DNA from: Alphaproteobacteria bacterium
GTDB taxonomy: Bacteria; Pseudomonadota; Alphaproteobacteria; Micropepsales; Micropepsaceae
DNA: 64,000 nucleotides
Direction: 5' to 3'
Assembly (NCBI GenBank): GCA_947467345.1
Contig: CANIHD010000003.1
Location: 62,001-126,000, forward strand
Position numbers and translations under genes: made by a program
Notes under the pieces: model-generated
What the model saw: the letters and a program-made list of their open reading frames with translations, nothing else
What the model was told of the DNA's origin: nothing
The model's database searches: none
In this document: positions 1 to 64,000 of the stretch, one piece after another
How positions within the stretch are numbered: position 1 is the first letter of the stretch
Layout: every line of letters begins with the position of its first letter

Positions 1-637
1 TGTGGCCGCAACGCTCGATGATTTCGAGCGTTGCGCCGCCTATGCCGGCTGCGATCTCTTCGTGCTGGGCGACGGTGCCTAAACTGTCCTGCCTTCCGGT
101 AAGTACCAGCGTCGGGACCGAGATTTTAGGAAGCAAATCAGCGGCGGCGCGGCGATTGAGAAGCGCTTTTACCTGCTTTTCGAAAATCTCCAGTGTGGCG
201 CGGGCGAACATCTTCACAAGCGGCGCCGTAAGCTTTTCATCGAAGACACGCGTTGCATGCACCATTGGCGGCAACCACCGTCCGACCAGCGCCAACATGC
301 CGTCGCTATAAGCGAGATCGACCAGAACCTGACGCTGTTCGGCTTCGCCCTGCCCTTTCGCGTGAATGTGCGTATTGAGCAGTGCGAGCCGTTCGACGCG
401 CTGCGGAGCCTGCCGCATGATTTCGAATGCTACGCGCCCGCCCATCGAATGGCCGGCGATGCAGAATTTCTCCGGCGCCTTGGCCAGGACGGAGGCTGCC
501 ATCGCATCCAGTGAATCGAAGCCGAGAAAATTCGCTACTGAAATCTCGGCAATATCCGACAGGCCGGTAACCTGATGCGCCCATACCGTCTCGTCGCAGA
601 GCAGTCCCGGTAGAAATATGAGATTGGTTTTTGCCAT
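1..637 (-). CDS. Alpha/beta hydrolase, 3' end cut off by the window
   Basis: The frame opens with ATG at 637 and stays open to the window edge, giving 212 residues without a stop, so the C-terminus lies outside. A GHSMGG nucleophile elbow places the catalytic Ser at residue 64. The plausible acid is Asp184 (in TGRQDSLG) and the plausible base is His212 at the very edge. The spacing fits a small cytosolic alpha/beta hydrolase of the Abhydrolase_6 type. The start is 35 bases downstream of the preceding solute-binding protein gene on the same strand, so the two are probably co-transcribed. The substrate cannot be told from the sequence; esterase or carbon-carbon hydrolase activity are both possible. 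Confidence 0.85.
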   Translation of the reverse strand, partial: MAKTNLIFLPGLLCDETVWAHQVTGLSDIAEISVANFLGFDSLDAMAASVLAKAPEKFCIAGHSMGGRVAFEIMRQAPQRVERLALLNTHIHAKGQGEAEQRQVLVDLAYSDGMLALVGRWLPPMVHATRVFDEKLTAPLVKMFARATLEIFEKQVKALLNRRAAADLLPKISVPTLVLTGRQDSLGTVAQHEEIAAGIGGATLEIIERCGH

Positions 638-672
638 GAATTTTTCGCCGCTCTTTCCCGAGTTCCGCCCGC

Positions 673-1725
673 CTAGAATTTCTTCGCCAGCATTGCGCGG
701 GCGCGCTCCAAAATAGGCTTTGGCGTATCATAGGCGAGGGATAGGGTTTGATGCACGCCCTCGCCTGTCAGCGGCGTGATCTCGAGCCGTTGACGTTTGG
801 CGTCGGCAAGAAATTGCGGATCCGTAACGACCTTATTGAAAGCGGCACGTAAAGCAGCAACCCGCTCCAGCGGCACGCCGGGCGGCAGCATGAAGGGGCG
901 CCCCAACGCACTGCGTGCGACCACCGCGCGAAGGATCTGCCGCTCCTCTTCATTACGCGCCAAATCTAATATCCACGGCACGCCGCGCGCAGTGAGTTCG
1001 GGATGCGGTTTCAGGGCGAGTTGCAGCAGTACCTTGATCTTGCCCTCGTCGAGCCATTCCTTCTTGGTCGAAAGAATGCTGGACCACGACCAGCCGCAGC
1101 GCCCGTCGACTTCGCCGCGCTCCATGGCGAATTCCAAATCGGCGCCGCCAGGATATCCGCTCACGAGGCGAAATTTCGCGCCCAGAACGCCCGATGCCAC
1201 CATCGGATAGACGTCGGGGTCGCCGCCAATGCCGACGCCGCTGACGATCAGTTCTTTGCGATAGAGATCGTCGAGTTTGTTGATGCCGGCGCGTTCCCAC
1301 GCCACGCATACGCTGACTTCGTCTGTGGTCGAACCCAGCCAATTGAACTTCAGCGCATCGAAGCGTATCGACGCCGGCGGCGTCGAGCCGAGTAATGGTT
1401 CAAAAGGAATCCCACGCGCAATAACGCCAATAGCGGTGCCGTCTTTGGGCGCGACATTGCAAAGCCAATTGGTGAGTTTCAGGCTGCCGGCGCCTTCCAT
1501 GTTCAGCGGAACGACGGTCGGATTTCCTGGGATATATTTCCCGATATAGCGCGCCACCAACCGGTTGTGGACGTCATAGCCGGCGCCGACCGTGAAGCCG
1601 ACATACATGGAAATAACTTTGCCGCGATAGAAATCGGCAACACTGTCGGCGGCATGGGCCGTGGTCACGCTGAAAGAAACGCCCAGCATTATACAAAGCG
1701 CAAGCCCGAGCCTTCGCAACATCAT
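673..1725 (-). CDS. TctC/Bug-like tricarboxylate transporter substrate-binding protein
   Basis: The product has 350 residues. A signal peptide ends near residue 25 (TTAHA, then AD), so the mature protein is periplasmic. It begins with FYRGKVISMYVGFTVGAGYD, the lead-in typical of Bug/TctC receptors (here GYD in place of the usual GGxxD), and ends with a helical region, matching the family length. Such receptors normally capture an organic acid for a TctAB transporter, but no tctA or tctB is visible here. The neighbour downstream is an alpha/beta hydrolase, which hints at uptake and hydrolysis of one compound; that link is inference. Two adjacent ATG codons (1725 and 1722) could each be the start. 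Confidence 0.85.
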   Translation of the reverse strand: MMLRRLGLALCIMLGVSFSVTTAHAADSVADFYRGKVISMYVGFTVGAGYDVHNRLVARYIGKYIPGNPTVVPLNMEGAGSLKLTNWLCNVAPKDGTAIGVIARGIPFEPLLGSTPPASIRFDALKFNWLGSTTDEVSVCVAWERAGINKLDDLYRKELIVSGVGIGGDPDVYPMVASGVLGAKFRLVSGYPGGADLEFAMERGEVDGRCGWSWSSILSTKKEWLDEGKIKVLLQLALKPHPELTARGVPWILDLARNEEERQILRAVVARSALGRPFMLPPGVPLERVAALRAAFNKVVTDPQFLADAKRQRLEITPLTGEGVHQTLSLAYDTPKPILERARAMLAKKF

Positions 1726-1807
1726 GATAAGCCGTCTTAGGTTCCTGTCGGACGAGCCTAACAGGTCTCCTTATGAGGCGTTGCTCGCGTTGTCGTGATG
1801 AGACGGC

Positions 1808-4018
1808 TTAAAAGCGCAGCGTATGTCCGAGTCGGATGGAAAGCTGCGACACCTGAAAGCGAAAATCCGTGCCAGGAATGACAGCCGATTGTCCCAGCGC
1901 GACGAAGAGTTCGCTACCCGGCCGAAACTCCCAGCGATAGCGCCCGAGGAATCCGAAACTCTCGCTGATATTGTCGTATTGCGCTTGGAAGGCGATCTGC
2001 ATATCCGGCGTGAAATTCACCGCGCCCTCGGCGCTGAGGAGATGAATGTCCACGTTGCCGCCGGGCACGTCGATGTTCTGATAGTCATAGCGGCCTTCCA
2101 GTTCGTAATAGGCGCTGGGCCGGTATTTCAACTCCAACGCGCCCTTAACGCTGGTGCCGTCGTAAAAGGCGCAGCATTCAAGCTCAGCGCGCACCATCAG
2201 CGTGCGCGCCTGCGAGGTCTGATAGAAACCGCCGATGGTCGTCCAATTATAGTCGCCGCTCGGCAGGGGCACCCCGCCAGGTAATGCGAACGTATTCGGG
2301 ACATTTTCAAAGCGGTTTATGAGGTTGAACGCAAACGTGGCGTTGGTCGAGGTTTCGCCGTCGAAAAAGATGCGGCTCTCTCGCGATTCCAGCCGGTCAT
2401 TCAAATCCGTGACGAAGATATTTCGCGCCACGATTCCGCGATGCCGGAAGAAGCCATCACGATAGCGGATACGATTGGTGAAAGTTGTGTCGTAATAGCG
2501 AATATTGGTTCGGTTCACGAAGCCCAAAGCGGGGCGAAAATTCGCCCCCACCTCTTTGAAGGCGATGTCCGCACCCCAGGGCTCGTTCGGAAGCGTGAGC
2601 ACAGCGCCAAAAGCGTCGTCATCGCCTAGCGTGCTGGAATGGCTGCGCTCGAAATAGAGATCAGTCTGCAACGTTTCGTCGCCCAGAAAATCCGAAATGC
2701 GGTACTGAAAATCGGCGCCCACGACGGTGTTTTCGGACTCTCCGGTGGGATCGCCATTGGTCACGATGGCGCCGATGCGCACATCCTCGGACAGGGGACG
2801 CGCAATCCGAGCGACGGAAAGCACCTGCCCCGGCTTTGTCAGCGTATCGTCCGTCAACACGGAGAGCGCGCCGATTCCGAAACCGCCAAATTCGCCTGAC
2901 AGCTTGCCGCCGGCGACAATGCTGACGGGAACGCCACGCGCTAAGCCGATATTACGGGAGAAGAAGGGCCGCGCATTGTTGCCGGAACGGTCGTTATTTC
3001 CGCGCGTGAAGCCGCGGCTACCGAACTCAAAGACACCGGCGTCCTGAAGAAAGAAATCGCGCGTCTCCGGTATGAAAAGCGAGAACCGCGTCGTGTTGAT
3101 CTCGCGCGCGTCGAGTGGCGCATCGGAGAAATCGGTGTTGTAGGTCAGCGTGCCGGTGAGCCCAGGTGTTATTTTATAGAACGCGTTGCCGCCCGCAGTA
3201 CCGGAAATTCCCGCGCCGTCACCGTCCACGCTCCAATCGTGCTTGCTGCGCACCACGCCATAGAGCTGCACATCCAGCCCCAGCCCCTGACTAACACCGG
3301 TGATGCCGGTCAGAGTCCCCTCTTCCGAGACATCGGCGAAGTTCAGCGCAGGGTTGAACGACGCCCAGCGAATGTTTTCGTTACGGCGCCGCACGCTGCG
3401 ATAAAACTCGAAGCCCCATTCGCTCTGGCCCTCAATGTAGGAAATGCTGCGAAAGGGAATGGCGACTTCCGCAATCCAGCCATCCGGCACCTGCCGCGTC
3501 CGCGCTTCCCAGATCGTGTCCCATTGCGCCAGCTCTTCGTTGTTGTTCAGGCGCAGCGCATCGAGGCGGCCACCGGAAGAGCCGATCTGAAAATTATAGG
3601 CATTGCGCCGCGTCAGCCCGGGATCGAGCGTGAAGCCGATATTGTCGCCAGTGAAAACTTCGCTGTCCCGCGCCATGGAGCGCACGATGATCTGCTCCGG
3701 GTTGGTGTCGTAAGAGTAGACGCCGAAATAGAGATTGTTCTCGTCGAACATGATGCGCAGCACGGTGCGTTGGGTCGGCACCTCGCCGGCATTCGGCTGG
3801 CGTTGGCGAAACTCGGTCAGCACCACCGCTTTGGCCCAGGCAGTGTCCGACAAATCGCCGTCTATTGTGGGTGCTTCCGCAGCCGAGATGCGCGAGGCAG
3901 CCACGCTGGGGCGCGCGGCCATATTCACCGCCTCAGCGGAAAGAACGGGCGTGGCCCAGAACAGAACAAAGGCTGCCGCCAAAGCGGCCCCGCCTCGCGG
4001 ACGGAAATACTCGAACAC
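1808..4018 (-). CDS. Outer-membrane protein with CBM9-like domain and DUF5916 barrel
   Basis: The product has 736 residues. A signal peptide ends near residue 28 (ATPVLSA). Residues about 45-225 look like a family 9 carbohydrate-binding fold (IDGDLSDTAW, then LYFGVYSYD). The remainder has alternating beta-strand character and ends in Phe (GHTLRF), the usual outer-membrane beta-barrel signature. This is the DUF5916 architecture. The function of DUF5916 proteins is not established; binding of an extracellular glycan or peptide is a guess. It ends 82 bases upstream of the solute-binding protein gene, on the same strand. Confidence 0.85.
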   Translation of the reverse strand: MFEYFRPRGGAALAAAFVLFWATPVLSAEAVNMAARPSVAASRISAAEAPTIDGDLSDTAWAKAVVLTEFRQRQPNAGEVPTQRTVLRIMFDENNLYFGVYSYDTNPEQIIVRSMARDSEVFTGDNIGFTLDPGLTRRNAYNFQIGSSGGRLDALRLNNNEELAQWDTIWEARTRQVPDGWIAEVAIPFRSISYIEGQSEWGFEFYRSVRRRNENIRWASFNPALNFADVSEEGTLTGITGVSQGLGLDVQLYGVVRSKHDWSVDGDGAGISGTAGGNAFYKITPGLTGTLTYNTDFSDAPLDAREINTTRFSLFIPETRDFFLQDAGVFEFGSRGFTRGNNDRSGNNARPFFSRNIGLARGVPVSIVAGGKLSGEFGGFGIGALSVLTDDTLTKPGQVLSVARIARPLSEDVRIGAIVTNGDPTGESENTVVGADFQYRISDFLGDETLQTDLYFERSHSSTLGDDDAFGAVLTLPNEPWGADIAFKEVGANFRPALGFVNRTNIRYYDTTFTNRIRYRDGFFRHRGIVARNIFVTDLNDRLESRESRIFFDGETSTNATFAFNLINRFENVPNTFALPGGVPLPSGDYNWTTIGGFYQTSQARTLMVRAELECCAFYDGTSVKGALELKYRPSAYYELEGRYDYQNIDVPGGNVDIHLLSAEGAVNFTPDMQIAFQAQYDNISESFGFLGRYRWEFRPGSELFVALGQSAVIPGTDFRFQVSQLSIRLGHTLRF

Positions 4019-4214
4019 TTGAACGCCCCCCTGCGGCTTAACGATGAGTCTTAGCCATCAAACCTAGGTTTGTATTGCACAGGCCGCAACGCGAGGGGCG
4101 CCGCCCGGACCCATCGACCACGGATTTGTGTTTGGCCATGCCCTTCCTCCCTGCACCCCTTTGGCATCCGGTTTGCACAACACGAGGTAAGAGTTCCAAC
4201 CCGGTACGGGCGCC

Positions 4215-4688
4215 ATGCGAGCCGATCTTATTCTGATTGTGTCAGGCATCGCTTTTGCGATCCTGGCTATGCTCTTGCCCAATCTGGCCATGTCCCAGAT
4301 TGTCCCAATTCGGAACAGTGTCCATTTGGCGGCCTATCGGCCGGCGCAGGACGCAGCGGCCGTGGCCCGGATCAAAGCCGGCGAGATCAATTGCAAGGGC
4401 TGCCAGCTCTTCGGCGCTGACCTATCCAATACCTGCGTGAAGCATGGCGACCTAACGGGCGCCAATTTCGATGACGTCACCGCGCAGTATATGTGCATGT
4501 CGTTTGCGAATTTCCGCGACGTATCGTTTCGGAACGCCGATTTGACCGGCGCCACGCTCGACATCGCGAATCTGAAGGGCGCCGACCTATCGAACGTACG
4601 CGGCCTGACGCAGGCGCAACTCGACACAGCTTGTGCCGATAACGAAACCAAATTGCCTTCCGGCCTCGTGGCCAAATCCTGTTCGTAG
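4215..4688 (+). CDS. Small exported pentapeptide-repeat protein
   Basis: The product has 157 residues. The N-terminus is hydrophobic (residues 5-27), either a signal peptide or a membrane anchor. From about residue 60 the sequence runs in A(D/N)Lxx-type repeats (GADLS, GANFD, NADLTGATL, GADLS), which fold as a right-handed beta-helix. Cysteines (CKGC, TCVK, MCM, AC, SCS) are frequent for such a small protein and suggest disulfides outside the cytoplasm. The role is unknown; the family mostly forms scaffolds. A strong rho-independent terminator follows, so it is probably transcribed alone. Confidence 0.8.
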   Translation: MRADLILIVSGIAFAILAMLLPNLAMSQIVPIRNSVHLAAYRPAQDAAAVARIKAGEINCKGCQLFGADLSNTCVKHGDLTGANFDDVTAQYMCMSFANFRDVSFRNADLTGATLDIANLKGADLSNVRGLTQAQLDTACADNETKLPSGLVAKSCS

Positions 4689-4734
4689 CCTCTAAGACTT
4701 GATTGCACTCCTGTTACTACCCTGACGACCACTC

Positions 4735-4767
4735 AAGGCCCTCCATATTCGGAGGGCCTTTTCTTTT
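4735..4767 (+). terminator. Rho-independent terminator of the pentapeptide gene
   Basis: A perfect 10-base-pair stem (AAGGCCCTCC with GGAGGGCCTT) closes a 6-base loop and is followed by a T-rich run TTCTTTT. It sits 46 bases after the stop codon of the pentapeptide-repeat gene and lies between that gene and the convergent gcvPB end. Confidence 0.9.
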
Positions 4768-4796
4768 GTGGGCCGGGCGGCGGCTTACTCGGCGGC

Positions 4797-6368
4797 TTAC
4801 TCGGCCGCTTCAGCGGCGTTGTCCGGGGCGCGCCAGCGCAAGACCGGCTTGCGCGCAGCCGCGGTTTCATCGAGACGACGGCGCGGCGCCAAGCGCGGCG
4901 CACTCTGGAAGCGTTCGATGTCTCCCGCTTTGGCATCGCGCGCCAGCCCACGCATCACCGCGATGAAGCGGTCGAGCGTTTCCTTCGATTCCGTTTCAGT
5001 GGGTTCGATCAGCATAGCGCCGTGAACGACCAGCGGGAAATACACCGTCATCGGGTGATAGCCTTCGTCGATCAGCGCTTTGGCGATATCCAGCGTGGTG
5101 ACGCCGCTATCCTTCAAGAAGGCGTCGTCGAACAACGCCTCATGCATGCAGGGACCTTCGAACGGCGCGCTCATGACATCCTTGAGCGAGGCCAAAATAT
5201 AATTCGCATTCAGCACGGCGTCGTCGGCCACCTGGCGCAGACCGTCGCGCCCATGGCTGTACATATAGGTGAGCGCGCGCACGAACATTCCCATCTGGCC
5301 ATGGAAGGCACACATGCGCCCGAACGGGCTGTAGCCAAGCGCCTTGGCTTCCTCTTCATCTTCGATGAGACGAAAGCCCTTCGCGTCCTGAACCAGAAGG
5401 GGCAGCGGCGCGAACTTGGCGAGACGTTCGGAAAACACCACCGGACCGGCGCCGGGACCGCCGCCGCCATGCGGTGTCGAGAACGTCTTGTGCAGATTGA
5501 TATGCATCGCGTCGATGCCGAGATCGCCAGGCCGCACGCGACCGACAATGGCGTTGAAATTGGCGCCGTCGCAGTAGAAATACCCGCCTGCCGCGTGAAC
5601 GGCATCAGCGATCTCAATGATGTCGCGTTCGAACAACCCGCACGTATTTGGATTGGTCAGCATCACGCCGGCCACATCGGGGCCGAGCTTTGCTTTCAGC
5701 GCTTCCACATCGACGCGCCCCTCAGCATTGGCGCGCACATCTTCGACCGTGAAGCCGCAAAGCGCCGCTGTGGCCGGATTTGTGCCATGCGCGGATTCAG
5801 GAACAAGGATACGGGTGCGGTTTTCGCCGCGCGCGCGAATGGCGGCACGAATGGCAAGTATGCCGCACAACTCGCCATGTGCGCCGGCCTTCGGCGAGAG
5901 CGCCACCGCCGGCATGCCCGTCAGCGTTTTCAGCCACGTCGCCGTTTGCGAAAGAACCGCGAGAGCACCTTGCACCGTGGACTGCGGCGCCAAAGGATGA
6001 GCGTCTGAGAATCCCGGCAGACGCGCCATCTTCTCGTTCAGCCGCGCATTGTGCTTCATCGTGCAGGAGCCAAGCGGATAGAACATCGCATCAATCGACG
6101 CGTTGCGCTGCGACAGGCGCACATAATGGCGCATCGTCTCCGGCTCGGAGAGACCGACAAGGCCTATGGGACGCTTGCGCGCCAAACCGCCCAGGCGGTC
6201 AGCTTTCAGCGTAACGTCCGGAAGATCGACGCCCGTTACCTCCGCGCGGCCAACTTCAAACAGCAATGGCTCTTCGTGGTTGAGCCCGCGATCTCCCGAG
6301 AGTGTTGGCGGTGCGCTAGAAACGGAGGCGGCGCCCGGTGTGGTGGGACGTCCTTGATTGTTCAGCAT
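4797..6368 (-). CDS. gcvPB: Glycine dehydrogenase (decarboxylating) subunit 2
   Basis: This is the C-terminal half of the glycine decarboxylase P-protein, 523 residues, which carries the pyridoxal phosphate. The PLP lysine is Lys294 in HINLHKTFSTPHGGGGPG. With gcvPA it decarboxylates glycine and passes the aminomethyl group to lipoyl-GcvH. Its ATG overlaps the stop of gcvPA as TAATG, which suggests translational coupling and an equimolar A2B2 complex. It is the last gene of the gcvT-gcvH-gcvPA-gcvPB operon. A 12-base tandem duplication spans the stop codon, placing a second in-frame TAA 12 bases downstream. Confidence 0.97.
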   Translation of the reverse strand: MLNNQGRPTTPGAASVSSAPPTLSGDRGLNHEEPLLFEVGRAEVTGVDLPDVTLKADRLGGLARKRPIGLVGLSEPETMRHYVRLSQRNASIDAMFYPLGSCTMKHNARLNEKMARLPGFSDAHPLAPQSTVQGALAVLSQTATWLKTLTGMPAVALSPKAGAHGELCGILAIRAAIRARGENRTRILVPESAHGTNPATAALCGFTVEDVRANAEGRVDVEALKAKLGPDVAGVMLTNPNTCGLFERDIIEIADAVHAAGGYFYCDGANFNAIVGRVRPGDLGIDAMHINLHKTFSTPHGGGGPGAGPVVFSERLAKFAPLPLLVQDAKGFRLIEDEEEAKALGYSPFGRMCAFHGQMGMFVRALTYMYSHGRDGLRQVADDAVLNANYILASLKDVMSAPFEGPCMHEALFDDAFLKDSGVTTLDIAKALIDEGYHPMTVYFPLVVHGAMLIEPTETESKETLDRFIAVMRGLARDAKAGDIERFQSAPRLAPRRRLDETAAARKPVLRWRAPDNAAEAAE

Positions 6369-7705
6369 TACAGCACCTCCTGAAGCGCTGCGCCGTAGGC
6401 GGCGATGTCTTCGTCCGTGTTGGTTTCCGTCGCGGCGACAATCAAATGATTGGCGACGCTTTTTTCATGCAGGTACAGGCGGGAGGCACGCACACCGGCA
6501 ATGATTCCCTTCGCCGCCAATTCATGGGTGATCTCAACAGCGGGGCGCGGCAGCTTCAGCGTGAACTCGTTGAAGAAAGAGGGCGTCACCAATTCGACGC
6601 CAGGAATTCTGGTCAGCCGCTCCGCCAATTGCGTGGCGCGCATATGATTGATGCGTGCGAGGCGCGTGAGGCCAATCTCACCAAGCAAGGACGTATGAAT
6701 GGTGAAGGCCAGCGCGCAGAGGCCCGAGTTCGTGCAAATATTACTGGTCGCCTTTTCGCGCCTGATATGCTGTTCGCGCGTCGACAGCGTGAGCACAAAG
6801 CCGCGGCGGCCATCGGCGTCGAGCGTCTCGCCGGCAAGGCGCCCCGGCATTTGGCGCAAGAACTTCTCACGCGTCGCAAAGAGACCCACATAGGGGCCGC
6901 CGAAATTCAGCCCGTTGCCAAGCGACTGCCCTTCAGCGGCAACGATATCCGCGCCCATCGCGCCCGGTGCTTCGATAAGTCCGAACGAGACCGCCTCCGT
7001 CACCACCGCAATGAGCAGCGCACCTTTGGCATGGGCCGCTTCCGCAATGGGGCGAAGATCGCGCACAAACCCGAACACATCGGGATTTTGCACAACGACA
7101 CAGGAGGTTTTGTCATCGATGAGAGAAGCGAGGTCTTCCACCTGCCCCGGTTTGACCGCTGCAGTGACGACAGTTCCGCCCAGTTCCGCCACCGTGCGCA
7201 CCGTTTCGGCGTAATGCGGATGCAGACTGCCGGACAGCAAAACGCGGTCACGCTTCGTAACGCGGCCTGCCATCAGCACGCCTTCAGCTGTGGCGGTCGA
7301 GCCGTCGTAAAGCGACGCATTGGCCACTTCCATGCCGGTGAGAAGCGCCACCTGCGTCTGGAATTCGAACAGCACCTGCAAGGTGCCTTGCGCGATTTCG
7401 GGCTGGTAGGGCGTGTAGGAGGTCAAAAATTCCGAGCGCTGGATCAGATGGTCCACCGAGGCCGGAACGTGGTGGCGATAGGCGCCGGCCCCACAGAAGA
7501 ATGGCTTCTCGCCAGCAGGAATACTCTGGCGCGAGAGGCGGCCCATGATGCGCTCCACCTCCATTTCGCCGGCATGCAGCGGCAGATCGAAGCGCGCTTC
7601 GCGGGCCGCCGACGGCACGTCGCGGAAAAGCTCATCCACCGACGCAACGCCGATTTTCGCCAGCATGTCGCGGCGGTCGTCCCCACTCAGCGGAAGATAA
7701 CGCAT
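6368..7705 (-). CDS. gcvPA: Glycine dehydrogenase (decarboxylating) subunit 1
   Basis: The 445-residue product is the N-terminal half of the split P-protein, at full family length. Recognisable family features include the start [19 protein letters not shown], a [14 protein letters not shown] segment and [19 protein letters not shown]. It lacks the PLP lysine, which sits on gcvPB. The gene begins 7 bases after gcvH and ends in a TAATG overlap with gcvPB. Expression is probably under the glycine riboswitch ahead of gcvT. Confidence 0.97.
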
Positions 7706-7712
7706 GAGAGCC

Positions 7713-8087
7713 TCACAAACCTTTCAGAAATTCCGTGTACTGATCTTTGGTCATCAATTTCGTAAGGTCGCCGGGCGCTGAAAGCTTCAGGCGAAAGAAC
7801 CAGCCGGCCCCTTCGGGATCGGCATTCACGGTCGCGGGCTCGCCTTCCAATGCCGGATTGTTTTCAGTCACCTCGCCCGCCGCCGGCGCGTAAACTTCGC
7901 TGGCCGCCTTGACGCTTTCCACCACCGCCGCTTCGCCGCCGGAATTCAATTTCCGCCCCGGCGCAGGCAACTCGACGTAAACGACGTCGCCCAATTGCTC
8001 GGCCGCATATTTGCTGATGCCGACGGTACCGATGCCATCGGCGATGCGGATCCATTCATGTTGATCGGTGTAGCGAACTTCGCTCAT
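7713..8087 (-). CDS. gcvH: Glycine cleavage system H protein
   Basis: The product has 124 residues, the normal GcvH length. The lipoyl-accepting lysine is Lys60 in [14 protein letters not shown]. The protein shuttles the aminomethyl group between the P, T and L proteins through its lipoyl arm. Only one base separates its ATG from the gcvT stop, so it is co-translated in the operon. No lpd or lipoate ligase gene is nearby, so the L protein and lipoylation must come from elsewhere in the genome. Confidence 0.97.
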
Positions 8088-8088
8088 G

Positions 8089-9240
8089 TCATAACCCCGT
8101 TGTTGATCTTTTGTAGCGATGCGGAACGAACGGCATCGGCACTACCTGTGCAGGCCGCGCCGTTCCACGCACCATCAATCCAATATTGGTTCCGTCAGCG
8201 GCGTGAGACGCATCGACGTATCCCATGGCGACAGGCGCGCCCGCGCTGGGGCCGAAGCCGCCGCTGGTGACGACGCCGATGCGTTTGCCGTTCTGATCCA
8301 CAATTTCTGCGCCTTCGCGTGCCGGCGCTTTATCGGCGGGACGAATGCCCACGCGCTTGCGCTTCGGCCCTTCCAGAAGCTCGAAAAGAATGCGTGCGGC
8401 GCCAGGAAAATCGCGCGTGGTTTTGCGGCGTTTGCCGATGGCCCAGGTGAGACCTGCCTCTGTCGGCGAAATCGTCTCGTCTATGTCGTGACCGTAAAGA
8501 CAGAGCCCTGCTTCGAGACGAAGCGAGTCGCGCGCGCCGAGCCCTATGGGGAGAACTTCCGGCTCGGCGAGCAGCGCCTTGGCGACATCTTCGGCCTCTT
8601 CCGCCGGAACCGAGATTTCGTAGCCGTCTTCGCCGGTATAGCCCGAGCGCGAAACATGGCACGGAACTCCGTCGAATGTCGTTTTAATGCCGGCCATAAA
8701 CGAAAGCTGCGCCGCATACGGACAATGGCGCGCCAAAGCCGCTTCCGCCGCCGGTCCCTGCAACGCCAGAAGGGCACGATCTTCGGCGAGCACAAACCGC
8801 ACATTCGCTGGAAGGCGCGCGCGGATGAAATCATCATCGACCGATTTGCGACCTGCATTGACGACAAGAAAGAGCTCGCCATCTTCATCCGGTGAAAGTG
8901 GCCGCGTCGCCATCATATCGTCGACAATGCCGCCGTCGTCATTCAGCAACAGCGAATAGCGCTGGCGTCCTTGCCCAAGCGATTGGAATTCGCCCGGCGT
9001 CATCGCTTCCAGCGCGCGCGCCGTCGTGGCGTGATCGGGTCCGATCAGGAACCGCTGGCCCATATGGGAGACATCGAAAAGCCCCGCCTGCGCCCGCGTA
9101 TGCAGATGTTCTTTGAGAATTCCGGCGGGGTATTGCACCGGCATTTCATAGCCGGCGAATGGCACCATCTTGGCGCCCAACGCGACGTGCAAATCGTATA
9201 GCGGCGTGCGGCGCAATTCTTCAGAGAAGGGGGTGTTCAT
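8089..9240 (-). CDS. gcvT: Glycine cleavage system T protein (aminomethyltransferase)
   Basis: The product has 383 residues from the ATG at 9240 (MNTPFSEELRRTPLYDLH); an in-frame ATG three codons earlier (9249) is possible. Family hallmarks are VPFAGYEMPVQYPAG, FDVSHMGQ and the C-terminal KRIGVVTSGGFGPS. It transfers the methylene group to tetrahydrofolate and releases ammonia. It is the first gene of the operon and lies directly behind the tandem glycine riboswitch. Putting gcvT first with H, PA and PB following is a common alphaproteobacterial order. Confidence 0.97.
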   Translation of the reverse strand: MNTPFSEELRRTPLYDLHVALGAKMVPFAGYEMPVQYPAGILKEHLHTRAQAGLFDVSHMGQRFLIGPDHATTARALEAMTPGEFQSLGQGRQRYSLLLNDDGGIVDDMMATRPLSPDEDGELFLVVNAGRKSVDDDFIRARLPANVRFVLAEDRALLALQGPAAEAALARHCPYAAQLSFMAGIKTTFDGVPCHVSRSGYTGEDGYEISVPAEEAEDVAKALLAEPEVLPIGLGARDSLRLEAGLCLYGHDIDETISPTEAGLTWAIGKRRKTTRDFPGAARILFELLEGPKRKRVGIRPADKAPAREGAEIVDQNGKRIGVVTSGGFGPSAGAPVAMGYVDASHAADGTNIGLMVRGTARPAQVVPMPFVPHRYKRSTTGL

Positions 9241-9268
9241 AATGCCCACACGACAAACGGGTTAAGAC

Positions 9269-9298
9269 GGCGCTCCGGAAAAAATCTCCGGCACGCGC
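9269..9298 (-). promoter_or_regulatory. Hairpin between riboswitch and gcvT, possible expression platform
   Basis: Read on the minus strand, GGCGC and CCGGA pair with TCCGG and GCGCC around a loop that contains the T-run. Because the T-run is in the loop and not after the stem, this does not look like a standard intrinsic terminator. It ends 28 bases before the gcvT start, so it could control ribosome access or compete with aptamer 2. That role is inferred from position. Confidence 0.45.
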
Positions 9299-9299
9299 C

Positions 9300-9516
9300 C
9301 CCATCTGTCATTGGACCTGAGAGATTTGACCCGGCACCATCCGTGAAGCGGATGAGTGTTCGGGTTTACCCCTTCGGTGAGCGCGCGCGTATTGCGCGCA
9401 CCACTTTCCAGATTGTCATACCCCCCGCGGTCCTTTTGCCTGAGAGTTTCCGGGGCGGTTGCTCCTTCGGCGCCCTCCTAGCCATGCAGCATCGGAGGAT
9501 CTCTCCCGCGGGGTAT
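9300..9516 (-). promoter_or_regulatory. Tandem glycine riboswitch
   Basis: Two glycine aptamers are visible in tandem on the minus strand. The first (about 9417-9516) has CGGGAGAG at the 5' side, the core GCGCCGAAGGAGCAA and the closing AACTCTCAGGCAAAAGGACC, with a GC-rich P1 stem. The second (about 9300-9412) has CACCGAAGGGGTAAACCCG and ATCTCTCAGGTCCAATGACA. These match the known glycine riboswitch consensus. Glycine binding is expected to raise expression of the gcvT-H-PA-PB operon directly downstream. Confidence 0.95.
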
Positions 9517-9638
9517 CGAATGACGGGCCAAGGAACCGGCGCCTCTCGGCGGAGCCCCAGGGTCCAAGGATCATAGAGGGGGGGCGATATGAGTCAATTC
9601 GCGAGGGCGATTGCCCACAGGCGGCGGAACGCCGCGCC

Positions 9639-11402
9639 TTACATGCGTTCTGGAATTTCGATGCCCAGAAGCCTCAACACCCGCTCGATCATGGCGAGGG
9701 TCAATGCAGCCATGCCTAGGCGCGCAGCGCGCAACTCCACATCGGTTTCGCGCATGATGTGATGCTCGGCGTAAAACCGGCTGAAACGCTGCGACAGCTC
9801 GAACACGTAATCGCACAGCACATTCGGCGCGCGCTTCTCCTCCGCCGCCGCTAAGGCATCGGTCAGCGCTAGAATTTGCAAAGCCAGCTGGCGTTCATGC
9901 TCGGAATGAATACGCGGCGCGGCCGCCTCGAAACCTTCTTCGTGGGCACGACGCAAGATCGATTTGATGCGCACCGCTGCATATTGCAGATAGGGGCCGG
10001 TCTTGCCCTCAAAGCGCGTGAAGCGCTCGATGTCGAAGACATAGTTCGACAAACGCGGATTGGAGAGATCGGCGAATTTTAGTGCGCCGATACCGACCGC
10101 CTTCGCGATGGCGGCGCGTTCGTCGGCCGGATATTCGGCGGCGAGGCCTTGCTCGGCGATCCGCTTCTCCGCTTCGCCCGTCATCATGGCGAGGAGATCG
10201 AAAAGCTTCATCACCCCACCTTCGCGTGTCTTGAACGGTTTGCCGTCGGCGCCGTTCATGGTGCCGAAGCCGATGAACTCAAGATGCGCGTGGCCGCCGA
10301 GGCCGGTTTTCCGCGCCGCGCGAAACACCTGCTCGAAATGCAAATGTTGGCGCTGGTCAACAACATAGAGAATGAGATCGGGATTATATTCCCGCACACG
10401 ATCGATGATCGTGGCTAGATCCGTGGTGCCGTAGAGCACTGCGCCGTCCGTCTTCAAAAGAATAAGCGGTGGGATTTCTTTCGCATCACCGTCTTCTGCG
10501 ACCGGCACGATCAGCGCGCCTTGATCCATCACGGCGAAGCGGTCGTTTTTCAGCCGTTCGATCATGTCGGGAATGAACGGATCGGCGTCGGATTCACCTT
10601 TCCACAGATCGAAATTCACGCCCAGGCTCGCATATTCGCGCTGCAGGCCTGCTTCCGAAACCTTGAAGAAATGGCGCCACAGCGCGCGATAACCGGGCCT
10701 TCCCGCTTGCAGTTCCGCAGTGGCGAGACGCGCCGCTTCCAGCCGCGCAGGATCCGCTTTGCACGCCGCAGAAGCCTGCGGATAGAGGATTTCCAAATCC
10801 TCCATAGTGACCGGCGATTGCTCGGGGTAAGGCGATAGATCAACGGACTCAAAATAGGGAAGCTTGGGCTGCCGCAATTCCAACTCGGAAATCAGCTGGC
10901 CCATTTGTAGTCCCCAATCGCCGAGATGGGCGTCGCTCACGACTTTCCAGCCATTGGCGCGATAGAGGCGCTGCAGACAATCGCCAATGATCGCCGAGCG
11001 CAAGTGGCCGACATGCATCGGCTTGGCGACATTGGGGCCGCCGAAATCGAGAACCAATTGCCGGCCTTTGCCGGTGTCCGGAAACACGCTGTCGGGCGCA
11101 TAAGCCAGCGGCGACATCGCGTTTTCGATATGCGCATCGGTGAGCTTCAGATTGATAAAGCCGGGGCCTGCGATGGCGACATCTGAGAATAGCGGCGATT
11201 CTTTAAGCCGCGCTGCGATCTTCTCTGCAATGGCGCGCGGATTTGCTTTCGCCGCCTTGGCGGCCGCCAGCGCGCCGTTGCATTGAAACTGCGCCAGATC
11301 GGGGCGGTCGGAAAACTGCACAACGCCAAATTCCGGCGCGAGATTCTCCGCCGCGAACGCAGCGGAGGCGATCGCGGTGAGATCGGAGAGAAGCGAAATC
11401 AT
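9639..11402 (-). CDS. argS: Arginyl-tRNA synthetase
   Basis: A class I synthetase of 587 residues that charges tRNA-Arg with arginine. The N-terminal Add-1 domain precedes the nucleotide-binding HIGH-type motif HVGH at residues 130-133, with GGPNVAKPMHVGHLRS around it. The C-terminal anticodon-binding domain ends in AMIERVLRLLGIEIPERM. The ATG overlaps the stop of the upstream lipoprotein gene as ATGA. About 120 bases separate its stop from the glycine riboswitch, so the gcv operon probably has its own promoter in that gap. Confidence 0.97.
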   Translation of the reverse strand: MISLLSDLTAIASAAFAAENLAPEFGVVQFSDRPDLAQFQCNGALAAAKAAKANPRAIAEKIAARLKESPLFSDVAIAGPGFINLKLTDAHIENAMSPLAYAPDSVFPDTGKGRQLVLDFGGPNVAKPMHVGHLRSAIIGDCLQRLYRANGWKVVSDAHLGDWGLQMGQLISELELRQPKLPYFESVDLSPYPEQSPVTMEDLEILYPQASAACKADPARLEAARLATAELQAGRPGYRALWRHFFKVSEAGLQREYASLGVNFDLWKGESDADPFIPDMIERLKNDRFAVMDQGALIVPVAEDGDAKEIPPLILLKTDGAVLYGTTDLATIIDRVREYNPDLILYVVDQRQHLHFEQVFRAARKTGLGGHAHLEFIGFGTMNGADGKPFKTREGGVMKLFDLLAMMTGEAEKRIAEQGLAAEYPADERAAIAKAVGIGALKFADLSNPRLSNYVFDIERFTRFEGKTGPYLQYAAVRIKSILRRAHEEGFEAAAPRIHSEHERQLALQILALTDALAAAEEKRAPNVLCDYVFELSQRFSRFYAEHHIMRETDVELRAARLGMAALTLAMIERVLRLLGIEIPERM

Positions 11403-11920
11403 GGCGTGGAAAGGACCGGAAGCACGCGCGGGGTCTGGTTGTAGGCAAGCTCCGCCGGCGTCAATTGAAACCCGGTGAGAATTTGAAATTGGTGGGGACG
11501 TGCTTCGCCCGGCAGGTTGATGGTGGTGCCGCTGATGAATTCCATGACCACGCCGCCTTGCGGGCTAAGCATGCGTTCGAAATTGCGCTTGGAAATCATG
11601 CGGCCGGCCGCATCTATGACGGCCACGAAATATTCGATCCGTTGCGGACCTGCATTGGCACCGGCAGGACCCGGCGCCAGCGCGATGGGGAATTCTATAT
11701 TCGACGTAACGGTGGTGTTTCCGTCCTTCCAGTCGCAGCTCACACGCGGCTGCGCCATGTTCGCCGTCAGGATGACATTGCGGGGGGCGCCCGGCGCCAT
11801 TTTGGTTACCGAGGAGGCCTGGGCCAGCACGGCGCCTGTGGGGCAAAGCACAACCAAATTAATCGGGGTATTGCAGCCCATAAGGGGCAGAGCCAGGGCA
11901 AGAAAACACAGACGGCGCAT
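11399..11920 (-). CDS. Putative lipoprotein of unknown function
   Basis: The start is taken at the ATG at 11920, because a GGAAG ribosome-binding site sits just upstream of it; this gives 173 residues. The N-terminus MRRLCFLALALPLMGC ends in a lipobox (LMGC), so the mature protein is probably lipidated at Cys16 and held in a membrane facing the periplasm. The rest contains predicted beta-rich segments and no motif I recognise. Its stop overlaps the argS start (ATGA). In some alphaproteobacteria argS is followed by an SPOR protein; this protein does not resemble one. Confidence 0.8.
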   Translation of the reverse strand: MRRLCFLALALPLMGCNTPINLVVLCPTGAVLAQASSVTKMAPGAPRNVILTANMAQPRVSCDWKDGNTTVTSNIEFPIALAPGPAGANAGPQRIEYFVAVIDAAGRMISKRNFERMLSPQGGVVMEFISGTTINLPGEARPHQFQILTGFQLTPAELAYNQTPRVLPVLSTP

Positions 11921-12084
11921 GAAAAAATCTTCCACTCAGAGCGGCCGGCTCTTAAGGTTCCGGCGCGGCAACTTGACTTTTGCTGCGCCGCCCTCGACTT
12001 GTCCAGACCGAGCGTCCGACACAGCGTCCAAGACCGGGCGCGAATGTAACCAAGCGAAGGGCTAAAGGAAAGCCGCGTGCTTCC

Positions 12085-13050
12085 ATGGGCATAGACGAGA
12101 ATTTCGCCTCCAAGCCGTTGATGACGCTGCTGCTGGCGGCGCCGCGCGGATTTTGCGCCGGGGTTGACCGAGCCATCCGCATTGTCGAGCTGGCCTTGGA
12201 GAAATATGGCCGGCCGGTCTATGTCCGCCATGAGATCGTCCATAATCAGGCTGTGGTGCGGCGCCTGCAAAGCATCGGGGCCGTTTTCATCGATGAGCTG
12301 GACGAAGCGCCTCCGGATTCGCACGTCATCTTCTCGGCGCATGGCGTACCGAAATCGGTGCCGCGCGAAGCCGAGCGCCGCAAGCTGATCTATCTCGACG
12401 CCACCTGCCCCCTGGTTTCCAAGGTGCATGTCGAAGCCGAGCGGCATTTCGCGACAGGGCATCGCGTGATCCTTATCGGCCATCAAGGCCATCCTGAAGT
12501 CATCGGCACGATGGGGCAATTGCCCGAGGGCACGGTCGTGCTGGTTGAGACGTTGGGGGATGTTGAAAACCTCGCGTTCCCGATGGGAGAGAAACTCGCT
12601 TACATCACTCAGACGACGCTTTCGGTTGACGACACGGCGGAGATCGTCACGGCGCTGAAACGGCGCTTTCCAAATATTGCCGGGCCGCGCCAAGAAGATA
12701 TTTGCTACGCCACCACCAATCGTCAGGAAGCGGTCAAAGCCATCGCCCCACGCAGCGAGGCGGTGTTTGTGATCGGGTCTGCCAATTCCTCGAATTCGCA
12801 GCGGCTGGTTGAAGTGGCACGCAAGGCGGGCATTGCCCGCGCATTCCTTATCGATGACGCCAGCGGTATCGATTGGTCATTGCTTTCGGATGTGAAAACG
12901 GTTGGCCTCTCGGCTGGCGCGTCGGCACCCGATGCGCTGGTGGCCGAAGTGATCGCCGCGTTTCGCGCGCGCTATCAATTGACGGTCGAAGAAATCACGG
13001 TCACCCGCGAAGATGTCGAATTCAAACTGCCGCGCGCGCTGGTGGGTTAG
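12085..13050 (+). CDS. ispH: 4-hydroxy-3-methylbut-2-enyl diphosphate reductase
   Basis: The last enzyme of the MEP isoprenoid pathway, 321 residues from the ATG at 12085. The frame is open further upstream to 11980, but conserved sequence starts only at [17 protein letters not shown]. The three iron-sulfur cysteines are seen in GFCAGV (Cys24), ATCPLV and [21 protein letters not shown] carries the family histidine and glutamate. A weak AAAGGA lies upstream of the start. The gene leads a plus-strand group ispH-thrB-rnhA, with 8 bases to thrB. Confidence 0.95.
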
Positions 13051-13058
13051 AGCAGGTC

Positions 13059-14018
13059 ATGGCGGTTTACACCGACGTCTCGTTCGAAGATCTGGAAGAG
13101 TTTCTGGAGGCCTATGACATCGGCGGAGCGCAGGTGTTCAAAGGCATCGCCGAGGGCGTATCAAACTCGAATTATTATCTCGAGACCGACAAGGGGCGTT
13201 TCATCCTGACGCTCTATGAAAAGCGCATCGACACCGAGGAATTGCCGTTTTTCTTAGGCTTGATGGAACATCTCGCGGCGGCAGGCCTGCCCTGCCCCAC
13301 GCCAGTTCGCATGCGCGCGCAAAGCTCATCGGGTCCGCTCAACGGCAGGATCGCTGCGATCCTCACCTTTCTGGAAGGCATTTCGCTGCATCGCCCCACG
13401 GCCGAGCATTGCCATGTTGCGGGCCGCGCGTTGGCCGAGCTGCATCGCACGGGCGCCGATTTTTCTGGCCGCCGCGACAACACGCTTGGCCTTGAGGGAT
13501 GGAAGTCGCTTGCCACCGATTGCAACGCGCATGCCGACGGTGTCGCGGTAGGCCTGCAACAATTGATCGCCTCAGAGCTGACATTCCTGGAAGGCAAATG
13601 GCCCAAGGAACTGCCGCGCGGAATCATCCATGCCGATTTCTTTCCGGACAATGTGTTGTTCCTGGACAAAAAAGTTTCCGGCATCATCGATTTCTATTTC
13701 GCGTGCTACGACGCGCTGGCTTATGACCTCGCCGTCACCTTGAACGCTTGGTGTTTCGAACAAGATGGCGGCTTCAACGTGACCAAATCCAAGGCGATGC
13801 TGGCCGGCTATCAAAGCGTGCGCCGCCTGACGCCAGCCGAATGCGCGGCACTTCCCATTCTTTCGCGCGGCGCAGCACTCAGATTTCTACTGACTCGTCT
13901 TTATGACTGGGTGAACAAAAGTCCCGACGCCCTTGTTCGGCCCAAGGATCCCCGTCAATTCGAAAAGCGCCTGCGGTTCCATCGCAATGTGCGCAATCCC
14001 GAGGAATACGGCCTTTGA
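13059..14018 (+). CDS. thrB: Homoserine kinase, APH-fold type
   Basis: The product has 319 residues from the ATG at 13059 ([20 protein letters not shown]). It belongs to the aminoglycoside-phosphotransferase-like ThrB type II, with the catalytic [14 protein letters not shown] motif and the metal-binding [11 protein letters not shown] motif. It phosphorylates homoserine for threonine synthesis; thrC lies about 8 kb away on the other strand. The frame reads open into ispH upstream, but that part has no family similarity. Its TGA stop overlaps the TTG start of rnhA. Confidence 0.95.
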
Positions 14019-14464
14019 CGGAATCCAAAGAGAAGAACGGCGTCGAGATTTTCACCGACGGCGCCTGCAGCGGCAATCCGGGCCCGGGCGGCTGGGGCGC
14101 GATCCTCCGCTTCGGCGGCACCGAAAAAGAACTGTCCGGCGGTGAACGCGAGACCACGAACAACCGCATGGAAATGATGGCGGTTATAAGTGGCCTGGAA
14201 GCACTGACGCGCCCCAGCGCAGTGACCGTCTATACCGACAGCCGCTATGTCATGGACGGCCTCACCAAATGGCTACCGAAATGGAAGGCCAATGGCTGGA
14301 AAACAGCGGACAAAAAACCCGTGAAAAATGAAGATCTATGGCGCCGGCTCGATGAAGCTTGCCAACGCCATCAAGTGGCGTGGCGCTGGGTGGCGGGCCA
14401 TTCCGGCCATGTCGAAAATGAACGCGCCGATGTACTGGCGCGTTCGGCAATTCCCCGCCGTTAG
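14015..14464 (+). CDS. rnhA: Ribonuclease HI
   Basis: The product has 149 residues and degrades RNA in RNA-DNA hybrids. All four carboxylates of the active site are present: Asp in [11 protein letters not shown], Glu in NNRMEMMAV, Asp in [11 protein letters not shown] and Asp in NERADVLA. The start is a TTG at 14015 that overlaps the thrB stop as TTGA, so translation is probably coupled. The thrB-rnhA pairing is common in alphaproteobacteria. Confidence 0.95.
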
Positions 14465-14473
14465 ACGCGCGGC

Positions 14474-14513
14474 AAAAAGAAACGCCTCCTCCCCTATCCG
14501 GAGAGAAGGCGTT
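14474..14513 (-). terminator. Terminator of the peroxiredoxin gene
   Basis: On the minus strand, AACGCCTTCTCTCC pairs with GGGGAGGAGGCGTT with two mismatches, and TTTCTTTTTG follows. It lies 17 bases after the stop of the peroxiredoxin gene and just past the convergent rnhA end. No T-run is present in the plus direction. Confidence 0.75.
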
Positions 14514-14529
14514 CCGCAGTAATTTCAAA

Positions 14530-15009
14530 TCAGAGCTGGCCGAGAAGCGTATCGCCGCTCGAGGCGCCGTAGCCGCCCGGCTCTTCCAAATTGAGCTGCT
14601 TGATCACGCCGTCATCGACTAGCATTGAATAACGCCGGCTGCGCTTACCCATGCCGTTTTTTCTCATGTCGACTTCAGCGCCAATCGCGCGCGCGAAATC
14701 GCCATTACCGTCCGAGAGCATCTGCACTTTGCCGTTCGAGCCGGCTTGTGTGCCCCAAGCGCGCATGACCGCCGGATCGTTCACGGAAATACAGGCGATG
14801 ACATCGATGCCCTTCTTCTTCAGGGCATCGGCATTGTTGACGAAGCTCGGCAGATGTTTGGCAGAGCATGTCGATGTGAACGCGCCCGGCACGGCAAATA
14901 ACGCCACGCGCTTGCCCTTGAAAAACTCTTCCGCCGATATTTCGGGAGCGGCGTCTTCCTTCACTTCGCGAAAGCTCGCTGCTGGCACTTTGTCTCCGGC
15001 TTTGATCAT
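14530..15009 (-). CDS. Peroxiredoxin, Prx5/redoxin type
   Basis: The product has 159 residues, the usual length of the Prx5 family. The peroxidatic cysteine is Cys48 in VPGAFTSTCSAKH. It reduces hydrogen and organic peroxides, normally with glutathione or glutaredoxin as donor; gshA is elsewhere in this window. No other cysteine of a classic 2-Cys enzyme is evident, so it is probably a 1-Cys type. It has its own terminator, and a 9-base inverted repeat lies upstream between it and the divergent yqgE gene. Confidence 0.92.
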   Translation of the reverse strand: MIKAGDKVPAASFREVKEDAAPEISAEEFFKGKRVALFAVPGAFTSTCSAKHLPSFVNNADALKKKGIDVIACISVNDPAVMRAWGTQAGSNGKVQMLSDGNGDFARAIGAEVDMRKNGMGKRSRRYSMLVDDGVIKQLNLEEPGGYGASSGDTLLGQL

Positions 15010-15047
15010 TGGCTTCCTCTATCTTTTCTTCGCTGTGTTCCCGCGCA

Positions 15048-15076
15048 CCGGGTTGTACACGAGGGTAACAACCCGG
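15048..15076. promoter_or_regulatory. Inverted repeat between the peroxiredoxin and yqgE genes
   Basis: CCGGGTTGT (15048-15056) and ACAACCCGG (15068-15076) form a perfect 9-base inverted repeat with an 11-base spacer. It stands 39 bases upstream of the peroxiredoxin start and 69 bases upstream of the divergent gene. No T-run follows on either strand, so an operator or a leader hairpin is more likely than a terminator. Nothing identifies the regulator. Confidence 0.45.
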
Positions 15077-15144
15077 GAAAAGGGGGCACGAGACTGGGCC
15101 TTTCCGGTTTGCGAAAAGCCCCGCTGCATGTCTAACTAGACGCC

Positions 15145-15738
15145 ATGGGCTCGTTCAAAGACAACCGGGTCAACGAAGGCGAGAGCTTCCTTGAAGGCAA
15201 GCTTCTGATCGCGCTTCCCGGCATGGGCGATGAGCGTTTTGCCCAAACCGTGATCTATATGTGCGCACATTCGGCCAAAGGCGCGATGGGCATTTTCATC
15301 AATAAGCCGATCCCCGGCCTGTCATTTCTTGATTTGATGAAGCAATTGGAAATTCAAACGGCATCCAACATGCCGAATTTTCCGGTTCTCTATGGCGGGC
15401 CGGTCGAGACAGGCCGCGGATTCGTTCTGCATAGCGAAGATTACGAGAGCGCCGATTCCACCCTGCCGGTGTCCGAAGATATTTCGCTCACCGCGACGCT
15501 GGATGTGTTGCGGGCGGTCGCTGAGGGACGGGGACCAAAGCGGGCTTTATTCGCCCTCGGCTACGCCGGCTGGGGCCCCGGACAGGTGGAAACCGAATTC
15601 CGCGCCAATGGATGGCTCCACTGCGAAGCCGATGCCAATCTGATTTTCGCCGCCGACCCCATGGTCAAGTGGCGCGGCGCATTGGCGCGGCTCGGAATCG
15701 ATCCGATCGGTCTTTCTGCCAGCGTCGGAAGTGCGTGA
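15145..15738 (+). CDS. YqgE/AlgH family protein (UPF0301)
   Basis: The 197-residue product is at family length. Recognised by SFLEGKLLIALPGMGDERFAQ, GIFINKPI, YGGPVETGRGFVLHS and GYAGWGPGQVETE, the conserved blocks of the AlgH (DUF179) family. The biochemical role is not settled; AlgH was linked to alginate regulation in Pseudomonas. It is transcribed alone, and its end lies 10 bases from the convergent CBS gene. Confidence 0.93.
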   Translation: MGSFKDNRVNEGESFLEGKLLIALPGMGDERFAQTVIYMCAHSAKGAMGIFINKPIPGLSFLDLMKQLEIQTASNMPNFPVLYGGPVETGRGFVLHSEDYESADSTLPVSEDISLTATLDVLRAVAEGRGPKRALFALGYAGWGPGQVETEFRANGWLHCEADANLIFAADPMVKWRGALARLGIDPIGLSASVGSA

Positions 15739-15748
15739 CAGGCGCGCT

Positions 15749-16186
15749 TTATGGCGCGCCCATCACCACATATTCCCGCAAGGTCTGCGTTTCGATCTCA
15801 GCATCGGCGATACGGCTCTTCACGACGTCGCCGATAGAGACGAGTCCGAGCAAACGTTCGTCGTCAAACACAGGCAGATGACGGAAGCGTCCACGCGTCA
15901 TGGTCTCCATGACATCCTCAATCGAATCCGATTCGGCGCACGCGACAACTTCGCGTGTCATATAAGCGCGCGCTTCGCGCTGCAACGCTGCCGAACCGTC
16001 ATTCGCCAGAGCACGCACGATATCGCGCTCGGAAAGAATGCCGATCACACCGCCGGCGGAACCGATGACGAGCACAGCACCTATTCTGCGTTCGCTTAAA
16101 ACTTTGACGACGTCCGAAATCGACATGTCGTCTGTGACGCTTACGACGTCACGGCCTTTCTCGCGCAAGATATGAGACACAAGCAT
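15749..16186 (-). CDS. CBS-domain pair protein
   Basis: The product has 145 residues and consists of little more than two CBS repeats, about residues 10-65 and 78-135 (GVIGILSERDIVRAL and RLLGLVSIGDVVKSRI). A stand-alone Bateman module normally binds an adenine nucleotide or similar ligand and acts as a sensor; the partner is not evident. A near-perfect Shine-Dalgarno (AAAAGGAGG, 16194-16202 on the minus strand) lies 7 bases before the ATG. Upstream come a structured leader and a well-formed promoter, so it is probably expressed on its own. Confidence 0.93.
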   Translation of the reverse strand: MLVSHILREKGRDVVSVTDDMSISDVVKVLSERRIGAVLVIGSAGGVIGILSERDIVRALANDGSAALQREARAYMTREVVACAESDSIEDVMETMTRGRFRHLPVFDDERLLGLVSIGDVVKSRIADAEIETQTLREYVVMGAP

Positions 16187-16202
16187 GGGATTGCCTCCTT
16201 TT

Positions 16203-16288
16203 CAGGGGACGGTCTCAATCCCACGCCGCAGTTCTGTTGCCGCAACTCGCGTGGGCCGGGTTGCAACCGGGACCGACCCCAACATCCT
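16203..16288 (-). promoter_or_regulatory. Structured 5' leader of the CBS gene
   Basis: Between the predicted transcription start and the ribosome-binding site the minus strand folds well. CCCACGC and GCGTGGG pair (16249-16255 with 16220-16226) around inner pairing, and the 10-base palindrome GGTTGCAACC (16259-16268) stands ahead of them. It could be a regulatory leader; it does not match a riboswitch class that I recognise. Confidence 0.4.
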
Positions 16289-16294
16289 ACGCAA

Positions 16295-16323
16295 ATTATC
16301 CGCCTCGGAATTCATCAGCACAA
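16295..16323 (-). promoter_or_regulatory. Sigma-70-type promoter of the CBS gene
   Basis: On the minus strand TTGTGC (-35) and GATAAT (-10) are separated by exactly 17 bases. Transcription would start near 16288, about 100 bases before the CBS gene ATG. Both boxes are close to consensus for housekeeping sigma. Confidence 0.55.
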
Positions 16324-16488
16324 GTCACGTTTAAGAATTCAACAAACAGCGGAGAAAGAAATCGCTTGGCTCCGCAACCAATTTTCGCAGCGCCGCAATC
16401 GAACTTCGTTCAATAAACGCAATGCAATTACGCTATGCGCGCATGAAACTGCGTTGCAGCGCGAATATTCATTTTGAAATGGGATGTA

Positions 16489-16517
16489 TTGACACCCCGG
16501 GTGATTGGGAAAATGAT
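16489..16517 (+). promoter_or_regulatory. Possible plus-strand promoter in the gene-free stretch
   Basis: A perfect TTGACA at 16489-16494 is followed, after 17 bases, by AATGAT, which is a weak -10. If real, transcription would begin near 16524 and run to the terminator at 16803. Confidence 0.35.
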
Positions 16518-16698
16518 TTGATGGTCGCTTGAGGTGATCGCTTATGTGTTTTGATGTTGTCGTCGCGTTCGAATCTTTCGGATTGTCGGAAGGTCCGGGT
16601 ACTGATGGTGACCAGACCCGTTGCGCGGCAGGAGCAACGCGGACACGAAGCGAAGAGCGCTCGCGGCATACGTAACGTAAACCGAAAGGAGGCTCCGT

Positions 16699-16776
16699 AT
16701 GGAGAGTACGCCACCTAGTATAGACCATGGACTCCGCTCGCGAGCGGGGTCAGGCGAGGCCAAAACTGGATCGTGA
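16699..16776 (+). CDS. Possible 25-residue leader peptide or small protein
   Basis: The ATG at 16699 lies 6 bases after AAAGGAGG (16685-16692), among the best Shine-Dalgarno sites in the window. The ORF encodes MESTPPSIDHGLRS and then RAGSGEAKTGS, and stops at TGA inside the left arm of the terminator stem. The peptide is hydrophilic with no membrane segment. CTCC-GTAT-GGAG around the ATG could fold into a small hairpin and mask the start. The function is unknown, and it may be an attenuation-type leader or a chance ORF. Confidence 0.3.
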   Translation: MESTPPSIDHGLRSRAGSGEAKTGS

Positions 16777-16803
16777 CTTACGTAAGTTCGATCGCGATTT
16801 TTT
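16769..16803 (+). terminator. Rho-independent terminator in the gene-free stretch
   Basis: GATCGTGACTTA pairs with TAAGTTCGATC with one small irregularity, and a run of six T (16798-16803) follows after GCGA. It directly overlaps the end of the 25-codon ORF. Confidence 0.55.
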
Positions 16804-16805
16804 CT

Positions 16806-16940
16806 GCGGCCGACAATTGAATCAGACCAGCGGACAAGAAACGCACATGCGTTCTTACCGCACCAAAGCCCGACTTGGTTGGGCAAGAGCAATGCTCTGA
16901 AACCTTGTCCACGCAATGCGTCGGCGGGGTTTCTATTTTG
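16806..16940 (+). ncRNA. Candidate structured RNA: four adjoining hairpins
   Basis: Four stem-loops follow each other almost without spacing: 16830-16861 (GCGG/CCGC plus an AAGAaACGCA/TGCGTTCTT stem), 16868-16884 (GCCCGAC/GTTGGGC, loop TTG), 16886-16898 (AGAGC/GCTCT) and 16899-16933 (GAAACC/GGTTTC with an inner ACGC/GCGT). The last is followed by TTTCTATTTTG, so the plus strand is the likely sense. No coding frame explains this. It is not a tRNA, and I could not match it to 6S, SRP or tmRNA consensus features. Confidence 0.4.
16899..16940 (+). terminator. Terminator-like final hairpin of the candidate RNA
   Basis: GAAACCTTGTC pairs with GGCGGGGTTTC using several G-T wobbles, an inner ACGC/GCGT stem closes the loop, and TTTCTATTTTG follows. 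It also lies just beyond the 3' end of the convergent GGDEF/EAL gene, but has no T-run in that direction. Confidence 0.45.
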
Positions 16941-16967
16941 TGTTCAGCGATATCAAAAGCAGCGAGC

Positions 16968-19904
16968 CTATTTCGCGTATCGCATCGTGATGAACGCGTT
17001 GACATCGGCAGCAGGCAACGGCGCGGAAAATAGATAGCCTTGCCCCAATTCGCAGCCCAGCGCGGCAAGACGCTCGGCCTGCTCTTTGGTCTCCACGCCT
17101 TCGGCGACCACTTCGAGCCCAAGCTCGTGCGCGAGCCCAATCATGGACGTGATCATGGCGTCGCCATCTTTCGCGCTGCGCGACAGAAAACTCTTATCGA
17201 TTTTGACGCAGGTGAATGGAAAACGACGAAGGTGACTGAGCGAGGAATGGCAGGTCCCGAAATCGTCGACCGCCAAACCGACGCCCATATCTTTCAGCCG
17301 CGTTAGCCGCGATTCCGCCGCGGCGGAATCGGCCATAACGGCGCTTTCGGTAATTTCGAGACGAAGCGTGCCGCGCGGGAACGTCGCCTTCTTCAGCAAT
17401 TTCTCCAACTCTTTGGCAAAGGCGTCGTCGGCAATCTGCCGCCAAGCAACATTGACGCTGACGAAGAGCGGCGGTGTGAGCGGAAAATAACGCTGCCAGC
17501 GCTTGAGTTCCGTTGCTGCATTCTTCAACGCAAGCTGGCCAAGGGTAATGATAAGTCCGGTGCGTTCGGCGTGCTCCACAAAACGCTCCGGTTCGATCAA
17601 ACCACGCTCCGGATGCGCCCAACGCAGCAGCGCCTCAAAGCCTGCAACGCTGCCGTCCTTCAGGCGAATGATCGGCTGGTAGTGGAGTAGAATCTCGCCG
17701 CGCTCGAGCGCCTGGCGAAGATCGGCTTCCAGCGCGACGGGATCGACTTGCCCGGCCGATGAAATTTCACGCGAGTAAATTTGCGCGCGCGCCCCGCCGC
17801 CGCGTTTCGCGGCGACCATCGCGCGCTCGGCCTGCGCCAATAGATCCGGGCCGTCTGTCGCGCCAACGCCTGCCGCCACGCCAACGCTGACGGGCAAATA
17901 AATATCGCGCCCCGCCACCGGGAATGGCCGGCTCATCGCGCGAACAATAGCTTGTCCCAACGCCTTCATGTCGGCGCCAGGTTCCAAGACCAGCACGAAG
18001 CTGTCGCCGCCGATGCGATAGATCATCGCGCGCGGCAGACCTTGCGTCAGGCGCTGCGCTACGGCCTTCAACAGTGCATCGCTGCGATCAGGGCCGAGAC
18101 TGGCATTGACGGATTTGAAGCGATCGAGGTCAAGGATCGCGACCACCACATCGCGAAGGCGCGCCCCCGCAGAATCCAAATATTCCGACAAGGCCGTGCG
18201 CGAGCCCACGCCTGTGAGCGCGTCGCTGCGCGAAGACGGCGGAACGTCGGTGGTCTTGCGCGTGGTGATGTCGGCGATGAGGCCGAGGCAACGTTCGGAA
18301 TTGTGCCCCTTCCCTCGCATCGTCGCGCGCAGTTCGTACCAGCCGAGGCGCCCGCCCGGTCCTTTCGCGCGAAACTCAAGACGGAACGCTATCCCCGCCT
18401 GCCGGCGATAGGTTGCGATGGCGCGTTCATAGGTAGCGCGGTCGTCGGGATGAATACGTTGCAGCAGCGCATTGGCGTTCAATTCGGTGATGCCATCCGG
18501 TAGTCCCAGAATACCGGCCCCCTCCGGCGACAGCGACAACAGGCCGGAATTCAAATCGAGATCAAATATGCCTTGATGCGCGGCGGCGACGGCCGCGTGC
18601 TCGCGCGTTTCCGCCAACACTTCGTCGGTGGTTTCTTCCTGAATGTCGTCTTCGCCATGCGCCTGGCGCATAGCGCGAAGCCGCGCAACGCTCGGCTCTG
18701 CCGCCGCCGAAGCTGCCGCCATCGCCACCAATATGGCGCCGACCGAGGAAAACCCGGCAATGGCCGCGGGCGCCACGAGATTGATGCCGAATAACCCAAG
18801 GGCGCGAAATGAGGCCACTGCCGTGATTAGCGCGAAAATCGTGGCGGCCGGCGCAAGGCGCCGCGCCGCGGCCACGCCCAAGCGCCCGCAATGCGCGAGG
18901 TATCCTGAAGCTCCCGCAGCGCCGACCACAGCGAGAAAGCGCAGGAACAATCCAATTCCCGGCACACCGAAGAAGGATGCAAAGCCCAGAACCACGATGA
19001 TGATGGCGGCGCGGTCCGCCCACAGGCGCGCCCAGGAACGGAATGCTTCATAGGGCGCGACGTGGTCGATCAGGCGGACGCCTGATGCGATGACAAGCGA
19101 GAGCGCCAAGGAAAATAGCGCATAGGGCCCGCCGATGGCCGTCAGCCACGTATCATCGAAAACGCGCGCCGAAACGAGATCGGCGAATAGCAGCGATGCC
19201 GCCAGAAACGCAGCCCATTTCGCAAACGGACGGCGGCCAAGCACGGCGACACCGGCCGCAAAAGCCAGCGCTCCAGTGAAGAGTCCCGCAACCATTCCCG
19301 AAAGAACCGCGCTGCGGCTGTTATGTGCGATCAGTGCGGATTCCGTCCAAGCCAGAACTTCGGGATGGGCCGATGCACCGGCAAATTGCAGCGCCAAGGT
19401 CGAACGGTGAGCCGCCGGAATGACAATGCGAAAGGCGTTTTCACCAAAGGCGGTGGCGCGTTCTACGACCAGCTCGGGGTCAGATGCCGCCACCTCGCGC
19501 AAAACGGGCCGCGTCTGCAGAGGCACGAAGGCCACACCTGCCGCCGGCGACTCCGCCGCAACCAGCACACGCGCAATGGGACGCGGCGAACGATTCTCAA
19601 CCGTGAGCGTGAACCAAGCACCGCCCGCCTCTTGAGGATCGCTGACACGGCCGTCGGAAAGTACGGAACCGAGAGTGATCACCGCGGCCGGCGCCGAAAG
19701 ATCGGCCGCCGGGAATCCGGCCACCTGTGATTCAGATTGCAAGGCGGGCTGCGCGTCATCGGCCGCCATGGCGGCGGGAACGCTCAAAGAAACGCAGGCT
19801 GCAAACGTCGCCAGCAAAATGCCGGCGGCAAAGCGCCGCCGCAAAAAAAGAAACGCGGAGCCGATCACGCCGGAACGCAATGTTTGCGGGTGAAACAATT
19901 TCAC
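16968..19904 (-). CDS. Membrane-bound PAS-GGDEF-EAL c-di-GMP protein with degenerate GGDEF
   Basis: The product has 978 residues. A signal-like segment lies near residues 25-48, a periplasmic domain near 50-195, several membrane helices near 200-400 (7TM-DISM-like layout), PAS near 440-548, GGDEF near 560-710 and EAL near 720-975. The GGDEF motif reads GGDSF (632-636), so the glutamate is lost and cyclase activity is doubtful. The EAL domain keeps FEALLRW, the ITES glutamate, DDFG (then TC instead of TG), KIDKSF and AEGVET, so phosphodiesterase activity is likely. The start is GTG at 19904, 3 bases after the acetyltransferase stop, suggesting coupling. Confidence 0.92.
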   Translation of the reverse strand: MKLFHPQTLRSGVIGSAFLFLRRRFAAGILLATFAACVSLSVPAAMAADDAQPALQSESQVAGFPAADLSAPAAVITLGSVLSDGRVSDPQEAGGAWFTLTVENRSPRPIARVLVAAESPAAGVAFVPLQTRPVLREVAASDPELVVERATAFGENAFRIVIPAAHRSTLALQFAGASAHPEVLAWTESALIAHNSRSAVLSGMVAGLFTGALAFAAGVAVLGRRPFAKWAAFLAASLLFADLVSARVFDDTWLTAIGGPYALFSLALSLVIASGVRLIDHVAPYEAFRSWARLWADRAAIIIVVLGFASFFGVPGIGLFLRFLAVVGAAGASGYLAHCGRLGVAAARRLAPAATIFALITAVASFRALGLFGINLVAPAAIAGFSSVGAILVAMAAASAAAEPSVARLRAMRQAHGEDDIQEETTDEVLAETREHAAVAAAHQGIFDLDLNSGLLSLSPEGAGILGLPDGITELNANALLQRIHPDDRATYERAIATYRRQAGIAFRLEFRAKGPGGRLGWYELRATMRGKGHNSERCLGLIADITTRKTTDVPPSSRSDALTGVGSRTALSEYLDSAGARLRDVVVAILDLDRFKSVNASLGPDRSDALLKAVAQRLTQGLPRAMIYRIGGDSFVLVLEPGADMKALGQAIVRAMSRPFPVAGRDIYLPVSVGVAAGVGATDGPDLLAQAERAMVAAKRGGGARAQIYSREISSAGQVDPVALEADLRQALERGEILLHYQPIIRLKDGSVAGFEALLRWAHPERGLIEPERFVEHAERTGLIITLGQLALKNAATELKRWQRYFPLTPPLFVSVNVAWRQIADDAFAKELEKLLKKATFPRGTLRLEITESAVMADSAAAESRLTRLKDMGVGLAVDDFGTCHSSLSHLRRFPFTCVKIDKSFLSRSAKDGDAMITSMIGLAHELGLEVVAEGVETKEQAERLAALGCELGQGYLFSAPLPAADVNAFITMRYAK

Positions 19905-19907
19905 ATC

Positions 19908-20495
19908 TCAGCCCACAAGGTCGCTTTCCAGCATTGCGTATAGGACATGGTCACGCCATTCCCCATTGATCTGAAGGTAGCTGCGCGCGTGACCTTCTTC
20001 CCGAAACCCGGCCCGCTGCAACAGACGGCGAGACGGTTCGTTTCCCGGAATGCACGCCGCTTCCAACCTATGCAAGCCCAGCGTGCCAAAAGCGAAGGGA
20101 ATAACGGCCCGAAGCCCGGCCGACATATACCCTCGTTGCGCATGCGCCTGGCCGATCCAATAGCCGAGGCTGGCCGATTGGCAGACGCCACGACGCACGC
20201 TGGAAAGCGTGCAACCGCCGAGCAGCATGTCATCGGATTGGCGAATGAGCAAAAACGGATAGGCGGTGTCGCCGCGTATCTCGCCCTGGTTGCGACGCAA
20301 CCTTCGCCGGAAGGCGCCATGCGAAAGCTCATCCTCCGGCCAAGACGGTTCCCAAGGTGTTAGAAAATCACGGCTGTCGCCGCGCAAAGCCGACCATGCC
20401 TTGCGGTCGCTATAGCGCGGATAGCGCAAATATACGCCCTCGCCCTTCAGCAGGGGTTCGCGGCCACCCGGGAAAATCATGCCGCGCATGAACAT
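19908..20495 (-). CDS. GNAT acetyltransferase, RimJ/RimL-like
   Basis: The product has 195 residues with the GNAT fold. Recognisable are the start GVYLRYPRYSDRKAWSALR, the central LGYWIGQAHAQRGYMSAGLR acetyl-CoA loop and NEPSRRLLQRAGFREEGHAR. This subfamily acetylates N-terminal amino groups, of ribosomal proteins or other substrates; which one cannot be told. In-frame ATG codons at 20495, 20489 and 20480 are all possible starts. It precedes the c-di-GMP protein gene by 3 bases and lies 129 bases after the M16 peptidase gene. Confidence 0.9.
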   Translation of the reverse strand: MFMRGMIFPGGREPLLKGEGVYLRYPRYSDRKAWSALRGDSRDFLTPWEPSWPEDELSHGAFRRRLRRNQGEIRGDTAYPFLLIRQSDDMLLGGCTLSSVRRGVCQSASLGYWIGQAHAQRGYMSAGLRAVIPFAFGTLGLHRLEAACIPGNEPSRRLLQRAGFREEGHARSYLQINGEWRDHVLYAMLESDLVG

Positions 20496-20624
20496 GCCGA
20501 AACTCCGACTGAGGTTCAGGCGGCAAGAGAAACTCCCGGCGCCGTGGAAAATTCGTCCCGATCATCGCGAGAAACATGCCCAGAGTTCAACCTCTGGTAT
20601 GGGCCAAATATATACGGGAGAGGA

Positions 20625-21899
20625 TTAGGCCGTTCCCAATGCCCGGCCGAAGCGCGCCGCGAAGCGGTCGCGCCCTTCCAGGCGTTTGATCGGCCCCACC
20701 GCCGCGATGGCCGGTTCGCCGCGCGCGCAGACCCGCGCCGCGAAACGCCGCAAGGCTGCGGCATCAATGGAGTGCAGCTTGGCTAAAATTTCTTCGACCG
20801 AGAGCACGCGACCGAAGGTGTATAGATGGCTCGCGATCTGCTCGCAGCGCGAGTGCGGGCTCTCTAACCCCATCAGCAACGATGCCTTGAGCTGCGCCTT
20901 GGCGCGCGAGGTTTCTTCTTCCGTCGCATTGGCCGCCAGCGAGGCCATTTCACCGGCAATGATTGGCGCCAATTCGCCAGCTTTGTCCTCTGCGGTTCCA
21001 GCATAGATGCCGATCATGCCGGTGTCGTTATAGGAATGCGAAAAAGCGTAGATGGCGTAACACAGCCCGCGCTTCTCACGCGCCTCTTGGAAGAGGCGCG
21101 ACGACATTCCGCCGCCAAGCGCTGTGGCATAGACCTGTGAAAGGATGGCGTCTTCGTCGGCGCTCGCAACGCCCGGAAAGGCGAAGGTGAGATGCGCCTG
21201 TTCCAGATCGTCATCGCCCCGAACATCGCCGCCTTTGAAAATCGCCGGTTGTGCGATCAGCTTCTTGCCGCTCGGCAGAGTAGAGAAAAGCCGCTCGGCG
21301 GTATCGACCAGATGCGCATGCTCCACCGCGCCAGATCCGATCAGCATCATCGCATCGGCGTGATAGTTCGCGGCCATATAGGTTTTCAGATCGTTGCGTC
21401 CGAAGGCGCGAACCGTCGCCTCGGTGCCTAAAATCGACCAACCCATGGGCTGATCGGGATAGCAGGCGGCTTGCAGATAATCGAAGACGAGATCGTCGGG
21501 CGTGTCGCGCGCCTGGCCGATTTCCTGAACGATCACGTCGCGCTCGCGCTCGACTTCGGCGGGATCGAACGCGGGACGCACCAAAATATCGGAGAGAATA
21601 TCGAGCGCCAGCGGCAGATCGTCTTTCAAGATACGAGCGTGAAAGGCGGTCTGCTCGCGGCTGGTATAGGCGTTAAGATCGGCGCCCACCGCTTCCATCT
21701 CGGTCGCGATATCCTTCGCGGAGCGGCTCTCGGTTCCCTTGAACGCCATGTGTTCGAGCATGTGTGAAAGCCCCATTTCTCGGGACGTTTCATTGCGCGC
21801 GCCACAATTGACCCAAACGCCGACTGCCGCACTTTCGAGATGCGGCATCGGGTCCGTGGCAACGATCAATCCGCTCGGCAATCGGGTAATTTCGATCAC
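20625..21899 (-). CDS. M16 zinc peptidase, mitochondrial-processing-peptidase-like
   Basis: The product has 424 residues. The inverted zinc motif HxxEH is HMLEH at residues 46-50, and the third ligand is Glu126 in DVIVQEIGQA. Both M16 halves (about 1-210 and 215-420) are present. Members of this group degrade or process short peptides in the cytoplasm or periplasm; no signal peptide is seen. The ATG overlaps the thrC stop as ATGA. A thrC-M16 peptidase-GNAT order is common in alphaproteobacteria. Confidence 0.95.
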   Translation of the reverse strand: MIEITRLPSGLIVATDPMPHLESAAVGVWVNCGARNETSREMGLSHMLEHMAFKGTESRSAKDIATEMEAVGADLNAYTSREQTAFHARILKDDLPLALDILSDILVRPAFDPAEVERERDVIVQEIGQARDTPDDLVFDYLQAACYPDQPMGWSILGTEATVRAFGRNDLKTYMAANYHADAMMLIGSGAVEHAHLVDTAERLFSTLPSGKKLIAQPAIFKGGDVRGDDDLEQAHLTFAFPGVASADEDAILSQVYATALGGGMSSRLFQEAREKRGLCYAIYAFSHSYNDTGMIGIYAGTAEDKAGELAPIIAGEMASLAANATEEETSRAKAQLKASLLMGLESPHSRCEQIASHLYTFGRVLSVEEILAKLHSIDAAALRRFAARVCARGEPAIAAVGPIKRLEGRDRFAARFGRALGTA

Positions 21900-23296
21900 G
21901 CTTTGGCTCCTCGCCGTTTCACAAATTCGCGCACGGCGTCGATGTCATTGGGCAGTATGGTGCAACGCTCCTCGCCTTCCATAAGCTTGGCGAGGTGGAC
22001 CGGCAGAACCGGGTCCGAGCCTGTGGCGCGGCGAACCGCATCGGGGAATTTGGCCGGATGGGCGGTGGCGAGAATAACCACGGGGCCGCGGCTGTTCTTC
22101 TCCACGCGCCATGCCGCCGCGGCGGCAACGCCGGTGTGCGGGTCGATGACGAGACCGGTTTCATCATGCACGCGCTTCATAGCGGCAATGGTTTCGTCGT
22201 CGCTCACGGATTCCGCAACGTAACGTATGCGCAGCGAATCCTGGATTTGTGTCGGAATATCCAACCGCTTGGTCGATGCGAAATTCTCCATCTCGCTCTT
22301 CGTCCATTCGGCGTCGCGTCCCGAAGACTCGAACAATGCGCGTTCGAAATTCGACGCAACTTGAATATCCATCGACGGGCTGAGCGTTGCATGCGCGGCA
22401 CCGGCAACATAAACGCCGTTGTTGAGCGCGCGCGCCATGATGTCGTTCTCATTGGTGGCAACGACAAGGCGCTCGATCGGCAGACGCATGCGCCATGCAG
22501 CTTCACCGGCAAACACATCGCCGAAATTGCCGGTGGGCACGACAAACGTTGCGGCGCGGCCATAGCCGCCGCCAAGCGCCGCGGACGCGGTAAAGTAATA
22601 GACGCATTGCGCGATGATGCGCGCGAAATTGATGGAGTTCACCGCCGTCAGGCTGACGGATTCGGCGAACGCCGTGTCCGCGAACAATGCCTTCACGATG
22701 GCTTGCGTTTCGTCAAACGTACCTTCCACCGCAACATTGTGAATATTGCTGTCGAGGACTGTCGTCATCTGACGGCGCTGCACCTCGGAAACGCGTCCCT
22801 TCGGATGCAACACAACGACATCGACATTGGGTTGGCCCTTCAACGCGTGAATCGCGGCAGAACCGGTGTCACCCGATGTCGCGACAATCACCGTCGCGCG
22901 GCGATTTTGTTTGTGAAGTGCGCGCGCGAAGAGGCGACCGAGAAGCTGCATCGCCACGTCTTTGAAGGCGAGCGTCGGTCCATGGAAAAGTTCGAGCAAA
23001 TATCTGTTCGGTCCGATCTGAACGAGGGGAACGACCGCCGGATGCCGAAACGAGGCATAGGCGGCGTTCACGTCCTCGCGGAACTCCTCATCGCTGAAGG
23101 CGCCGCCGAGAAACGGCCGGATGACCTTAAACGCGACCTCGGCATAAGAGAGGTTCGCCATGTCTTTGAGGTCCAGCGGCTTGAACAGCGGCCATTCTTC
23201 CGGGAGGTACAACCCTCCGTCCGGGGCGGGCCCTCCCAAAAGAACCTCGGCGAAATCGGCCGGGCTGGAGACGCCCCGCGTGCTGACATAGTGCAT
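21896..23296 (-). CDS. thrC: Threonine synthase
   Basis: A full-length product of 466 residues. The PLP lysine is Lys112 in HGPTLAFKDVAMQ. VIVATSGDTGSAAIHALKG and VVPTGNFGDVFAG are further signature blocks. It converts O-phosphohomoserine to threonine, completing the pathway with thrB (13059-14018). Its ATG overlaps the SURF1 stop as TAATG, and its own stop overlaps the M16 peptidase start as ATGA, so it is embedded in the oxidase cluster transcript. Confidence 0.96.
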   Translation of the reverse strand: MHYVSTRGVSSPADFAEVLLGGPAPDGGLYLPEEWPLFKPLDLKDMANLSYAEVAFKVIRPFLGGAFSDEEFREDVNAAYASFRHPAVVPLVQIGPNRYLLELFHGPTLAFKDVAMQLLGRLFARALHKQNRRATVIVATSGDTGSAAIHALKGQPNVDVVVLHPKGRVSEVQRRQMTTVLDSNIHNVAVEGTFDETQAIVKALFADTAFAESVSLTAVNSINFARIIAQCVYYFTASAALGGGYGRAATFVVPTGNFGDVFAGEAAWRMRLPIERLVVATNENDIMARALNNGVYVAGAAHATLSPSMDIQVASNFERALFESSGRDAEWTKSEMENFASTKRLDIPTQIQDSLRIRYVAESVSDDETIAAMKRVHDETGLVIDPHTGVAAAAAWRVEKNSRGPVVILATAHPAKFPDAVRRATGSDPVLPVHLAKLMEGEERCTILPNDIDAVREFVKRRGAKA

Positions 23297-24012
23297 TATC
23301 GAAACCTGAGGCGCTGCTTGCTGTGGTGGTAGATCAGATAGACCGCCACGAGGGTCAAGGCGAGCCCGAACCAGGTCCAGGCATAGGACAGATGATTATT
23401 CGGGAAGGCCACCATGGTCTGGCCGCCCAAAGGCAACCCGCCCGGATTGGGCGTGGCATCGGCATCGATAAGCACAGGCGCGATAGTTGAAATCCCAAGC
23501 GCGGCAGATATTTGGGCGGCGTCCCTCACAAACCAGACTCGGTGCGCCCGGTCGGGCTCCGGTATAAACATGCCGCCATGCTGACCGGCGCGAAGCATAC
23601 CCATCAAGCTTGTTTCCCCCGCGATCTGCCCCTCTGCCCGCGAATTAGGGTCTTGTCGGTCAGCAGGGACGAAGCCCCGATCGACCAGCACCACCGTTCC
23701 GTCGGCCTGTTCGAGGGGCGTGATCACATGAGCGCCTGGTTGCCCATCTGGCCCCGTGGTGAAGAGGTAGGCCTCCTTGTCGTGAAGGAAATGCCCCTCT
23801 ACCCGGACAATCCGGTACTCGGCGTCTTCGGGCGAAAACTTGAGTGCGTCCGCCAGCGGCATGGGCGCGGCATGCACCCGCGCTTCCACAGCGGCGACAA
23901 GACCGTTCTTCCATTCGAGGCGCTGTAATTGCCAGACGCCGAGAGCGGTCATCAACGCCACGGCGGGGAGGACGATCAATGTGGGAACCAGCAGTGGTTG
24001 AAAGCGGATCAT
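23296..24012 (-). CDS. SURF1 family cytochrome oxidase assembly protein
   Basis: The product has 238 residues from the ATG at 24012 (MIRFQPLLVP). It has the SURF1 layout: an N-terminal membrane helix, the GVWQLQRLEWKNGL motif, a periplasmic domain with VLVDRGFVP and a C-terminal helix near HLSYAWTWFGLAL. Surf1 helps insert haem a into subunit I of the aa3 oxidase encoded upstream. The frame is open upstream to 24450 and merges with DUF983, but this is explained by a one-base shift at 24082-24086. AAAGAG lies just before the chosen ATG. Confidence 0.9.
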   Translation of the reverse strand: MIRFQPLLVPTLIVLPAVALMTALGVWQLQRLEWKNGLVAAVEARVHAAPMPLADALKFSPEDAEYRIVRVEGHFLHDKEAYLFTTGPDGQPGAHVITPLEQADGTVVLVDRGFVPADRQDPNSRAEGQIAGETSLMGMLRAGQHGGMFIPEPDRAHRVWFVRDAAQISAALGISTIAPVLIDADATPNPGGLPLGGQTMVAFPNNHLSYAWTWFGLALTLVAVYLIYHHSKQRLRFR

Positions 24013-24026
24013 GCTCTTTGTCCGAC

Positions 24027-24384
24027 CTAATCGGCTTTGTGCTTGTACTGCATGATCATCAGCCAAGATTTGAGCGGCCGTAAAAATACCAAGAGAGAGA
24101 ATGAGAACCGCAGGCAGCCAGATAGCGGCTTGCACCCAATAAGGCGGTTGATACGCCACCTCAGCCAGCAATGCTCCGCCGGTGACAATTGCTCCCACGA
24201 TCAAAATGCCAAACACGGCCGCGCCGTCGCCGGCTTCAAGGCGGGTAAAATCAAGCCCGCACGCGGAGCAGGATTTCGCCGGCGTGAGATAGCCGGAAAA
24301 GAGTGGGCCGCGCCCGCAACGCGGACAGCGGCCCAGAATTATCGCTTTAACGAGGTCTAACTTCGCGAGTGGCTCGCCCGTCAA
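24027..24384 (-). CDS. DUF983 protein, apparently frameshifted near its 3' end
   Basis: The start is TTG at 24384, overlapping the coxC stop as TTGA. A zinc-ribbon CPRC ... CSAC is followed by two membrane helices, the DUF983 pattern. The reading frame then runs past the expected end into SURF1. Dropping one T from the five-T run (24082-24086) restores the typical ending [17 protein letters not shown] and a TAG at 24027, giving 118 residues. A base inserted in a homopolymer, as a true mutation or an assembly error, is the simplest reading. DUF983 genes usually sit between coxC and SURF1; their role is unknown. Confidence 0.8.
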
Positions 24385-25301
24385 TGGGCAGCCGCTGCGA
24401 CGGCTTCCCCCTGCCCCCAAACATAGATGCAAGCAAAGAGGAACAACCACACCACGTCGACGAAGTGCCAGTACCAGGCGGCGGCCTCAAAACCGAAATG
24501 CCGCTCCGGCGTGAAATGGCCTTTGAGCGCGCGGAACAAACACACGATCAAAAACAGCGTGCCGATGATGACATGCAGACCGTGAAAGCCCGTGGCCATG
24601 AAGAACGCGGAGCCATAGATCGCGCTCGTGTCGCCAACGCCTGCCGACAGATATTTGTGGGCTTCGTCGGTGAGCGGCGTCAGCGCGGCGCCGTTGAGGC
24701 CAAAGGTGAAGGCGGCATGCGTATATTCATAGGCCTGAACCGCGGTGAAGGTAAGGCCGAGCCCAATCGTCAGAAGCAGGCCGTTGATGGCCGATTTGCG
24801 ATCGCCGCTCAGGATGGCGTGATGGGCCCATGTCACAGTCGTGCCCGACGTCAGAAGGATCAGCGTGTTGATCAGCGGCAAATGCCAGGGATCGAAAGTG
24901 ATGATCCCATCGGGCGGAAAATGCGTGATGCCGATATCATGCGGGAAAAGCGCCGCGTTGAAGAAGGCCCAGAACCAGGCAAGGAAGAACATCACTTCCG
25001 AAGCGATGAAGAGAATCATGCCGTAGCGGAAGCCGAGCTTCACGACCGGCATGTGCTTGCCCTGCACAACGGATTCGTTCACCACGTCGCGCCACCAGCC
25101 GGCCATGGTGTAAAGCACCAGTACAAAGCCGACGAGGAAGACCCAAGGGTGCCCGGCTAGAGGCAGACCGAAGAAGTCGTAGTTCTCGTGCATCCAGAAC
25201 ACCGCGCCCAAGAACATGATGAGGGCGGCGACGGAGCCAACGACCGGCCACGGGCTGGGATCGACAAGGTGATAATCGTGATGGACTTCATCTTGAGACA
25301 T
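24381..25301 (-). CDS. coxC: Cytochrome c oxidase subunit III
   Basis: The product has 306 residues from the ATG at 25301 ([19 protein letters not shown]), which has AAAGG upstream; an extension to 25316 is open but lacks family sequence. Seven membrane helices are expected. Family blocks include [28 protein letters not shown] and [16 protein letters not shown]. It is part of the aa3-type oxidase with coxB and coxA. Its TGA stop overlaps the TTG start of DUF983. Confidence 0.95.
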
Positions 25302-25312
25302 GGGTCTGCCTT

Positions 25313-25897
25313 TCAAAGCCTTTTGCCTGTCCGGCCGCTGCGCGGTTCAAGCGCGGAAGCCGTATCGCGGACTGCAGAACGGAAAAACGTATAAGAGAGT
25401 GTGATTTCATCGAGATCGCGCATTTCGCGGTCTTCGAGAATGGCGGGATCGACAAAAAACGACACCGGCATTTCGACGGTCGCACCGCCCGCCAGAAGCT
25501 GCTCGGTGAAACAGAAGCAAGCGACTTTGTTGAAGTAGCGGGCTGCGCGTTCCGGAACGATATTAAACGTGGCGTGGCCGGTTACTGGTTCGCTGTCACG
25601 GTTCTCCGCTTTGAAAAACGCCAAAAGGTTCTCGCCGATCTTCACTTTGACGGAGCGAACATCCGGCTGGAACGACCAGTTAAGAGCGGGATCGGTGTTG
25701 GCATCGAAGCGAATGGTGATGCTGCGTTCCGACATATGCGTCGAAGCCGTTTCGGCGCGTCGCGGCGTGCCAGCATAGCCGGTGACGCGGCAAAACATGT
25801 CGTAGAGCGGAACCGCGGCATAAGAGAGACCGACCATGCCCGCGACAATCGCGGCACAGGAGATCACAACGATCTTATTGGCGGAGAGGTTTTTCAT
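25313..25897 (-). CDS. ctaG: Cytochrome c oxidase assembly protein CtaG/Cox11
   Basis: A copper chaperone of 194 residues that delivers copper to the CuB site of subunit I. A single N-terminal membrane helix (about 8-30) is followed by a periplasmic beta domain. The copper motif CFCF is at residues 127-130. [16 protein letters not shown] is the family start block. It follows the CoxF-like gene by 4 bases and precedes coxC by 11. Confidence 0.96.
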
Positions 25898-25901
25898 GAC
25901 C

Positions 25902-26042
25902 TCAATGCCCCACCTGTTCGCCCAGACGAACGATCGTCATGACGAAAAAGAGAATGGCGAGAAATCCGAGAACCAATCCCAGCGCGAGATTGCGCGTACG
26001 CAGCGCACGCTGGGCTGCCGTCAGGTTTTTCTTGTCTGCCAT
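25902..26042 (-). CDS. CoxF-like small membrane protein
   Basis: A 46-residue protein, MADKKNLTAAQRALRTRN followed by one hydrophobic helix and the tail IVRLGEQVGH. Short proteins with a positively charged N-terminus and one helix, located between ctaB and ctaG, are a regular feature of alphaproteobacterial aa3 operons and are often named CoxF. It lies 5 bases after ctaB and 4 before ctaG, so it is co-translated. Its precise role in oxidase assembly is not established. It is easy to miss because of its size. Confidence 0.85.
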   Translation of the reverse strand: MADKKNLTAAQRALRTRNLALGLVLGFLAILFFVMTIVRLGEQVGH

Positions 26043-26047
26043 CGCGA

Positions 26048-27001
26048 TCATCCCAGACCAACGGCGTCGAAGCCAGGAATGGAAGCCAGATGTTCCACGA
26101 TCAGCGCCGCGAACAGCGCAAACAGATAGAGAATGGAAACCAGAAACAGCTTGCGGGCATGCGGCTCACGTACCTCATCGCGCTCGCGCGATACGGCGAG
26201 GCTGAGCACCACAAACCACGCGCCAAGTCCGGCACTCGCCGCGAGATAAAGCGGTCCGCCAAAGCCGAGCGCGACCGGCGAAATGCCCGCGACGCAGAGA
26301 ACAATCGCATAGCGCAAAATCTGCCGGCGCGTTTCGCGCTTGCCGGCAACCACCGGCAACATCGGAACACCGGCGCGGGCATAGTCGCCTGCGCGGTAGA
26401 GCGACAGCGCCCAGAAATGCGGCGGGGTCCACAGGAAGATGATCGCGACAAGAACCAGCGGCGCGACATCGAGCGAACCCGTTACCGCGGCCCAGCCGAT
26501 AGCAGGCGGCAGCGCGCCGGCAAGCCCACCGATCACGATGTTCTGCGGCGTGCGCCGCTTCAGCCACGCCGTGTAGACGAAGTAATAAAAGGCGATCGTG
26601 AAGGCCAGCAGCCCTGCGGCCAGAAGATTCACGAACAAGCCCATCATCGTGACTGACGCCACGGCGAACACCGTGCCGAAGGCATAGGCCTCTTCCGCTG
26701 CAATGGCGCCGCGCGGAATGGGACGCGAAGCCGTGCGCTGCATCAGCGCATCGATATCGGCGTCATACGCCATGTTGAGCGCACCGGACGCACCCGCGCC
26801 GAGAGCGACGCAGAGAAGCGCCGCGAAGGCCGTAAACGGGTTGATGTCGCCCGGCGCGATAACGAGACCCGCAAGTGCCGTGAAGAGCACGAGCGACATC
26901 ACTCGCGGTTTCAACAGGGCAAAATAATCCGCCACCGTCGCGAAGCCGGCCGCGTGCGACAGCGGCGGCATTTCAGAAGATGGAACGGCTGCGGACATCA
27001 A
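26048..27001 (-). CDS. ctaB: Protohaem IX farnesyltransferase (haem O synthase)
   Basis: A polytopic UbiA-superfamily enzyme of 317 residues that attaches farnesyl to haem B to make haem O for the oxidase. The first Asp-rich motif is [12 protein letters not shown], near residues 75-86, followed by [25 protein letters not shown] is the family start. Two consecutive ATG codons (27001, 26998) are possible starts. It lies between coxA (40-base gap) and the CoxF-like gene. Confidence 0.95.
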
Positions 27002-27041
27002 TGAACCTCGACTCGGGGTGCCGTGACGAATGGTGTCGTGA

Positions 27042-29547
<2,506 letters not shown>

Positions 29548-29832
29548 TAGCCGACCTCGTGCAAACGGGTGGCTTCCCGGGAAGGCACAGCTTTTGGCCG
29601 CCTCGGCTCCGGGTCGCCCCCTAAGGGAAAGATTCGCCGGGCCGATTTAGGCGGCCCGGGGGAGGCAAGTCATTGCGACGTGATGCCACGCGCCAAGGTG
29701 CCCCCGACCCACCGGCTAGTGCCCGGACAGAATTCAATTTTCCGCGTGCCGGTGACGACGGCAGGAGGAGGTCATATATACCCCATGACGGGTATGCGAA
29801 TCCGTGCACCCACGACTCAAGGAAACATCCCT

Positions 29833-31257
29833 ATGGCCTCCCCCGACGACCTGTTCTTCACCCAGACCGGCATGAACAGAGACAGCGTCCAGCGCATCCT
29901 GGACAACAGTTTGAAGGGCACGGACGACGGCGAGCTATTCCTGGAATACCGCCAGACCGAGAGCTTTTCCTTCGACGACGGAAGGCTGAAGGCCGCCGCC
30001 TATGACACCACCCAGGGCTTCGGCTTGCGGGCGGTTGCTGGCGAGGCCACCGGCTTTGCCCATGCCAATGAGCTGTCCGAAGCCGCCATTTCCCGGGCCG
30101 CCGAGGCGGTAACCGCCGTTCGCAGCGGCTATTCCGGCACTTTGGGGTCCGGCCCGGCGCGCACCAACATCCATCTCTATTCCGACCAAAGCCCGCTCGA
30201 ATCGGCGCCGTTTGACCTCAAGGTAAAGCTGATGGGCGAAATGGACGCCTATGCCCGCGCCAAAGATCCGCGGGTCAAGCAAGTGTCCTGCTCGCTGGCG
30301 GCTGAGTGGCAGGTGGTTGAAATCATGCGTCCGGGCGGTGAGATCTACCGGGACGTACGCCCTCTCGTCCGCATCGGCGTGTCGCTGGTAGTCGAGGAAA
30401 ACGGCCGCCAGGAGACCGGCTATTACGGCGGCGGCGGCCGCAAAGCCTATGGCGACTACATCGCCCCCGACTATTGGCACTCCGCCGTCGATGAGGCCTT
30501 GCGCCAAGCCTTGGTGAATTTGCGCTCGGTGCCAGCGCCGGCCGGCGAAATGAGTGTGGTCCTTGGCGCGGGCTGGCCGGGCATCTTGCTGCACGAGGCC
30601 GTGGGCCATGGGTTGGAGGGCGATTTCAATCGCAAGAAAACCTCCGCCTTCGCTGGCCTTCTGGGCCAGCGCGTGGCGTCGCCTGGAGTAACCGTTGTCG
30701 ATGACGGCACGATCCGCGAGCGCCGCGGCTCACTGAGCATCGACGACGAAGGCACGCCGACCTCACGCACCGTGCTGATCGAAGATGGCATCCTGAAGGG
30801 CTATCTCCAGGACCGGCAAAACGCGCGTCTGATGGGCGTGGCGCCGACCGGCAATGGACGGCGTGAATCACATGCGCATCAGGTGATGCCGCGCATGACC
30901 AACACAATCATGCTGGGCGGAAAGCACACACCGGAGGAAATTCTCGCGTCGGTGAAAAACGGCATCTACGCGGTGCAGTTCGGCGGCGGCCAGGTCGACA
31001 TCACCAGCGGCAAATTCGTTTTCAGTTGCACCGAGGCGTACCGGATCGAAGACGGCAAAATAGGCGTGCCCATCAAAGGCGCGACATTGATCGGCAATGG
31101 GCCGGACGCGATGACGCGCGTGTCCATGATCGGCAATGACATGGCGCTCGATTCTGGCATTGGAACATGCGGCAAGAACGGTCAGAGCGTGCCCGTTGGC
31201 GTCGGCCAACCGACATTGCGGATCGACGGCCTCACGGTGGGCGGCACCGCGGCTTAA
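29833..31257 (+). CDS. tldD: Metalloprotease TldD
   Basis: The product has 474 residues from the ATG at 29833 (MASPDDLFF), preceded by AAGGAAAC. The frame is open further upstream, and an ATG at 29785 follows a strong AGGAGGAGG, so a longer start cannot be excluded. The zinc motif is HEAVGHGLEG, with His254, Glu255 and His259. TldD and TldE form a heterodimer that trims peptides such as CcdA or microcin precursors. The partner gene tldE lies about 8 kb downstream (39246). The gene is divergent from coxB and its stop overlaps the next start as TAATG. Confidence 0.95.
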   Translation: MASPDDLFFTQTGMNRDSVQRILDNSLKGTDDGELFLEYRQTESFSFDDGRLKAAAYDTTQGFGLRAVAGEATGFAHANELSEAAISRAAEAVTAVRSGYSGTLGSGPARTNIHLYSDQSPLESAPFDLKVKLMGEMDAYARAKDPRVKQVSCSLAAEWQVVEIMRPGGEIYRDVRPLVRIGVSLVVEENGRQETGYYGGGGRKAYGDYIAPDYWHSAVDEALRQALVNLRSVPAPAGEMSVVLGAGWPGILLHEAVGHGLEGDFNRKKTSAFAGLLGQRVASPGVTVVDDGTIRERRGSLSIDDEGTPTSRTVLIEDGILKGYLQDRQNARLMGVAPTGNGRRESHAHQVMPRMTNTIMLGGKHTPEEILASVKNGIYAVQFGGGQVDITSGKFVFSCTEAYRIEDGKIGVPIKGATLIGNGPDAMTRVSMIGNDMALDSGIGTCGKNGQSVPVGVGQPTLRIDGLTVGGTAA

Positions 31258-31571
31258 TGGAACTATTTTCGCTTACGCGTCTCGACACCTGGCTGTTCAT
31301 GGCAGCCGTCGCGGCATGGATCATCTATGTGCGCGTGTTCGTCGAACTGCGCGCGCGCATGCGCAAAGATCATTGGCGGATATGGGAGAAGAACGGGTTC
31401 ACACTGAATCCGTCCGGCCTCTATCGCTATTTCATTTTTGGCGAGAACTACCGAGAACTTGACGACGCGTTCATTGTGCAGCGTGTTTTGTTTGCGCGGC
31501 TGGCGCTGGCCGCATTCCTATTGCTCATTGCCGCTCAGGTCATTCATCGCATCGTCGTTTGGAATGCGTGA
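31257..31571 (+). CDS. Small membrane protein of unknown function
   Basis: The start overlaps the tldD stop (TAATG), giving 104 residues. There are two hydrophobic segments, near residues 10-27 (WLFMAAVAAWIIYVRVF) and 78-98 (LALAAFLLLIAAQVI), with a charged loop between (ELRARMRKDHWRIWEKNG). I recognise no family. It is coupled to tldD and to the next small membrane gene, so the three may act together. Confidence 0.75.
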   Translation: MELFSLTRLDTWLFMAAVAAWIIYVRVFVELRARMRKDHWRIWEKNGFTLNPSGLYRYFIFGENYRELDDAFIVQRVLFARLALAAFLLLIAAQVIHRIVVWNA

Positions 31572-31809
31572 GCCCTGGTTCCGGCGAAACGAACGCGGGC
31601 TGGGTTTGGGCCTGCCCATCCACCGCAATGGATGGATTTTGCTCGGCGCCTATGTCGGCTTTCTGATCGCGTTTCCAATACCGCTGGAATATCTTCTGGG
31701 CCATGCGCCGGACACGCTGACACGCGCGCTGACCATGCTGGCCGTCACGATTCCGTTTGCCTGGATTGTGTTGCAGCGAACGGAACGCGGTGCTTCAAGA
31801 AACGATTGA
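31564..31809 (+). CDS. Small membrane protein of unknown function
   Basis: The ATG at 31564 overlaps the preceding stop by 8 bases, giving 81 residues (MREPWFRRNERGLGLGLP). Two membrane helices are likely, near residues 24-45 and 55-72. The family is not recognised. Its TGA is directly followed by the reverse-strand stop of gshA (TGATCA), so there is no spacer between the two convergent genes. Confidence 0.7.
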   Translation: MREPWFRRNERGLGLGLPIHRNGWILLGAYVGFLIAFPIPLEYLLGHAPDTLTRALTMLAVTIPFAWIVLQRTERGASRND

Positions 31810-33174
31810 TCAGAGGAAATTATATTCCTCGAACAATTTGCACATGTCGCCTTCCCACTCGCCCTGGAATTTGGCGAGCAATTCTTCGCCGCGTGTCTGA
31901 CCGCGATCGACCAGCTCCCATAGGGGTTGCAGGAATCCTTCTTCCGACATGCCGGCTTCGTCCATACGCGCGCAGCGGCGAAGACCTGCGGTCGCGATTT
32001 CCAGCATTTGGCGCGCGAGCGCATGCACATTCGTGTTCCGGAATGGCGCTTTGAAGGCGAGCATCGGCACCGCGGAACGCATCGCCTGCCGCTCCTCGGC
32101 GTTCCAATCCTTGACGAGATCCCACGCGGCATCGAGCGCGGCATCGTCGTAAAATAATCCGGTCCATAGGGCCGGAAGGCCGCAAATACGGCGCCAGCCG
32201 CCACCATCGGCGCCGCGCACTTCGAGATAGGTCTTCAGCCGCGCCTCGGGAAAGATCGTCGTCAGATGATCGGCCCAATCCGACATTGTGGGCGTGATGT
32301 GTTTGACTTCGGGAATCCGGCGCTCAAGGAAATCGCGGAAGCTTTTGCCGGCAACGTCGATATAGCGCCCCTCGCGAAAGATGAAATACATCGGCACGTC
32401 CAGCGCGTAATCGACATAGCGCTCGAAGCCGAAACCGCTTTCGAAAACGAACGGCAGCATACCGGCGCGGTCATTATCGACATCGGTCCAAATCTGGCTG
32501 CGATAGGAGATAAACCCGTTGGGCTTGCCTTCGCGGAAGGGCGAATTGGCGAATAATGCCGTTGCCACCGGCTGCAACGCCAATGCGACGCGCAGCTTCT
32601 TCACCATGTCGGGTTCGGAGCCGAAATCGAGATTGGCCTGCACCGTGCAGGTGCGGAACATCATCTCAAGGCCGTAGCCGCCGACCTTGGGCATGTAATT
32701 CCGCATAATCTGGTAGCGGCCTTTGGGCATGATTGGCATTTCGGCCAGCGTCCAATCCGGCGCGTATCCAAGACCCAGACATCCAGCGCCCATCTCGGCG
32801 CAAACCTCACGCACTTGGTCCATATGCGTCATGACTTCGGCACAGGTCTGATGCACGCTTTTCATTGGTGCGCCGGAGAGTTCGAACTGGCCGCCCGGCT
32901 CAAGGCTCAAAGTGGCCTTTCCCTGGCTGAGGCCGATAATGTTCTCGCCCTCGTAGATCGGCTGCCAGCCGAAACGCTGCATGCTGTCAAGCAGACGGCG
33001 TATGCCTGGCTCGCCGAGATAGGGAAGCGGTTTGTAGTTCTTCAGATCGTAAACGAATTTCTCGTGCTCGGTGCCGACACGCCAATCCGCGCGCGGCTTT
33101 GACCCAGCAGCCAGATGAGCAACCAATTCGTCACGCGAGCCGATAAGACCGCTGGCCGATTGCGGGATGGACAT
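31810..33174 (-). CDS. gshA: Glutamate-cysteine ligase, alphaproteobacterial/plant type
   Basis: The product has 454 residues and makes gamma-glutamylcysteine, the first step of glutathione synthesis. Family blocks are GTEHEKFVYDL near the N-terminus, EPGGQFELSGAP, and RGADGGGWRRICGLPALWTG. This GCS2-type enzyme is related to plant GSH1 rather than to the E. coli form. A pair of direct repeats lies about 100 bases upstream. It follows rsmE on the same strand with a 152-base gap, an arrangement frequent in alphaproteobacteria. Confidence 0.95.
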   Translation of the reverse strand: MSIPQSASGLIGSRDELVAHLAAGSKPRADWRVGTEHEKFVYDLKNYKPLPYLGEPGIRRLLDSMQRFGWQPIYEGENIIGLSQGKATLSLEPGGQFELSGAPMKSVHQTCAEVMTHMDQVREVCAEMGAGCLGLGYAPDWTLAEMPIMPKGRYQIMRNYMPKVGGYGLEMMFRTCTVQANLDFGSEPDMVKKLRVALALQPVATALFANSPFREGKPNGFISYRSQIWTDVDNDRAGMLPFVFESGFGFERYVDYALDVPMYFIFREGRYIDVAGKSFRDFLERRIPEVKHITPTMSDWADHLTTIFPEARLKTYLEVRGADGGGWRRICGLPALWTGLFYDDAALDAAWDLVKDWNAEERQAMRSAVPMLAFKAPFRNTNVHALARQMLEIATAGLRRCARMDEAGMSEEGFLQPLWELVDRGQTRGEELLAKFQGEWEGDMCKLFEEYNFL

Positions 33175-33268
33175 ATGCGCTTCCCCTGCCCCGCGATGAT
33201 AGCAATTGCGACGCGGTGTTATCTCTTGGTCTTTGAAGTCGGCGAGAAACTAGTGTCGCCCCCGCTCG

Positions 33269-33295
33269 GTTACAAGGTGGGGTCCGTTACAAGGT
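33269..33295. repeat. Direct repeat GTTACAAGGT ahead of gshA
   Basis: GTTACAAGGT occurs at 33269-33278 and again at 33286-33295, a 17-base period. It lies 95 to 121 bases upstream of the gshA start, in the gap between rsmE and gshA. Placement suggests a regulator site or a small duplication; no known consensus is matched. Confidence 0.5.
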
Positions 33296-33326
33296 TAGCC
33301 AACGCGATAATTCTTAGGGCCGCGTA

Positions 33327-34127
33327 CTATTGCCAATCGCCAGAGATAGCCTGCCAAACGGCAAGGGCCGCCAGCGCCGCTGTGTCCGCACGCATGATGC
33401 GAGGCCCCAGTGTTACAGGAATGACATAAGGAAGAGAGCGAACCAAAGCGCGTTCGGTGTCGTCGAAGCCGCCTTCAGGTCCGGTCAGAATGGCCCATGA
33501 GTCGGACGTCCGGCCGATCTCCGCCAATGCGGATGCGATCGGCGGTGCTTCGCCGCTCTCATCGCAGAAAATCAGTTTGCGTGTCGCCGGCCATTTGCGC
33601 AGCAAATCCGGCAGACGAACAAGTTCGCCAATCTCCGGCACCGATAGCCGCCCCGATTGCTCGGCCGCCTCGACAGCATTCGCGCGCAAGCGCGCTGGAT
33701 TCACGCGGCGCGCGATCGTCCGATGCGTAAGCACGGGCTGCAAGCAACGCACGCCCAGCTCCACTGCCTTCTGCGCGACAAAGTCAGCGGGCGTCCGTTT
33801 GATCGGCGCGAAGATCAGCCAGAGATCGGGAACGTCTTCTTGGACTTTGGTTTGGCTTTCGAGCACCAAAGCGCAACGGCGCTTTCCGATCAGAACGATG
33901 CGCGCGAGCCACTCCCCATCTTTGCCATTGAAGAGGCTTACGCGGTCGCCATCCTCGGCACGCATCACCCGCAGAAGATAATGTTCCTGATCGGTAGTCG
34001 GCGCGATTGAACCTCCGGTAGCGAGCGCGCCCTCCACATGGAGGCGCAACTTCCCGCCCGGCTCCGCGAGTTCCCGATCCTGCAGTTCAATGGCCTGATC
34101 GCGCTCTTCTTCCTGGCTCATGGTCAC
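33327..34127 (-). CDS. rsmE: 16S rRNA m3U1498 methyltransferase
   Basis: The product has 266 residues. The C-terminal SPOUT knot is clear in LTGPEGGFDDTE and VTLGPRIMRADTAALAALAVW. An N-terminal PUA-like domain contains HYLLRVMR. The first 20 or so residues (rich in Glu and Gln) look like an extension, and an ATG at 34121 is an alternative start. It methylates uridine 1498 of 16S rRNA. It is divergent from ubiA with a 34-base gap, so the two promoters overlap. Confidence 0.95.
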   Translation of the reverse strand: MTMSQEEERDQAIELQDRELAEPGGKLRLHVEGALATGGSIAPTTDQEHYLLRVMRAEDGDRVSLFNGKDGEWLARIVLIGKRRCALVLESQTKVQEDVPDLWLIFAPIKRTPADFVAQKAVELGVRCLQPVLTHRTIARRVNPARLRANAVEAAEQSGRLSVPEIGELVRLPDLLRKWPATRKLIFCDESGEAPPIASALAEIGRTSDSWAILTGPEGGFDDTERALVRSLPYVIPVTLGPRIMRADTAALAALAVWQAISGDWQ

Positions 34128-34161
34128 GTTACGGTAGCCTCATGACAGACCGGTCGCACGC

Positions 34162-35124
34162 ATGAGCAAACCTTCGCAAGCCCCGAAGGGATCAAGGCGC
34201 GCCCCCGAACTACGTCCGGGCGATGCCGCCCCCCTGTCCTGGGTCGACCGCGCGCCCGCCGCCATAAGACCTTATCTCCGGCTGATACGGCTCGACCGCC
34301 CTATCGGCATCTGGCTGCTGTTCTGGCCCTGTGTGTTCGGGCTTGCGCTTGGTGCGGTCGCAGACGGGCGAAGCTTTCCCGACATCGTCTCGGTGCTTTT
34401 GATGGGGCTCGGCTCCATTCTCATGCGCGGTGCCGGCTGTACCTATAACGATATTGTCGACCGCGATTTCGATGCACAGGTCGCACGCACGCGCGGGCGC
34501 CCGATTCCCAGCGGCGCGGTCAGCGTGAAACAGGCATCCGTCTTCGCGCTGGCGCTGTGTCTTGTGTCATTCGCCGTGCTCCTCACCTTCAATCGCCTGA
34601 CCATTGTCCTCGGTGTTTCCTCGCTGGTGCTCGTTGCCGCCTATCCGTTCATGAAGCGCATCACCTGGTGGCCGCAGGCCTGGCTTGGGCTGACCTTCAA
34701 CTGGGGCGCGCTGCTGGGTTACACCGCCGAGACCGGACGCTTGGACCCTGCCGCCTATGTTCTTTATGCAGCGCTGTTTCTGTGGACGCTCGGCTACGAT
34801 ACGATCTACGCCCATCAAGACAAAGAAGACGATGCGTTGATCGGCGTGAAATCTTCGGCGCGAAAACTCGGCGAGCACACAAAGCCGTTTCTCTATGGGT
34901 TTTACATCCTGTCGTTTCTACTGCTTCTGATTGCCGGATGGCTGGCGGGCTTACGTATCGTGTTTGCAATCAGCATGATTGTCGCCGGCGGCCACATGGC
35001 GTGGCAGCTGCTTGCGCTCGATATCAACCGGCCGCTTCTCTGCTTGAAATTGTTCAAAGCCAATAGGGACACGGGGGCACTGATCGCCGCGGCAATTCTG
35101 CTCGGCGCGGTTGCGGGATACTGA
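34162..35124 (+). CDS. ubiA: 4-hydroxybenzoate polyprenyltransferase
   Basis: A polytopic inner-membrane enzyme of 320 residues that joins the polyprenyl chain to 4-hydroxybenzoate in ubiquinone synthesis. The first Asp-rich motif is TYNDIVDRDFDAQVARTRGR (residues about 94-113), and the second is YAHQDKEDD near residue 220. The extended cytosolic N-terminus of about 30 residues is Pro-rich. It is divergent from rsmE and runs into the methyltransferase gene with a 6-base gap. ubiD follows shortly after. Confidence 0.95.
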   Translation: MSKPSQAPKGSRRAPELRPGDAAPLSWVDRAPAAIRPYLRLIRLDRPIGIWLLFWPCVFGLALGAVADGRSFPDIVSVLLMGLGSILMRGAGCTYNDIVDRDFDAQVARTRGRPIPSGAVSVKQASVFALALCLVSFAVLLTFNRLTIVLGVSSLVLVAAYPFMKRITWWPQAWLGLTFNWGALLGYTAETGRLDPAAYVLYAALFLWTLGYDTIYAHQDKEDDALIGVKSSARKLGEHTKPFLYGFYILSFLLLLIAGWLAGLRIVFAISMIVAGGHMAWQLLALDINRPLLCLKLFKANRDTGALIAAAILLGAVAGY

Positions 35125-35130
35125 TTATTT

Positions 35131-35784
35131 TTGGACAATGCTTCCGCCGATGACGCCACAGAATTTGTGCGCGCCCACACCAAGCTTGGCGCCTTAGCTT
35201 TCATTTCGGAAATCCCGCTGTATCTCGCGCATGAAGTATTGCCGCTGTGGAATGAGACCGAGGCGGTGCGTCACGGCCACATGCCGCCGCCCTATTGGGC
35301 CTTTGCCTGGGCCGGCGGTCAGGCGCTCGCGCGCTATCTGTTGGACCATCCGGAAATCGCGTCGGGAAAAACGGCCCTCGATTTCGGCGCCGGCTCCGGT
35401 CTTGTCGGTATCGCCGCCGCGCGCGCCGGAGCGTCGGTCACTGCCGCCGATATCGACCGCAACAGCATTGCCGCCATCGCAATGAACGCTGCGGCCAATG
35501 GCGTTGCGCTCACAATCATCGAACGCGATATCCTGGGCTCGTCCGAGTACTGGGACCTCATTCTCGTGGGTGACATGTGTTATGAGCGCCCCTTGGCCGA
35601 GCGCCTGCTGGCATGGCTCGGCGAAAAGGCCAAACAGGGTTCGAAAATTCTTCTGGGCGATCCCGGCCGCAATTATTTCCCCGCTACGGGTCTCACGCGC
35701 CTCTCCACCTATTCCGTCCCTACGCCGAAAGATCTGGAAGATCGCGAAATCCGCGAGACCTCCGTCTATGCATGGGCTGGCTGA
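35131..35784 (+). CDS. Class I SAM methyltransferase, ETF-beta lysine methyltransferase-like
   Basis: The product has 217 residues from a TTG at 35131. The SAM-binding motif is ALDFGAGSGLVGIAAARAGA, followed by VTAADIDRN. DLILVGDMCYERPLAERLL resembles the DxxY-type motif of the METTL20/Nnt1 group, which methylates lysine of electron-transfer flavoprotein beta. In alphaproteobacteria this group modifies EtfB; here the substrate is inferred only. It sits between ubiA and ubiD, which may reflect the link of ETF to the quinone pool. Confidence 0.85.
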   Translation: MDNASADDATEFVRAHTKLGALAFISEIPLYLAHEVLPLWNETEAVRHGHMPPPYWAFAWAGGQALARYLLDHPEIASGKTALDFGAGSGLVGIAAARAGASVTAADIDRNSIAAIAMNAAANGVALTIIERDILGSSEYWDLILVGDMCYERPLAERLLAWLGEKAKQGSKILLGDPGRNYFPATGLTRLSTYSVPTPKDLEDREIRETSVYAWAG

Positions 35785-35884
35785 ACGGACGAAGAATGGT
35801 TACCGGCGCACATAGTAAATTGCCTTTGGGCTTTGGCGCGCAAACGCGCCATGCCACATTGCGCCGCCCAAAGCCGGACACGAG

Positions 35885-37411
35885 ATGAGCTACCGTTCCC
35901 TTCGCGAATTCATGGCCAAATTAGAGCGCGACGGCGAACTCGTCCGCGTTTCCGAACCCGTCTCCACGGTTCTCGAGATGACCGAGATTCAGACGCGGCT
36001 TCTGGCGGAGCGCGGCCCTGCGGTTCTCTTCGAAAAACCAGTGCGCGCAGACGGCACGATTTCCGACATTCCCGTCCTGGTGAATCTGTTCGGCACCGTT
36101 AAACGCGTTGCCAACGGCGTGACTACCGGCGGCGTCGAACGCAACGACGCGAAGTCTTTGCGCGAAGTTGGCGAGCTTCTCGCCTCTCTGCGCCAACCGG
36201 AGCCGCCGCACGGATTTCGCGAAGCGATGGACATGTTGCCGCTCGCGCGCACAGTCATGGCGATGAGGCCGAAAACAATCGGCCACGCACCCTGTCAGGA
36301 GATCGTGCTAAAGGGTGCCGATATCGATCTCACGCGCCTGCCGGTTCAAACCTGCTGGCCGGGCGAGCCCGCGCCGCTGATCACTTGGCCGCTGGTTGTA
36401 ACCAAGGGGCCTGGAAGCGCGCGCGAAGACAATTTCAATCTGGGCATTTATCGGATGCAGGTTCTCTCCAAGAACCAGACCATCATGCGCTGGCTGCAGC
36501 ATCGCGGCGGCGCACAGCATTACAGACGGTGGGCAGAAGAAAACACGGCGCCACTGCCAGCCGCCGCCGTGCTTGGTGCCGATCCGGGCACGATTCTCGC
36601 CGCCGTCACGCCGGTGCCCGAAACGCTTTCGGAATATCAATTCGCCGGGCTCATGCGCGGTGCGCGCGTCGAGTTGGTGGACTGCGTAACCCAGCCTTTG
36701 AAAGTGCCCGCTGAAGCCGAGATCGTTTTGGAGGGCGAAGTTTCGTTACGCGACACGCGCGATGAAGGTCCTTACGGCGATCACACCGGCTATTACAATT
36801 CGGTGGAGCCCTTCCCGGTTTTCACGGTGACGGCGATCACGATGCGACGCAATCCCATCTATCTCTCAACCTTCACCGGGCGCCCGCCCGACGAACCTTC
36901 GACGCTGGGCGAAGCACTGAACGAAGTTTTCATTCCGCTCTTCCAGCAACAATTTCCCGAGATCGTCGATTTCTGGCTGCCGCCTGAGGGCTGCTCCTAC
37001 CGCATTGCAGTCGTCAGTATACGGAAGGCCTATCCCGGCCACGCCAAGCGCGTGATGATGGGCGTGTGGTCCTATTTGCGTCAGTTCATGTACACGAAAT
37101 GGGTGATCGTCGTGGATCACGACATCGACGCGCGTTCGTGGACTGACGTGATGTGGGCGCTTTCCACCCGCATGGACCCCGCCCGCGACGTCACGCTCAT
37201 CGAAGGCACGCCCATCGATTATCTCGATTTCGCTTCGCCCGAATCCGGCCTCGGCTCCAAAATCGGCCTCGACGCCACCAATAAATGGCCGCCGGAAACG
37301 CACCGCGAATGGGGCCGTGAAATCCGCATGAGCAAGGAAGTCATTGAAGCTGTTACGCAAAAATGGCCACGCCTCGGCCTTCCTGGTAGCGGCAAACCGA
37401 TCTGGAAATAG
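35885..37411 (+). CDS. ubiD: UbiD family prenylated-FMN decarboxylase
   Basis: The product has 508 residues. The UbiD signature [12 protein letters not shown] lies near residues 293-304, and [17 protein letters not shown] and DHDIDARSW are further conserved blocks. It probably decarboxylates 4-hydroxy-3-polyprenylbenzoate in ubiquinone synthesis, given ubiA upstream. No ubiX is seen in the window. Ahead of it lies a 100-base gap with nested inverted repeats (CTTTGGG/CCCAAAG enclosing GGCGCG/CGCGCC). Confidence 0.93.
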
Positions 37412-37420
37412 GCCACAATG

Positions 37421-37456
37421 AAAATAGCCGCCGCTGACTCTTACTCAGGGCGGCTA
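37421..37456 (-). terminator. Terminator of the HbpS-like gene
   Basis: On the minus strand TAGCCGCC pairs with GGCGGCTA (37425-37456), with an inner CTGA/TCAG, and TTTT follows. It lies 8 bases beyond the HbpS-like stop and 9 bases beyond the convergent ubiD stop. The stem could serve both directions, but only the minus direction has a T-run. Confidence 0.7.
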
Positions 37457-37464
37457 GATCACAA

Positions 37465-38109
37465 TCAATTCGCACCAGGCGCGCGGCGCGGAACGCCGCC
37501 GCCGCCACCGCCACCCAACACGGGCAATAAGGGCGGTTGCGGACCAAACACAGCTTCAAGTGCATCGCGCGCGCACACCTCTTCGCTGTACTCGTCGCCG
37601 CCTGCACCGCCGCCGACGCCGATGGCGCCGATCAGCTGATCATTGACGATGATGGGCAGACCGCCCGATTGCACGTTCAGACCAAATTGCTCCATGCGGA
37701 TGGTCACCTGCACGTCGTCGAAGGCGCGATTGGTCAAAACATGAGACGGCGCGCGCGTCAGAAGCGCCGTGCGTGCTTTCTGCTCGGTCGCTTTGATGTT
37801 GATATAGCTTTGCCCATCCATGCGGTGCTGATGCACGACGAGGCCGTACGGATCGAGCACGACAACCGTCACCGTGCCGCCGTGTTTCGCGGCGTTCTCC
37901 TGACAGATGTGAGACAGCCGCTCGGCAGTGTCTCCATTGATGGAGATGTGGTCGTGGATTCGTTTTCCGGCTTCAGGACTGATGATGAATTGTTGCGGCA
38001 CTTGGCCGACGGTGCCGGCTTGCTGTGCCGCACTCGCGGGAACGCAAAAGGCGAATGCGGCAACTCCGGCGAGCAATCCAAGCTTCAAGCTTTGTTTATG
38101 CGCAACCAT
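37465..38109 (-). CDS. Exported GlcG/HbpS family haem-binding-like protein
   Basis: The product has 214 residues. A signal peptide ends near residue 28 (PASAAQ). The GlcG/HbpS (DUF336) domain follows, with VVVLDPYGLVVHQHRMDG, GGLPIIVNDQLIGAIGVGGG and a dimer-forming C-terminus. The C-terminal tail is Gly/Pro-rich with a run of seven glycines, encoded by a short triplet-like repeat. Members of this family bind haem or serve beside oxidoreductases. It is 48 bases downstream of the cytochrome c gene, so the pair may work in the periplasm. Confidence 0.88.
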   Translation of the reverse strand: MVAHKQSLKLGLLAGVAAFAFCVPASAAQQAGTVGQVPQQFIISPEAGKRIHDHISINGDTAERLSHICQENAAKHGGTVTVVVLDPYGLVVHQHRMDGQSYINIKATEQKARTALLTRAPSHVLTNRAFDDVQVTIRMEQFGLNVQSGGLPIIVNDQLIGAIGVGGGAGGDEYSEEVCARDALEAVFGPQPPLLPVLGGGGGGGVPRRAPGAN

Positions 38110-38157
38110 AAGGTCCTCCCCATTTTTTTGTTTTGAATGTATTCGATGCTTGCGTTC

Positions 38158-39045
38158 CTAAACGGGTGGGCGCGACGCCAGATAGGCCGAGATCGCGACA
38201 ATATCAGCTTCCCCAAGATGCGCGACGACGGCCTTCATCGGTTCGGCCGCCGCGCCATGGCGCGTGCCGTCCTGAAATTCAAACAATTGCCGCGCGTTGT
38301 GAAGCGCAGAACGCCCCGCGATTGCCGGCACATCGCCGGCGCCCAAGAGATTGGCACCATGGCACGTTGTGCACGCGACAGTCTTGCCTCCGCCGCCCTT
38401 CACCAGCGCAGCACCGCGCGCCACGCTGCCTTTGGGAACATAGGCGATAAAGGCCGGGCCCGGCGGATGATAGGGCTTCACCAGATCGGTGCGCAGCTCG
38501 ACAATACGTATGCCAAGCGGCATGTCGCCGCCGCCTGGAACGGCAGCGGGAATTTCCCGTGTGGCCACGAAGAGTTTGGGCGCCGTATCGGATTCCTGCA
38601 CTTTGATCCACGGGGCGGATTTGAGTGACGCGTAATACGTGGCGGCGGCCTTAATTTCATCATCCGCCAAGCCTTTAGCGAAATCGACCATATTCGGACG
38701 ATAGGCACCCCGATCACCGCCTTTTAAATCATGCATGGTGCGAATGAAATAGGCCTCTGGAAGTCCCGCGAGCGGTGCCGATTGCGGTTGCCCTAAGCCG
38801 GACGGCAGATGGCATCCCATACAGATGCCGTTGCCGTTTCGCCCCTTGCGAATGATTTCGGGAACCGAGTCCGGAACGGTCGGATAGACCTCGTTGCGCG
38901 CGACGTCCTCGCCCTGCGTGACGTTTCTTGAAAGGTCGGCCGGCAAACCTATCTGTAGGGTGGGCGTCGCCCACCACGGCGTCTCGGCATGGGCAAGAAC
39001 AGGAACCGCTAGCAAAGCCAGTGTGACGCAGATTTTCGCCTTCAT
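38158..39045 (-). CDS. Periplasmic di-haem cytochrome c
   Basis: The product has 295 residues with a signal peptide (ending VLAHA). Two haem sites are visible, CMGCH in the first half and CTTCH in the second, in two class I c-type domains. This resembles the c4-like electron carriers that feed oxidases or accept electrons from dehydrogenases. It precedes the HbpS-like gene on the same strand and is divergent from tldE, with a 200-base gap that should hold both promoters. Confidence 0.93.
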   Translation of the reverse strand: MKAKICVTLALLAVPVLAHAETPWWATPTLQIGLPADLSRNVTQGEDVARNEVYPTVPDSVPEIIRKGRNGNGICMGCHLPSGLGQPQSAPLAGLPEAYFIRTMHDLKGGDRGAYRPNMVDFAKGLADDEIKAAATYYASLKSAPWIKVQESDTAPKLFVATREIPAAVPGGGDMPLGIRIVELRTDLVKPYHPPGPAFIAYVPKGSVARGAALVKGGGGKTVACTTCHGANLLGAGDVPAIAGRSALHNARQLFEFQDGTRHGAAAEPMKAVVAHLGEADIVAISAYLASRPPV

Positions 39046-39245
39046 CGTTCCACCCGTTTATTGTGCTGTCCTTGGCACCGTTCACCGGGCATGCGACAGG
39101 GAATCGGCCACACGCCCAGCGTGTAGGAAACCTTCACCCCGCGAAGAGGCCTTGCACCCCTCAGTTGTGCTCCGCCGCTCCCGGGCAGGCCTGTATCTTT
39201 TCAGCCCATCCCGCTAAAGGGGTGCGTTCTTCTTAGGTATTTGCC

Positions 39246-40604
39246 ATGCGTCCTGCCGATTTCCTGCCCGATCCCGAAGCCGCCGCGCGGCTCGACCGCC
39301 TGGTCAAAGCCGCACTCGAAGCCGGCGCCTCTGCAGCCGATGCGGTGGAGTTCAAGAACACCTCTATCGGCGTGTCGTATCGCCTCGGTCAGCTGGAGGA
39401 TGTGGGGCGTTCGGAATCGTCCGATTTGGGCTTGCGTGTGTTCGTCGGTCGGCAAGTGGCGTTTGTGTCCTCGACCGATTTTTCGAAAGCCGCGCTCGAT
39501 CAATTGCCGGAGCGCGCCGTCGCCATGGCGAAACTGGCGCCGGAAGACAAATTCGCAGGGCTCGCTCCCAGCGAATTGCTGGCCCAGGATATCGCAGCCC
39601 TCGACCTCGACGATCCGGTGCATATTCCGACGACACTTCTAGTGGAACGCGCCCGCGCCGCCGAGGCGACTGCGCTGGATACGCCCGGCATTACCAATTC
39701 CGAGGGCGGCAGCGCCGATTACGGACGCACCAGTGTGACACTGGCGACGTCCGGCGGCTTTATCGGCGGCTATGCAGGCACCAGCCATGGCGTCTCCGTT
39801 TCGGTGATTGCCGGCGAAGACACTTTGATGGAGCGCGACTACGATTATTCGCGCGCACGGTATGCGAGCGACCTTACATCCGCCGAAGAGGTGGGACGAA
39901 GCGCTGCCAAACGCGCGCTTCAGCGCCTCAATCCGCGCAAAGTTAAGACCCAAAGCGCAACCGTGATTTTCGATCCGCGTGTTTCGTCCAGCCTGGTCGG
40001 ACATTTCGTCGGCGCCATTTCAGGCAATGCCATCGCGCGCGGCGTGAGCTTTCTCAAAGACCGCATGGGACAGGCTGTTTTCGCGCCGGGCATCAGCATT
40101 ATCGACGATCCGCATCGCAAACGGGGGCTCAGGTCCAAACCGTTCGACGGCGAAGGCGTGCGCAACCGGCGCCAGGTTCTTATCGACCAGGGCGTGCTCA
40201 CAACCTGGCTAATGGATTCCGCGTCGGCGCGGCAGCTTGGCCTGACCACGACAGGACATGCCTCGCGCGGCACCGGCGGACCGCCGGGACCATCGCCGAC
40301 CAATCTTTATATGGCGGCCGGAACGCAGACGCCGGCCGAATTGATGGCGGATTTGCGCGATGGCTTTTACGTCACCGAGTTGATCGGTCAGGGCGTGAAC
40401 GGCGTGACCGGCGATTATAGCCGCGGCGCCGCCGGTTTCTGGATCGAGAACGGGCAACTCAGTTTTCCGGTGAGCGAAGTCACCATCGCCGGAAATCTGA
40501 AGGACATGTATGTGAACATGACGCCGGCGAACGACCTTGTGTTCGAGCATGGGACCGATGCTCCGACTATTCGTGTGGAAGGAATGACGATTGCCGGTGC
40601 CTAA
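39246..40604 (+). CDS. pmbA: TldE/PmbA, partner of TldD
   Basis: The product has 452 residues. It belongs to the TldE branch, with homology to TldD but no HExxxH. Family blocks include SSDLGLRVFVGRQVAFVSS, FDPRVSSSLVGHFVGAISGN and GVNGVTGDYSRGAAGFWIE. With TldD it forms the heterodimeric peptidase. tldD (29833-31257) is separated from it by ubi and gsh genes. Its end overlaps the start of the CysQ-like gene. Confidence 0.94.
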   Translation: MRPADFLPDPEAAARLDRLVKAALEAGASAADAVEFKNTSIGVSYRLGQLEDVGRSESSDLGLRVFVGRQVAFVSSTDFSKAALDQLPERAVAMAKLAPEDKFAGLAPSELLAQDIAALDLDDPVHIPTTLLVERARAAEATALDTPGITNSEGGSADYGRTSVTLATSGGFIGGYAGTSHGVSVSVIAGEDTLMERDYDYSRARYASDLTSAEEVGRSAAKRALQRLNPRKVKTQSATVIFDPRVSSSLVGHFVGAISGNAIARGVSFLKDRMGQAVFAPGISIIDDPHRKRGLRSKPFDGEGVRNRRQVLIDQGVLTTWLMDSASARQLGLTTTGHASRGTGGPPGPSPTNLYMAAGTQTPAELMADLRDGFYVTELIGQGVNGVTGDYSRGAAGFWIENGQLSFPVSEVTIAGNLKDMYVNMTPANDLVFEHGTDAPTIRVEGMTIAGA

Positions 40605-41394
40605 CGCACCCGCGGTGAATTCAGCCGACACAGCGCTTCTGGTTCATCACGCGCGCGAGGCCGGCAAGATCGCGCGCAAATTCTTCGGCGGCAGCTACAA
40701 AAGCTGGGACAAGAGCCGCGGAAATCCGGTCACCGAAGCCGACATCGCTATCGACACCTATTTGCGCACCGCGCTTCTCGCCGAGCGCCCGTCTTATGGC
40801 TGGCTTTCGGAAGAGACCGAGGACGATTCTTCACGCCTCACACGCGCCCGCATTTTTGTGGTCGATCCGATCGACGGTACCCACGGCTTCATCAGAGGCC
40901 GCCCGCATTTCACCATTGCGGCGGGCGTGGTCGAAAATGGCCGGCCCGTGGCGGCCGCCATTTACAATCCGATCACCGAAGAAATGTACGAAGCTTCGCC
41001 GCAATCGGGCGCGCGCCTAAACGGCGCCGTCATTCATGTGAGCAGCCAAGACAGTGTAGCGCACGCGACTATTCTGGCGCCGCGTGACATCGGCACCTAT
41101 CCGCAATGGCGCGGGCGCTTTCCGGATTCGACGAAGCTCGAAAACCGCGCATCCATTGCCTATCGTTTGGGCTTGGTGGCGGAGGGGCGTTTCGACGCAG
41201 TGATTTCGCTTTCCGCCAAACATGACTGGGATTTGGCGGCGGGCGATCTTATTCTGCATGAAGCCGGCGGGCGCGTTACCTCTCAGACGGGTGCACTCTT
41301 GACCTATAATCATCCCAAGCCTCTGCAACATGGAGTGGTCTGCGCCGGCCCCAAATTGCACCAGGCCATTCTCGAACTTCTGGACCCGAGCTAG
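40591..41394 (+). CDS. Inositol-monophosphatase-family phosphatase, CysQ-like
   Basis: The product has 267 residues from a TTG at 40591, which has AAGGA 7 bases upstream; a GTG at 40597 is an alternative. Metal-site motifs are present: GNPVTEADIAID, WLSEETEDD, VDPIDGTHGFI and KHDWDLAAGD. The family removes 3'-phosphate from PAP or dephosphorylates inositol or histidinol phosphate; sequence alone does not decide. In rhizobial genomes a CysQ gene stands at this same place between tldE and the Kdo genes. Confidence 0.88.
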   Translation: MPVPNAPAVNSADTALLVHHAREAGKIARKFFGGSYKSWDKSRGNPVTEADIAIDTYLRTALLAERPSYGWLSEETEDDSSRLTRARIFVVDPIDGTHGFIRGRPHFTIAAGVVENGRPVAAAIYNPITEEMYEASPQSGARLNGAVIHVSSQDSVAHATILAPRDIGTYPQWRGRFPDSTKLENRASIAYRLGLVAEGRFDAVISLSAKHDWDLAAGDLILHEAGGRVTSQTGALLTYNHPKPLQHGVVCAGPKLHQAILELLDPS

Positions 41395-41448
41395 CGATGG
41401 TGTTGCTGTTTTACGTATCCAGATACGACCATAAGGACTGAGGGTGTC

Positions 41449-41703
41449 ATGACATCGCGTAGCGCAAAGGATGAGTCGGATCAGCTTCTGCATTTGGTCT
41501 TCGGCGGCGAATTGAAGGACGTGAAGACGCACACCTTCAAGGACCTCTCGAAGCTCGATATCGTCGGCATATTTCCGAATTATGAGAGCGCGTTGAAAGC
41601 CTGGCGCGGCGCCGCGCAAGCATCGGTCGACAACGCGCAGATGCGCTATTTCGTGGTCCATATCCACCGCATGCTGGACCCCGATACAGACCACGAGCAT
41701 TGA
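41449..41703 (+). CDS. DUF4170 protein
   Basis: The product has 84 residues. The conserved features are LHLVFGGELKDVKTHTFKD and VGIFPNYESALKAWRGAAQ, ending in YFVVHIHRMLDPD. DUF4170 genes are found in alphaproteobacteria beside the Kdo and lipid A genes, as here. The function is unknown. A short palindrome (CGTATC/GATACG) lies in the 54-base gap upstream. Confidence 0.92.
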   Translation: MTSRSAKDESDQLLHLVFGGELKDVKTHTFKDLSKLDIVGIFPNYESALKAWRGAAQASVDNAQMRYFVVHIHRMLDPDTDHEH

Positions 41704-41777
41704 ATTCTTAACCAGGCCACGCCGCGCCCATCCGGCCATCCCTCGCCGGACCTGCCTGCCCATGCTAAAGTGGCTGC

Positions 41778-43592
41778 ATGAACCGCGTCGAAAAGCCTGA
41801 GGAATCGGAAGGCACTGCAAGCGCTTGGGCGCTGATGGCCCGCCTGTTCCGAGACTATGTGGGTCCGCGCAAAGGCGCCCTAATCCTTGCCGTTCTTTGC
41901 ATGGCGGGCGGCGCCGCGACCACCGGCATTCTCGCCTGGATTTTGGACCCCGCGGTCAAAACAATCTTCTTCGAGAAGCGGACCGACATGCTGCTCTACA
42001 TCCCGGCGGCGGTGGTCGCGGTGGTGTTCTTGCGCGGCGCCTTCAATTACGGCGATTCAACCTACAACAACGAAGTTGGCCAAGGCATTGTCGCGGACAC
42101 GCAGCGCGACATGTTTCGCGCGCTGATGGCCTCAGACCTCGAACGCCTGAACGCGATCCATTCCGGCAAATTCGTTTCGAATTTCATCTATGACGCCACC
42201 ATGCTGCGCGAGGCCGTGACCAAAGGCGTTTCAGGCCTCGGGCGCGAATTGCTACTGCTCATCGTTCTGGCCGGTGTGATGCTTTACCAAAATTGGCGCC
42301 TCACTTTGGTATCGGTGGTCGTGCTTCCCGTGATCGGCCTCGCCGCCAAGCAGCTCGGCAGCCGCGTCAGCAAAGCCTCCACGCAAAGCATGAAGGAAAC
42401 CGGCGAGCTTTCAAGCACCCTGTCCGAGATGCTGGATGGACGGCGCATCGTGAAGGCCTACGGACTTGAAGAGCACGCCATTGCGCGCGCCGACGAGAAA
42501 ATCGCACGCCGGCTGAAATATCTCCTGCGCGGCATACGCGCGCGCGCGCTCTCCGTGCCGGTGGCCGATTTCGTCGGCGGTCTCGCCATCGCTGGTGTCG
42601 TATTTTACGCCGGCTATGAAGGCATCGCAGGACGGTTAGAACTCAATCAATTCGCCTCGTTTTTGGCAGCGATGCTTTTGGTTCAGCAGCCGGTGCGCAA
42701 CCTATCGCAGCTCTGGACGGTGACGACCGAAGGCATGGCGGCAGCCGAACGGGTTTTCGACCTGATCGACAGCAAGCCGCATATCGTGGACGCGCCGGGT
42801 GCGTCTGCACTTCGCATCGCGCCGCCGCCCTTGGGCGGCCGCGTTGCCTTTAAAGATGTGAAATTCTCCTACGCAGGCGCTGCGGCCGCGGTGAACGGCG
42901 TTACGCTTGAAGTTCCGGCCGGAAAGAAAGTGGCGCTGGTGGGGCCATCCGGTTCCGGCAAGTCAACGCTGTTCAATTTGCTTTTGCGTTTTTACGAACG
43001 GGACAGCGGCACGATCGAGATCGACGGACAAAACATCCGCGACGTTACGATCGCATCGCTGCGGCGCGCCATGGCGCTGGTCACGCAGGACGCATTCTTG
43101 TTTGACGAATCCGTCGCAGCCAACATCGCCTGCGGAATTCCCAATGCATCGATAGACGACATCATTGCCGCGGCTAAGGGTGCCGCGGCGCATGAGTTCA
43201 TCTCGGCTTTGCCGAACGGATATGACACGATTGTCGGCGAAGGGGGCTTGCGGCTTTCCGGCGGTCAGCGGCAACGCATCTCCATTGCCCGCGCCATGCT
43301 GCGCAACGCACCCATCTTGTTGTTGGACGAAGCGACGTCCGCGCTCGATACGGAAAACGAACGCCTGGTGCAGGACGCGCTGAAACGCCTGATGAAGGGG
43401 CGCACCACCATCGTGATTGCGCACCGGCTTTCCACCGTTCTGGATGCCGACCGCATTTGCGTTTTGGAGCAAGGGCGGGTGGTCGAACAAGGCCGGCACG
43501 AGGAACTGATCGCGCGCGGCGGACTTTACACCCGCCTCTATCAGCACGATTTCCAAGACGACAATGCGAGGCCGACAGCGAATGTCGGATGA
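41778..43592 (+). CDS. msbA: ABC exporter, MsbA-like lipid A flippase
   Basis: The product has 604 residues with fused permease and ATPase domains. Six membrane helices lie within about residues 30-320. Walker A GPSGSGKST is near residue 389, the LSGGQRQRIS signature near 493 and Walker B ILLLDEATSALD near 513. Location between DUF4170 and waaA supports lipid A-core flipping across the inner membrane. Its stop overlaps the waaA start by 11 bases. Confidence 0.9.
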   Translation: MNRVEKPEESEGTASAWALMARLFRDYVGPRKGALILAVLCMAGGAATTGILAWILDPAVKTIFFEKRTDMLLYIPAAVVAVVFLRGAFNYGDSTYNNEVGQGIVADTQRDMFRALMASDLERLNAIHSGKFVSNFIYDATMLREAVTKGVSGLGRELLLLIVLAGVMLYQNWRLTLVSVVVLPVIGLAAKQLGSRVSKASTQSMKETGELSSTLSEMLDGRRIVKAYGLEEHAIARADEKIARRLKYLLRGIRARALSVPVADFVGGLAIAGVVFYAGYEGIAGRLELNQFASFLAAMLLVQQPVRNLSQLWTVTTEGMAAAERVFDLIDSKPHIVDAPGASALRIAPPPLGGRVAFKDVKFSYAGAAAAVNGVTLEVPAGKKVALVGPSGSGKSTLFNLLLRFYERDSGTIEIDGQNIRDVTIASLRRAMALVTQDAFLFDESVAANIACGIPNASIDDIIAAAKGAAAHEFISALPNGYDTIVGEGGLRLSGGQRQRISIARAMLRNAPILLLDEATSALDTENERLVQDALKRLMKGRTTIVIAHRLSTVLDADRICVLEQGRVVEQGRHEELIARGGLYTRLYQHDFQDDNARPTANVG

Positions 43593-44886
43593 ATCGGCGC
43601 ATGGCCGTTTGAGCCTTGGCCTCTATCGTGCGGCGTTTCGCGCGCTCTCCCCTGTTGTTGGATGGACGCTGAGTTACCGCGCCTCGCGCGGCAAAGAAGA
43701 TCCTGCCCGGCTTGATGAACGCTGGGGTCGTGGCGCCCATCCGCGCCCGCAAGGAAAACTCGTGTGGATTCACGGCGCCAGCGTTGGCGAATGCGTCGCG
43801 GCCCTGCCGCTGATCGAGCGCCTCGTCGCGCGCAGCAATGTGCATGTTCTGGTGACAAGCAACACGGTGACATCGGCGCAGCTGATGGCGGAACGTCTGC
43901 CACCCAATGCGTTTCACCAATTTGTTCCCATAGACCGTAGAGATGCGGTGCGGAATTTTCTGGCGCATTGGAAGCCGGATTTAGCACTGTTCGTTGAATC
44001 CGAGCTTTGGCCGAATCTCATTCTCGAAACCAAAGCCGCCGGCATCAAATCGGCGCTGATCAATGCGCGCATGTCGGAACGCTCCTTTCGCGGCTGGCAG
44101 CGGGCACGCGGCATGGCGCGGCGGCTTCTCTCGACGTTCGAGGTTTGCCTCGCGCAGGACGCGGAAATCGCGGAACGCCTGCATAAGCTCGGCGCGCGTG
44201 AGGTTGAGATCATCGGAAGCCTGAAAGCCGATGCCTCGCCACTTCCTGTCGATGAGGAAGCTTTTGCAAGCTTCGAAGCGGCGATTGGGACGCGGCCGAT
44301 CTTTCTGGCTGCGAGTACCCATCCTGGCGAAGATGAGATCGTGTTGGATGTCGCCGTTGCGCTGAAATCAAAACTGCCCGGATTGTTGACAATCATCGTG
44401 CCGCGTCATCCACACCGCGGCGGCGACATCGAGCATCTTTCTTTAGCGCATGGTTTTTTCGTCGTGCGCCGTTCCAATGACGCTTTGCCGGACGCAGATA
44501 TCGACATCTATATCGCCGACACGATGGGCGAGCTGGGCCTGTTTTACCGCGCGGCGAATTTCGCTTTTCTGGGCGGTAGCCTCGTACCGCATGGCGGGCA
44601 AAATCCGCTCGAGGCTGCGAACCTCGGCAGGGCTGTGCTGACAGGTCCGCATACGGACAATTTCAAAGAGATTTACGACGCGTTGTTGGGCGCACAAGGC
44701 TCGGGCCGCGTTCATTCCGCTGCCGAACTGCAAGCTGAAGTCTTGCGCCTAAGTATTCACCCGGCTGCAGCGGTGCAGCTTGGTGAGAAAGGCGCCGCCG
44801 CTTCGGCCAAGCTCTCCGGCGCGTTGGACCGCACATTTGAATGGACCGAGAATATTCTCCTGAAGGGCGCTCATGCGCGCGCCTGA
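43582..44886 (+). CDS. waaA: 3-deoxy-D-manno-octulosonic acid transferase
   Basis: The product has 434 residues from the ATG at 43582; an upstream in-frame ATG at 43564 is possible. The KdtA N-domain is clear in VWIHGASVGECVAALPLIE, and the GT-B C-domain in LLGGSLVPHGGQNPLEAA. It transfers Kdo from CMP-Kdo to lipid IVA. The gene overlaps msbA upstream and lpxK downstream (14 bases), forming a tightly coupled group. Confidence 0.93.
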   Translation: MSDESAHGRLSLGLYRAAFRALSPVVGWTLSYRASRGKEDPARLDERWGRGAHPRPQGKLVWIHGASVGECVAALPLIERLVARSNVHVLVTSNTVTSAQLMAERLPPNAFHQFVPIDRRDAVRNFLAHWKPDLALFVESELWPNLILETKAAGIKSALINARMSERSFRGWQRARGMARRLLSTFEVCLAQDAEIAERLHKLGAREVEIIGSLKADASPLPVDEEAFASFEAAIGTRPIFLAASTHPGEDEIVLDVAVALKSKLPGLLTIIVPRHPHRGGDIEHLSLAHGFFVVRRSNDALPDADIDIYIADTMGELGLFYRAANFAFLGGSLVPHGGQNPLEAANLGRAVLTGPHTDNFKEIYDALLGAQGSGRVHSAAELQAEVLRLSIHPAAAVQLGEKGAAASAKLSGALDRTFEWTENILLKGAHARA

Positions 44887-45841
44887 TTTCTGGCAGCGGA
44901 ACGACGCATCGTCGCGCCTGCTCTCCGCCCTCCTCTCGCCGCTCGCCGCGCTCTATGCAGCCGGCGGCCGCCATTTTGCCGCCAAAGCCAAACCTTATCG
45001 CGCGCACGCGCGCGTTATCTGTGTCGGCAATCTCACCGCCGGTGGAACCGGCAAGACGCCTGTCGCCATTGCGATTGGGCGCATGCTGACGGCCAAAGGC
45101 TGCAAAGTGTATTTCCTCACACGCGGCTATGGCGGGCAGACGACCGGCCAAGTTGTTGTCGATACGAACCTTCACAACGCAGGCGCGGTCGGCGACGAGG
45201 CGCTTCTACTGGCGCGCGTTGCACCGACTATTGTTTCTCGCGACCGCATACAAGGCGCCGAGATTGCGGATAGTCTCGGTGCCGATGTCATTGTCATGGA
45301 TGACGGCCACCAGAACTTTGATCTTGTTAAAGATGTTTCGCTTGTGGTCGTTGATGCCGAGACCGGTTTTGGCAATGGGCGCGTGATTCCAGCCGGGCCA
45401 TTGCGCGAGCCGATCGAACAAGGCCTTGCCCGCACCGACGCAATTGTCCTTGTCGGCAGTGGAAATCCTAAGATACCGCCGCACCAAATTCCGGTCATTA
45501 ATGCGCATATAATGCCAGCCGATCCCGATGCTCTGCGCGGCAAAATGCTCTTCGCCTTCGCAGGCATCGGCCGCCCGGAAAAATTCTTCGCAACACTCAA
45601 GACCATGGGCGCCAAGATCGCCGGCACGAAAGCGTTCGCCGACCATCATATGTTTTCCGCCGAAGAGCTTTCGGAGTTGCGGACGACGGCTAATGCCAAG
45701 AACGCAATGTTGGTGACAACCGAGAAGGATTGGGTTCGGCTCGCAGCATCGGAGCGGCAGGACATTCTAACTGTGCCCATTCACATTGCATTCGACGAGC
45801 CCGCACACATTTCAGCGATTCTGGAGGGGTTGAAGACATGA
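44873..45841 (+). CDS. lpxK: Tetraacyldisaccharide 4'-kinase
   Basis: The product has 322 residues and phosphorylates the 4' position to make lipid IVA. The P-loop is GNLTAGGTGKTPVAIAIG near residues 50-68. The DDGHQNFDL motif with its catalytic Asp is present, and an N-terminal membrane helix lies near residues 15-32. The start overlaps waaA. Its TGA stop overlaps the next ATG. Confidence 0.95.
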   Translation: MRAPDFWQRNDASSRLLSALLSPLAALYAAGGRHFAAKAKPYRAHARVICVGNLTAGGTGKTPVAIAIGRMLTAKGCKVYFLTRGYGGQTTGQVVVDTNLHNAGAVGDEALLLARVAPTIVSRDRIQGAEIADSLGADVIVMDDGHQNFDLVKDVSLVVVDAETGFGNGRVIPAGPLREPIEQGLARTDAIVLVGSGNPKIPPHQIPVINAHIMPADPDALRGKMLFAFAGIGRPEKFFATLKTMGAKIAGTKAFADHHMFSAEELSELRTTANAKNAMLVTTEKDWVRLAASERQDILTVPIHIAFDEPAHISAILEGLKT

Positions 45842-46869
45842 GCGAAATGCTTTCGTCTGGCCCTCCGCCACGCCGAATTCCGCCCACTCGCCGTTTGCGC
45901 TATCTCGCCGAGGCGCTTGGTTTTTATCTGGTGATCGGGTTCTTCAAGTTGTTCCCCATCGAGAGCGCTTCCGCTTTCGGCGCATGGATCGGGCGCAATT
46001 TCGTAGCGCCCACCGGCTTTTCAAAATTGGCGCGCGAGAACCTGATTGCTGCCTATCCAGAAAAAACAGTTACGGAGGTCGACGCGATCCTTTGCGGCAT
46101 GTGGGACAATCTCGGCCGCACGCTCGCGGAATATAGCCACCTCGGCAAAATCAACACGGGCTGTACAAATCGGCGCCTCACCATCAGCGGGGGCGAGAAT
46201 GTCACCGCCGCTCTAGCGCGCGGCAAAGGCGTCATCTTTGTGTCGGGGCATCTGGCCAATTGGGAAGTCTTGCCCATTGCCGGGCGTGAATTCGGGCTGG
46301 AGGGCGCCAGCGTCGTGCGTCCAGCCAACAATCCGTACATGAACGCTTGGCTGGAGCGCACGCGCACGCGTTATGGCATGGCCGAGCTCGTTTCCAAAGG
46401 CGCGCAAGGCACGCGGCGCATCTATTCGCTTTTGCGCAAGGGTGCCTGCGTCTGCATGCTGATCGACCAGCGCGCCAGCGAAGGCATTCAAGTGCCCTTT
46501 TTCGCGCGCGATGCACTGACGACACCGGCCCCGGCCATACTCGCGCTCAAAATGGGCGTCGCCATCGTGCCGATTTCAAACGAACGTGTGGGCGGCGCGC
46601 ATTTCCATGTCCATGCGCACCCGATGATCGAATATGAGAGCACCGGCGACGCGACGCGCGATCTCATCGCGCTCACAACCGCCATCAACTATTTCATGGA
46701 AGAGCAAGTGCGCGCCCATCCCGAACAATGGCTCTGGATTCATCGCCGCTGGGTGGACGAAAACGCGCCATTGCGCAAACGGGCGCAAGCGTTGTCAGAT
46801 CAGGTTTTAGCAGATCAAGCTTTGTCGGAACGCGGTACGGCACATAAAGCGGCATCCAATCGCGTCTGA
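45838..46869 (+). CDS. LpxL-type lipid A acyltransferase
   Basis: The product has 343 residues from the ATG at 45838, which overlaps the lpxK stop as ATGA. An N-terminal membrane helix is followed by the acyltransferase motif HLANWE (His-x4-Glu), and by YRAPxNP-like VVRPANNPYMN and the DQRASEG segment. It probably adds a secondary acyl chain to lipid A-Kdo; which acyl donor is not evident. The 3' end overlaps the convergent M23 peptidase gene by 55 bases. Confidence 0.92.
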   Translation: MSEMLSSGPPPRRIPPTRRLRYLAEALGFYLVIGFFKLFPIESASAFGAWIGRNFVAPTGFSKLARENLIAAYPEKTVTEVDAILCGMWDNLGRTLAEYSHLGKINTGCTNRRLTISGGENVTAALARGKGVIFVSGHLANWEVLPIAGREFGLEGASVVRPANNPYMNAWLERTRTRYGMAELVSKGAQGTRRIYSLLRKGACVCMLIDQRASEGIQVPFFARDALTTPAPAILALKMGVAIVPISNERVGGAHFHVHAHPMIEYESTGDATRDLIALTTAINYFMEEQVRAHPEQWLWIHRRWVDENAPLRKRAQALSDQVLADQALSERGTAHKAASNRV

Positions 46870-47690
46870 AGCCAGTTCATCCGCCAGCAGAGATGCGCGC
46901 CAGTAGCACGGCCCGTCTGTCCCACCAACCCGATTTGCGTACCCCGGCGCACATGATCGCCCGGTTTCACATCCATGCGGCTGGTGTGCAGATAAGTGGT
47001 GGACACGCCATGCCCATGATCGAGCACCAGCGTATTGCCGGAAAGATAAAGATCTTCGGCCATGCGAACGATAGCCTCAGCGGGCGCTTTGATGGGCGTG
47101 CCCGTCGGCGCCGCGATGTCGATGCCGTAATGCGGCTCGCGCGGTTCGCCGTTGAGAATGCGCTGGGCACCGAACTGTCCGCTGATGCGCCCCTCAATCG
47201 GCCAATCAAACGGATCGAGAAACCATGTCTCGTCGGTGTTGATCAGCCGCGCTTCCGTCACGACTTTCGCGTCGCGGGCAATGCGGTCCTGAACCTCTTT
47301 CGGCGGCGAGACATATTGTTCGGGCAGACCGTTGACGCGTTCGGTGGGAAATTCGCGGGCGCGCGGAATAATAGTTTGCGTTTCTTCGCGACCGTCCTCG
47401 AACATCACGCGCACGGTGAAGGGCTTGGTTTCGTCGCGGCCGAAGCCGAAACAGAATTGTCCGTCCGCGACGCGCAAAGGCGACTCGTTCAGCCATGCGC
47501 GTGCCCCCGTGCCGGCACGTCCCAATACCAAACCGCCCTGCACAGGTGAGCCGCTAAGCCAAAGCCGTTCACGCTGCGCGAACGCCGGCAAACTGAATCC
47601 CATCATTCCGAAAGACAGAGCCGCGCCGAAGGCGGCGCCACCGAGGATCATTTCGCGCCGATTGGGGCGGAAAGGATCGGCGCCGTTCAT
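46815..47690 (-). CDS. M23 family metallopeptidase with an atypical final zinc motif
   Basis: The product has 291 residues from the ATG at 47690, which overlaps the DUF2093 stop as ATGA. The N-terminus MNGADPFRPNRREMILGGAA includes an RR-like stretch before a hydrophobic signal (Tat or Sec). The M23 domain holds HYGIDIAAPTGTPIKAPAE (His and Asp ligands) and HGVSTTYLHTS. The usual HxH near the end reads HLC (GAHLCWRMNW), so the last ligand is Cys. Cys can bind zinc, but activity is uncertain. The expected substrate is peptidoglycan stem peptide. Confidence 0.9.
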   Translation of the reverse strand: MNGADPFRPNRREMILGGAAFGAALSFGMMGFSLPAFAQRERLWLSGSPVQGGLVLGRAGTGARAWLNESPLRVADGQFCFGFGRDETKPFTVRVMFEDGREETQTIIPRAREFPTERVNGLPEQYVSPPKEVQDRIARDAKVVTEARLINTDETWFLDPFDWPIEGRISGQFGAQRILNGEPREPHYGIDIAAPTGTPIKAPAEAIVRMAEDLYLSGNTLVLDHGHGVSTTYLHTSRMDVKPGDHVRRGTQIGLVGQTGRATGAHLCWRMNWLQTRLDAALCAVPRSDKA

Positions 47691-47911
47691 CTCGGCACCA
47701 GGCCCTTTTCTTCCATGCGCTTGAGCGAAGCGCCGGGGCCTGCATAAGGCTCCTGCAAATCGACGCTCCAATAGCGCAAAGCTTCAAGCGGAATTTGTGC
47801 GCCGGTCACGGCGCAGATCACGTAGGCGCCGGCCCGGACGACACGGAATTCGCCATCGAGATATTCCAGAACGGCGGCCTGGCCGCCTATGTCGCGTTCG
47901 TACTGGCTCAT
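47687..47911 (-). CDS. DUF2093 protein
   Basis: A small protein of 74 residues with VLEYLDGEFRVVRAGAYVIC and IPLEALRYWSVDLQEPYAG, the conserved DUF2093 segments. The function is unknown. It is found in alphaproteobacteria near lpxK, as here, and is co-transcribed with xseA upstream (47-base gap) and the M23 peptidase gene downstream (ATGA overlap). Confidence 0.92.
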   Translation of the reverse strand: MSQYERDIGGQAAVLEYLDGEFRVVRAGAYVICAVTGAQIPLEALRYWSVDLQEPYAGPGASLKRMEEKGLVPR

Positions 47912-47958
47912 GAGTCGATTTTACAGAAGCCGGGGCGGAAATGCCAATTACGTAGGGG

Positions 47959-49536
47959 TCAGAAGAGTTGCCCCTGGCCGGCTTTAGGTTTGCCCGTTTT
48001 CCGCGGTTCCTTACCGCCCCCGGCGCTGGTGGCGACCGCGCCGGCTTCACCGTCGGCGAAGCGTAAAGTCAGGCCCTCGCCCGCCTTAATGGCGCCGGAG
48101 CGTCGCCGGATGCTCCCATCCTCGCCCCGCACCAAAGCGAAGCCGCGTTCCAGCACCGCCCGGTAGCTCACGCTTTCCAGCACCCGGGCAGAAGTAACGA
48201 GAGACTTCTCCGCCTTCTGCAGGTTCTGCCGATAGGCGCGATCGAGCCGGGTGGAAAGCCGGCTCAAACGTTCACCCCCCCCCGCAATCTCGGTTTCGAT
48301 CAGGCGGGGCCGCAGCCGCGTGGAGGCATGAGTGGCCCGTGCCGCATGACGCCTGATATTTTGGATGAGCGCGCCGCGCAGGCGTTCGGCGGCGCCCGCG
48401 TTGCGATCCCGCGCCGCCGCTATTTCGGCGCGAATCAGCTTGGGGCGCAGAAGAGCGCCGGTCCGGGCAAGGTGCGATTGATGACGCTGTAAATTTTGAA
48501 ACAAGGCGCCGCGCAGACGCTCGGCGGAACCGTCAAACCTTTGCCGCGCCAGCGCCAGCAAAGCGTCGGCGCGGGGAAGCGCGCGGACGAGGCCCTGCAG
48601 CGTGCGGCGCCGAGTGTCCATCTGCCGGTTGGTGCCGCGCAAAAGCCGTCCCTGCATCTCGAGTATCGCGCTGACGAGATCACGCAACACTGGAACCGCC
48701 ATTTCGGCGGCCGCTGTTGGGGTGGGCGCCCGCCTATCTGAGGCAAAATCGATCAGCGTCGTGTCGGTCTCGTGGCCGACCGCGGAGATCAGCGGAATCT
48801 CGGACTCCGCTGCCGCCCGCACCACGATTTCCTCGCTAAAGGCGAGCAGGTCTTCGAACGATCCACCGCCGCGCGCGACAATCAACACATCGGGACGCGG
48901 CACACGCCCGCCCGGCGCCAAAGCGTTGAAACCCCTTATGGCCGCGGCGATTTCCCCCGCCGCCTTTTCGCCCTGAACATTCACCGGCCACAGCAGCACA
49001 TGGCGCGGACAACGGTCCGCCAGACGGTGCATGATATCGCGGATAACTGCGCCGGTAGGTGAAGTCACCACGCCAACGATTTGCGGCAGAAAGGGAATCG
49101 GCTTCTTGCGCTCGGCGGCGAACAGGCCCTCGGCGGCCAGCCGCTTCTTGCGGTCCTCCAGCAGCGCCATCAGCGCTCCCAGGCCGGCAAGCTCCATCTG
49201 CTCGACGACGAGCTGGTATTTGGACTGGCCGGGGAAGGTGGTGAGGCGGCCCGTGCACACCACCTCCATGCCCTGCTCCGGCTTCACCGCGAGGCGGCCC
49301 GCATTGCCCTTCCAGACCACCGCGCCGATGACCGCTTTGTCGTCTTTCAGGTCGAAATAATAGTGCCCGCTGGAATGGCGATTCACGCGGCTCAGCTCGC
49401 CCCGGATGCGGACATAGGGAAACGCCTCCTCGACCGTGCGCTTGAGGAGCCCCGAAATCTCGCTGACGCTGTATTCCAGAAGATTGCCGCCGGGGCGCAT
49501 CGGCCCGCCGGCCGGCAAAGGGGTTTCGTCGCTCAT
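47959..49536 (-). CDS. xseA: Exodeoxyribonuclease VII large subunit
   Basis: The product has 525 residues from the ATG at 49536 (MSDETPLPAGG). The OB-fold N-terminal domain (YVRIRGELSRVNRHSSGHYYF) and the nuclease block (VLIVARGGGSFEDLLAFSEE) are clear. The helical region after the nuclease contains a 45-residue repeat: AERLRGALFQN and AERLRGALIQN, each followed by an LRPKLI or LRPRLI segment. The small subunit xseB is not seen nearby. It is divergent from purD with a 49-base gap. Confidence 0.95.
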   Translation of the reverse strand: MSDETPLPAGGPMRPGGNLLEYSVSEISGLLKRTVEEAFPYVRIRGELSRVNRHSSGHYYFDLKDDKAVIGAVVWKGNAGRLAVKPEQGMEVVCTGRLTTFPGQSKYQLVVEQMELAGLGALMALLEDRKKRLAAEGLFAAERKKPIPFLPQIVGVVTSPTGAVIRDIMHRLADRCPRHVLLWPVNVQGEKAAGEIAAAIRGFNALAPGGRVPRPDVLIVARGGGSFEDLLAFSEEIVVRAAAESEIPLISAVGHETDTTLIDFASDRRAPTPTAAAEMAVPVLRDLVSAILEMQGRLLRGTNRQMDTRRRTLQGLVRALPRADALLALARQRFDGSAERLRGALFQNLQRHQSHLARTGALLRPKLIRAEIAAARDRNAGAAERLRGALIQNIRRHAARATHASTRLRPRLIETEIAGGGERLSRLSTRLDRAYRQNLQKAEKSLVTSARVLESVSYRAVLERGFALVRGEDGSIRRRSGAIKAGEGLTLRFADGEAGAVATSAGGGKEPRKTGKPKAGQGQLF

Positions 49537-49585
49537 GCCGCGATGATACAGCGCTTCCTCAATCCTGCCAGTCGGGTGACGCACC

Positions 49586-50863
49586 GTGAACATCTTGCTT
49601 GTCGGATCCGGAGGACGCGAACACGCGCTGGCCTGGGCGTTTAGCGCCAGCCCGCTTGTTTCCAAGCTCTATTGCGCGCCCGGCAATGCCGGCATGGCGA
49701 ACATCGCCGAATGCGTACCGATCGATGCCATGGCTTTGGAGCGGCTGGCCGCGTTCGCCAAAGAAAAACGAATCGATTTTGCGGTGATCGGGCCGGAGGG
49801 TCCGCTGGTTGCCGGGCTCGCGGACATTCTGGAAGCGGCAGGCATCCGCACATTCGGACCCAGCGCGGCAGCCGCCGTACTGGAAGGCTCGAAGGGCTAC
49901 GTCAAAGACCTCTGCGCCGAATACGGCATTCCGACGGCCGCGTATAAAAGATGCGCTAGCGCCGCCGAAGCGAAAGCCTATGCGCGCACGCAAAGCCTTC
50001 CGCTGGTCGTTAAGGCCGACGGCCTCGCCGCCGGCAAGGGCGTCGTCATCGCGGAAACTGTCGCCGAAGTAGACGCCGCCATCGAATCCATGTTCGGCGG
50101 TACGTTCGGAGCCGCGGGCGAAGAATTGGTGATCGAAGAATTCATGGTCGGCGAGGAAGCGAGTTTTTTCGCGCTGACCGACGGCGTCAATATTCTGCCG
50201 CTCGCAGGCGCGCAGGATCACAAGCGCGTCTTCGACGGCGACAAAGGCCCCAACACCGGCGGCATGGGCGCCTACTCGCCCGCGCCCGTGCTAACGCCCG
50301 ACATACAGCAAGAGATCGTCAGCCGCATCGTGCAGCCAACGGTCGATGCGATGCGGCGGCGCGGCACGCCCTATATCGGCGTTCTCTACGCAGGCCTGAT
50401 GATTACCGCGCAAGGCCCTAAATTGATCGAATATAATTGCCGTTTCGGCGATCCCGAATGTCAGGTTCTGGTCTTGCGCCTCAAATCCGATCTTCTGCCG
50501 GCGCTGATCGCCGCGCGCGACCGGCTTCTCGATACAGTCGATTTACGCTGGCACGACGACGTGGCGATCACCGTCGTCATGGCCGCGAGAGGCTATCCGG
50601 GCACGTATAGCAAAGGCACCGAAATTCGCGGGCTCGACCAAGCGGGCGAGATCGAGGGCGTCGAGATTTTCCATGCGGGCACGGAAGCCCGCGGCGGAAG
50701 AATCCTAGCGACTGGGGGGCGCGTTCTGAATGTGTGCGCCACCGGCATCGACATTGGCGAAGCGCGGGCGCGCGCCTATGAGGCCGTTGCACGCATCGAT
50801 TGGCCGGAAGGATTTTGCCGCAGTGATATTGGCTGGCGCGCAGTAGCAAGGGGCCTGGCCTGA
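49586..50863 (+). CDS. purD: Phosphoribosylamine-glycine ligase
   Basis: The product has 425 residues and starts with GTG at 49586. [16 protein letters not shown] is the N-terminal nucleotide-binding motif, and the ATP-grasp region follows with [18 protein letters not shown] and [12 protein letters not shown]. The enzyme makes glycinamide ribonucleotide in purine synthesis. Its TGA overlaps the next ATG as TGATG. It uses glycine, which is also the ligand of the riboswitch in this window; that is coincidental as far as the sequence shows. Confidence 0.97.
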
Positions 50864-51483
50864 TGCTGCTGTGGCTCAGCCTCGCGCTGCTCGCGGCCGG
50901 CATTCCTCTGCTGTTGGTGGACCGCAAAGCGGCGCGCTATTTCCGTGACCATGTGCAACCGCCTTTGCTGCCAATTCTGGTCAAAACAACAGATCTGGCA
51001 AAGGGAATTGTCTGGATCGTCTGCATCGCGCTGCTTTATCTCGGCACGCTCGTTACGATTGCATTTATTGGTGAGCAGCCGAATTTGCGCTGGGCGAATG
51101 ATGTTGCGTTGTCGTTGCTGGCGAGCTTTGTAGTCGGCAGCATCGCTCTTCACACGGTGAAATTATTTCTCGGACGCCGGCGCCCGCGCGACGATTTCGA
51201 GCACGGGCTTTACGGCTTCGTCTTATTCACCTGGACCTTGCAATATAATTCATTCCCGTCCGGCCATGCGCTGACCATCGTGACCTTAGCCACTTGGGCG
51301 ACGGCTCTGTGGCCGTCTCTCGCGCCACTCTGGTTCGCCGTCGCGATTTATCTCAGTCTCTCACGCGCGCTTCTGGCAGTGCATTTCCTGAGCGATGTGG
51401 TGATCGGCGCGGCTATCGGTATGATCGCCACGCGAGAGACCATGGTGCTGTTGTTTCCGCAGCTGACGCCGTCCTGGTTTTAA
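50863..51483 (+). CDS. PAP2 family membrane phosphatase
   Basis: The product has 206 residues with several membrane helices. The three phosphatase motifs are present: KLFLGRRRPRDDF, PSGHALT and SRALLAVHFLSDV. Members dephosphorylate lipid phosphates such as undecaprenyl diphosphate or phosphatidylglycerol phosphate, or modify lipid A. The start overlaps the purD stop. The exact substrate is not evident; the neighbourhood of lipid A genes about 4 kb away is weak context. Confidence 0.9.
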   Translation: MLLWLSLALLAAGIPLLLVDRKAARYFRDHVQPPLLPILVKTTDLAKGIVWIVCIALLYLGTLVTIAFIGEQPNLRWANDVALSLLASFVVGSIALHTVKLFLGRRRPRDDFEHGLYGFVLFTWTLQYNSFPSGHALTIVTLATWATALWPSLAPLWFAVAIYLSLSRALLAVHFLSDVVIGAAIGMIATRETMVLLFPQLTPSWF

Positions 51484-51511
51484 GCTCATAGGATGTGAAG
51501 TGCGCGCCGCC

Positions 51512-51669
51512 TTTCCTCCCCCGTTTACGGGGGAGGTGTCTGCCAGGCAGACGGAAGGGGGAAGCCATTTATTCCGTCGCTTTAGATACGCAGCGTTTGC
51601 GTCCCGCCCCCTCCGCCTCACCGGCATTTCGCCGGCTCGGCACCTCCCCCGCTTCGCGAGGGAGGAAAG
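51512..51669. repeat. Dispersed palindromic intergenic repeat
   Basis: The element begins TTTCCTCCCCCGTTTACGGG and ends GCTTCGCGAGGGAGGAAAG, so its ends are inverted copies. Inside are paired blocks (GGGGGAGGTG with CACCTCCCCC, TGCCAGGCAGAC, CCGGCATTTCGCCGG). It fits a roughly 160-base family of repeats that, as I recall, is common between genes in alphaproteobacteria and resembles REP or MITE elements. No transposase is linked. It lies after the PAP2 gene and before the end of the convergent propeller-like gene. Confidence 0.75.
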
Positions 51670-51700
51670 AAATCGGCGCGGGACCGAAGGTCGATTAAAT

Positions 51701-52725
51701 CTAAGCCGGCAGAGCGTCGGGCTCTTCACTGTTGTGGATAGAGAAGACGGCGTTCAGGCCGAATGGCTCAAGATCGACCTGCCATTCGAGAGTGCCCCGT
51801 TTGATATCGAAGCAAGCGACCCGCGTGGACAGCGGATACCAGGGCTTAGAATTTCCCAGCGGTAAACAACCGAGACGCTCGCGAATCCAGATCAGTTTTT
51901 CACGCGTCTTGGTTTCGCGCACCCGCGTGAAGCCAATTAGGACGCGATCGTCCGACAGAATTTTGATGCCGCGGCACCATCCGAGCGGACGGCCGTCCGG
52001 CGTGTTGGTGAGAACGTTCAGATTGACCCGCGCATGCACCTGCCCGCGCTTCCAATCGTAGATGACGATGTCGCCGGTCACGACAGTGAAATAGACAAGA
52101 TCGCCGCGCACATGCCCGTCATGGATGTATCCGATATCAACTGGGATACGCTTTCCCATATCTTCCAGACACACGGCATCCAACGTGTCGCAGCGCGTCG
52201 TCCAGATTTGATCTTCTAATGCGAAGACGAAATTCGGGTGGGCGATATGGGGCTTGGTTGTGGGAGTTTGCGGTAGTCTATGTCGCGCGAGAAACGCGTC
52301 CACAGCGGATCGCCCATCACATCCCATTCGCGCAGGACTTCGCCATTGTCTGTCATCTCGACAACCATATCGAGACCGGTGACCGCCACCAGAATTGTGC
52401 CGCGCGCAGAGGGCGTGACGTGATGGATGTCGTTGAAGCACGGCAGCGAGACATAATGCGTGCGGCGGAAATCCGGCACGCTGTAAGCCATCACTTCGGT
52501 CTGCGTGCAGAGCCACAGACGATCACCGGTGAAGGTTCCGGCTTTAAACAGAATTGAGGGTTCGTTGTCGGGGCAGGCCTCGGGCGGCGAAATCACGTCG
52601 AGGCAGGTTTCGGCCTTGCCGGTTTCTGTATCGAGCGCGAGAACGACGGCGCGCTCAAAGCCGCTCCATTCACTGGCTTTCACGTTGGCCCTGGAGCGGC
52701 CGCCTACGATGAAAAGCCTAGACAT
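51701..52725 (-). pseudogene. Unknown propeller-like protein gene, broken by a one-base frameshift
   Basis: Two overlapping frames make one protein. The first starts at 52725 (MSRLFIVGGRSRANVKASEW), the second runs to 51701. Switching frame at the GGG run 52262-52264 gives the continuous join DYRKLPTTKPHIAHPNFVF and about 341 residues. The product looks like a beta-propeller, with repeated short beta units such as GDRLWLCTQTEVMAY, GTILVAVTGLDMVVEM and DLVYFTVVTGDIVIYDW. I do not recognise the family. One missing base can be mutation or assembly error. It is convergent with the PAP2 gene. Confidence 0.7.
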
Positions 52726-52728
52726 GAA

Positions 52729-53193
52729 TCAGCCGCGCCGGGCGCGAAAGAAATCCGTCAATACACGGCCCGAGGCAATCGAATCTCCGCCACGCGACAC
52801 TTGCGGCCGGTGATGGCACGTCGGCTGCTCGAAGAATTTGGGGCCGTGTTCCACCGCGCCACCTTTGGGATCGGCCGCCGCATAAACAAGCCGCGCGACG
52901 CGGGCCAAGCTGATGGCGCCGGCGCACATGGCGCAGGGCTCAAGCGTTACATAAAGCGTTGTGCCGATCAGGCGCTCATTGCCGATCTGAGCAGCGCCCT
53001 CCCGCAACACCAGGATTTCGGCATGGGCCGTGGGGTCTTTCAGCTCCACAATGCGATTGCCGCTGCGCGCCATGACGCTTTCGTCCGGCGCAACCAGAAC
53101 CGCGCCAACGGGGACTTCACCCCGGGCCGCAGCCGCCTTGGCCTCTTCCAGGGCAAGCTGGAAATTGAAAAGATCGGACTCCATTTGCCACAT
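52729..53193 (-). CDS. tadA: tRNA-specific adenosine deaminase
   Basis: A 154-residue enzyme from the ATG at 53193; the frame opens at a GTG 24 bases earlier, and ATG 53184 is also possible. The zinc and proton-shuttle motifs are TAHAEIL and PCAMCAG. It makes inosine at position 34 of tRNA-Arg. It is divergent from the pseudouridine synthase gene, a common alphaproteobacterial arrangement, and its end is 3 bases from the frameshifted gene start. Confidence 0.93.
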   Translation of the reverse strand: MWQMESDLFNFQLALEEAKAAAARGEVPVGAVLVAPDESVMARSGNRIVELKDPTAHAEILVLREGAAQIGNERLIGTTLYVTLEPCAMCAGAISLARVARLVYAAADPKGGAVEHGPKFFEQPTCHHRPQVSRGGDSIASGRVLTDFFRARRG

Positions 53194-53252
53194 GACTTGC
53201 CTATATCGAACGGTCACAGTACCGGAACACCGCCACCAACTGGGTCATAACA

Positions 53253-54017
53253 TTGGCATTGGACGAGGAAAACAGCGGAGACGGACTTGAACGCATCGCC
53301 AAGGTGATGGCGCGGGCGGGCGTCTGTTCGCGCCGCGACGCGGAAAAGCTGATCGCCGAGGGTCGCGTAGCCATTGCCGGAAAGAAGGTTACCGCGCCCG
53401 GGACCAAAGTTGCGCCCGACGCCGTCATCACGGTGGACGGCAAACTCATTCCAATGGCCGACGCCACGCGCCTGTGGCGCTATCACAAACCCGCTGGACT
53501 GGTCACCTCGCATCGCGATCCCGAAGGGCGCCCCACGGTGTTCGCCAGCCTGCCGCGCGGCCTGCCGCGCGTGGTCTCGGTGGGCCGGCTCGATATCAAT
53601 TCGGAAGGGCTGCTGCTGCTCACCAATGATGGCGAGCTGGCGCGGCGTTTGGAACTGCCGGCGCAAGGATGGGTGCGCCGTTACCGCGTGCGCCTGTTCG
53701 GCCAGGTGACGCAAGAAGATCTCGACAGACTGTCGGAAGGGCGCACCGTCGATGGCGTGCGCTACGGTGCCGTCACCGCCGAATTGGAACGCGCCAAAGG
53801 CCCCTATGCGTGGGCAACCGTATCACTGAAAGAGGGCAAGAACCGCGAGGTCAAGCGGCTGATGGAAAATCTGGGGCTGAAAGTGGCGCGCCTTATCCGC
53901 GTCAGCTTTGGCCCGTTTCATCTCGGCCAATTGGCGGAGAGCGCGGTCGACGAAATCGCCGGAAAGGTCTGGCGCGAGCAGCTCGGTGTCGCACGCCCGA
54001 AGCGAACGCGGGAATGA
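53253..54017 (+). CDS. Pseudouridine synthase, RsuA/RluB family
   Basis: The product has 254 residues from a TTG at 53253; conserved sequence begins at GLERIAKVMARAGVCSRRDA, so a short N-terminus is likely. An S4 RNA-binding domain is followed by the synthase domain, with the catalytic Asp in GRLDINSEG and LKEGKNREVKRLME near the end. It modifies a uridine in 23S or 16S rRNA; by the RluB/RluE/RluF split I cannot assign the position. The next gene starts 4 bases after its stop. Confidence 0.92.
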   Translation: MALDEENSGDGLERIAKVMARAGVCSRRDAEKLIAEGRVAIAGKKVTAPGTKVAPDAVITVDGKLIPMADATRLWRYHKPAGLVTSHRDPEGRPTVFASLPRGLPRVVSVGRLDINSEGLLLLTNDGELARRLELPAQGWVRRYRVRLFGQVTQEDLDRLSEGRTVDGVRYGAVTAELERAKGPYAWATVSLKEGKNREVKRLMENLGLKVARLIRVSFGPFHLGQLAESAVDEIAGKVWREQLGVARPKRTRE

Positions 54018-54020
54018 AGC

Positions 54021-55247
54021 GTGGAAAGCACCACGAGCAAGAATGCCATTCGCGCCGCCAACGAAGCGCTGATGCGCGGAAATCTGCCCCTTGCTGATCT
54101 CATCGCGCAAGAATTATTGCGCGCTGAACCAGGCAACGCATTTGCGTTCAATGTGGTGGGAATTGTCGCCGCGCGGCTGGGCTCGCGTGACGAAGCCATA
54201 GCGCATTTCAAGCGGGCGCTTGCTGCGGCGCCCTATCTCCAAACCGCGCGTGACAATCTTCAAAGCGCGACCGCCGCCCTTCCGTCACCGCACATGCCAA
54301 AAGCGGATCGTTATTTGCTCATTGAAGCGTGGGGTTCTGGCTTTTGGGCCGATGTGAACCACGCGCTCGGAAGCCTGTTGCTGGCGGAAATAACGGGACG
54401 CACACCGATTACGTCATGGGGCGCGAACAGCCTGTTTTCGGACGGAAGCAGCAATGATGCATTCCGTTTTTTCTTTCGTCCCGTCTCCGACCTCACGCGT
54501 GCCGACATCCCGAAATTGGGTGCTGCCGATATCTTCCCACCCGGAAAATCGGCGCTGCGAGACAATGCAGTGAAGATGCGGGAACAAGGACCCGCAGGAA
54601 TTTATTTCCTGAACCGTCCTGAGACGCTCGCGGTGAGCGACTACTATGTCGGCGTCATTGATCTCTTGCCGTGGATTCCGGCGAGCCATGCGATGCACGC
54701 TAAGCCCATCGACAATATCTATCGCTACCTCAAGGAAAAATATCTGCAGCCCGTCGTAGAGGTTGCCGACGATATCGAGAATTTCTGCAGCACTCGCATT
54801 CGCGGACGGCAAACCATTGCGGTGCATGTCAGGGGCTCGGACAAAGTAACCGAATTCATCGGCCTCGATCGTTTCAACGAGAGCTATTTTGCGCTTCTGG
54901 ACGCCGAACCGCACGACACTCAGATTTTCCTGCTCACGGAGGATGCGCGTCTTCTGCAGGCATTCCGCGAACGCTACGGTGCGCGGGTGATCGCCACCGA
55001 TTCTTTGCGCACGGCCATCGACACTGGACCGCACAATGTTGCTGGAATGGATAAGATGCGTTTGGGTCGTGAGGTTCTTGCCGATGTTTTCATCGCACTG
55101 GAATGCGACCGCTTCCTCGGCAATGGGCGCTCGAACGTGTCGGCAAGCATCGAGATATTGAAGGATTGGAAGGGCAATGCGCGACTGCTGGCGCCATCGC
55201 AATTGCGCGAGCCCAATCTCTACCTCCACGGATTCCGGCAGGTCTAA
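54021..55247 (+). CDS. TPR protein with fucosyltransferase-like C-terminal domain
   Basis: The product has 408 residues from a GTG at 54021. The first 80 residues form TPR-like helices (ANEALMRGNLPLADLIAQEL, DEAIAHFKRALAAAP). The rest contains IAVHVRGSDK near residue 269, as in the HxR-x-SD motif of alpha-1,6 and O-fucosyltransferases such as NodZ, plus IFLLTEDARLLQAF and FIALECDRFLGNGRSNVS. It may glycosylate a cell-surface polysaccharide or protein. It is downstream of the Rlu gene and convergent with the cation efflux gene. The substrate is not predictable. Confidence 0.75.
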   Translation: MESTTSKNAIRAANEALMRGNLPLADLIAQELLRAEPGNAFAFNVVGIVAARLGSRDEAIAHFKRALAAAPYLQTARDNLQSATAALPSPHMPKADRYLLIEAWGSGFWADVNHALGSLLLAEITGRTPITSWGANSLFSDGSSNDAFRFFFRPVSDLTRADIPKLGAADIFPPGKSALRDNAVKMREQGPAGIYFLNRPETLAVSDYYVGVIDLLPWIPASHAMHAKPIDNIYRYLKEKYLQPVVEVADDIENFCSTRIRGRQTIAVHVRGSDKVTEFIGLDRFNESYFALLDAEPHDTQIFLLTEDARLLQAFRERYGARVIATDSLRTAIDTGPHNVAGMDKMRLGREVLADVFIALECDRFLGNGRSNVSASIEILKDWKGNARLLAPSQLREPNLYLHGFRQV

Positions 55248-55257
55248 GCGCGCGCCC

Positions 55258-56214
55258 CTAAGAACGTGCCAGTGGCGGCGGAAGCTCGGCCCCGTGCGGA
55301 TCGAGATGGATCAATATTTCCGCAGCGGGAAATGCTGTGAGCAGCGCGGCCTCTATCTTATCGCTGACCTCATGCGCGTTCGCGAGCGTCATTGCCGGAT
55401 CCATCTCCACATGAAGCTGCAGGAAGGTTTGAGTGCCTGCCGTTCGAGTGCGTAAATCGTGAAGCCCGCGCACTTGCTCAAAGCCGAGCACAATGGATTT
55501 GATCCGCTGCCGTTCTTCCTCTGGCAGTTCGTGATCCATCAATTGATCGAGTGACGCACGCAAGATTTGCCAGGCGCTAACGGCCAGAACGCCTGCGATG
55601 CCGAGACCAATCAGCGGATCGGCGATATGCCAACCCAGGTTGGTGGAGAGCACAATGGCGACAATCACGCCCAGATTGGTCAGAAGATCGCCGAAATAAT
55701 GCAGATAGTCGGACGAGATTGCGAGGGACTTGGTCTCGCGCACAACGCGGCGTTGATAGGTGATAAGCGCGAACGTCAGCACAATCGAAACGATCATGAC
55801 GGCAATCGCAGCCCATCCGAAATCCAGCGGCAGTGGATTCAGCAGACGTCCGAAAGCCTCGCTGACTAGAAAGAGCATCGAGCCGACAACGAGGAGACCT
55901 TGCGCCATTCCGGCAATGGCTTCGGCCTTGCCGTGACCGAAACGATGCTGCTGATCGGCAGGCACTAAGGATTGACGCACGGCAATGAGATTTCCTGCCG
56001 ACGCCAGAAAATCAATGGCGGAATCCACCAGCGACGCCAGCATGGCCACCGAACCAGACAGCAGGAACGCTGCGCTCTTCGCTGCAATCAAAACGGCGGA
56101 CACACACACGGACGCGATGGCCGCCCGCGTCATGAGGCGTGCATCGGTTTGCGCCCGTCCGCGCTGAGAAACCGTGGAATGTTTGGGCGCAGATGTCCCG
56201 CGCATCACCGTCAT
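55258..56214 (-). CDS. Cation diffusion facilitator, FieF-like
   Basis: The product has 318 residues with six membrane helices (about 25-230) and a C-terminal cytosolic metal-binding domain. The metal site is [15 protein letters not shown] (DxxxD) and [11 protein letters not shown] (HxxxD). [16 protein letters not shown] is a family block. It exports Zn2+, Fe2+, Co2+ or Cd2+ in exchange for protons. Its ATG overlaps the pdxH stop as ATGA, which is a coupling not explained by metabolism. Confidence 0.9.
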
Positions 56215-56849
56215 GGAAAAAGTCTAGCAATTCTCCACGGTGTGTCCAACGTATCGCGGGTATACATCACTCGTTCATGCAGACGGAACGGACGGTCGCG
56301 CCAGAATTCTACGGCGAGCGGCTGCAAGCGATAGCCGACCCAATAGTCGGGACGCGGCACCGTCGAAAGTGCATATTTAGCAGCGTATCTTGCGACTTCT
56401 TTTTTAAGTGCAAAGCGGCTTTCCAGCGGGCGCGATTGCTGGGAAGCCCATGCACCGATCTGGCTGTCCTTGGGACGGCTCTTGAAATACGCATCCGCTT
56501 CGCCTTGCGAAGCGAGAATGACACTGCCTCTCACCCGCACCTGACGCCGTAAAGATTTCCAGTGGAAGCAGATTGCCGCGCGCGGATTGGCGGTGAGTTC
56601 AACGCCCTTCGCGCTTTCGCGATTGGTGTAGAAAACGAAGCCGTTGTGATCGACCGCTTTCAGCAGAACCATGCGCACATCGGGCAGGCCCGCCTCATCG
56701 ACCGTCGCCAGCGACATGGCGTCAGGATCGTTCAGCTCTTTGGCTTTCGCCTCGGCGTACCAGTCTTGGAATTGCGCGATAGGATCGGCCGCCGGTGCGC
56801 CATCTGAATCGCGCGTTTGCTCGTTGTCGGCAGCACTCAATTTCGGCAC
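56211..56849 (-). CDS. pdxH: Pyridoxamine 5'-phosphate oxidase
   Basis: The product has 212 residues. FMN- and substrate-binding blocks are clear: [39 protein letters not shown] and the C-terminal [14 protein letters not shown]. It makes pyridoxal phosphate, the cofactor of GcvPB and ThrC in this window. It follows the bicupin gene by 20 bases and is coupled to the cation efflux gene. Confidence 0.95.
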
Positions 56850-56869
56850 CCTTCAAAACAAGGCGGCTG

Positions 56870-58099
56870 CTATTCCTTCGGCAGCTCGCCTTTGTAGTTC
56901 GGATCGTAATATTCCGGCTTCATACGGCTCGCCACGCCTTCGCGCTTCAATGCCGCCTGGAAATCCTGCGCCACATGCGTGTCCTCCAACCAATAGGGAA
57001 TATTGGTTCCGCCTTCATGCAGATCCATGCCAGTATAATCGGTGTGCTTCTCGCCCGGCGGGCCAGGTTCGCGGCCCGGATTCCACGGACCGAACCAAGC
57101 CATCAGCCGTAAGGGTTCTTTTGAAACGCCGAAATGCTGGTGATACCAGCGCGCGCCGCCTGGCGCCGCCGAGATCATGCCCACGGGCTCATAATCGATG
57201 CGCCGGACTTCATCGGCCTTGCCGTCTTTCCACGGCGTCTCGCCAAGGCGTTCCGGCCAGGTGTGTGTGTAACCCTTGCCTTTGATGCAGATCAGGATGG
57301 CTGCGGACGTGTGCGCGTGCGCCTTCGAATATTTGCCGGTCTCGTGCTGACCGATCCAATAATAGAACGTGTTGTTGGTCATGAACGGTTCGACGCGGCG
57401 GTAGCCGGGCGAACGGCGATTGTCTAAAGGCAGATCGCAATTGACGACATCGGGAATGAAATTCGTTTTGCGCATGGCAAGGCCACGCACCGGATCGGGC
57501 TCCACGTCGTCTTTATATTTGTAGTAATCTTCGGCGCCGGAGAAGCGGTCGCGGAACTGCATTGGGCAGTTGAAAATCGCGTCCACGCTTTGCAGCGTGT
57601 TCATCACGATGGGCGCCGTTGTGCCGGCGAGAAGAACCGCCGGCGAAGAACTCGCATTGACGATGCGATGCATCGCGTTCATCGGAATCGAGAACAGCGA
57701 TCCCGCCTGCCACTCGAACACATGTTTCTTGGTCTCGCCGTCCAACCACACTTCGGTGGTACCGCGCCCCTCCACCACAAACATGATTTTTTCAAACAGA
57801 TGTTTTTCCGGATTCAGCGCGCCCGCGCCGGGCACCTCCACCAGAAAGCAGCCCCATTTCGATTCCGTGCCGTGAAGCTGGATATAGGTGCCGCGCCCGC
57901 CGGTGCGCTTCCACGGCGCCAGCGGAAGATTTTGCACCTGGGAAATGCCGATATCGCGGAAGCAAGGAATGCCTTCCGATTCCATGAACTCGTCATACGG
58001 CGTTTTGACTCGACCCCATTTACCGAAGCCCGCGCGCTGTCCTGCTTTCGGCTCGTGCCAATGAGTGGCGTTGTCCAATCTGCCGGTTACGTCGTGCAT
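56870..58099 (-). CDS. Bicupin protein, ring-cleavage dioxygenase-like
   Basis: The product has 409 residues with two cupin domains, about 75-175 and 250-340. The second has KAHAHTSAAI and later WYHQHFG, consistent with a metal site of the 2-His-Glu type; the first is closer to FEKIMFVVEGRGTTEVWLDG and AMHRIVNAS. The layout recalls gentisate 1,2-dioxygenase or a related iron-dependent oxygenase, but the substrate is unknown. It sits 139 bases downstream of a solute-binding protein gene on the same strand, so uptake and degradation of one compound is likely. Confidence 0.8.
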   Translation of the reverse strand: MHDVTGRLDNATHWHEPKAGQRAGFGKWGRVKTPYDEFMESEGIPCFRDIGISQVQNLPLAPWKRTGGRGTYIQLHGTESKWGCFLVEVPGAGALNPEKHLFEKIMFVVEGRGTTEVWLDGETKKHVFEWQAGSLFSIPMNAMHRIVNASSSPAVLLAGTTAPIVMNTLQSVDAIFNCPMQFRDRFSGAEDYYKYKDDVEPDPVRGLAMRKTNFIPDVVNCDLPLDNRRSPGYRRVEPFMTNNTFYYWIGQHETGKYSKAHAHTSAAILICIKGKGYTHTWPERLGETPWKDGKADEVRRIDYEPVGMISAAPGGARWYHQHFGVSKEPLRLMAWFGPWNPGREPGPPGEKHTDYTGMDLHEGGTNIPYWLEDTHVAQDFQAALKREGVASRMKPEYYDPNYKGELPKE

Positions 58100-58238
58100 G
58101 GTTTCTCCTGTCGCGAGGGTGTCGTTACGGCCGCGCGCACGCGGTCAGGATGCGTCATCCCATGCCACCCCAGAGAGGGTGTTGTCCACGGCAAAGGACC
58201 TAAATTGAGAGCGTGCGCTCGGCGAACAGCTTGGTTTT

Positions 58239-59285
58239 TCAGGGTTTTTTGTACAAAGCGTCAATCCAGCCGCTCTTATCTAGCTCAGTCACAAAGCTCG
58301 CATCGTAAAAATCTTCCGCTTTGTGCTGCATCATCTCGCGATAGTTGAAAATCTCCATCGTCTTCTTGATGCCGTCCACGGTCGGATAGGGCTTGGCGGG
58401 AATACCTGCGACTTGGTTGTACATCCGGTCCTGCGCTTGCGGATCACGGATGTTGAACCACTTCACCATCGCGGCATTGAACGCCTGCTTATTGGATTTG
58501 ATCAGCGCCACTGCTTCGATGGACGACTTCATAAACTGCATGGCAGTGTCGTGATTGTTACGCAACCACGCGCGTTGCGCATTGAGGCCCGAACCCGCCA
58601 CCGGAATTTTAAATGTGGTGAGATCTGCAAGGTCGTGCAGACCTTGTTTTATCGCCAACGACTCTACCAAAGCACTGCCGATGAATGCATCGATGCGCCC
58701 CGTGGTCAGCGCGGCCGGTGTATTGCCGTTGATGTAGATGGAAATGTCGCGCTGCGGATCCCAACCCATCTGACGCGCGAATGCGATGATGGTGAGGTGC
58801 GTCACAGAATCATCGCCGGAATAGCCGATGCGCTTGCCCTTGAGATCAGCAAGCTTGGTGATCGATTTGTTGCTGATGATGTGATCGCGCACCAAACCTT
58901 CAAACGTCGCGATGATCACGCGGTCGGCCGCGTCCACATCGCGCGTGAAACTGACGATCATCGGCGTGCCGCCGCCAACCGAAATATGTGCGGTGTCCCC
59001 GGCATCCGAAACATATTGGTCCGGAACCATCACGCCCTGGCGCCGCGCTTTATCGGCCGCATAGGGCGTAATGTATTGGTGCACGGTGAGACCGTTCTTG
59101 GCGTAGATGCCGTTATCGGCAGCGACCAGAAACGGAACCTTGTTGAGCGACACATCGCCGAGAGAAATTTGCAGCGCGCCGGGTGGCGCCACGCGCGGAG
59201 CCGCGGCTGGTGCCGGTGCGGCAGCAGCCAGACCGCTGCCCAATAGAATCGCCGTCGCAACGGACCAGATTTTGTTTCTCAGCAT
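58239..59285 (-). CDS. NitT/TauT-type ABC transporter substrate-binding protein
   Basis: The product has 348 residues from the ATG at 59285, which follows GGGAGGATG; the frame opens upstream without family sequence. A signal peptide ends near residue 22 (GLAAAAP). The fold is SsuA/TauA-like (VAADNGIYAKNGLTVHQY, LADLKGKRIGYSGDDSVTHL). Such receptors bind sulfonates, nitrate, pyrimidine precursors or aromatic acids. No ABC permease or ATPase is adjacent. It precedes the bicupin gene and is divergent from dnaJ. Confidence 0.9.
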   Translation of the reverse strand: MLRNKIWSVATAILLGSGLAAAAPAPAAAPRVAPPGALQISLGDVSLNKVPFLVAADNGIYAKNGLTVHQYITPYAADKARRQGVMVPDQYVSDAGDTAHISVGGGTPMIVSFTRDVDAADRVIIATFEGLVRDHIISNKSITKLADLKGKRIGYSGDDSVTHLTIIAFARQMGWDPQRDISIYINGNTPAALTTGRIDAFIGSALVESLAIKQGLHDLADLTTFKIPVAGSGLNAQRAWLRNNHDTAMQFMKSSIEAVALIKSNKQAFNAAMVKWFNIRDPQAQDRMYNQVAGIPAKPYPTVDGIKKTMEIFNYREMMQHKAEDFYDASFVTELDKSGWIDALYKKP

Positions 59286-59428
59286 GTCATCCTCCCGATT
59301 GGGCGCTCTTATCCCCGAGCGTCCCTTGGGAAGACTTATAGCCCAATTTCGAGAGGGGCTTAACCTCCCGGGCATGGCATTCCTATATAGTCGGAGAGAA
59401 CGTCCACTTGAGTCCCGAGCGGTAGAGC

Positions 59429-60364
59429 ATGCGAGATCCTTACGAAGTCCTGGGGGTGCCAAAGAAGGCGACGGAAGCCGAGATCAAGAAGGCGTTCCGC
59501 ACCCTCGCCAAAAAACATCACCCGGACACACACGGGAACGCCCCCGACAAGGTGAAGAAGTTTCAGGAGATCAGCGGCGCCTATGAGGTGATCGGGGATA
59601 AGGAAAAGCGCGCCCAATATGACCGCGGCGAGATCGATGCTGCCGGTCAGCCGCGCGGCTTCGACCCCGGTGCGCAAGGCTTCGGCGGCGGCTTTCGCCC
59701 ACGCACAGGCGGCCGGCGTGGCGGGCCGGGAGAGTCCGGATTTCAATGGAACAGCGGCGCTGGCGCAGAAGGCGTTCGGGCCGAAGATATTTTCTCCGAC
59801 CTCTTTGGTGGCTCGCGCCGCTCCCGCCAGCCCCAAAAGGGGCAGGATATTCAGCTCGCCACGACCATCACCCTGGAAGAGGCAGCTTCGGGCGGCTCGC
59901 GCCGGGTGGTGCTGGGCGACGGCAAAGAGCTCGAAGTCCGTATTCCGCCAGGCGTAAAAGAGGGTCAGACCATCCGCGTGCGGGGCCAAGGCGGCCCCGG
60001 TGGCCAAGGCGGACCGCCGGGCGATGTGCTGATCAACGTTGCCATCGCCCCCCATGCAAGCTTCACCCGCGACGGGCGCGATTTGAAACTGGATCTGCCC
60101 ATCTCGCTGCAGGAAGCCATTTTGGGCGGCAAAGTGCCTGCCCCGACCCTGGCGGGCGCCGTATCGCTGACCGTGCCGCCCCATTCCAATAGCGGCCGGA
60201 CACTGCGCTTAAAGGGCAAGGGTCTACCCGGCTCCGGCAAAGAAGAGGCCGGCGACCTCTATGTCCGCCTCGTGGTGATGCTGCCGGAACCTGGGGACAA
60301 GCAGCTCGATGACTTCATTCATGGCTGGCAAAGCGCCTACGACCCCCGCGCCAAGCTGAAATAG
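59429..60364 (+). CDS. DnaJ-type co-chaperone, CbpA-like
   Basis: The product has 311 residues. The J-domain is at residues 3-67 with HPD at 31-33, followed by a Gly/Arg-rich region and the DnaJ C-terminal peptide-binding domain (about 140-310). It lacks the CxxCxGxG zinc fingers of DnaJ proper, so it is the type II form. It would stimulate DnaK. Its promoter shares a 143-base gap with the divergent substrate-binding protein gene. Confidence 0.93.
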   Translation: MRDPYEVLGVPKKATEAEIKKAFRTLAKKHHPDTHGNAPDKVKKFQEISGAYEVIGDKEKRAQYDRGEIDAAGQPRGFDPGAQGFGGGFRPRTGGRRGGPGESGFQWNSGAGAEGVRAEDIFSDLFGGSRRSRQPQKGQDIQLATTITLEEAASGGSRRVVLGDGKELEVRIPPGVKEGQTIRVRGQGGPGGQGGPPGDVLINVAIAPHASFTRDGRDLKLDLPISLQEAILGGKVPAPTLAGAVSLTVPPHSNSGRTLRLKGKGLPGSGKEEAGDLYVRLVVMLPEPGDKQLDDFIHGWQSAYDPRAKLK

Positions 60365-60420
60365 CTTCTGTTCGCCGCGTCCCCTCCGCTATATGCCTAT
60401 CGTTGACTCGAGGGGGATGC

Positions 60421-61239
60421 ATGACAGGTCTAATGACCGGCAAGCGCGGGCTCATTATGGGCGTAGCGAACGAGCGCTCGATTGCCTGGGGCATCGCGCA
60501 ATCGCTTCACGCCCAAGGGGCGGAGCTTGCCTTTTCTTATCTCGGCGACGCCTTCAAGAAGCGCGTCGGCCCGCTGACCGAATCCATGAAACCGGCGGCG
60601 CTGGTCGATTGCGACGTACAGAACCCTGCCTCCATCGACGCTGCCTTCGCGCAGCTCGGCAAGGTTTGGGACAGTTTGGACTTTCTGGTCCATGCCATCG
60701 CCTTCTCCGACAAAGACGGATTGAAGGGCCGCTACATCGACACCACGCCCGAAAACTTCGCCATGACCATGAATGTGAGTTGCTACTCCTTCACCGCGGT
60801 GGCGCAGCGCGCCGAAAAAATGATGACCAAGGGCGGCAGCATGCTGACCCTCACCTATTACGGCGCCGAAAAAGTCATGCCGCATTATAATGTCATGGGC
60901 GTCGCCAAGGCCGCACTGGAAGCCAGCGTCCGCTATATGGCGGAAGATCTCGGCAAGAAGAACATCCGCGTCAACGCATTGTCGGCAGGTCCCATCAAGA
61001 CGCTGGCCGCCGCCGGCATCAATGATTTCCGCTACATTCTGAAATGGAACGAATTGAACGCGCCGTTGCGCCGCACCGTTTCCATTCAAGATGTCGGCGA
61101 CTCGTCGCTGTTCCTGCTGTCCGATCTCAGCCGCGGCATTACCGGCGAGGTGATGCATGTTGATGCCGGCTACCACATTGTCGGCATGAAGGCAGAGGAC
61201 GCGCCGGACATCGCCGTTGCCTCGCGAGGCGATGTTTAA
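60421..61239 (+). CDS. fabI: Enoyl-[acyl-carrier-protein] reductase
   Basis: The product has 272 residues from the ATG at 60421. The NAD site is GVANERSIAWGIAQSLHAQG, and the active-site Tyr and Lys lie in TYYGAEKVMPHYNVMGVAKA. LSAGPIKTLAAAGI is the family FabI block. It carries out the last reduction in fatty acid elongation. The following histidine phosphatase gene overlaps its end by 8 bases, and aroC follows after that. Confidence 0.96.
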   Translation: MTGLMTGKRGLIMGVANERSIAWGIAQSLHAQGAELAFSYLGDAFKKRVGPLTESMKPAALVDCDVQNPASIDAAFAQLGKVWDSLDFLVHAIAFSDKDGLKGRYIDTTPENFAMTMNVSCYSFTAVAQRAEKMMTKGGSMLTLTYYGAEKVMPHYNVMGVAKAALEASVRYMAEDLGKKNIRVNALSAGPIKTLAAAGINDFRYILKWNELNAPLRRTVSIQDVGDSSLFLLSDLSRGITGEVMHVDAGYHIVGMKAEDAPDIAVASRGDV

Positions 61240-61846
61240 GGCGCAAAGCTTCCCAGTCTATTTCGCGCGCCACGGCGAAACTCTGAACAATGTCGCGCAG
61301 CGTTGGCAGGGGCGAAACGATTCGCCGTTGACGCCGCGCGGGGAAAAACAGGCGCGCGAAACCGGCTTGATCCTGAAGGATCTGATCTCGACGGCGCATC
61401 CGCCACTCTTCGTAGCGAGCCCATTGGGCCGCACCCGCGCCACCATGGAAATCGCGCTTCTTACGCTCGGTCTGCCGCGCGACGCCTACACCACCGAAGA
61501 CCGCCTGATGGAGGTGGACCTCGGCGAGTGGACTGGACTGCCCGCGGATGACGTCAGGATTCACGACAAGGCGCGTTTTGAGGCGAGGTCGCGCGACCGC
61601 TGGAATGTCCCCTGCCCCGGCGGCGAAAGCTACGCCATGGTCGCGGCCCGCGCCGAAGATTGGCTGGCCAGGCTGACCGGACCGACCGTCGCCGTTTCAC
61701 ACGGCGTGTTCGGCCGCATCTTGCGCTGCCTCTATGCCGGGCTTCCCTGGCAGCAGATTGCCGAAATGGACGAGCCGCATGGCGCGGTTTTCCGGCTTGA
61801 GAGGGGCACTGTGGCGCGGTTTGACGGCGCCCCACGCGTTCCATAG
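61232..61846 (+). CDS. Histidine phosphatase family protein
   Basis: The product has 204 residues from the ATG at 61232, within the fabI end. ARHGETLNN carries the phospho-accepting histidine and SHGVFGRIL the second histidine, as in phosphoglycerate-mutase-like phosphatases. It may act as a cofactor-dependent mutase or as a general sugar phosphatase; the short length and divergence favour a phosphatase. A fabI-phosphatase-aroC order is frequent in alphaproteobacteria. Confidence 0.9.
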   Translation: MFKAQSFPVYFARHGETLNNVAQRWQGRNDSPLTPRGEKQARETGLILKDLISTAHPPLFVASPLGRTRATMEIALLTLGLPRDAYTTEDRLMEVDLGEWTGLPADDVRIHDKARFEARSRDRWNVPCPGGESYAMVAARAEDWLARLTGPTVAVSHGVFGRILRCLYAGLPWQQIAEMDEPHGAVFRLERGTVARFDGAPRVP

Positions 61847-61855
61847 AACGAACCC

Positions 61856-62959
61856 ATGTCGCACAACAGTTTCGGCCACCTCTTTCGCGTGACCACCTTC
61901 GGCGAAAGCCACGGGCCGGCGATCGGCTGTATTGTCGATGGCTGCCCGCCGGGCATCGCGCTGACGGAAGCGGACATTCAGATCGATCTGGATCGCCGCC
62001 GCCCCGGACAATCGAAATATACCACGCAGCGGCAAGAGGCCGACGCGGTGCGTATTTTGTCGGGCGTGTTCCAAGACGAGCGCATGAAGGCGCAAGTCAC
62101 CACCGGCACGCCGATTGCGCTGATGATCGAGAACACCGACGCGAAGTCGAAAGACTATTCCGACATTCGCGACAAGTTCCGCCCCGGCCATGCCGATTAC
62201 ACCTATTGGGCGAAATATGGCGTACGTGATTATCGCGGTGGTGGTCGCCAATCGGCGCGCGAAACCGCGACGCGCGTGGCTGCCGGCGCGGTGGCGCGGA
62301 AAATTCTCACGCATCTTTACAGCAAGGAAGTGAACATTCGCGGCGCGCTGACGCAGATGGGCACCGAGACCATCGACCGCAAGAATTGGGATTGGGACGA
62401 AGTGGCGAACAATCCCTTCTTCACGCCCGATGCGAAAGCCGCCGCGCGCTTTGCCACCTATCTCGATGGCATTCGCAAGAAGGGTTCATCCATCGGCGCT
62501 GTTGTTGAAGTGATCGCCGATGGCATTCCCGTCGGCCTTGGCGCGCCGCTTTACGGTAAGCTCGATGCCGATTTGGCTTCCGCCATTATGAGCATCAATG
62601 CGGTGAAGGCCGTGGAGATCGGCGACGGCATGGCGGTGGCCACGCTCACCGGCGAAGAAAATGCCGATGAAATGCGCAAGGGCCACAAAGGCGCGCCGGA
62701 ATTTCTGTCCAATCATGCGGGCGGTATCCTCGGCGGCATCTCCACCGGCCAGCCCATCGTGACGCGCTTCGCAGTGAAGCCGACCTCGTCAATTCTGACG
62801 CCGCGTAAGACCATCGACATCGACGGTAACGAGACCGAGATTTTCACCAAAGGCCGACACGATCCCTGCGTCGGCATTCGCGCGGTGCCCGTCGGCGAAG
62901 CCATGGTCGCCTGCGTCCTCGCCGACCACGCTCTGCGCCACCGTGCGCAGATGGGGTGA
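61856..62959 (+). CDS. aroC: Chorismate synthase
   Basis: The product has 367 residues. [19 protein letters not shown] is the FMN-site block, with [32 protein letters not shown] and [16 protein letters not shown]. It makes chorismate for aromatic amino acids and ubiquinone (see ubiA, ubiD). Its TGA is directly followed by the reverse-strand stop of the next gene, TGATCA, with no spacer. Confidence 0.97.
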
Positions 62960-63397
62960 TCAAACACCCTCGTAGTCGTCGACCATTTTTTCGAGCGCCT
63001 CTCGTTCGCCAGGACTCTCTATAGTCGGATCGCCCAAAACGTTGCGGATGAGATAGAACTCGGCATCGCTTCTAATCCGCCCGCGCTTTACGATAGCCGC
63101 GTATTTTTTCGAAAATCGGCGCCGTACTTCTGAAAGCGTCAGAATGCCCAGCCCGTGAAGAAGCTCATCTGTCTTCGCTACCTCTTTCGGATCGAGCTCG
63201 AACGACATTTCAACGCAGTCATTGATCCCCATGCGCAGACCAGATGCCGCCTTCTTGGGATGTTCTGTTTCCAATCTTTCGAGAACTGCACTGGGGCGCT
63301 GTTCCGGAGGCAGATTCTGAGCGCCGAAGTACCGGTCGGCGAAGAAGGAAAAGAATTCCTTCAATTCCAGATATTCACGACTGCGCTTCGACGCCAT
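62960..63397 (-). CDS. Unknown hydrophilic protein
   Basis: The product has 145 residues, charged and helical (KRSREYLELKEFFSFFADRY, VRRRFSKKYAAIVKRG). No signal peptide or membrane segment is seen. I do not recognise a family. It lies 26 bases downstream of the C13 peptidase gene on the same strand, so it may be expressed with it, and it is convergent with aroC. Confidence 0.75.
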   Translation of the reverse strand: MASKRSREYLELKEFFSFFADRYFGAQNLPPEQRPSAVLERLETEHPKKAASGLRMGINDCVEMSFELDPKEVAKTDELLHGLGILTLSEVRRRFSKKYAAIVKRGRIRSDAEFYLIRNVLGDPTIESPGEREALEKMVDDYEGV

Positions 63398-63423
63398 CGG
63401 ATCGGTCTACCCGTGTCGGCTCG

Positions 63424-64000
63424 TTACAAAGGTTGGTCGGAGGCAGCAGTTGCCGGCTCAGGCACCACCGGCGGCGGTGTTGAGACCGGATAGAATTTCA
63501 AAAGCCGCGCGAGATTGTCGCCGAGATACAATTGCGGTTCCGACGGCGGTGTCATGCCTTCTTTGACTTCACGCGCGTCCACGCAGGCGCGCGTGCCTTC
63601 CGCAAGCTCCAGAAATGTCGGCGACTTCGGAATGGCTTCCAGCACGCATTGATCGAAGAAGGTGTAGTCCAAATCTTCGCTGCAACCGAACGAGGTTCGG
63701 TCAGGGCGTGCGGCGGTCAGGATCATGCGGTTTTCGGTGGCCAGCGGCCCGATGAAGATTCCGGAATAGCAGGCGGAAAAAATGAGCACGCTCGGGCGAT
63801 TGCCGCATGCATCGTCGATGATTTCCCCGATGCCGCTGGGCGACACCAGAAAATCACCGATGACGATGCCGTTCGGCGCGCCATGCGAGGTGAAATAGAC
63901 AAAGCACCCGGCACGCGCGCTAAGCGTCATCTGCTTCAGCGTATCGCCAATGGTGCGGTAGTCGGACCGCATCGGCGCATCCGCATAGCGATTGGGACGC
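63424..64000 (-). CDS. C13 (legumain-like) cysteine peptidase, 5' end outside the window
   Basis: The frame remains open to the window edge; in-frame residues RPNRYADAP precede the first ATG (63972), so the N-terminus is missing. The C13 catalytic dyad is seen as His in YFTSHGAPNG and Cys in IFSACYSG. The family cleaves after Asn or Asp in eukaryotes; bacterial members are not well studied. The C-terminus ends in a Pro-rich tail (STPPPVVPEPATAA). The caspase-like clan CD fold invites comparison with regulated-death systems, but nothing in the neighbourhood shows such a role. Confidence 0.85.
   Translation of the reverse strand, partial: RPNRYADAPMRSDYRTIGDTLKQMTLSARAGCFVYFTSHGAPNGIVIGDFLVSPSGIGEIIDDACGNRPSVLIFSACYSGIFIGPLATENRMILTAARPDRTSFGCSEDLDYTFFDQCVLEAIPKSPTFLELAEGTRACVDAREVKEGMTPPSEPQLYLGDNLARLLKFYPVSTPPPVVPEPATAASDQPL

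Follow-up and report, generated by a model that had tools for sequence, protein, structure and literature searches.

Four stem-loops follow one another on the plus strand of a 64,000-nucleotide stretch of alphaproteobacterial DNA (hereafter "the window"), between a CBS gene and a GGDEF/EAL gene. Is this run of hairpins a structured RNA with a gene of its own, a part of one of the neighboring genes, or a product of chance? A preliminary description made from the sequence had proposed a new structured RNA, either a trans-acting small RNA (sRNA) or a long 3' element of the adjoining unit. Folding, homolog searches, covariation and genomic context bear on these choices as described below.

The four-hairpin segment

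The minimum free energy (MFE) and centroid folds of 16806-16945 on the plus strand give exactly the stem-loops of the preliminary description: hairpins A (16830-16861), B (16868-16884), C (16886-16898) and D (16899-16933). The T-rich run that had been reported after the fourth stem-loop is present as well (TATTTTGTGTT). The segment folds with an energy of -52.3 kcal/mol, compared to -39.1 +/- 3.4 kcal/mol for its dinucleotide shuffles (z -3.9), and none of the 200 shuffles was as stable; the minus strand folds less well (z -2.4). When the whole 64 kb was scanned by composition-corrected regression, the plus-strand segment at 16826 ranked 12th of 6386 overlapping 140-nt windows, with a score of -3.38 versus an ordinary -0.73 on the minus strand. 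This corresponds to about the seventh place among independent 140-nt segments, on the plus strand only; thus the pairing goes beyond chance yet is not unique in the window. Segments at 51526, 14406 and 28906 (-) are among the other 140-nt segments that outrank this one in fold stability over the composition expectation.

As the preliminary description had stated, the pairing is not explained by a reading frame: no frame in the 780-bp gap (16187-16967) carries the genome's codon-usage signal. A 57-aa ORF spanning the hairpins (16727-16900, +) was rejected, with no relatives found and no coding signal. The G-U pairs of hairpin D vanish on the minus strand, and its stem is followed by a U-rich tail, so that hairpin D with this tail (16899-16940) reads as a plus-strand intrinsic terminator.

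Extent of the predicted transcription unit

A sigma70-type promoter sequence, TTGACA-17-AATGAT, is located on the plus strand at 16489-16517. It is the sole TTGACAN{16,18}WATNAT site in the 64 kb, where 0.07 would be expected, and has the top promoter score of the region (12.25; background, 0.14 per kb at scores of 9 or more). Transcription is predicted to start near 16524, giving an RNA of ~415 nt that would end at about 16940. The structured RNA proposed earlier is therefore upheld but its boundaries are not: the unit reaches ~310 nt upstream of 16806, a part that had been missed, and the four hairpins make up no more than the 3' domain of this ~415-nt unit (16489-16940).

The upstream part contains a Shine-Dalgarno sequence (SD), AGGAGG (16687-16692, +), placed 6 nt upstream of the ATG of a short ORF, MESTPPSIDHGLRSRAGSGEAKTGS (16699-16776, +). 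Conserved Thr-Pro-Pro codons occupy 16708-16716, and a further stem-loop identified by folding, hairpin 1 (16730-16751, +), begins 13 nt past the second Pro codon. The codon-usage signal is absent from this ORF in the window. A weak internal hairpin followed by T6 (16770-16803, +), seen by sequence and fold, is a candidate early terminator of the window copy only, and termination there could possibly give a ~280-nt form of the RNA; T6 is missing at the matching position in the homolog G001. Two other candidate features were discarded: a small stem-loop spanning the start of the ORF (GAC-GCC/GGC-AGUC), missing in several homologs, and a second copy of the RNA at 16345-16472, unsupported by the improved covariance model.

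Homologs in two genera

BLAST-type searches yielded weak matches only and no homolog in 60 relatives, in the 96 genomes of the family and in 385 of the class; the matches that were inspected were scattered and mostly within coding sequence. The same type of search gave one 37-nt match in phages (E 0.5) and none in plasmids. Covariance models were more productive. A model built on nothing but the window sequence identified a homolog in the same genus (G001, E 4e-5). Folded by itself, G001 forms these four hairpins again (z -6.4). A two-sequence model found G004 and G017, the latter from another genus. A pattern search directed at the short ORF gave G034 and G036; the exact pattern occurs at five true loci among 96 genomes, and a reversed-pattern control gave none. 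A four-sequence model applied to 40 family genomes regained the prior homologs and added G005, G009, G014, G020, G023, G030 and G032.

The total is 13 loci including the window, distributed over two genera: four of the seven genomes of the window's genus and nine of the eleven of genus g4. The preliminary description had named lack of conservation among relatives as a refutation of its proposal, and the recovery of these loci by covariance models answers that point. The models did not find the RNA gene in G002, G003 or G006 of the window's genus, or in the other genera searched; several of the close genomes in which it was not recognized, e.g., G002, are nearly complete. Eleven model matches (in G002, G007, G015, G016, G018, G024, G028, G029, G031, G033 and G062) were rejected as false, having no SD, ORF start, hairpin 1 or TTGAC box and resembling ordinary gene or rRNA terminators. 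Also rejected were a pattern match in G070, which is out of frame inside a coding gene, and matches of the ORF pattern in viral contigs, which lie within coding genes.

Covariation of the hairpins

Absence of covariation was the second refutation named in advance; instead, the base pairs covary strongly. The 13 sequences, all distinct, were aligned by fitting to the covariance model, which is a caveat to the figures that follow; model-based alignments were used because MAFFT misaligned the hairpins. Pairing is preserved in 88% of the cells (73% when shuffled), 65 cells are changed on both sides (20 when shuffled), and the covariation score is 0.458 (0.187 when shuffled), none of 500 shuffles being as high by any of these measures. 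Sliding the partners by 1-3 columns lowers the pairing to 34-45%. RNAalifold, given the same alignment, recovers hairpins B and D.

The individual hairpins differ in how well they are preserved. In hairpin A, the outer pairs are kept in 92% of the cells and all three covary. Hairpin B is paired in 98.9% of the cells with compensatory changes at four pairs, and hairpin C in 61% overall, with chiefly the inner pairs kept. Hairpin D is paired in ~90% of the cells and also shows compensatory changes, but it is the least independent part of the evidence since the covariance-model search selects terminators. For hairpin 1, an alignment made by hand reveals compensatory changes, a weaker test than that on the 13-sequence model alignment because the hairpins were chosen by eye.

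Conserved features upstream of the hairpins

The TTGAC box, SD, ORF start and hairpin 1 all lie outside the covariance model, and all are present at each of the 13 loci. The TTGAC box is found 90-213 nt, and the SD 4-11 nt, upstream of the ATG. The ORF start has the form M(xx)[T/A]PP throughout: MTPP or MESTPP, and MEDAPP in G001. The residue X that follows Pro-Pro is G, D or E at 12 of the 13 loci and S in the window (PPS); the G/D/E preference may simply reflect a kept G at the first base of the codon. Codon changes at Thr-Pro-Pro are almost all at third positions. Hairpin 1, folded separately, begins 11-13 nt past the second Pro codon at all 13 loci; a 6-nt difference in the distance from AUG to Thr-Pro-Pro (G000, G001, G005) is in frame and leaves the spacing between Pro-Pro and hairpin 1 unchanged. 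The AUG-to-terminator distance is 232-271 nt in all 13. Past MTPP the ORF is poorly conserved, and the peptides, 11-29 residues long, have little in common.

Comparison with known RNAs

The preliminary description had recognized no Rfam class in the hairpins, and a search of 16500-17300 gave no Rfam 15 match at E values up to 10. The G001 homolog gave only sub-threshold, chance-level matches to Rfam. The ubiquitous stable RNAs, 6S RNA, SRP RNA and tmRNA, are alike in size range and in being free-standing genes, but the first two are both found elsewhere in the genome, ARAGORN finds no tmRNA gene in the window, and none of the three matches at the hairpin locus.

Certain bacterial sRNAs have a dual function and an embedded short ORF: SgrS/SgrT, RNAIII and SR1. 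Like the window RNA, these are free-standing, promoter-driven and intrinsically terminated, a few hundred nt long, with an SD, a short ORF and a structured 3' part. The window RNA has its own promoter, intrinsic terminator and free-standing position, as judged from sequence, and a ribosome-binding site and short ORF that are conserved at all 13 loci, with conservation confined to the ORF start. It differs from the three in that the conserved part of its peptide is only Met-Thr-Pro-Pro and the spacing from Pro-Pro to the hairpin is fixed, and it has no sequence or structure match in Rfam. A literature search for dual-function sRNAs in Alphaproteobacteria gave only a survey of small proteins in Sinorhizobium; one for the peptide starts MTPPGS, MTPPDS and MTPPES gave no match except an unrelated chemistry paper.

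A second comparison is with leader peptides containing proline codons, such as mgtL of Salmonella; leaders regulate the downstream gene in cis. As in mgtL-like leaders, a short ORF with early Pro codons lies just ahead of an RNA structure, here at all 13 loci. Unlike mgtL, the window RNA has no same-strand gene downstream (the GGDEF/EAL gene is convergent), nor do most of its homologs, and membership in this class fails because there is no gene in cis to regulate. By analogy, the window RNA might work like either a dual-function sRNA or a Pro-codon leader, and it may belong to the former class. Related work concerns uORFs (PMC8092293) and EF-P and coupling (PMC5021804).

Proposed function and alternatives

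The conserved folds, together with a conserved very short ORF in 13 genomes, make this probably a real regulatory RNA that also engages the ribosome. With moderate confidence, we assign it to an undescribed sRNA family of at least two genera, encoded by a free-standing plus-strand gene and most likely dual-function or translation-responsive. The family, missed by BLAST and absent from Rfam, has good comparative support, from 13 genomes and from covariation.

The sequences Pro-Pro-Gly, Pro-Pro-Asp and Pro-Pro-Glu (PPG/PPD/PPE) slow ribosomes and are EF-P-dependent pause motifs. When the second Pro codon occupies the P site, the front edge of the ribosome lies ~15-16 nt from the first base of that codon, and hairpin 1 begins where this edge would fall. 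A ribosome translating the short ORF, Met-(Glu-Ser)-Thr-Pro-Pro-X, would slow at Pro-Pro against hairpin 1, and the slowed ribosome may alter the 3' domain with its four hairpins in stability, processing or availability; that domain would be the stable and probably regulatory part of the RNA. Points against this reading are the weak conservation of the ORF past MTPP and its lack of a codon-usage signal in the window, the PPS of the window copy, and the fact that neither close genomes such as G002 nor other genera yielded the gene. The transcription, translation and pausing in this scheme, and any target of the RNA, are predictions from the conserved features described above.

A special case, which we put forward tentatively as unlikely but possible, is that the RNA is a free-standing sensor of Pro-Pro translation, i.e., of EF-P activity or prolyl-tRNA supply. 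The pause at Thr-Pro-Pro-X, with the front edge of the ribosome at hairpin 1, would then determine what becomes of the regulatory 3' domain, a separate part of the RNA, in place of acting on a downstream gene. If true, a Pro-Pro micro-ORF at a fixed distance from a hairpin, in an RNA that no gene follows, would represent a ribosome controlling an sRNA, not a leader controlling a gene, a case that is directly testable.

The chief rivals of a dual-function or translation-responsive sRNA are a trans-acting RNA that escapes translation and a messenger for a micropeptide. In the first, the SD/AUG-like GGAGGnnnnAUGACGCCACC would be a conserved unpaired seed or a protein-binding site and the ORF incidental. 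This is doubtful but plausible: the RNA structure is the best-supported feature of the locus, and past MTPP the ORF is highly variable and without a codon-usage signal. However, such an RNA does not readily account for an SD and AUG that are workably spaced in 13 of 13 loci, for third-position changes and an in-frame length difference at Thr-Pro-Pro, or for the preserved spacing between Pro-Pro and hairpin 1. In the second, the micropeptide would be the sole product of a small messenger, and the 3' hairpins would serve only to stabilize and terminate the transcript. The conservation of the SD and MTPP start in all the homologs and the intrinsic terminator at the 3' end fit such a messenger, which we nevertheless consider improbable, as peptides of 11-29 residues show little similarity past MTPP, and hairpins A and B, which precede the terminator, are maintained through compensatory changes.

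A cis-acting leader, or a 3' element of a neighboring gene as the preliminary description had allowed, is very improbable and is already contradicted. Although short ORFs are common in untranslated leaders and a same-strand gene does lie downstream in G001, G004 and G009, the CBS and GGDEF/EAL genes of the window are both on the opposite strand, and every copy of the RNA comes with a promoter box and a terminator of its own. In most homologs the next gene is convergent, and the neighbors vary, some g4 genomes having a flank in common. Since the genes downstream vary from locus to locus and most of them are convergent, the RNA is a free-standing gene and not a leader. Least probable of all is that the hairpins stand in a row by chance, the last being an ordinary terminator and the model matches being other terminators: weak matches do include gene and rRNA terminators, and a few other window segments fold equally strongly, but the SD-MTPP ORF, hairpin 1 and TTGAC box common to the 13 loci outside the model in effect refute it, and hairpin B covaries.

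Genomic setting

In most of the ~27 relatives inspected, the genes for AlgH (15145-15738, + in the window) and the GGDEF/EAL protein (16968-19904, -) converge with nothing between them. In the window, they are separated by the CBS and RNA genes (15739-16967), a segment that was therefore gained or moved here. In several relatives (L064, L068, L073, L075 and L077), the CBS gene adjoins an apparent tRNA-Ser gene, identified by eye, an arrangement not shared by the window. The window's only Rfam match at the gathering threshold is a glycine riboswitch aptamer at 9418-9518 on the minus strand (73 bits).
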